From: a virus
Length of the DNA: 21,655 nt
IMG/VR virus record: IMGVR_UViG_3300022745_000154
Location: 1-21,655 of that record
Reading direction: 5' to 3' (one strand)
This document shows, piece after piece, positions 1 to 21,655 of this stretch. A program made the position numbers and the translations under genes. The notes beneath the pieces were generated by a model that saw only the letters and a list, made by a program, of their open reading frames with translations, made no database searches and was not told the origin of the DNA. Each line of letters starts with the position of its first letter. Within the stretch, counting starts at the first letter, position 1.

Positions 1-30
1 GGTGGGCTGCGACAGATTTGACCACGGATA

Positions 31-546
31 ATGCCACAACCCAAACTACCAAATAGAACAGCCCTGCAACGCAATGCGGACAAGCAGGAGATCGCGGACG
101 CAATCGGCATAGCAATTGACACGGTTAGCCTTCACGTCAAGCAGGGCGTGCCGCATGAGAAACGCAAGGGGAAGCTGTGGTTCAACGTCGAAGAATATCG
201 CGCATGGATGGTGACGAACGGCAAGACCGGACTTGTTGGCATTCATGCGGATGATCTCAATCCTTCGCCGGACATGGAAGCGGCAAAGCTGCGCAAAGAA
301 GTTGCACTTGCGACAAAGTACGAATTGCAGGTTGCCAAAGAGAAACGCGAATTGATACCAGCCGCAGAAGTTCGTCAGTGGATTGGCGAGCATGTTGGAC
401 GAGCAAAGAATAAGTTAATCGGAATGGCTTCTGCAATCTCACCAAGGCTCGAAGGTTTGAACGCAGCCGAACGTCAGCAGGAAATTGAACGATACATTGA
501 GCTTGTCATTACAGACATCCGAGACGCTTCAGCAGGCTTGGCGTGA
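31..546 (+). CDS. terS: Terminase small subunit, lambda Nu1-like
   Basis: This 171-residue protein is the likely DNA-recognition subunit of the packaging motor, which binds the packaging site and brings in the large subunit. Residues about 15-60 read as a winged helix-turn-helix (EIADAIGIAIDTVSLHVKQG, then the KLWFNVEEYRAWM stretch), as in phage Nu1. Residues about 80-120 are a charged helix rich in Lys and Glu, suited to oligomerisation. The C-terminal part (GRAKNKLIGMASAISPRL) is also typical of Nu1-type subunits. It is the first gene of the packaging cassette and overlaps the large subunit gene by 62 bases. The ATG at 31 has only a weak ribosome site (CGGA). Family assignment is by sequence character and by position directly before a GpA-type terminase. 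Confidence 0.85.
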   Translation: MPQPKLPNRTALQRNADKQEIADAIGIAIDTVSLHVKQGVPHEKRKGKLWFNVEEYRAWMVTNGKTGLVGIHADDLNPSPDMEAAKLRKEVALATKYELQVAKEKRELIPAAEVRQWIGEHVGRAKNKLIGMASAISPRLEGLNAAERQQEIERYIELVITDIRDASAGLA

Positions 547-2338
547 TGCTTGGAAGATTCCAGAGCGATTAAAGCCGAGCGAATGGGCCGAACGCAATCG
601 AGTTCTTTCGACGGCAGAGAGTAGCGAGCCGGGCCGTTGGAACAACTCACGCACGCCGTATCTGGTCGGGATTATGGACGCGGTTTGCGAGACGGGCGTT
701 GAGGAGATTGTGTTCGTCAAGCCTACGCAGGTCGGCGGTTCTGAAACGCTGCGAAACTTGCTAGGCTACTTCATCGACAACGATCCTGGCCCGTGCTTGA
801 TCGTGATGCCTTCGGAAGCATCGGCAGAAGAAATGGTTCGAGATCGCATCCGTCCGCTGTTGGATACAACGCCAGCATTAAAGCGGCATGTGTTACCGAA
901 CCGAGAAGATAACACGCTGTCTTGTATCAAGCTGGATTCGATGCCGATCTTTACGGGATGGGCAGGCAGTCCGCAGAGTTTGGCGAGTAAGCCGTGCCGG
1001 TACGTGTTGCCAGATGAGATCGATAAGTATCCGCCGTTCAGCGGTCGCGAGGCTGACCCGTTATCGCTTGCGGCAGAACGAACGCAGACGTTCTTACATC
1101 GCAAGCGGATAATCAAGACCAGCACACCGACAACGCGAGACGGTGCAATCTGGAAGGCTTGGGAAGCGTGCGGAGATAAGCGACGGTTTTATGTTCCTTG
1201 CCCGCATTGTGGCGAGTATCAGATTCTAGTCTTTCCGCAGGTTCGCTGGCCGAAGGGTGAGCTTGAGAAGAATCAAAGGGCCGACGAAGTTACTAACCGC
1301 AAACTTGCCTATTACGAGTGCAAGCAATGCGCGGGAAAGATCGTAGACGGCCACAAGCCAAAGATGCTGAATAAAGGCGTTTGGTTATCCGAAGGCCAAA
1401 GCATCGACAAGAACGGAACGATTGCAGGCGACAGGCCAAAGACTAAGAAGGTTGGCTTTCACCTCAACAGCCTGTATTCGCCGTGGCAGACGTTTTCGGA
1501 AATCGCAGCCGAGTTCATCAGGGCTGAAGGTGACATTGGCCTGACAATGGGCTTCCGCAACTCTCGATTGGCTGAACCGTTCGAGGAACAGGTTGAAAGC
1601 AACAGGCCGAGCGAGATTCAGATTCGCACGCAGTCCGCACCGCAGCCTTGCACAGTTCCAGAATGGGCCGAGATGGTCATTATGACCGCTGACGTTCAAA
1701 AGGATTTGCTGTGGTACGTGGTTCGAGCTTGGGGGCGTGGATTCAGGTCGCAACTTATCAAGTATGGCCGAGTGTTCACCTTCGACGATTGCTTTCGCGA
1801 AGCGTTTGAAACATCAATCGGCGAGCGACATCAGGCACGCTATTGCGACTTGATTTGCGTCGATGGCAAGTACAGAACCGGCGAGGTTTTGGAGTTTGCT
1901 GCTCGATTGCCTTCGAACATCTTTGTGACTCAGGGCGTTACAGGTGGCAGGCCGGTGATGTGTTGGGACGAACGAGCGGAAGGCGTTCAATATCTCAAGG
2001 TCAATACGCTGCTTTCTAAAGACCGTTTGCAGCAGATGTTGAGCGATGCAGACCCGACACGCTGGCGAGTTCATTCACAGATTGGGGATGACTACTGCCA
2101 GCAGATCGCAAGCGAACACAAGATTCTCGATCCAAAGTCACGCCGTTACGTGTGGCAACCAAAGTACAAAGGCATAGCGAACCATCTATTCGACTGCGAA
2201 GCAAATCAATGTGCGGTGGCAAATTGGCTTGGAATGGACGCACCGCCAGAAATCAGAACACAGCCTAGATATGTGCAGGAAGAAACGCAGCAGGAAACGT
2301 CAACAAACTTTCTGACCGCATACAAAAACAGACACTAA
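485..2338 (+). CDS. terL: Terminase large subunit, GpA family
   Basis: This 617-residue packaging ATPase and nuclease belongs to the lambda GpA family. The ATPase half shows a Walker A-like loop KPTQVGGSE (79-87) and a Walker B YVLPDE (173-178). A CPHC (239-242) and CKQC (279-282) pair forms a probable zinc ribbon between the domains, a GpA trait. The nuclease half has three acidic sites at the spacing expected for metal binding: D403 (TADVQKD), D460 (CVDGKYRT) and D570 (HLFDCEAN). The start is a TTG at 485, inside the small-subunit gene. It has CAGGA just upstream, and the conserved LKPSEWAERNRVLS stretch (29-42) lies before the first in-frame ATG, so a non-ATG start is needed. TTG at 497 or 503 are alternatives. 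The stop abuts the next ATG. Confidence 0.96.
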   Translation: MNDTLSLSLQTSETLQQAWRDAWKIPERLKPSEWAERNRVLSTAESSEPGRWNNSRTPYLVGIMDAVCETGVEEIVFVKPTQVGGSETLRNLLGYFIDNDPGPCLIVMPSEASAEEMVRDRIRPLLDTTPALKRHVLPNREDNTLSCIKLDSMPIFTGWAGSPQSLASKPCRYVLPDEIDKYPPFSGREADPLSLAAERTQTFLHRKRIIKTSTPTTRDGAIWKAWEACGDKRRFYVPCPHCGEYQILVFPQVRWPKGELEKNQRADEVTNRKLAYYECKQCAGKIVDGHKPKMLNKGVWLSEGQSIDKNGTIAGDRPKTKKVGFHLNSLYSPWQTFSEIAAEFIRAEGDIGLTMGFRNSRLAEPFEEQVESNRPSEIQIRTQSAPQPCTVPEWAEMVIMTADVQKDLLWYVVRAWGRGFRSQLIKYGRVFTFDDCFREAFETSIGERHQARYCDLICVDGKYRTGEVLEFAARLPSNIFVTQGVTGGRPVMCWDERAEGVQYLKVNTLLSKDRLQQMLSDADPTRWRVHSQIGDDYCQQIASEHKILDPKSRRYVWQPKYKGIANHLFDCEANQCAVANWLGMDAPPEIRTQPRYVQEETQQETSTNFLTAYKNRH

Positions 2339-2593
2339 ATGGCAATCACACCAGACGACATAGACGCACTGCCGGATTACTCGGCTGCGAATCAATTAAA
2401 GATTTGGCAAAAGGCATCCATCGAACTCGCTGCGTATGGCATCAGCAGGTCGATTGCTGGCCGTGTACTGACCGTATCGAACTGGAAAGAAGTGAAAGAC
2501 GCATTGAACTATTGGACGGGGCAGGTCTTGGCTGAATCTGGCGACGACTCGGCAGATGGTGATGTGCTAATCAGATTCGAGGACAACTCTTAA
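2339..2593 (+). CDS. gpW-like head-tail joining protein
   Basis: This 84-residue protein sits between terminase and portal, exactly where lambda-type phages carry gpW, which helps seal the packaged head and join the tail. The sequence is helical at the start (YSAANQLKIWQKASIELAAY, 14-33). It is followed by a short SRSIAGRVLTVSNWKEVKDAL segment of the kind found in gpW-type joiners (serine-rich turn, strand, then a helix starting at the equivalent of 'dlkevr..l'), and an acidic tail. It starts at the base after the terminase stop and its stop overlaps the portal start (TAATG), so translation is probably coupled. The assignment rests mainly on position and size, and direct similarity is modest. 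Confidence 0.6.
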   Translation: MAITPDDIDALPDYSAANQLKIWQKASIELAAYGISRSIAGRVLTVSNWKEVKDALNYWTGQVLAESGDDSADGDVLIRFEDNS

Positions 2594-4071
2594 TGTCCGA
2601 CAAAGCTACTTTGAACCGTCTTGATAAATTGATCGAATGGGTTGCGCCTGTATGGGCTGCGAAGCGAATCGCCGCAAGGGATTTTAACGCATCCTATCGC
2701 GGGACTGCTCCGACACGTTCAAGCGGTTCATGGTCTGAATCGCAGTCGATGACTGGTATTCGCGTACCGACGAAGGTACAGCAACGCGGCGCACGCAATC
2801 GGTCACGCAGCCTTGATCGAAACAATGTGCTTGCGTCGTCGATTCTGGATCGTGCGATTGAGAACATCATCGGAACGGGTATTCAGGTACAGCCGACGAC
2901 AGGCGTTAAAGAGTTTGACCGTCAGGCATTAGATGCTTGGTCACGGTTCAAAGATTCGTGCGACGTTACCAAGCGATTCCACTACGACTACATGCAGCGA
3001 TTGATGCTGCGTTCGTGCTTCCGTGATGGTGACGTTGGCGCAATCATGGTCGATAACAACGGTCAGCCACAGAAGCAATTGATCGAAGGCGACTATCTCG
3101 AATCACCGCCTTCCAAGTATATCGGCGGCATTGCTGTCGATGGTGTCGAATTGGACGCATCAGGCGCACCGTTAAAGTTCTGGATTCGCACGGTTGACGA
3201 AAATTGGAAGACGACATTCACGTCTATTCCAGAGCGTGACTTTCAATTTTTGGCCTGTCTTGATCGCTTCCAAGAATATCGCGGGATGCCGCTATTTACG
3301 CAGGCTTTCGACTGGTTCGACAACATCGAAGGTTATGCCGAAGGAACGGTAATTACTGCCCGTGCTGGCACGTTGTTCAGCTTGCTGATTAAGAAGAACG
3401 GATCGAACGGCGCAGTTAGCAAGCTACCTTCGATGACTAACTCTGCTGGCAACTCGCAGCGATACAAGAGCATTGAAGGCGGCACGATTAAGTATCTCGA
3501 ACCTGACGAAGATGTTGTACAGGTTGACCCGAAACATCCGACGCAATCATTCCCCGAATCAATCGCGTCATTCTGCCGGTTCGTTGGCTTGAAGTTCGGA
3601 TTGCCGATTGAAGAAGTTTTGCTTGATTACTCGCGAGCCAACTACACGGTAAGCCGCGCAATCAAGATGAAGATTCAGCGGGTTGCCGAGATTCATCAGC
3701 AGAACTTCGCAAGCAACATTGTAAGCCGTGATTATCGGTGGGTTATCAGCAAGGCGATTAAGACCGGACTGATTACCGCACGACCTCCGCAAAACTACTG
3801 GCAACACGACATTATACCCGACCCGATCCCGTTGGTTGATCCTCTCAAAGATTTACAGGCTTCGCAGCTTGGTATCGAGATGTGCATTAACTCGCGCACG
3901 GCTGTTGCACGCGAAAACGGTAAGGACTTCCAGAAGATCATTGAGCAGAACAAGCTGGATCGTGAAGCGATGAACACAGCAGGAGTTCCGATTAACGATT
4001 CAACGACACCGCAGCAGGCACAGCAACCACAGCAAACGCAACAAGATACAGGAACTCAAAACAATGGATAA
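2593..4071 (+). CDS. Portal protein, lambda gpB-like
   Basis: This 492-residue protein should form the dodecameric portal at one vertex of the head, the channel for DNA packaging and exit and the docking point for the terminase. The N-terminal region carries the lambda-portal hallmarks: an Arg-rich RNRSRSLDRNNVLASSILDR stretch (about 69-88) followed by IENIIGTGIQVQP. The centre has LIEGDYLESP and RFQEYRGMPLFTQAFDW, also typical of this family. The C-terminus is Gln-rich (PQQAQQPQQTQQ), low complexity and probably flexible. Length is close to lambda gpB (533). The start overlaps the stop of the gpW-like gene, and the end overlaps the protease start by 8 bases. Confidence 0.94.
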   Translation: MSDKATLNRLDKLIEWVAPVWAAKRIAARDFNASYRGTAPTRSSGSWSESQSMTGIRVPTKVQQRGARNRSRSLDRNNVLASSILDRAIENIIGTGIQVQPTTGVKEFDRQALDAWSRFKDSCDVTKRFHYDYMQRLMLRSCFRDGDVGAIMVDNNGQPQKQLIEGDYLESPPSKYIGGIAVDGVELDASGAPLKFWIRTVDENWKTTFTSIPERDFQFLACLDRFQEYRGMPLFTQAFDWFDNIEGYAEGTVITARAGTLFSLLIKKNGSNGAVSKLPSMTNSAGNSQRYKSIEGGTIKYLEPDEDVVQVDPKHPTQSFPESIASFCRFVGLKFGLPIEEVLLDYSRANYTVSRAIKMKIQRVAEIHQQNFASNIVSRDYRWVISKAIKTGLITARPPQNYWQHDIIPDPIPLVDPLKDLQASQLGIEMCINSRTAVARENGKDFQKIIEQNKLDREAMNTAGVPINDSTTPQQAQQPQQTQQDTGTQNNG

Positions 4072-5323
4072 ACGAACCTGCGCACAGCAACACTTCGGCC
4101 CGTGGGCGATTGATGCAAAATGGATGAATAACGCTCTGTCGTCGATTCATGCCGGAACATGGAAGCCAAAGGCCGATATGTTCGACCCCGAAGATGATGA
4201 CCCGTTCGACCCAGAAGAGCCGTATGACGTTTGCGAAGGTGTCGCGGTTATCTGCATCGAAGACCAGATCACAAAGCACGAATCGAGTTATGGCGGAACA
4301 TCGACCGTTATGACTAAAAAAGCGATTCGCATGGCGACGAATGATCCTATGGTGTCGTCAATTGTTCTCAAGTTTGATTCGCCGGGCGGGACTGTTTCAG
4401 GCGTTTCCGATCTCGCCTACCAGATCAACAAATCAAAGAAGGTTAAGCCGGTCTGTGCATACATCGAAGATATGTGTTGCTCGGCTGCTTACTGGCTTGC
4501 GGCTCAATGTACTTCGATCTCGTGCAACGATACGGCAATCGTCGGTTCGATTGGTGTTTATACCGTTCTATACGACGAAACAGGGGCATACGACGCAGCA
4601 GGGATCAAGGCACGTCTTGTTACATCGGGCGGCGTTAAAGGGGCTGGCGCAGACGGGAAAGTAACGCAGGAACTCGTTGACGATGTTCAACGGGAAATCG
4701 ACGCACTAAACGAACACTTCCTAACCGCAGTCGCGGACGGTCGGAAGATGAATATTGAACAAGTCCGCTTGTGGAACGACGGCAAAGTCTACATCGGACA
4801 GGAAGCCGTTGATTTAGGAATGGTTGACGCTGTTGAGTCTTTTGATGAGGCGTTATCCAAAATTAACAATAAAGGAAAAACAATGAATAAAGAATCATTT
4901 ATGAAGTACGCAGCCGAGAACGTGGACTCCGACGAAGTTAAGGCAATCCGCGATGTAGGCTTGAAAGCTGGCAAGCTGGCCGGGAAAGATGAAGCCGTAA
5001 GCGGTTTGAAAGAACTGATTGCTGCCTTCCCTGATCGCGCTAACTTTGCCATTGAACAATTCGTCAAAGGGCATGACGTGCAAGCCGCTAAAGCGGAACT
5101 TGCTGACGTGCTTATCGAAGAACTCAAGGCAGCAAAAGCAGAACCGAAGATCGAAGCGGCTGTTAAGGTCGAAGATCATCAAGGCTCTGCTGCTGTTCCG
5201 CTCGCAGTTCCCAACGTTTCCGCCGAACAGGTGGAAGATACCAAGGAAGATAAGAAACCCGTCGCTACTAAGAACAGCGAAGGCGCATTCGTTTTCCGTC
5301 CCAACTACGCCAAGTTTCAATAA
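4064..5323 (+). CDS. S49 prohead protease with C-terminal scaffold region, lambda gpC-like
   Basis: This 419-residue serine peptidase of the S49 (SppA/gpC) family should process the prohead. The protease domain spans about 55-262. DSPGG (105-109) is the conserved turn, Ser140 in CCSAAYW is the predicted nucleophile, and Lys192 in TSGGVKGAG is the predicted general base, as in other S49 enzymes that use a Ser-Lys pair. Residues 1-55 include an acidic DPEDDDPFDPEEP stretch. Residues 274-419 are Lys/Glu/Ala-rich and helical, and contain an in-frame internal start (entered separately as the scaffold). The gene overlaps the portal gene by 8 bases and precedes the decoration protein, which is the lambda order. 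Confidence 0.92.
   Translation: MDKRTCAQQHFGPWAIDAKWMNNALSSIHAGTWKPKADMFDPEDDDPFDPEEPYDVCEGVAVICIEDQITKHESSYGGTSTVMTKKAIRMATNDPMVSSIVLKFDSPGGTVSGVSDLAYQINKSKKVKPVCAYIEDMCCSAAYWLAAQCTSISCNDTAIVGSIGVYTVLYDETGAYDAAGIKARLVTSGGVKGAGADGKVTQELVDDVQREIDALNEHFLTAVADGRKMNIEQVRLWNDGKVYIGQEAVDLGMVDAVESFDEALSKINNKGKTMNKESFMKYAAENVDSDEVKAIRDVGLKAGKLAGKDEAVSGLKELIAAFPDRANFAIEQFVKGHDVQAAKAELADVLIEELKAAKAEPKIEAAVKVEDHQGSAAVPLAVPNVSAEQVEDTKEDKKPVATKNSEGAFVFRPNYAKFQ
4883..5323 (+). CDS. Nested scaffold protein from an internal start, lambda Nu3-like
   Basis: Met274 of the protease gene is preceded by AAAGGAAAAACA, a good ribosome site whose GG lies 7 bases before the ATG. Initiation there would give a 146-residue protein identical to the protease C-terminus. 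In lambda, Nu3 is made the same way from inside gene C and acts as the scaffold for prohead assembly. The predicted product is alanine-, lysine- and glutamate-rich and mostly helical (for example ELADVLIEELKAAKAEPKIE). It has an acidic linker and a basic, aromatic tail (FVFRPNYAKFQ) that could contact the capsid protein, as scaffold C-termini do. The base composition just before the start is A-rich, unlike the surrounding coding sequence. The reading frame and site are visible; expression is inferred. Confidence 0.72.
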   Translation: MNKESFMKYAAENVDSDEVKAIRDVGLKAGKLAGKDEAVSGLKELIAAFPDRANFAIEQFVKGHDVQAAKAELADVLIEELKAAKAEPKIEAAVKVEDHQGSAAVPLAVPNVSAEQVEDTKEDKKPVATKNSEGAFVFRPNYAKFQ

Positions 5324-5339
5324 TACAGGAGAATAACAA

Positions 5340-5765
5340 ATGGCACTTTCAGCAGATAAAACCCGCAACTACAAAGCAAGTTACGAAGAAGTAAACACGC
5401 TTCCGGTTAAGGGTTCGGCAACTATTTACCTCGGATCGGCTGTTTCTATCGCAAGCGGTTACGCTCGCGCATTGAACACGGCTGACTCGACAGACGGTTT
5501 CGCTGGCTTCGCAATGGCGAACGCAACGAACACCTCATCGACAGACGGTGCGATCAACGTAACGGTTAAGCCTCGCGGAATCGTTACTCTGACCGTTACC
5601 AACGTTTCAGGTGTAGGCAACATCAACGACGCGGTTTATGCGTCTGACGATGGCACTTTCACCACCGCATCAACCAGCAACTTGCAGATTGGCAAAGTCG
5701 CTCGCTGGATTACCAGCACGACATGCGAAGTCTACTTCGAAGCTGCTTACCTGCGTTCTATCTAA
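5340..5765 (+). CDS. Capsid decoration (cement) protein, DUF2190-like
   Basis: This 141-residue protein resembles the DUF2190 capsid-cement family, small beta-rich proteins that bind the outside of the head and stabilise it. Visible signs are the opening MALSADKTRNYKA, a Gly/Ala/Thr-rich body with alternating strands (INVTVKPRGIVTLTV), and NDAVYASDDGTFTT near the end. That last stretch matches the 'G..VY.t.dG..t' signature common to these proteins. It lies directly before the major capsid gene, the place of lambda D. A strong CAGGAG ribosome site (5326-5331) fits high expression. A lambda gpD-type protein is the alternative; the role would be the same. Confidence 0.75.
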   Translation: MALSADKTRNYKASYEEVNTLPVKGSATIYLGSAVSIASGYARALNTADSTDGFAGFAMANATNTSSTDGAINVTVKPRGIVTLTVTNVSGVGNINDAVYASDDGTFTTASTSNLQIGKVARWITSTTCEVYFEAAYLRSI

Positions 5766-5795
5766 TCAACTTAAATTAATCAGGAGAATCATCAG

Positions 5796-6752
5796 ATGCC
5801 ACAATATGCAATTTTCGACTCAGCAGATATTCAGAGTCAATTCTACCAGGCTCTCGAAGCTGGTATGGAAAACGTATGGGCGTTGCCCATTTCTTACCTC
5901 AACAGCGGCAGCGATCGCGCAACCGAAAACTACAACTGGCTCGGACAAGTTCCGCAGCTTTCGAAGTGGCTCGGCAATCGCGACATCTCGCAGTTGAACA
6001 AGTACGCTCTGACCGTTACGAACGACGTTTATCAGTCCGCGATTGACTTCGACATCGAAGACTTCAACCGCGATAAGACTGGTAACATCAGCCGCGCAAT
6101 CGGTGGTCTTGCAGGTCGTACCAATACGCACTGGAACAGCTTGATTGCTACGCTGCAAAACAACGGCGGCGGTTCTACAAGTGGTCTTGCGTACGATGCG
6201 CAGTATTTTTTCGACAGTGACCACAACGAATCTGGCACGAACCAGATCAACGACTGCTCTGCGTCACAGATTACGACCGCAGACGTTGCAACCGCTGCTG
6301 CTCCGACTGCTACGGAAGCCGCTAACGTAATCAGCGAAGTAATGGGTTACTTCATGACCTACACTGACGACAAGGGCGAACCGATCAATCAGTCGATTAA
6401 CGGTTTGACCATCGTTACCTCGAAGGCTGCTATCTATGCTGCGTTTTTGAACGCAAGCCGATTGGCAAACCTTGCTTCTGGTGCAACGAACCCTGTCCCT
6501 GCGTTTGGTTTGAACTTCAACGTGATTCTTTCGCCGCGTACAACCGCTGCGAACACGGTGCATTTCTACATCAACGACAGCACGACTTATCGCCCATACA
6601 TCCTGCAAGAGCAGGGCGGCGTTCAGGTTCAGGAACTTGGGCCGGGTAGCGATCTCGCTGTGAACTACAACAAGTATCGCTTCGGTGTTAAAGCCGTTCG
6701 CGGTGCTGCTTATGGTGCATGGCAGAAGGCTATGCGAGTAACCCTCTCGTAA
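5796..6752 (+). CDS. Major capsid protein, Mu gpT family
   Basis: This 318-residue protein should form the HK97-fold shell. It resembles the Mu-like major head subunit gpT rather than lambda gpE. Matching stretches include YNWLGQVPQLSKWLGNRD (about 46-63), the DFDIEDFNRDKTG segment (about 87-99), then GLAGRTNTHWNSLIATL, and AYDAQYFFDSDHNES, which corresponds to the 'yDGq.fFdtdHp' motif of gpT. The C-terminal YNKYRFGVKAVRGAAYGAWQKA is also typical. CAGGAG (5781-5786) lies 9 bases before the ATG. The gene is followed by a stable hairpin and U-run, which may set the 3' end of this abundant message. Confidence 0.93.
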   Translation: MPQYAIFDSADIQSQFYQALEAGMENVWALPISYLNSGSDRATENYNWLGQVPQLSKWLGNRDISQLNKYALTVTNDVYQSAIDFDIEDFNRDKTGNISRAIGGLAGRTNTHWNSLIATLQNNGGGSTSGLAYDAQYFFDSDHNESGTNQINDCSASQITTADVATAAAPTATEAANVISEVMGYFMTYTDDKGEPINQSINGLTIVTSKAAIYAAFLNASRLANLASGATNPVPAFGLNFNVILSPRTTAANTVHFYINDSTTYRPYILQEQGGVQVQELGPGSDLAVNYNKYRFGVKAVRGAAYGAWQKAMRVTLS

Positions 6753-6767
6753 TCATCCCTCTCATCC

Positions 6768-6801
6768 CCGCGTCAACATCGAAAGGTGTTGGCGTGGTTT
6801 T
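6768..6801 (+). terminator. GAAA-tetraloop hairpin with U-run after the capsid gene
   Basis: Bases 6768-6780 pair with 6785-6797 in a continuous 13-bp stem with three G-U pairs, closed by a GAAA tetraloop (6781-6784). TTTT follows at 6798-6801. This is the shape of an intrinsic terminator, but the U-run is short and the next ribosome site (AAAGGAG, 6814-6820) follows at once. Partial termination, a processing site or mRNA 3'-end protection are all possible. A near twin lies at 7141-7174. Confidence 0.65.
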
Positions 6802-6829
6802 CACCCTATTTTTAAAGGAGTATGTTTTT

Positions 6830-7126
6830 ATGTCGAAAGACTACAACGAAGCTGCGCGTATGGTCGCAGATGTGTCAGGTAAGTATCCGAAGGAAGATCG
6901 CAAGGCTGCGGCGGCTTATATCTATGAGTCCGACCGTGACGCTGCGAAGTCTGGCAAGGCTTATGTCGCCAATAACGGTGGATATGAGTTGCGAGAAGTT
7001 GGTTCGCCAAAGGTCGATCTTCAGCGAGAATACTTGCGCAAGATGGATGATAAAGTGAAGCTGGACAATGGAAAAACGCTGCGGGAAACGCACGCGGAAC
7101 GTCTTGGGCTTAAATCGCCTAAATAG
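6830..7126 (+). CDS. Small charged protein after the capsid gene, unknown
   Basis: This 98-residue hydrophilic protein was not recognised. It is rich in Lys, Asp, Glu and Ala, with likely helices at SKDYNEAARMVADVSGKY and the EDRKAAAAYIYESDRDAAK stretch. Its C-terminal part (VKLDNGKTLRETHAERLGLK) is basic and acidic in turn. The start at 6830 is chosen because AAAGGAG ends 9 bases upstream; longer readings from 6719 run back through the capsid stop and the hairpin. In lambda the gene after the capsid is FI, which helps packaging, and this small charged protein is in that slot, but I see no direct similarity. The hairpin before it and a matching one after it bracket the gene. Confidence 0.7.
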   Translation: MSKDYNEAARMVADVSGKYPKEDRKAAAAYIYESDRDAAKSGKAYVANNGGYELREVGSPKVDLQREYLRKMDDKVKLDNGKTLRETHAERLGLKSPK

Positions 7127-7140
7127 TCCTGCTCCTTTCG

Positions 7141-7174
7141 CATCTGTCGCATCGAAAGGTGCGGCAGGTGTTTT
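7141..7174 (+). terminator. Second GAAA-tetraloop hairpin with U-run
   Basis: Bases 7141-7153 pair with 7158-7170 in 13 consecutive pairs (three G-U) around the same GAAA loop (7154-7157), followed by TTTT (7171-7174). The loop and the two closing pairs are identical to the element at 6768-6801, and the outer stem differs in sequence while keeping pairing. The tail after it, CCCTATTT then AAGGA and ATG, also matches. It ends the 98-residue gene and leads into the next. Confidence 0.65.
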
Positions 7175-7199
7175 AACCCTATTTACAAGGAATATATAA

Positions 7200-7415
7200 A
7201 TGAGCGAAGTAACAAAAACAGTCGAAGAACTTACCGCAGAATACGAATCAGTTGCATCCGAACTGCATGAACTGGTTAAGCCAAAGAATCTTTCCTTGGT
7301 AGAGCGCGAAAGTATTAACGCCGGGCATCAGCCGATTTCTGAAAACGGCGTGAAATATAAAGAACTCCGCGCAAAGAAGAAAGAACTTATTTTGGCTATC
7401 GAATCGTCTAAATGA
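7200..7415 (+). CDS. Small coiled-coil protein, unknown
   Basis: This 71-residue acidic/basic helical protein was not recognised. Two predicted helices, VEELTAEYESVASELHELV (8-26) and a C-terminal one starting YKELRAKKKELILAI, have heptad-like spacing and flank a short loop with GHQPISENG. This suggests a helical hairpin or a small coiled coil. AAGGA (7187-7191) lies upstream of the ATG at a suitable distance. The stop overlaps the next start (ATGA at 7412-7415), tying it to the methyltransferase gene. It could be a small head accessory protein or a partner of the modifying enzymes downstream; nothing in the sequence decides. Confidence 0.7.
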   Translation: MSEVTKTVEELTAEYESVASELHELVKPKNLSLVERESINAGHQPISENGVKYKELRAKKKELILAIESSK

Positions 7416-7894
7416 CTAGAGACGATCTAGCCAACACTTTCAGCGGAATCGGCGTAGAACTCGGCGTTGCAGCCGGTGAATACTCCGAAACGATTCTAAA
7501 GAACGATTCGGTTCGATTGCTCTATTCGATTGATCGGTGGTCGGATCATCACGACGAACGCGAGTATCAGAAGGCGAAACAACGCCTTGCAAAGTACGGC
7601 GAACGCAGCCAGATCATTCGATCATCATTTGAAGATTTGATTGATGAGATTGATAACGGATTCTTCGACTTCATATACATCGATGCCTACGCACACACAG
7701 GCCAAAGCAATGGCCGATGGTTGCGTGAATGGTGGCCTAAGCTGAAACGTGGCGGGATATTCGCCGGGCATGATTACGACCCGCAATATCAGCAGACGAT
7801 TGAAGCGGTGGACGAGTTCGCGGCGTTGAATTGTCTGAACATTACGATCACTGACGAGCAGTATTTACCGAGTTGGTTTTGCGTGAAACCGTAA
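7412..7894 (+). CDS. Class I SAM-dependent methyltransferase
   Basis: This 160-residue protein has a compact Rossmann methyltransferase fold of the Methyltransf_24/macrocin-O-methyltransferase kind. Motif I is GVELGVAAGEYSE (13-25), the SAM-binding loop. YSIDRW (38-43) ends strand 2 with the acidic residue expected to hold the ribose. FDFIYIDAYAHTGQ (85-98) is strand 4. RGGIFAGHDYDP follows with the GHDY signature seen in small-molecule and sugar O-methyltransferases. It lacks the DPPY or NPPY motif of DNA adenine methyltransferases and the PC motif of cytosine enzymes, so DNA is not an obvious target. It overlaps the GPSL-motif gene by about 22 bases, and both lie within the structural operon, so a virion component may be the substrate. 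Confidence 0.85.
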   Translation: MTRDDLANTFSGIGVELGVAAGEYSETILKNDSVRLLYSIDRWSDHHDEREYQKAKQRLAKYGERSQIIRSSFEDLIDEIDNGFFDFIYIDAYAHTGQSNGRWLREWWPKLKRGGIFAGHDYDPQYQQTIEAVDEFAALNCLNITITDEQYLPSWFCVKP

Positions 7895-8406
7895 CAATCC
7901 TTTGCCCCGGCCCGTCGCTGGCAAACGCTCCGCAGGTTGATGGGATTGTCTACGGGATCAACCGTGCGGCGATTCTAAGACCCGTAACGCATTGGGTTGC
8001 ACTTGACTGGATCAGCGACTTGCCGGGCGGCGGTATCATCAATTGGGCTTTGCAGGTTCAGGGTTCGCCTGAACTTATCACCAGCAAGAACAGCAAAGAG
8101 TCATTACTTCGCAAGGGCTTCAAATGGCCTACTCCGATTACAGAGATCGAATCGAGTTGGAATTATCTCGATCCTCACAAAAACCGTTTTTCGATCTACT
8201 CCGCGACATCAGCACTTGTCTATGCCGCGAGCATGGGGGCAAAGCGAATCGACATCTACGGGATGACGATGGCGGGGACGCAGGACGCGGACGGTATTGT
8301 AGCGGGATACAACCGAACGCCGGCACGGTGGGAGATGGAATCGCAGATCGTATCGAACCTGATTGCAATACTTAACGAGCGTGGAATCGAAGTTAGAAGG
8401 AATTAA
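7873..8406 (+). CDS. GPSL-motif protein, DUF115/GT42-like fold
   Basis: About 177 residues. The N-terminus (VTILCPGPSLANAP) has the strand-loop 'GxGPSL' signature shared by DUF115 (MptE-like) proteins and GT42 sialyltransferases, where it binds a nucleotide or nucleotide-sugar phosphate. The C-terminal half has FSIYSATSALVYAASMGA followed by KRIDIYGMTMAG, which parallels the 'A...A...G...I...G.D' region of the same folds. A GYNRTPARWEME segment with charged, possibly catalytic residues follows. No ATG is available at the start: TTG at 7873 or 7879, inside the methyltransferase gene, is the likely initiation, probably by coupling. The adjoining methyltransferase suggests a two-enzyme modification step. 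Function is inferred from fold signatures only; glycosyltransferase and nucleotide-transferase are both open. Confidence 0.65.
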   Translation: MVLRETVTILCPGPSLANAPQVDGIVYGINRAAILRPVTHWVALDWISDLPGGGIINWALQVQGSPELITSKNSKESLLRKGFKWPTPITEIESSWNYLDPHKNRFSIYSATSALVYAASMGAKRIDIYGMTMAGTQDADGIVAGYNRTPARWEMESQIVSNLIAILNERGIEVRRN

Positions 8407-8411
8407 AACAA

Positions 8412-8894
8412 ATGGCAGATACAACAAACATTACAGGCAACGTCAATATCGGTGGATCGGTGTCAGTCGGATCACTTTCGGTTCGGTCTGGTACGCTATC
8501 GGTTGACCGTCTCGCGCATCGTATTGCGTCGGATTACTCGCAGGCGATTGGTTCTGTCGTCGCATCCGAAACGAAGGTAATCAGGTCAAGCTACGCGACG
8601 GGATCAGTTAAGGCTTTCATCGTTTCAGTCGATACCGCACCAACTGGCGGCGACAAGGCTTTTACGGTTGACTTGCAGAAGTCTACCGGGGCAGGCGCTT
8701 ACGCTTCTGTCTTATCAGCCGTTATAACGATCAACAGCAGCAGCACGGCAAAGACCGCTTACTCTGCAACCATTTCTTCGGCATCGTATTCGGCTAACGA
8801 CCTATTTAAGGTCATTGTGACGACCAGCGGATCAACTGGAACGCAAGGTTATGGCGTTCAAGCAACTGCTTTCTTTGACGAAAACCCTAGCTAA
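8412..8894 (+). CDS. Ser/Thr/Gly-rich beta-structured virion protein, unknown
   Basis: This 160-residue protein is low in charge and very rich in Ser, Thr, Gly, Ala and Val. It begins with a repetitive strand pattern (NITGNVNIGGSVSVGSLSV) like the beta-helical starts of fibre and decoration proteins. A body of alternating strands follows (AFIVSVDTAPTGGDKAFTVD; the later ATISSASYSANDLFKVIVTT). A head or neck decoration protein or short fibre is plausible. AAGGAA at 8397-8402 lies inside the end of the previous gene, 9 bases before the ATG. The stop overlaps the next start. It follows directly after the methyltransferase and GPSL-motif genes and could be their target, which is inference only. 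Confidence 0.7.
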   Translation: MADTTNITGNVNIGGSVSVGSLSVRSGTLSVDRLAHRIASDYSQAIGSVVASETKVIRSSYATGSVKAFIVSVDTAPTGGDKAFTVDLQKSTGAGAYASVLSAVITINSSSTAKTAYSATISSASYSANDLFKVIVTTSGSTGTQGYGVQATAFFDENPS

Positions 8895-9235
8895 TGAGCG
8901 ACTTTAACAACGCTATTGCGAACGATTCTGATACGTTTCTCAATACGTTCTACGAGACGGTGACTTACAAGCCGTTTAATGGAACGCCGAGAAGCATCAA
9001 AGCAATCGTCACACGCAACATCGACACGGCTTCGCAAGCTCCCCGTGTTCGCATGAAGTTTTCGATGCAGGTGAAGAACAACGGAACGACCGGAATACTT
9101 GTTGAGGACATCGACTTTGGGCGGGATCGTGTGACCGTCGCGAAATACGATGGCAGCACAATCACGGAAGATCGCGCAATCTCTCCAAACATCAGCAATC
9201 AAGACGCTGGAATGATCTATCTCGACCTTGTATGA
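8894..9235 (+). CDS. Head-tail joining protein, gpFII-like
   Basis: This 113-residue protein matches lambda gpFII (117 residues) in size, gene position before Z, and outline. It has an N-terminal acidic helix (MSDFNNAIANDSDTFLNTF), a beta-barrel body (SIKAIVTRNIDTASQAPRVR), and a C-terminal DRAISPNISNQDAGMIYLDL that echoes the end of gpFII. gpFII sits at the bottom of the neck and provides the tail attachment surface. Both ends overlap neighbours (TAATG at 8892; ATGA at 9232-9235). Direct identity to known members is low by eye, so another small neck protein remains possible. Confidence 0.6.
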   Translation: MSDFNNAIANDSDTFLNTFYETVTYKPFNGTPRSIKAIVTRNIDTASQAPRVRMKFSMQVKNNGTTGILVEDIDFGRDRVTVAKYDGSTITEDRAISPNISNQDAGMIYLDLV

Positions 9236-9843
9236 ACTTTATCAGCCTTAAAATTGATCCTGGCGTATTTGCTCAGGCTGCGAAAGATTTGTCAGGGATA
9301 AAGAACGGACTGACTCGCGCAACGACAAACGCGATTAACGCGACCATTACAGCCGCAAAGAAGCGGATGGTAAATGGACTTACGGATAAGCTGACGATTA
9401 AGAAAGCGAATCTTTCAAAGCGAGTCTATGCTAGACGTTTCAATCCGAAAACAAACTCTGCATCGATTAGGTTATACGGTCGCAATCTCGGCCTGATTAA
9501 CTTTAACGCCAAAGATACAAGAATGAAACGCGGTAAGAATCGCGGCACTGGCGTTACATACGAAGTTATCAAGGGACGACCAGAAAGACTTCCGCACGCT
9601 TTTATTGCAGGCGGTCAACAGGGCGGTGTTTTTTCGCCGCTGCTTACCGGAAAAAATCAGCACGTATTTCAGCGAACCGGCTCTGCAAGACTTCCCATTA
9701 AAGCAATGAAGTCATTCAAGCTATTCGACCTATTTAAAATGACAGGCGTTAAATCAGACGTTGAACAATTCGCCAACGAAGAACTAACCCGCCAATTCAA
9801 AAACAAAGTTGCCGACCAGATCACCAAGTACGCAAACCGATAA
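9232..9843 (+). CDS. Minor tail protein Z-like (tail completion)
   Basis: This 203-residue basic protein is the Gpz type found before the tail terminator in lambda-like phages, needed to finish functional tails. Family features are the opening with VFAQAAKDLSGIKNGLTRA, a Lys/Arg-rich helix with KLTIKKANLSKRV (the 't.K...l..ri' motif), and the central basic beta region NSASIRLYGRNLGLINFNAK. A later stretch, LPHAFIAGGQQGGVF, corresponds to the 'F.a.m.sG..gvf.R' region. The C-terminal helix (VEQFANEELTRQFKNKVADQ) is also standard. It overlaps the gpFII-like gene by 4 bases, and the next gene starts at the base after its stop. Confidence 0.82.
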   Translation: MNFISLKIDPGVFAQAAKDLSGIKNGLTRATTNAINATITAAKKRMVNGLTDKLTIKKANLSKRVYARRFNPKTNSASIRLYGRNLGLINFNAKDTRMKRGKNRGTGVTYEVIKGRPERLPHAFIAGGQQGGVFSPLLTGKNQHVFQRTGSARLPIKAMKSFKLFDLFKMTGVKSDVEQFANEELTRQFKNKVADQITKYANR

Positions 9844-10308
9844 ATGTTAATCAATAGACCAGTACGAGTTAAGCGTGAGATTCTGCGCAAGCTGAACGCA
9901 ATAACGAAGGAATCGGGCGCACAATATACGCCTACCGTTCGCACGCTCGAAGATTTCTTTGACCCGCAAGCGGACGTTGAAGTCTGTCTTGAGGCTCTCG
10001 GCTACGAGTACGCACCAGACGAAGAAACGCCAATCGGTCACACGTCAATTGACCTGCGATACCAGATCAATGTCATGGTGTCGCGAGCGTTGGCAAACGA
10101 TAACACGCCGATTGATGAAGTCTGCTTACTCGTCTGCGGTGACATCGAAGCCGCGATTATGGACGACACCACGCAGAACGGAGACGCACAGTGGACTCGC
10201 TTTGAATCCGTTGTCCCGTTCGATCAGCAACTTGAAGGATATTACCTCTGGTCAATGACTTTCACCTGCCGCGCAACTTACGACATCGACCAGCCTTTTT
10301 CCGCATAA
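9844..10308 (+). CDS. Tail terminator-like protein (gpU position)
   Basis: This 154-residue protein sits between the Z-like and tube genes, the place of lambda gpU, the hexameric cap that stops tube growth and meets the neck. It has an N-terminal basic helix (RVKREILRKLNAI), a mixed alpha/beta core with acidic segments, and a Thr/Tyr-rich C-terminal strand (YYLWSMTFTCRATYDI), which fits the small alpha/beta fold of tail terminators. I see no diagnostic motif, so the call rests on position, size and outline. It begins right at the Z-like stop without its own strong ribosome site, suggesting coupled translation. Confidence 0.6.
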   Translation: MLINRPVRVKREILRKLNAITKESGAQYTPTVRTLEDFFDPQADVEVCLEALGYEYAPDEETPIGHTSIDLRYQINVMVSRALANDNTPIDEVCLLVCGDIEAAIMDDTTQNGDAQWTRFESVVPFDQQLEGYYLWSMTFTCRATYDIDQPFSA

Positions 10309-10327
10309 CACTTAGGAGTTTACACAA

Positions 10328-11263
10328 ATGGCACTTGATACCGCCCCATTACTTTCACGCAATAAAAAGTTCGCGTACAAGCTCGAAACGACGACCGGCA
10401 CATTTATCAGCCTGTCTGCGACAAACGCAACGACTCGCGTACTTAATCCAGCCGTTAATTACGACATCGAAACGATTGAGCGTGAAGATACTGAATCGCT
10501 GTCCGATCCTGCGTCAGAGTTCGGCGCACGCATGGCAAACGTGACTTTCCAAACATGGGCGGCTGGTTCTGGTACATCTGGATCATTGCCCGCATGGGCT
10601 GACCTGCTCAAGGCTTGCGGCATGTCGTTTACATCGCTTGTCGCTTCGCCGGTGACAGGTGCAACTGACTCGCTGTCATTCGGTCTGTACTTCGCTGGAA
10701 GTCGTGCAAAGTATGCGGCTGGTTGTATGGGCAATGCCGTGTTCAAGATGACACGCGGGCAGCACATGACAATCGACTGGAACTTTAGCGGCAAGTACGT
10801 CGCTCCGGCTGCTGCGTCTTTGACGACCCCGACCTACGAATCTGTTATCGCTCCACGCGGTGCTGCTACATTCACAATCGGCGGCACAACCTATCGCTGC
10901 CCTGATTTTGAGTTTGATCTCGGAAACACGGTAATCATGCGCGAGGACGTGAGCGAGACGACTACCGGATACCGTGCTGCGTACATTACGAACCGATCAC
11001 CACGATTCAAGGTAACGCCAGAAGCGTCTGCACTTGGTACTAAGGACTGGTACGCGGACATGCTCGGCGGTTCTACGTCTGCTGGCGTTATTACAATCGG
11101 TTCTTCGGCAGGTAATACGATCTCGATCTCGATGCCTAAGTTGCAACTTGTCACAAGTCCGAAAGAAACAGACCGCAACGGCATGCTGGCAGAAACGCTT
11201 GAGTTTAAGCCAATCCGCAACAGCGACGCAGGCAACGACGAATACACAATCACATTCTCATAA
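10328..11263 (+). CDS. Major tail tube protein (gpV-like)
   Basis: This 311-residue beta-rich protein is predicted to stack as rings to form the tail tube. Supporting features are the opening MALDTAPLLSRNKKFAYKLE, a central MANVTFQTWAAGSGTSGSLP, and LPAWADLLKACGMS, a motif frequent in siphoviral tube proteins ('.P.w..LL.acG'). The remainder is strand-forming and rich in Thr, Ser and Gly. A strong TAGGAG ribosome site (10313-10318) fits high expression. Its place, directly upstream of the frameshifting chaperone gene and tape measure, is the canonical order. Lambda gpV is 246 residues, so this one carries about 65 more, possibly a surface domain. Confidence 0.85.
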   Translation: MALDTAPLLSRNKKFAYKLETTTGTFISLSATNATTRVLNPAVNYDIETIEREDTESLSDPASEFGARMANVTFQTWAAGSGTSGSLPAWADLLKACGMSFTSLVASPVTGATDSLSFGLYFAGSRAKYAAGCMGNAVFKMTRGQHMTIDWNFSGKYVAPAAASLTTPTYESVIAPRGAATFTIGGTTYRCPDFEFDLGNTVIMREDVSETTTGYRAAYITNRSPRFKVTPEASALGTKDWYADMLGGSTSAGVITIGSSAGNTISISMPKLQLVTSPKETDRNGMLAETLEFKPIRNSDAGNDEYTITFS

Positions 11264-11278
11264 GAAAGCAGGAGCAGG

Positions 11279-11719
11279 ATGCCAATTGCATTAGACCCGC
11301 AGGAAACCCGTCTATTTTGGTTAGACAGGGATAAGGATAAACCGTTATCGACTCGGCCCGTGTTTGAGTGTCGAGCGTTCAGCCGAAAAAAGCGTATTGA
11401 GTATCAACGGTTACGCGACGAGATCGCGGAACTAAAAGATGCAACACGCGAAAACGATCAGCGATTCGACGACTTGATTAAGAAGTCAATCGAGATGGGC
11501 GTTGTCGGCTGGAGAAACTTCGGGAAAGAGTACAGCTTCGACAACCTCGAAGATACGCTGACCGATCTTGAACTCATTGAACTTCACGCAGGCTGGCCGA
11601 CCGCCTTCGAGATAACGGACAAAGACCGAAAAAACTCGCAATCGCTGTTGCAATCCGATGCGGAAAACTCTGCAAAGGATGCACCAGCGGATGCAACGAC
11701 GACGAACGGCCAAGCGTAG
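11279..11719 (+). CDS. Tail assembly chaperone, short form (gpG-like)
   Basis: This 146-residue helical, charged protein lies between tube and tape measure. It has an N-terminal strand region (TRPVFECRAFSRKKRIEYQR), then a long helix (RLRDEIAELKDATRENDQRF) and an amphipathic C-terminal helix (DTLTDLELIELHAGW). In lambda, gpG of this position coats the tape measure during assembly. The final 27 residues (119-146) are Ser/Ala/Asp-rich and look disordered. These are the residues translated only when the ribosome does not slip at 11629-11635. AGGAG (11270-11274) lies close before the ATG. Confidence 0.82.
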   Translation: MPIALDPQETRLFWLDRDKDKPLSTRPVFECRAFSRKKRIEYQRLRDEIAELKDATRENDQRFDDLIKKSIEMGVVGWRNFGKEYSFDNLEDTLTDLELIELHAGWPTAFEITDKDRKNSQSLLQSDAENSAKDAPADATTTNGQA

Positions 11720-11985
11720 GCGAGCCGCTCTATCTCGATGTCGATTGCGAACATTGCAGCGGTAAAGGCTGCGAGCATTGCGACAACTCAGGTAAGGCGA
11801 CGGTCAGGGATTGCCCGAAGAAAATCACACCAATTGAAGTCTTTGAAATCTGCGAATTGTCAGACCTGGCAGACGATGGCAATTGGCCCGTAGGCAACGG
11901 CATCCTCAACGAATCCGATTCATTCATCAACGCACATCGAATCATTCAACACACCAAGAACAAGCTGCTAAAAAATGGCGGATAA
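11279..11985 (+). CDS. Tail assembly chaperone, -1 frameshift long form (gpGT-like) with cysteine clusters
   Basis: Slippage by -1 at A AAA AAC (11629-11635) joins residues 1-119 of the short form to a 116-residue extension, giving about 235 residues and ending at TAA 11983-11985. The -1 frame is open from 11581 to 11982, and has no ATG, GTG or TTG before about 11857, so it cannot be well expressed independently. The extension holds two four-cysteine clusters: C128, C132, C135, C139 (CGKLCKGCTSGC) and C157, C160, C165, C168 (CEHCSGKGCEHC), with C179 and C192 beyond. The second cluster reads as two CxxCxGxG-like repeats, the zinc-site pattern of the chaperone DnaJ. In lambda the T half binds the tube subunits and the G half the tape measure. 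The tape measure start overlaps this end by 11 bases. Confidence 0.87.
11629..11635 (+). promoter_or_regulatory. Slippery heptamer A AAA AAC, programmed -1 frameshift site
   Basis: The bases AAAAAAC are phased as A AAA AAC in the chaperone frame (codons CGA, AAA, AAC), fitting the X XXY YYZ rule. It is the only such site in the overlap of the two open frames (11581-11719). A weak stem, 11637-11644 with 11656-11662 (one bulged A), follows almost at once. It may be too close to act as a classic stimulator. Confidence 0.85.
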
Positions 11986-13267
11986 TACTTCCAATTACAA
12001 ATTAAAGATCAGCACAGAAGCGAACCTTGCAGGGGTAAGGGAGGCAGAGTCAAGCATTGATCGACTCAAGCGTAAGGCTGGAGGCGGGGAAGCATTTGGC
12101 GGGTTCTTAAAGTTAGAAGATAAGGTAAGTCTTGGTTCTGGTAACAAGCTAGTTGGCCCTGCTGCTGCGGCTATTGCCGGTGCGCTGACTTTATCAGAGT
12201 CAATGAAGGCAGTAGCAGGAGTATTTACCGGATACAAAAATGCGTTGTCGATGGGAATAGACGCAAATGCCGCGTTTTCTATGGCAATGATGGAGGCAGG
12301 TAAAAAGATTCCTATCTTCGGTGGTGTTCTCGAAGGAATCATTGCAATCGGAGATGAAATAACGGGGCGAGCAGACGTAATACGAGCACAACAAAAATAC
12401 GAACAAAAAATACAGCACGAAAAGGAAGTTGTATCAATCGCTCAAAAAAACTCCTACATGATCTTTTCGTCTAGGTGGGGGCTTCAGCAGGCGCAGGGAC
12501 AGGTTGATTTACAGAACGAAAAAGACCCGGTTCAAAAGCAAATTAAACAGGCAAGACTCGCGGCGCAATCGCAAGTTAATGGACTGCTAGATCAGATACG
12601 CAATCTCGATCTTGATACAGAAACGTCGGACAGCGTTAAAGAAGAAGTTAGGAAAAACCTGACCGATACGATACGAGCAATCGGAGAAAACCTAAAGGGG
12701 GATATCAAGAAAATTAATGAAGCTGCATACGATGCTTCAAAAAAAGCTTCTGAAGATGAGTGGTCTAAGTATTACCAAGACATCAGCAAGCAAGACGCAC
12801 AAGACCAGCAAACACGACGCGGATACCTTGATTCATTACTTGGTCTGCAATCGTCAAGCAATCGCGCAAGTGGAAATAATGCAAACGCATCGCGAATTGA
12901 TTTGGCTCGTAATTACATGAGCCAAGCAGACCAATTAAAGCAAATACTATCTGACCCTGCATCTTCTGACGCAGAGAAACAACAAGCAAAAGCACTTCTT
13001 GGTGGACTTGTTGGTCAATATCAAAGCGAAGCAGGAAAAATAGGATTGGGACAAGTTTCATCTAGTGAGTTTGTTAATGCTTCTCTGGCAAAATCATCTG
13101 GATATGTTCTCGGCGGTGGAATTGCATCGTCTGCGCAAGAAAGCGCGATCCTTACATCGGAAAATCCAAGCCAAACAACGGCAGACAATTCTACCGAGAT
13201 TCTAAAACTTTTGCAGAAATACCTAAGCAACCCTGACGCTGCAAGTAAGTCTGTTTTCACAAGCTAA
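11975..13267 (+). CDS. Tape measure protein (short)
   Basis: This 430-residue, largely helical protein follows the G/GT chaperone gene and is the best candidate for the tail-length ruler. It opens with a typical tape-measure start (NYKLKISTEANLAGVREAES; the 'i...a...l.g...a...l..l' pattern). Next comes a hydrophobic, membrane-active-looking stretch (VGPAAAAIAGALTLSESMKA) and another around PIFGGVLEGIIAIGDEI, then long Gln/Lys/Ala-rich helices (QIKQARLAAQSQVNGLLDQI). The C-terminal region is Ser/Asn-rich. At about 1.5 angstrom per residue, the whole length would give a tail near 60-65 nm, short for a siphovirus. Codon composition here is more A/T-rich than in the capsid genes, for example around 12700-13100. 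Confidence 0.78.
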   Translation: MADNTSNYKLKISTEANLAGVREAESSIDRLKRKAGGGEAFGGFLKLEDKVSLGSGNKLVGPAAAAIAGALTLSESMKAVAGVFTGYKNALSMGIDANAAFSMAMMEAGKKIPIFGGVLEGIIAIGDEITGRADVIRAQQKYEQKIQHEKEVVSIAQKNSYMIFSSRWGLQQAQGQVDLQNEKDPVQKQIKQARLAAQSQVNGLLDQIRNLDLDTETSDSVKEEVRKNLTDTIRAIGENLKGDIKKINEAAYDASKKASEDEWSKYYQDISKQDAQDQQTRRGYLDSLLGLQSSSNRASGNNANASRIDLARNYMSQADQLKQILSDPASSDAEKQQAKALLGGLVGQYQSEAGKIGLGQVSSSEFVNASLAKSSGYVLGGGIASSAQESAILTSENPSQTTADNSTEILKLLQKYLSNPDAASKSVFTS

Positions 13268-13270
13268 TCA

Positions 13271-14203
13271 ATGTCAATCCTAGTAACAGAAAAACGCCGT
13301 CGCACGATGACGAGCCAGCTTAATAGTACTGGCCGTGCAATCACAACCGCAACGCGAGTATTTGAAGTAAGCGGAGTAACGACCGAAGATGCTGCCTTAA
13401 CCACTTGCGGCGTATCTCTAGGAGACGGACATCCGCAAGCATCGGCAGCGGTGTGCAACTATCGCAACGCGACGATGAAGTCTATATCGTTTTGGGAAGT
13501 TGAATGTCAGTACACGAGCGATAGCAACGAATCGCTCGATTTGACGATTCAGCCGCCGATTATCACGTACGAGCCGTATATTTATCAGCTTCCAAGTTAC
13601 ATCGACGCGAACGGCAAACACTACACCAATTCAGCCGGTTCTCCGTTCGATCAGCCGATGGAACTTGACATCGTAGGCGTGGTGCTGACGGTCACGAAGT
13701 GGGAAACGTCTTATCCGCTGAACAAGATGATTACCTACGGCGGAAAGACGAATCTCGGCACGTTTAGCTGGCCGGGCGGTTACGTCAACGAAGGTCAAGC
13801 AAAGTGCCTTGGCGTTTTTCAGGGCGAAACGTCAAGCAGTACGGGGCTTGTAAAAGTATCATATCGGTTCGACCTGCGTGAGCTTGGGCATAAGCAGAAC
13901 GTGCCAGATATGGGAACGAAGGGATTTTGCACAGTAAACAGCGCAACAACGAGCGGCGTGTTTGTTACGGGCGATTCTGCAACCAACGCAACGAGCGTAA
14001 GACTCGATGGAACAGGTAAACCGCTTAACACATCATTCAAGGTTAAGCCTCAGCCACAATCCCCGACATTTACAGCGATTGCAGCACCTACATGCGATGC
14101 TCAGTCGCTTGTCAATTCAACTCTCTCACGAACCGGCACAAGCGGATTGACCGTGCTTTCATTTGCCAAGTCTAAAGCAATCGCCTTCGATCTCGGGCTG
14201 TAA
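13271..14203 (+). CDS. Tail-end structural protein, unknown
   Basis: This 310-residue protein was not recognised. It lies right after the tape measure, where the distal tail protein would be expected. The predicted structure is mostly beta. After a basic start (EKRRRTMTSQ), strands and turns rich in Thr, Ser, Gly and Tyr follow, with a proline/tyrosine patch (TIQPPIITYEPYIYQLPSYI). Central segments such as MELDIVGVVLTVTKWETSYP and the later KVSYRFDLRELG resemble the jelly-roll proteins of tail tips. The C-terminus (SKAIAFDLGL) is compact. There is no clear ribosome site before 13271; a start at Met13 (13307) is possible. The stop overlaps the next start (TAATG), so the following gene is probably its partner. 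Confidence 0.68.
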   Translation: MSILVTEKRRRTMTSQLNSTGRAITTATRVFEVSGVTTEDAALTTCGVSLGDGHPQASAAVCNYRNATMKSISFWEVECQYTSDSNESLDLTIQPPIITYEPYIYQLPSYIDANGKHYTNSAGSPFDQPMELDIVGVVLTVTKWETSYPLNKMITYGGKTNLGTFSWPGGYVNEGQAKCLGVFQGETSSSTGLVKVSYRFDLRELGHKQNVPDMGTKGFCTVNSATTSGVFVTGDSATNATSVRLDGTGKPLNTSFKVKPQPQSPTFTAIAAPTCDAQSLVNSTLSRTGTSGLTVLSFAKSKAIAFDLGL

Positions 14204-14652
14204 TGTCATACCAACTAACAGACAAAGACGTAGAAGTACTGAACCAAATGCGCAGCGATGTTACGTCGCTTGTGCGAAGGTTCGGCGGGAATCAGCCGCC
14301 AGGATCACCGCGATATTATCCCGGTCAAAATGACGGTGAACCGTTGCCGCCGTTGTATCCGATCTTGTTTAAGGTGACATCGAACGCTTCAGGCGGTGGA
14401 AAGTATAACGGAAAGGTCGTGTACGGCGCATCATCTGCATCTGCGTCTGGTAACTTGGCCGAGTCCGATTTCGGAACGGTTCACACGAGCGAAACGATTC
14501 TCGCCTTAAATGTTCGCGAGGTCGGGAAGTCAACGCATGACGTGAGCAGCAGCACGTATTTGCCGCTGGTATTTCTCGGGATCGTTATAGGATTGAACAC
14601 AAGCGGCAGTATTATCGTCGCCTTCGACGGTATGCAGTGGCAGGACTGCTAA
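14203..14652 (+). CDS. Tail-end protein with proline/glycine-rich N-terminus, unknown
   Basis: This 149-residue protein was not recognised. It has a short N-terminal helix (DKDVEVLNQMRSDVTSLVRR), a Pro/Gly/Tyr-rich linker (NQPPGSPRYYPGQNDGEPLP), then a beta domain (YPILFKVTSNASGGGKYNGK; later LPLVFLGIVIGLNTSGSIIV). The linker-plus-barrel layout is often seen in phage proteins that bridge the tail tip to a small receptor-binding domain. It is joined to both neighbours by TAATG overlaps and is likely co-translated with them. The helix could be an attachment or trimerisation segment, which is inference. Confidence 0.68.
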   Translation: MSYQLTDKDVEVLNQMRSDVTSLVRRFGGNQPPGSPRYYPGQNDGEPLPPLYPILFKVTSNASGGGKYNGKVVYGASSASASGNLAESDFGTVHTSETILALNVREVGKSTHDVSSSTYLPLVFLGIVIGLNTSGSIIVAFDGMQWQDC

Positions 14653-15230
14653 TGGCATCAGTAGACGGAAAAGCATCACGAAACATTCTCGGCAAATTAT
14701 ATCGCGAAACAGATGCAACTCGCGGCGGACGCACGGTCAGGCAGAAAACGACCTGCGATCGGTGCGGGTGCGGTTGCTGCGAAGGAACAAGGCCGACGAG
14801 TTTTACCATCACGGTTAGCGGCGTAACAAATTGCGACTGCTCAACAGCTATCGCCAGCGTTTCTGGCGATGTTAATGGAACTTATGATGTTCCATACGCA
14901 AGTTTTAATGGTGGTTTGGGTTCAAAAACTGGGCAATGCACATACAATTATACCATCCCCGGCTTGACCTATACTCTCTGTGCTGCGCCGTTCACTGTTT
15001 ACAACGTAAAATTGACTTTGCGAATGGTAAACTCTGGTTCTGGAACAGTAGTTGAAATGCTTGACACGACAAGCGGAGCTATTCGTTCAATCGCCGTGAC
15101 ATTCTCTACTGGTCGATTGTGTACTGACAGATCGGCTTCAGGATCAACATCACACACAATTTGCGGAAGCGAATCATTTCACGAAAACGTAGGAACAGGC
15201 GGAACGATCTCAGTAACGCCTAACTTCTAA
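14652..15230 (+). CDS. Cys-rich tail-end protein, unknown
   Basis: This 192-residue protein starts at the ATG at 14652, which overlaps the previous stop in the same TAATG style as its neighbours; a GTG at 14637 is less likely. A basic N-terminal helix (KASRNILGKLYRETDATRGG) leads into a dense cysteine cluster (CDRCGCGCCEG, residues about 35-45), then a Thr/Gly/Ser-rich beta domain opening with PTSFTITVSGVTNCDCS. Eleven cysteines in all suggest metal binding by the cluster and possible disulfides or metal sites in the domain. The pattern (cysteine knot-like cluster, 'tvsGvtn', then paired strands) looks like a structural or adhesin domain at the tail end. I do not recognise a named family. Confidence 0.72.
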   Translation: MASVDGKASRNILGKLYRETDATRGGRTVRQKTTCDRCGCGCCEGTRPTSFTITVSGVTNCDCSTAIASVSGDVNGTYDVPYASFNGGLGSKTGQCTYNYTIPGLTYTLCAAPFTVYNVKLTLRMVNSGSGTVVEMLDTTSGAIRSIAVTFSTGRLCTDRSASGSTSHTICGSESFHENVGTGGTISVTPNF

Positions 15231-15466
15231 TGCTAATCCAAATCTGCCATAGATGCCCATTTAGGCAAAGACCATGCTCAGGGAAATGCTTGTGCGATGG
15301 TATCGACATAATGGAACGTGCAAAAAATAACGATTGCCCAAAAGGTTACTTTGATGGGCCGCTTACACGCAAGCCAATGTTTAACGAAACAGAGTTTGAT
15401 CCTCTTGACGATGTTAAACGAGATATAAACCGTGGCGGCTGTGGATGCTCAGCCCCGAAGGAATAG
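15230..15466 (+). CDS. Small Cys-rich protein, probable zinc-binding, unknown
   Basis: This 78-residue protein carries cysteines at 6, 9, 16, 20, 22, 36, 71 and 73. The first five, plus C36, form a plausible metal site: CHRCPFRQRPCSGKCLC, then a short helix (IDIMERAKNNDC) and PKGYF. The layout recalls small treble-clef or knuckle domains. The C-terminus ends GGCGCSAPKE, echoing the CGCGCC motif of the preceding protein. It is the last gene of the late operon. Its start overlaps the previous stop, and its stop lies at the foot of the terminator hairpin. It might be a tail-tip metal-binding subunit or a regulator; nothing decides. Confidence 0.72.
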   Translation: MLIQICHRCPFRQRPCSGKCLCDGIDIMERAKNNDCPKGYFDGPLTRKPMFNETEFDPLDDVKRDINRGGCGCSAPKE

Positions 15467-15492
15467 CCCCGATCTTATGGTCGGGGTTTTTT
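15467..15492 (+). terminator. Intrinsic terminator of the structural operon
   Basis: Bases 15467-15474 pair with 15479-15486 (8 bp, mostly G-C, one G-U) around the loop TTAT, followed by six T. It overlaps the end of the 78-residue gene by only a base or so. The minus-strand gene next door ends inside the U-run, so two transcription units converge here. The A-run on the other strand lies on the wrong side to serve minus transcripts well. Confidence 0.9.
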
Positions 15493-15937
15493 ATTGCGCC
15501 TTGGTATAGCTGATAACTTTTTTTGTTGTCTTATCTGCAACAGCAGAACCCCAACGGTTAATGATAAAACCGTTAATCTTTAATTCGTCTGGAGGAATCT
15601 CTGAATAAGAAATGTCATAGCTGATAGATGCTTGTGATTCAGAAGTTACGTGCGATTCGTATTTACCGCCTATCGCTTTGACAAACTCATCAATTGTCAT
15701 TCCGATTTCTGGCCCTTTAGCCTGCACTTCTTTCGTCTTACCTTCCTTCTCAACATATCCCGCAAGCAGCTTCTTCATCTCCGCGACCTGTTTTTTCAAA
15801 TCCTCATTTTCCTTTTCAAGAACCGCCAATCGTTTCCGAAGTGCTGGATAATCAGAACTTGGTGCGGTTGTCGGTTTTGTCGTTTGCGCGAACGATGCTG
15901 AAACGATGAATAGTGCGGCAAAAAATGCGTGTTTCAT
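15491..15937 (-). CDS. Secreted coiled-coil protein, BamE/SmpA-like C-terminal domain (tentative)
   Basis: This 148-residue protein runs against the rest of the window. A signal peptide is clear: MKHAFFAALFIVSASFA, with signal peptidase I cleavage likely after SFA (residue 17). A Thr/Pro/Ser linker, a coiled coil (RLAVLEKENEDLKKQVAEM, 36-54), and a C-terminal domain opening with GPEIGMTIDEFVKAIG follow. The GMT..E...aiG pattern resembles the SmpA/BamE and similar small periplasmic domains, but the match is short. The start at 15937 is preferred over 15955 because AAGGA lies just before it and the signal peptide begins there. An opposite-strand secreted gene next to a switch region suggests a prophage cargo gene acting on the host envelope, which is inference. 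Confidence 0.72.
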   Translation of the reverse strand: MKHAFFAALFIVSASFAQTTKPTTAPSSDYPALRKRLAVLEKENEDLKKQVAEMKKLLAGYVEKEGKTKEVQAKGPEIGMTIDEFVKAIGGKYESHVTSESQASISYDISYSEIPPDELKINGFIINRWGSAVADKTTKKVISYTKAQ

Positions 15938-15983
15938 ATCTTTTCCTTGTGACATAACGGTGTCTAAAAATAATCAGATTTTG

Positions 15984-16012
15984 TTTGCATATTACTAACC
16001 GATCATTATTTT
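15984..16012 (+). promoter_or_regulatory. Possible promoter for the 72-residue gene
   Basis: TTTGCA (15984-15989), a 17-base gap and TATTTT (16007-16012) form a moderate sigma70-like promoter. One copy of the repeated word GTTCATTAAC (16014-16023) lies just downstream, across the expected transcription start. Confidence 0.4.
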
Positions 16013-16013
16013 G

Positions 16014-16023
16014 GTTCATTAAC
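16014..16023 (+). repeat. GTTCATTAAC operator-like word, copy 1
   Basis: This is the first of three exact 10-base copies in non-coding sequence within 1 kb (16014, 16628, 16957). Its GTT...AAC arms form an imperfect dyad. It lies just before the ribosome site of the gene at 16039. Confidence 0.5.
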
Positions 16024-16038
16024 AAGTTGGAGCCAATT

Positions 16039-16257
16039 ATGGATAATGATTTTGAAATCGTCATGGTTGACGGGAAAGTTCTCATCTACGGGGGCGTAGA
16101 CATTCACGTCGATGATGCTGATAAAACAGTTCATATCAACACTTTAGTCAATTCAAAACTACTTGCCGCGAACGCTTTTCGAGCTGGCTTTGACGCTGGG
16201 GTTCGCCGGGCGATGAAGGTTGCCAACATCAGGCCGCTTGTCGCTATGGGAAGTTGA
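16039..16257 (+). CDS. Small protein in the regulatory hub, unknown
   Basis: This 72-residue protein was not recognised. The first half is strand-rich and acidic (EIVMVDGKVLIYGGVDIHVD; DADKTVHINTLV). The second is an Ala/Arg helix (LAANAFRAGFDAGVRRAMKV), giving a beta-beta-alpha outline that could be a small nucleic-acid- or protein-binding fold. The ATG at 16039 has GGAG (16029-16032) at good spacing. The gene stands alone between two minus-strand genes, and its last 99 bases overlap the 3' end of the minus-strand RHH-like gene tail to tail. It has its own possible promoter and a GTTCATTAAC word, so it is probably controlled by the same regulator as its neighbours. Confidence 0.65.
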   Translation: MDNDFEIVMVDGKVLIYGGVDIHVDDADKTVHINTLVNSKLLAANAFRAGFDAGVRRAMKVANIRPLVAMGS

Positions 16258-16578
16258 AATATCATTCGGCAATAAGCGCTCCTCTATGCGATTGAAGATT
16301 TGCTTCAATTCGTATGGAGTTCTTGCGCCTTCGAGTGATTTTATCTCATTGTCCGATAATATTCCATCGTCGTGATGGTGTCCTATTGCCTTTAGCCTTC
16401 CAGAAAAGTCTGCGTCAATGAACTTTTCCACCAGCAACTCACCCACAGTATTTAAAGGCATTTTCAGTTCTGCGCAAGCAGCTTTGAACTTGTCTGAAAC
16501 GTCTAAAGACACGCGAAAAAATAAAACTGGAGTTTTTTTCTGGCTCACGCAAGTTAATGCTAGCAAAGTACTTACCAT
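16159..16578 (-). CDS. Ribbon-helix-helix-like protein, minus strand
   Basis: This 139-residue protein has a segment (residues 17-53) with the outline of a ribbon-helix-helix DNA-binding domain: a strand (PVLFFRVSLDVS), helix 1 (DKFKAACAELK), a turn (MPLN) and helix 2 (TVGELLVEKFI). The rest includes HHHDDG, a helical ELKQIFNRIEERL and a basic low-complexity tail. GGTGGA lies before the ATG. The gene is divergent from the second RHH gene at 16680. The 101 bases between them contain the promoter and repeated GCTAGC palindromes, a layout of two opposing regulators. The tail end overlaps the plus-strand 16039 gene by 99 bases, and the C-terminal residues read there are the least convincing part. 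It may be a repressor or an antitoxin-like regulator. Confidence 0.62.
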   Translation of the reverse strand: MVSTLLALTCVSQKKTPVLFFRVSLDVSDKFKAACAELKMPLNTVGELLVEKFIDADFSGRLKAIGHHHDDGILSDNEIKSLEGARTPYELKQIFNRIEERLLPNDISTSHSDKRPDVGNLHRPANPSVKASSKSVRGK

Positions 16579-16619
16579 AAATCCACCGATCTATTTGATA
16601 TCAATTGCTAGCTTTTTTC

Positions 16620-16647
16620 TTGACATAGTTCATTAACGCTATATCAT
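16620..16647 (+). promoter_or_regulatory. Sigma70-type promoter for the RHH gene at 16680
   Basis: A perfect TTGACA (16620-16625), a 16-base spacer and TATCAT (16642-16647, five of six consensus positions) make the best promoter match in the window. GTTCATTAAC (16628-16637) sits in the spacer, and GCTAGC (16648-16653) directly follows the -10 box, so two different regulators could act here. Confidence 0.75.
16628..16637 (+). repeat. GTTCATTAAC operator-like word, copy 2
   Basis: This exact copy of the word at 16014 lies between the -35 and -10 boxes of the 16620 promoter. Confidence 0.5.
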
Positions 16648-16679
16648 GCTAGCACAAGTTAGCAATAAGGACATAACTA

Positions 16680-16883
16680 ATGCCAATGGTACGAGTAAGA
16701 CCAGAAACGAAAGCCATGTTGAAGCGGATCGCCGCTAGTCGTGGCTGGACGTTCACGCAAGCCGCTGACGTTGCTGCTGGCGTTCTGGCCGAACAATACA
16801 TAGAGCAATCAGAACCACGGAAGATGGCCGAGAACGTCAAGGCTGGCGAATCGGCGAGTTCTGATTGTAGCACGTGTTCGTAG
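16680..16883 (+). CDS. Ribbon-helix-helix (Arc/CopG-type) DNA-binding protein
   Basis: This 67-residue protein has the Arc/CopG outline: a short strand MPMVRVRP (1-8), helix 1 ETKAMLKRIAASRG (9-22) and helix 2 TFTQAADVAAGVLAEQYIE (24-42), followed by a polar tail with CSTC near the end. Proteins of this kind dimerise and insert the strand into the major groove. It has a good promoter, AAGGA (16667-16671) at good spacing, and operator-like repeats around its promoter, which suggests self-control. It is divergent from another RHH-like gene and upstream of the replication genes. It could be the Cro- or repressor-type arm of an immunity switch, like Arc/Mnt of phage P22; that role is inferred. 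Confidence 0.75.
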   Translation: MPMVRVRPETKAMLKRIAASRGWTFTQAADVAAGVLAEQYIEQSEPRKMAENVKAGESASSDCSTCS

Positions 16884-17006
16884 TCGATGTCTTAGAAAAG
16901 TCTGATTTATTTTTATAACGAGTCCGTTTATCGGAGTTGCAAAGGTTGTAGGTGCTGTTCATTAACGGACGCAGTTAGTTTTTATAGGGATTGTAGCGAG
17001 GCAATA
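16884..17006 (+). promoter_or_regulatory. Leader region of the ParB-like gene
   Basis: This 123-base non-coding stretch contains a weak promoter candidate (TTAGAA 16892-16897, 16-base gap, TATAAC 16914-16919). It also has a 7-base inverted repeat GTCCGTT (16922-16928) / AACGGAC (16964-16970), and the third GTTCATTAAC copy, which overlaps the right arm. No clear ribosome site beyond GCGAGG precedes the ATG at 17007. Confidence 0.4.
16957..16966 (+). repeat. GTTCATTAAC operator-like word, copy 3
   Basis: This exact copy of the words at 16014 and 16628 lies 40 bases before the ParB-like gene and overlaps the right arm of a 7-base inverted repeat. Confidence 0.5.
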
Positions 17007-17777
17007 ATGAGCAAGAAGTTAAAACTTTCAGATATACGCACGGATGGCGGAACTCAGCCACGGTCAGAACTTGACAGCGAACGTGTTGAGCAGATGGCGG
17101 ATCAATTGCACGAGCTTCCTCCAGTCGATGTTTTTATGGACGGAAATACCTATTGGCTTGCAGATGGATTTCATCGCTACAACGCTCACAAGATGGCTGA
17201 TGCTGACGTTATTGCCTGCAACATTCATCAAGGCGATTTGCAAGCCGCACAATGGTTCAGCTATGGAGCGAATAAAACTCACGACCAAGCTGGACTGCGT
17301 CGAACGAACGCGGATAAGGAACGTGCGGTTCGTGCTGCATTGTCGCATCCGAAGGCTTCCAGCATGTCAGACCGTGCTATTGCCGATCATGTCGGTGTAA
17401 GCGGGGAGACTGTTAGAAAATACCGCTCAAGCTGCCAAACTTTGGCAACTGAAAATAGAACTGGCCGCGATGGTAAGTCATATCCAGCAACACGCACGCT
17501 CGCCAGCGAAATCGGCGAGGACGACAAACCAACCAAGCCAGAAAAACAATACATCAATGGAGATACCGGAGAAGAGATTGGAGAGCTAATTACCGTAACA
17601 ACCAAGTCAGAAAAGAAAAACGAAACACGAGACACTCTCGAATCGTATCCGAATCTTTACTCCGCTTTGAAAGAGTTAAAGGATTTTTCAAAGCGACCTG
17701 CTTATCAACTATCGCCATCAATGCTTCAGCGAATTGTTGGCGATCTCGAATCTTCGCTGCGAAAGGTATTGGGTTAA
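17007..17777 (+). CDS. ParB/Srx-like domain protein with helix-turn-helix
   Basis: This 256-residue protein begins with a ParB/sulfiredoxin-type domain: the LKLSDIRTDG...QPR start (6-19), an acidic helix ERVEQMADQL, and DGFHRYNAHKMA (53-64) in place of the usual GERR motif. The DG.HR form is common in phage members. A helix-turn-helix follows (MSDRAIADHVGVSGETVRKY, 120-139), as in ParB proteins that read DNA sites. The C-terminal third is Lys/Glu/Thr-rich, then helical (SALKELKDFS; LQRIVGDLESSLRKVL). It is the first gene of the early operon and may act in replication control, partition or transcription regulation. A paralogue-like gene follows directly. Confidence 0.87.
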   Translation: MSKKLKLSDIRTDGGTQPRSELDSERVEQMADQLHELPPVDVFMDGNTYWLADGFHRYNAHKMADADVIACNIHQGDLQAAQWFSYGANKTHDQAGLRRTNADKERAVRAALSHPKASSMSDRAIADHVGVSGETVRKYRSSCQTLATENRTGRDGKSYPATRTLASEIGEDDKPTKPEKQYINGDTGEEIGELITVTTKSEKKNETRDTLESYPNLYSALKELKDFSKRPAYQLSPSMLQRIVGDLESSLRKVLG

Positions 17778-17781
17778 AAAC

Positions 17782-18654
17782 ATGATTAAGTACATGGGTT
17801 CAAAACACGTCGAGCTAACAAAGCAACTCGCAAAAGACGTATCTGAAATGCCGAAGTTTATCGGTGAAAGACCGCTGCTCAAGCAGCACGTTGACTTCCT
17901 AGAGTCAAAGCTGGTTTCCGGCACGTTTCACAGCCCTCAGTGGGCAATTGCCAAACGTGCAGACGGAACTACTTACCGGGTAAACGGTCAGCATTCTTCG
18001 ACGATGCTCGCTAATGCAAACGGACACTTTCCGAACGGTCTTAATGTTACGCTTCTGGAATATTTGATTGACGATGAGGTCGATTTAGCAAACCTGTTTT
18101 CGGAGTTTGACCATCCAAAGCAAGTTCGTTCTCGTCGCGATACTTATAACGCTCACGCAAAGACGCAGGCAGAAGTTGCAAACATTTGCACGAAGAGCCT
18201 GGGGCAGATACTTGGCGGAATTGCATACGCGAAAGAGGTAACTGGATCAGGAATCACTAAGCGAAACAACGATGCAGAATATCGCGCAAAAATGGTACAC
18301 GATCCAGAAATCCGCGAGTTTATGAATTGGGCAAATATCGTTATCGATCAGAACAACAGCAAGATGCTCAAAGTTCCTGTTATTGCTGCTGCTTATCTCA
18401 CATACCAATCAAACAAAACTCAGGCAGATCAGTTTTGGAGATATGTGCGCGATGATTCGCACCCGAATAATCAAAATCCTACACGGACATTATCTGAGTT
18501 TCTCAAGCCATTATCGACACGTGCAATGGCTGGAAAGAAGTGGGATCAACGTGCAGTTTTTGTCAAGTGCATTCATGCTTGGAATGCGTACATGACAGGA
18601 AAGACGACGCTGTTGAGCTATCACCCTGACGCACAGATACCGCCGATTCGATAA
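17782..18654 (+). CDS. ParB/DGQHR-like protein, unknown role
   Basis: This 290-residue protein carries YRVNGQHSSTMLANANG (65-81), resembling the DGQHR/ParB-like core in which the G-H-R/S turn holds a phosphate or nucleotide. An N-terminal helix (LLKQHVDFLESKLVSG) lies before it and a long helical C-terminal region follows, including MNWANIVIDQNNSKMLKVPV and DQFWRYVRDD. The motif GTFHSPQWAIAKRADGTTYR is consistent with the 'r...vsegg..yvidGqHR' layout of those families. The start at 17782, 4 bases after the ParB-like stop, is chosen because the two genes then sit end to end; the ribosome site is weak (AAAGG about 15 bases up). It probably acts together with the ParB-like protein. Role unknown. 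Confidence 0.65.
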   Translation: MIKYMGSKHVELTKQLAKDVSEMPKFIGERPLLKQHVDFLESKLVSGTFHSPQWAIAKRADGTTYRVNGQHSSTMLANANGHFPNGLNVTLLEYLIDDEVDLANLFSEFDHPKQVRSRRDTYNAHAKTQAEVANICTKSLGQILGGIAYAKEVTGSGITKRNNDAEYRAKMVHDPEIREFMNWANIVIDQNNSKMLKVPVIAAAYLTYQSNKTQADQFWRYVRDDSHPNNQNPTRTLSEFLKPLSTRAMAGKKWDQRAVFVKCIHAWNAYMTGKTTLLSYHPDAQIPPIR

Positions 18655-18665
18655 GCGATCATCTT

Positions 18666-18687
18666 CTCCATCGTTAACGCGGTGGGG
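18666..18687 (+). promoter_or_regulatory. Leader hairpin before the 56-residue gene
   Basis: Bases 18666-18673 pair with 18680-18687 (8 bp, two G-U pairs) around TTAACG, immediately before ATTTAAGGAG (18691-18700). The stem contains CTCC, which could also pair with the ribosome site. There is no U-run, so translation or RNA-stability control is more likely than termination. Confidence 0.45.
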
Positions 18688-18707
18688 CGGATTTAAGGAG
18701 TAATTAT

Positions 18708-18878
18708 ATGACACTTGCAGATGAGATTTTAATCAAAGCCGAGCAACAGAACATCGAACGCTACGAGCGTTTAATCATGAAGTGCAAGCTGGAGATCATG
18801 AAGATTCGCGACAAGTACAAGCAGCCAGAACCGCAAGAACTGCCGGAACAGTTCGACGAATATTCGATGTCGCAATGA
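18708..18878 (+). CDS. Small helical protein, unknown
   Basis: This 56-residue protein is charged and helical: ADEILIKAEQQNIERYERLI (4-23), then MKCKLEIMKIRDKYK, with a Pro/Glu-rich tail ending EYSMSQ. It resembles a short coiled coil. The ATG has a strong AAGGAG (18695-18700) at 7 bases. The gene sits between the DGQHR-like gene and a non-coding stretch of about 180 bases. Not recognised; many phages carry small helical proteins like this in early operons. Confidence 0.68.
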   Translation: MTLADEILIKAEQQNIERYERLIMKCKLEIMKIRDKYKQPEPQELPEQFDEYSMSQ

Positions 18879-19059
18879 GCCTCCTTTCCGCTGCCCGTCG
18901 CGGGCTTGATCGTTCGCGGCGGGATTAATAACCACTTTGCAGAGCCGGTTGTATTCGGTCGAGTGATCGAAGCCGGTGGTGCAAACAACGCGGCATAGTT
19001 TTGGAGCGTGTCGCGTTACTGGTGCGGATGACTAGACACCACCGCACCAGTTTTTAATT
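18879..19059 (+). ncRNA. Candidate structured RNA between two small genes
   Basis: This 181-base stretch lacks a convincing gene and has three hairpins in order. The first is a 9-bp stem, 18894-18902 with 18915-18923. The second is nested: 18945-18949 with 18972-18976 outside, and 18954-18959 with 18966-18971 around CGAGTG inside. The third is the perfect terminator at 19018-19051. Together they could be a small RNA or a structured leader for the gene at 19060. A 30-codon frame from TTG 18906 to TAG 18996 exists but has no ribosome site. Confidence 0.25.
19018..19055 (+). terminator. Intrinsic terminator just before the 73-residue gene
   Basis: A perfect 10-bp inverted repeat, 19018-19027 with 19042-19051, is followed by TTTTT (19051-19055). 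The next ATG is only 5 bases later, so the terminator overlaps the leader of that gene and may restrict it to read-through transcripts. Confidence 0.8.
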
Positions 19060-19281
19060 ATGAACCTGACCCGCAAACAAATCATCAGAGACATCGAGGA
19101 CGGTGTGACGTTCGAGCATGTTACGAAGTACTGCTCAGAGTCGTCGATTCTCAAAGCGGTGATTGCCTATTACGGGTTGGAACTTATCGAAATGGCCGAG
19201 GACAAGTACGGCGAGGCGTTTAAGGAAATGATCGTTGATCGGTTGGGGCGTGAGTGTGAGGAAAGGATGAAAGACCTATGA
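19060..19281 (+). CDS. Small acidic protein upstream of the RecE-like gene, unknown
   Basis: This 73-residue mostly helical protein (TRKQIIRDIEDGVTFEHVTK; YYGLELIEMAEDKYGEAFKE) is acidic overall. The ATG at 19060 has no ribosome site: the upstream bases TTTTTAATT are the terminator tail. A leaderless or near-leaderless message or a downstream start is possible. Its stop overlaps the RecE-like start by 4 bases (ATGA), which links it to the recombination cassette. Not recognised. DNA-mimic or nuclease-partner roles are conceivable but have no direct support. Confidence 0.65.
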   Translation: MNLTRKQIIRDIEDGVTFEHVTKYCSESSILKAVIAYYGLELIEMAEDKYGEAFKEMIVDRLGRECEERMKDL

Positions 19282-20135
19282 AAAATGGAGTATACAACGG
19301 GCTTGGCATGGAAGCCTATTCGCAGATTGAGGCGTTAAACTTCTCAAAGCTGAAGAAGTTGCTTGACCCGAAGCAATGTCCGTACAACGTGCGATATGGT
19401 CGTCAGGCAGAGCCAGGCGATGCGATGAAGATGGGAACGGCGGTTCATGCGTGGTGCTTGGAGCGTCAGAACTTTGGCAACATCGTCTATGTTTCGCAGA
19501 ACCATGACGGACGCACAACGGTTGGGAAAGCGGCTAAGGCGCAGGCGTTGATTGACTCGGCAGGCAAAACGCTGATCGACTATGCTCAATTCGATCTGGT
19601 TAAAGCGATGGCCCAAGCGATCCAGAACAATCTTGATTGCCGCAAACTGGCAAAGACCAAAGGCGAGGTCGAGGAAGTTATCGTTTTCACGGACGAGAAA
19701 ACCGGCATGACCTGCAAGTGCAAGGCTGATAAACGGATCGGGAATATCGCACTCGACCTGAAAACAACGCGGGCAAAGAGCGACGACGACTTTGCCGAAG
19801 AAGTCTACAACAACAACTATCACGCACAGGCGGCTTATTACGTCGCGGCATACGCTGCGGCTGGAATCAAGATAGATCAATTCTGGTTCTTGGCCGTGAA
19901 CAACGACGATCTGAAGAACGTCGAAGCATTGGGCATGGAACGATACGCAGGCACGTTGCTGGTAACAGAAGATTGGCTGCGGGCTGGCGAACTGCTCTGC
20001 CGCTATCTCTTAGACACTTGGCACGGCTACGAATCGTCCGCGACGTGGCCGAAATACAACCAGAACGGGCGCAATCTGCCCGAAACATACCGGCTGCGAA
20101 AACAACTCGAAACACTTACGCAAGGAGCTATGTAA
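19278..20135 (+). CDS. RecE-like PD-(D/E)XK exonuclease
   Basis: This 285-residue protein belongs to the exonuclease VIII/RecE-like group (PF12684 type) that degrades one strand of duplex ends so an annealing protein can pair the other. The domain shows GTAVHAWCLE (53-62) with His57, CKCKADKRIG (146-155) with Asp151, ALDLKTTRAKSDDDF (158-172) with the D160-x-K162 pair, and YHAQAAYYVAAY (181-192) with Gln184. These form the expected H...D...DxK...Q active site. The nearby RecT-type and SSB genes complete a classic two-component phage recombination system. Its stop overlaps the membrane protein start (TAATG). Confidence 0.9.
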   Translation: MKNGVYNGLGMEAYSQIEALNFSKLKKLLDPKQCPYNVRYGRQAEPGDAMKMGTAVHAWCLERQNFGNIVYVSQNHDGRTTVGKAAKAQALIDSAGKTLIDYAQFDLVKAMAQAIQNNLDCRKLAKTKGEVEEVIVFTDEKTGMTCKCKADKRIGNIALDLKTTRAKSDDDFAEEVYNNNYHAQAAYYVAAYAAAGIKIDQFWFLAVNNDDLKNVEALGMERYAGTLLVTEDWLRAGELLCRYLLDTWHGYESSATWPKYNQNGRNLPETYRLRKQLETLTQGAM

Positions 20136-20329
20136 TGTCAGACAGAAATAGTACTAGCAGTGGCGGAATCGGATTCTGCGGCCTGCTCGCAATACTGTTT
20201 ATCGCCCTAAAACTATGCTCGGTTATCGACTGGTCTTGGTGGTGGGTGCTATCTCCGGTATGGATTCCTCTAATCATCTTTCTGATCGTTTTATCAATCT
20301 TAATTTTTGCAATCAAACCTTGGAGATAA
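20135..20329 (+). CDS. Small two-helix membrane protein, Fragile-X-F-like
   Basis: This 64-residue protein has two membrane segments, about 11-29 (GIGFCGLLAILFIALKL) and 37-60 (WVLSPVWIPLIIFLIVL), joined by a Trp-rich turn (VIDWSWWWV). The WSWWWV..P.WIP pattern resembles the small phage proteins annotated as transmembrane Fragile-X-F. The start at 20135 overlaps the RecE-like stop, and AAGGAG (20122-20127) lies 7 bases upstream. A small holin is the other reading, but the place inside a recombination operon argues against it. Cysteines at 15 and 28 are within or near the first helix. Confidence 0.7.
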   Translation: MSDRNSTSSGGIGFCGLLAILFIALKLCSVIDWSWWWVLSPVWIPLIIFLIVLSILIFAIKPWR

Positions 20330-20330
20330 T

Positions 20331-20984
20331 ATGACAACAGAACTAACGACAATTGAACCGCAGGCCGTGGAACACGCATTGCCTTCAATCGTCAGCAACT
20401 TACCGGCGATGAAAGAATACGCCGACATCGTTATCAAGTCGGGGCTTATCCCGCGTGGACTGGATACTCCCGAAAAGCTGATCGTCGCAATGGCGTGCGG
20501 ACGTTCTATCGGTCTTGACGAATCTCAATCGGTTCGCGGGATCATGGTCGTCAACAATCGGCCCTGCGTTTGGGGCGACATTGCAATGATGCTGGTTCAG
20601 CGTTCACCGGCTTGTCTCAGCATCAGCGAACGAATCGAGAAGGGCGAGGACGGTGAACCAGTCGCATATTGCACTGGCCGACGCAAGCGGGTTGGCGGTG
20701 AGATTGACGAACAGACAAGGACGTTTTCGCTCGCCCAGGCCAAGCGTGCGGGGCTATTGGATAAGACAGGCCCATGGAAGCAGTACACGGCGCGGATGCT
20801 GCAAATGCGTGCGCGTGGATTCCTGCTTCGCGATTTGTTTCCCGACCTGCTCAACGGAATGAGCGTGGTTGACCGCGAAGAATATGCAGCCGAAACAACA
20901 ACACAAATCAAAGTCGAACAGGTACAGCAGCCAGTGTTGGCTCTGCCTGATCCAGACGAAGTTATCGAAACGGAGAACAAATAA
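20331..20984 (+). CDS. RecT-family single-strand annealing protein
   Basis: This 217-residue protein resembles the phage RecT-type annealing family found beside RecE-like nucleases. Visible signature stretches are GLDESQSVRGIMVVNNRPCV with WGDIAMMLVQRSP (61-93), FSLAQAKRAGLLDKTGPWKQ (132-151), then YTARMLQMRARGFLLRDLFP (152-171). The middle and last parts match the 'fs..dA..AgL..k.gpW..yp.rml..Ra...' block common to these proteins. The C-terminal 35 residues are acidic and likely disordered. It should bind ssDNA from the nuclease and anneal complementary strands during replication or repair. The ATG at 20331 has GGAG at 20322-20325. Its stop overlaps the SSB start. Confidence 0.85.
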   Translation: MTTELTTIEPQAVEHALPSIVSNLPAMKEYADIVIKSGLIPRGLDTPEKLIVAMACGRSIGLDESQSVRGIMVVNNRPCVWGDIAMMLVQRSPACLSISERIEKGEDGEPVAYCTGRRKRVGGEIDEQTRTFSLAQAKRAGLLDKTGPWKQYTARMLQMRARGFLLRDLFPDLLNGMSVVDREEYAAETTTQIKVEQVQQPVLALPDPDEVIETENK

Positions 20985-21409
20985 TGGCAGACTACAACAA
21001 AGTGATATTGATGGGAAAATTGACTCGCGATCCAGAATTGAAATACACGCAGAGCCAAATCGCAATTTGCACCTGCGGCATCGCGGCATCCGAAAAGTTT
21101 ACCGATGCAAGCGGACAAAAACGCGAAAAGACTTGTTTCATTGATCTGATTATCTGGAAACAGAAAGCAGAATCTTTTCAGAAGTTTTTTCAAAAAGGAA
21201 ATCCCGTATTGATTGAAGGAAAGATCAACCACGAAACATGGGAAGATAAAAACGGCGGAGGAAAGCGATCAAAGCATAGCATCACCGTAGAGAGCTTTAC
21301 GTTTGTCGGCGGCGGAAAGAAGGATGGTAATGCGGAACAAGCAGAACGCAAAACTGAAGTTGGCGGGATTCCTGCTGAAGAAGTAGACCCGGCTGACATC
21401 CCATTTTGA
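20984..21409 (+). CDS. ssb: Single-stranded DNA-binding protein
   Basis: This 141-residue protein is a clear SSB. The OB-fold (about 1-105) opens with NKVILMGKLTRDPELKYT and includes the ekfTDASGQKREKTCFIDL stretch and NPVLIEGKINHETWEDKNG. A disordered acidic linker leads to the C-terminal tip DPADIPF (135-141), the DxxxIPF-type peptide that recruits replication and repair partners. It ends a tightly overlapped nuclease, membrane protein, annealing protein and SSB block. It probably coats ssDNA during phage replication and recombination, and interacts with host proteins through the tip. Confidence 0.97.
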   Translation: MADYNKVILMGKLTRDPELKYTQSQIAICTCGIAASEKFTDASGQKREKTCFIDLIIWKQKAESFQKFFQKGNPVLIEGKINHETWEDKNGGGKRSKHSITVESFTFVGGGKKDGNAEQAERKTEVGGIPAEEVDPADIPF

Positions 21410-21415
21410 AATCAC

Positions 21416-21444
21416 CTCCCTTGCGTTTAACGATGCAAGGCGGG
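21416..21444 (+). promoter_or_regulatory. Leader hairpin before the last gene
   Basis: Bases 21419-21424 pair with 21435-21440 perfectly (6 bp). They extend through 21416-21418 with 21442-21444 past one bulged C. TTTAAGGAG (21445-21453) follows directly. The layout (CTCC in the left arm, CG-TT(T)AA-CG in the loop, then TTTAAGGAG) repeats that at 18666-18700. Confidence 0.5.
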
Positions 21445-21460
21445 TTTAAGGAGACTAATT

Positions 21461-21655
21461 ATGAGTACAATGTCATGCCCGGAAGTAACCCAGGCCAAAA
21501 TCGACGCTGCAAAGATGCAGATTAAACGCGGCGACTTCGACACCTTCGACAAATACGTCGATTCCAAGATTCGCGGAAAGTCGCTGGAAGATGCGATGCG
21601 GATCATGGACGAGATCGGACAAGGGTTGGACAAGTTGCGGAGTGTGTTGACTAAG
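21461..21655 (+). CDS. Helical protein, partial (runs off the window)
   Basis: Only the first 65 codons are visible, with no stop. The start at 21461 follows a strong AAGGAG (21448-21453). The visible part is charged and helical: TQAKIDAAKMQIKRGDFDTF, then KYVDSKIRGKSLEDAMRIMD and EIGQGLDKLRSVLTK. Not recognised. It continues the early operon after SSB and may belong to the replication or recombination module. Confidence 0.6.
   Translation, partial: MSTMSCPEVTQAKIDAAKMQIKRGDFDTFDKYVDSKIRGKSLEDAMRIMDEIGQGLDKLRSVLTK

Follow-up and report, generated by a model that had tools for sequence, protein, structure and literature searches.

A -1 frame extension of a phage tail assembly chaperone with eight conserved cysteines that probably hold two zinc ions

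In the tail gene cluster of a virus record from IMG/VR, the gene between the tail tube and tape measure genes carries a -1 slippery heptamer that leads into a conserved, cysteine-rich open frame. We consider it likely that the two frames encode a pair of the lambda gpG/gpGT type, in which the extension would recruit the tail tube protein and be held together by two zinc ions. The analysis covered the whole linear record of 21,655 bases (IMGVR_UViG_3300022745_000154, hereafter the window). The extension belongs to a widespread zinc-type family that appears to be previously undescribed; a search of the open-access literature turned up no account of a GT extension that binds zinc.

A candidate gpG/gpGT-type pair in a lambda-type tail module

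Library matches place a lambda-type head-tail module in the window, comprising a gpA terminase, a lambda-type portal, an S49 protease, a Mu gpT-like capsid protein, a gpZ-like protein and a tail tube protein. Homologues of the latter are annotated as 'tail tube protein' in Agrobacterium phage JP1 and in RcWaterboi. The order of genes is tube, chaperone, -1 extension and tape measure (Table 1), and relatives have the same synteny, most of them with a similarly tight junction between extension and tape measure gene. The tape measure reading frame has no family match of its own. Elsewhere in the window, a SAM methyltransferase (Methyltransf_24) and a partner gene lie in an unusual location between the capsid and tail genes (7412-8406), two more small cysteine-containing proteins without a Pfam match are encoded downstream of the tape measure gene (14637-15466), and a recombination-like cassette at 19278-21409 consists of a PDDEXK-like DUF3799 protein, a 225-aa protein and an SSB.

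Table 1. Features of the tail chaperone locus, in window coordinates. Residue numbers are those of the fusion product.
Feature	Position	Strand	Remarks
Tail tube protein, 311 aa	10328..11263	+	PHROG 290 tail, E 3.5e-13; likely partner of the extension
Zero-frame product, gpG-like tail assembly chaperone, 146 aa	11279..11719	+	Between tube and tape measure; chaperone profile match
-1 slippery heptamer A AAA AAC	11629..11635	+	In the zero frame of the ORF starting at 11279
-1 frame extension, 116 aa, fusion residues 120-235	11635..11985 (including stop codon)	+	Open frame without start; conserved family
RNA stem-loop, candidate frameshift stimulator	11638..11694	+	Begins 2 nt past the slip site, main stem 6 nt past
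Proposed zinc site 1: C132, C135, C139, C179	11671..11814 (codon starts 11671, 11680, 11692, 11812)	+	Invariant in 29/29 extensions
Proposed zinc site 2: DnaJ-type hairpin C157xxC160xGxG-C165xxC168	11746..11781	+	Invariant in 27 extensions with the insert
Segment G-x-LP-x-x-GG-x-LDQ, conserved family-wide	11878..11919	+	Reads GNWPVGNGILNES in the window; hhalign
Tape measure gene, 430 aa	11975..13267	+	Assigned by position; overlaps the extension end by 11 nt

The identity of the zero-frame product rests on profile comparison and position. Profile-profile alignment with the chaperones of phages S-CBS1, S-LBS1, RC1 and RcWaterboi gave an hhalign probability of 93.7%, and its relatives match PHROG tail assembly chaperone families weakly; single-sequence library matches are also weak. 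A structure model of the chaperone is alpha/beta (pLDDT 82.9), and a fold search with it returned no significant match. The locus has these features of a gpG/gpGT pair: a position between tube and tape measure, an in-frame heptamer near the end of the reading frame, and chaperone homology.

Tail chaperones are well known for programmed frameshifting. The T parts have diverged so far that many lack annotation, and the way in which the T part of gpGT brings in tube subunits remains, to our knowledge, poorly understood. According to a review (PMC5009743), the lambda tape measure is coated with gpG, and tube protein is recruited through the T part of the rare gpGT. The window resembles lambda in gene order, in the slip site near the end of the chaperone, in the overlapping extension and, we infer, in a low-level -1 shift. 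It differs in using A AAA AAC rather than the lambda site and in having an eight-cysteine domain as its extension, and there is no sequence match to the lambda families.

From 11581 onwards the -1 frame meets no stop codon until 11983-11985, nor any ATG, GTG or TTG before 11857, which is past every cysteine that an earlier, preliminary description of this sequence had named. That description had proposed an in-frame A AAA AAC leading into an open -1 frame with no usable start, and reading the frames confirms it; slippage would extend the product from 146 to 235 aa. The stem-loop behind the heptamer (-31.3 kcal/mol, z -4.56) was equalled in stability by none of 200 shuffled sequences, and probably aids the shift. 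Such stem-loops are not uniform among relatives, and many of these have runs of eight or nine A instead.

By analogy with lambda, most ribosomes would produce the 146-aa chaperone, in the role of gpG, while a minority would slip by -1 on A AAA AAC and produce the 235-aa fusion, in the role of gpGT. The chaperone part would then coat the tape measure protein, and the extension would recruit tail tube subunits and so start tube polymerisation.

Slip site and extension recur in related loci

The zero-frame ORF alone has no close relative in IMG/VR. A search with the extension found one relative there (L002), 33-37% identical, with an identical gene order and an in-frame A AAA AAG of its own. We also searched IMG/VR for tail tubes, without reference to the extension sequence. 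This search returned 72 loci; because its patterns were taken from the tube proteins of the window and L002, it samples only their side of the tube family. Eight loci end too early to be scored, and all 64 with sufficient sequence have a slip site followed by a cysteine-rich -1 extension. In 63 of these the arrangement is at the expected place (in L039 the contig ends within the extension), while in the remaining locus, L016, it is one gene further along, with a stop codon abutting a run of nine A. Anchoring the search on the extension instead, we found relatives encoded in at least 166 viral stretches. Scans of GTDB genomes with the extension or the tube as query gave no matches.

Checking homologues for unconserved cysteines or stops in the -1 frame, we found the cysteines conserved and an A-run slip site in register in all 138 loci with an eight-cysteine extension. 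Together with the window, these loci hold 74 distinct extensions, which form 27 clusters at 70% identity and 13 at 50%. Past the zero-frame stop, substitutions at codon positions 1, 2 and 3 of the -1 frame number 3787, 2779 and 8561, and the excess is already present in the overlap immediately past the slip, before the zero frame closes (1897 third-position substitutions against 561 and 137). Judged by these substitution patterns, coding selection acts on the -1 frame. Away from the slip site, lysine codons are divided evenly between AAG and AAA (428:424), but the slip run never departs from A. Conservation and the excess of third-position substitutions rule out a chance ORF. A homopolymer sequencing error is ruled out as well, as runs of six to nine A all preserve the same -1 relation, including in isolate genomes. 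The recurrence of slip site and extension across homologous loci thus supports the slippage-dependent, gpGT-like chaperone put forward in the preliminary description.

Alternatively, translation of the second part might start independently, by internal initiation or through translational coupling, and yield a small free-standing protein instead of a fusion. Public annotations do give it a gene of its own, and 45 of the 74 distinct extensions have an ATG, GTG or TTG downstream of the last -1 stop and ahead of the first conserved cysteine. However, the other 29, the window among them, have no such codon, a -1-frame stop lies directly upstream of the slip run in 105 of the 138 loci, the run is always retained, and conserved residues begin immediately past it. 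We therefore regard a separate protein as very unlikely.

A fusion could also arise by slippage of RNA polymerase, rather than the ribosome, on the A-run. Runs of eight or nine A, sufficient for transcriptional slippage, occur in 123 of the 138 loci. Against this, the run in the window is only six A followed by C, related extensions are entered at GGGAAAC in phages L338C and RHph_I4 and at AAAAAAC in P24, JP1 and RcZahn, and the strong stem-loop of the window is what one would expect of a ribosomal stimulator. Polymerase slippage thus seems a poor explanation, and ribosomal slippage the better one.

Eight conserved cysteines and two proposed zinc sites

Eight cysteines (C132, C135, C139, C157, C160, C165, C168 and C179) are invariant in 27 diverse extensions. 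The preliminary description had grouped the cysteines into two clusters of four. Its second cluster (residues 157-172) stood, but its first, C128/C132/C135/C139, did not: C128 differs between relatives, and the conserved fourth cysteine is C179, which it had not listed. The corrected set, site 1, was scored in 29 extensions, which include the four-cysteine extensions of phages P24 and JP1.

Residues C157-G172 read CEHCSGKG CEHCDNSG, an exact CxxCxGxG unit followed by CxxCxxxG, as the preliminary description had reported. An exact CxxCxGxG makes up the first unit in 58 of 75 distinct extensions; in relatives the second is mostly CxxCxxG. The two CxxC pairs are 4-14 residues apart, with a spacing of four in 60 of the 75.

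Spacings such as CxxCxGxG and CxxC-x4-CxxC fit known structural zinc knuckles. On the basis of this spacing, the invariance of the residues and the comparison with known knuckles, the eight cysteines probably hold two zinc ions, one per site. The extension would then be a compact domain in which the site 2 hairpin interrupts site 1 after its third ligand and before its fourth, with a helical C-terminal part after the zinc sites. An AlphaFold2 model computed without zinc (pLDDT 79, pTM 0.68) starts with a helix, forms a two-stranded hairpin where site 2 lies and ends in helices; it is least sure near extension residues 11-30 (block pLDDT 55-70).

Iron, or redox-active disulphides, could take the place of structural zinc, since four-cysteine zinc sites and rubredoxin-type iron sites look alike in sequence and eight cysteines could pair. 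We think this unlikely: the spacing suits zinc knuckles, the best profile match to a solved structure is the zinc knuckle of PheRS alpha, and assembly presumably takes place in the cytoplasm, which disfavours disulphides.

Resemblance to the DnaJ zinc domain

The preliminary description had suggested a zinc centre of DnaJ type borrowed by the chaperone. What holds of this is the resemblance: site 2 is, by its motif, a zinc hairpin of a type also used by DnaJ and Anti-TRAP, and shares the CxxCxGxG...CxxC pattern with DnaJ (PF00684), Anti-TRAP and the PheRS alpha knuckle. Descent from DnaJ found no such support. The window extension has no Pfam match and hence none to PF00684, and the profile search yielded only a sub-threshold match in one of 29 members (E 0.0045; 17.7 bits, where the cut-off is 32.7). 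Comparing the extension profile with E. coli DnaJ, hhalign gave a probability of 36% over 13 columns. Fold searches with the extension model returned no significant match, and PheRS and Anti-TRAP top the insignificant ones.

The architecture differs too. DnaJ has four CxxCxGxG motifs, two zinc sites and long spacers, whereas the window has one exact and one degenerate unit in a single hairpin inserted into another proposed zinc site, whose own cysteines (C132, C135, C139 and C179) form no CxxCxGxG. That the domain was captured from DnaJ could be argued from the frequency of exact CxxCxGxG units and from L019, which combines DnaJ-like spacing with a weak PF00684 match. Since the DnaJ matches are weak, PheRS alpha is the best solved-structure match and the fold matches are insignificant, we see no ground for DnaJ descent; the presumed ancestral extension, moreover, has only the non-DnaJ site 1. 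Such a capture is highly improbable, and resemblance of the hairpin is the reading we retain.

Cultured phages with a single four-cysteine site

The window extension has no convincing Pfam, PHROG or NCBIfam family match. Relatives with four cysteines occur in six cultured phages: Alteromonas phage P24, Agrobacterium phage JP1, Rhodobacter phages RcTiptonus and RcZahn, and Rhizobium phages L338C and RHph_I4. These keep only the equivalents of C132, C135, C139 and C179 and lack the second hairpin. Profiles of the eight- and four-cysteine extensions align with an hhalign probability of 97.6% (E 3.5e-12), resting on CP and the LP-GG segment. They share the C-x2-C...C...CP site, the LP-GG-Q segment and a slip site in register, which in the four-cysteine group is AAAAAAC, AAAAAAG or GGGAAAC. 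The family pattern is CxxC-x(2-9)-C ... CP ... LP-x2-GG-x-LDQ with entry by -1 slippage; the window conforms to it, retaining the cysteines and CP and reading WPVGNGILNE in the LP-GG-LDQ part. In the cultured phages these extensions are annotated as hypothetical or as tail assembly chaperones, with no mention of zinc or frameshifting.

The simplest reading is that the four-cysteine site is ancestral and the CxxC-x4-CxxC hairpin was inserted later. By this comparison of extensions, site 1 is older than site 2 and is not DnaJ-like.

The family signature also helps to find frameshifts where they have been reported missing. For RcZahn, no clear evidence of a frameshift was reported (PMC8601537). 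At 1456-1872 of its locus (L094, MW677529.1), the heptamer A AAA AAC is in frame and leads into a -1 extension from the four-cysteine family, which suggests that RcZahn does carry the frameshift arrangement, contrary to that report.

An apparently unrelated extension in the same position

Phages S-CBS1, S-LBS1, RC1 and RcWaterboi, with a homologous chaperone and a related tube protein, have an extension of the DUF1799 type (PF08809 / PHROG 680) in the same slot. This too is entered by -1 slippage, at AAAAAAC or GGGAAAC, but it has no cysteine clusters. S-CBS1 and others match the DUF1799 profile, whereas the window extension does not, and hhalign of the window extension against DUF1799-type extensions gave 0.3%. 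The comparison with known phage GT extensions proposed in the preliminary description therefore yielded no relationship to this type. Since there is no detectable similarity between the two, the tube-binding role proposed for the window extension rests on its position. Homologous chaperones with dissimilar extensions imply that the T slot accepts more than one type of domain, at least two of them apparently unrelated as far as profile comparison can tell.

On balance, we lean towards a widespread, as yet unnamed family of T domains that depend on metal and have one (ancestral) or two (derived) zinc sites; behind homologous chaperones, cassettes of this kind would be exchanged for the unrelated DUF1799-type T. 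If so, tail assembly would be metal-dependent in phages with zinc-type T domains. With a recognisable core in the viral stretches counted above and in cultured Rhodobacter, Rhizobium and Agrobacterium phages, the family offers a tractable structural target.

In six of the loci inspected (L083-L086, L088 and L091; phages S-LBS1, S-CBS1, S-CBS3, RC1, ThpS-P1 and RcWaterboi), a short ORF that precedes the tape measure gene is the DUF1799-type -1 extension of the chaperone, entered at AAAAAAC or GGGAAAC. This ORF is annotated as hypothetical or, in cases such as S-CBS1, S-CBS3, RC1 and the PHROG 680 family, as 'tail length tape measure protein'.
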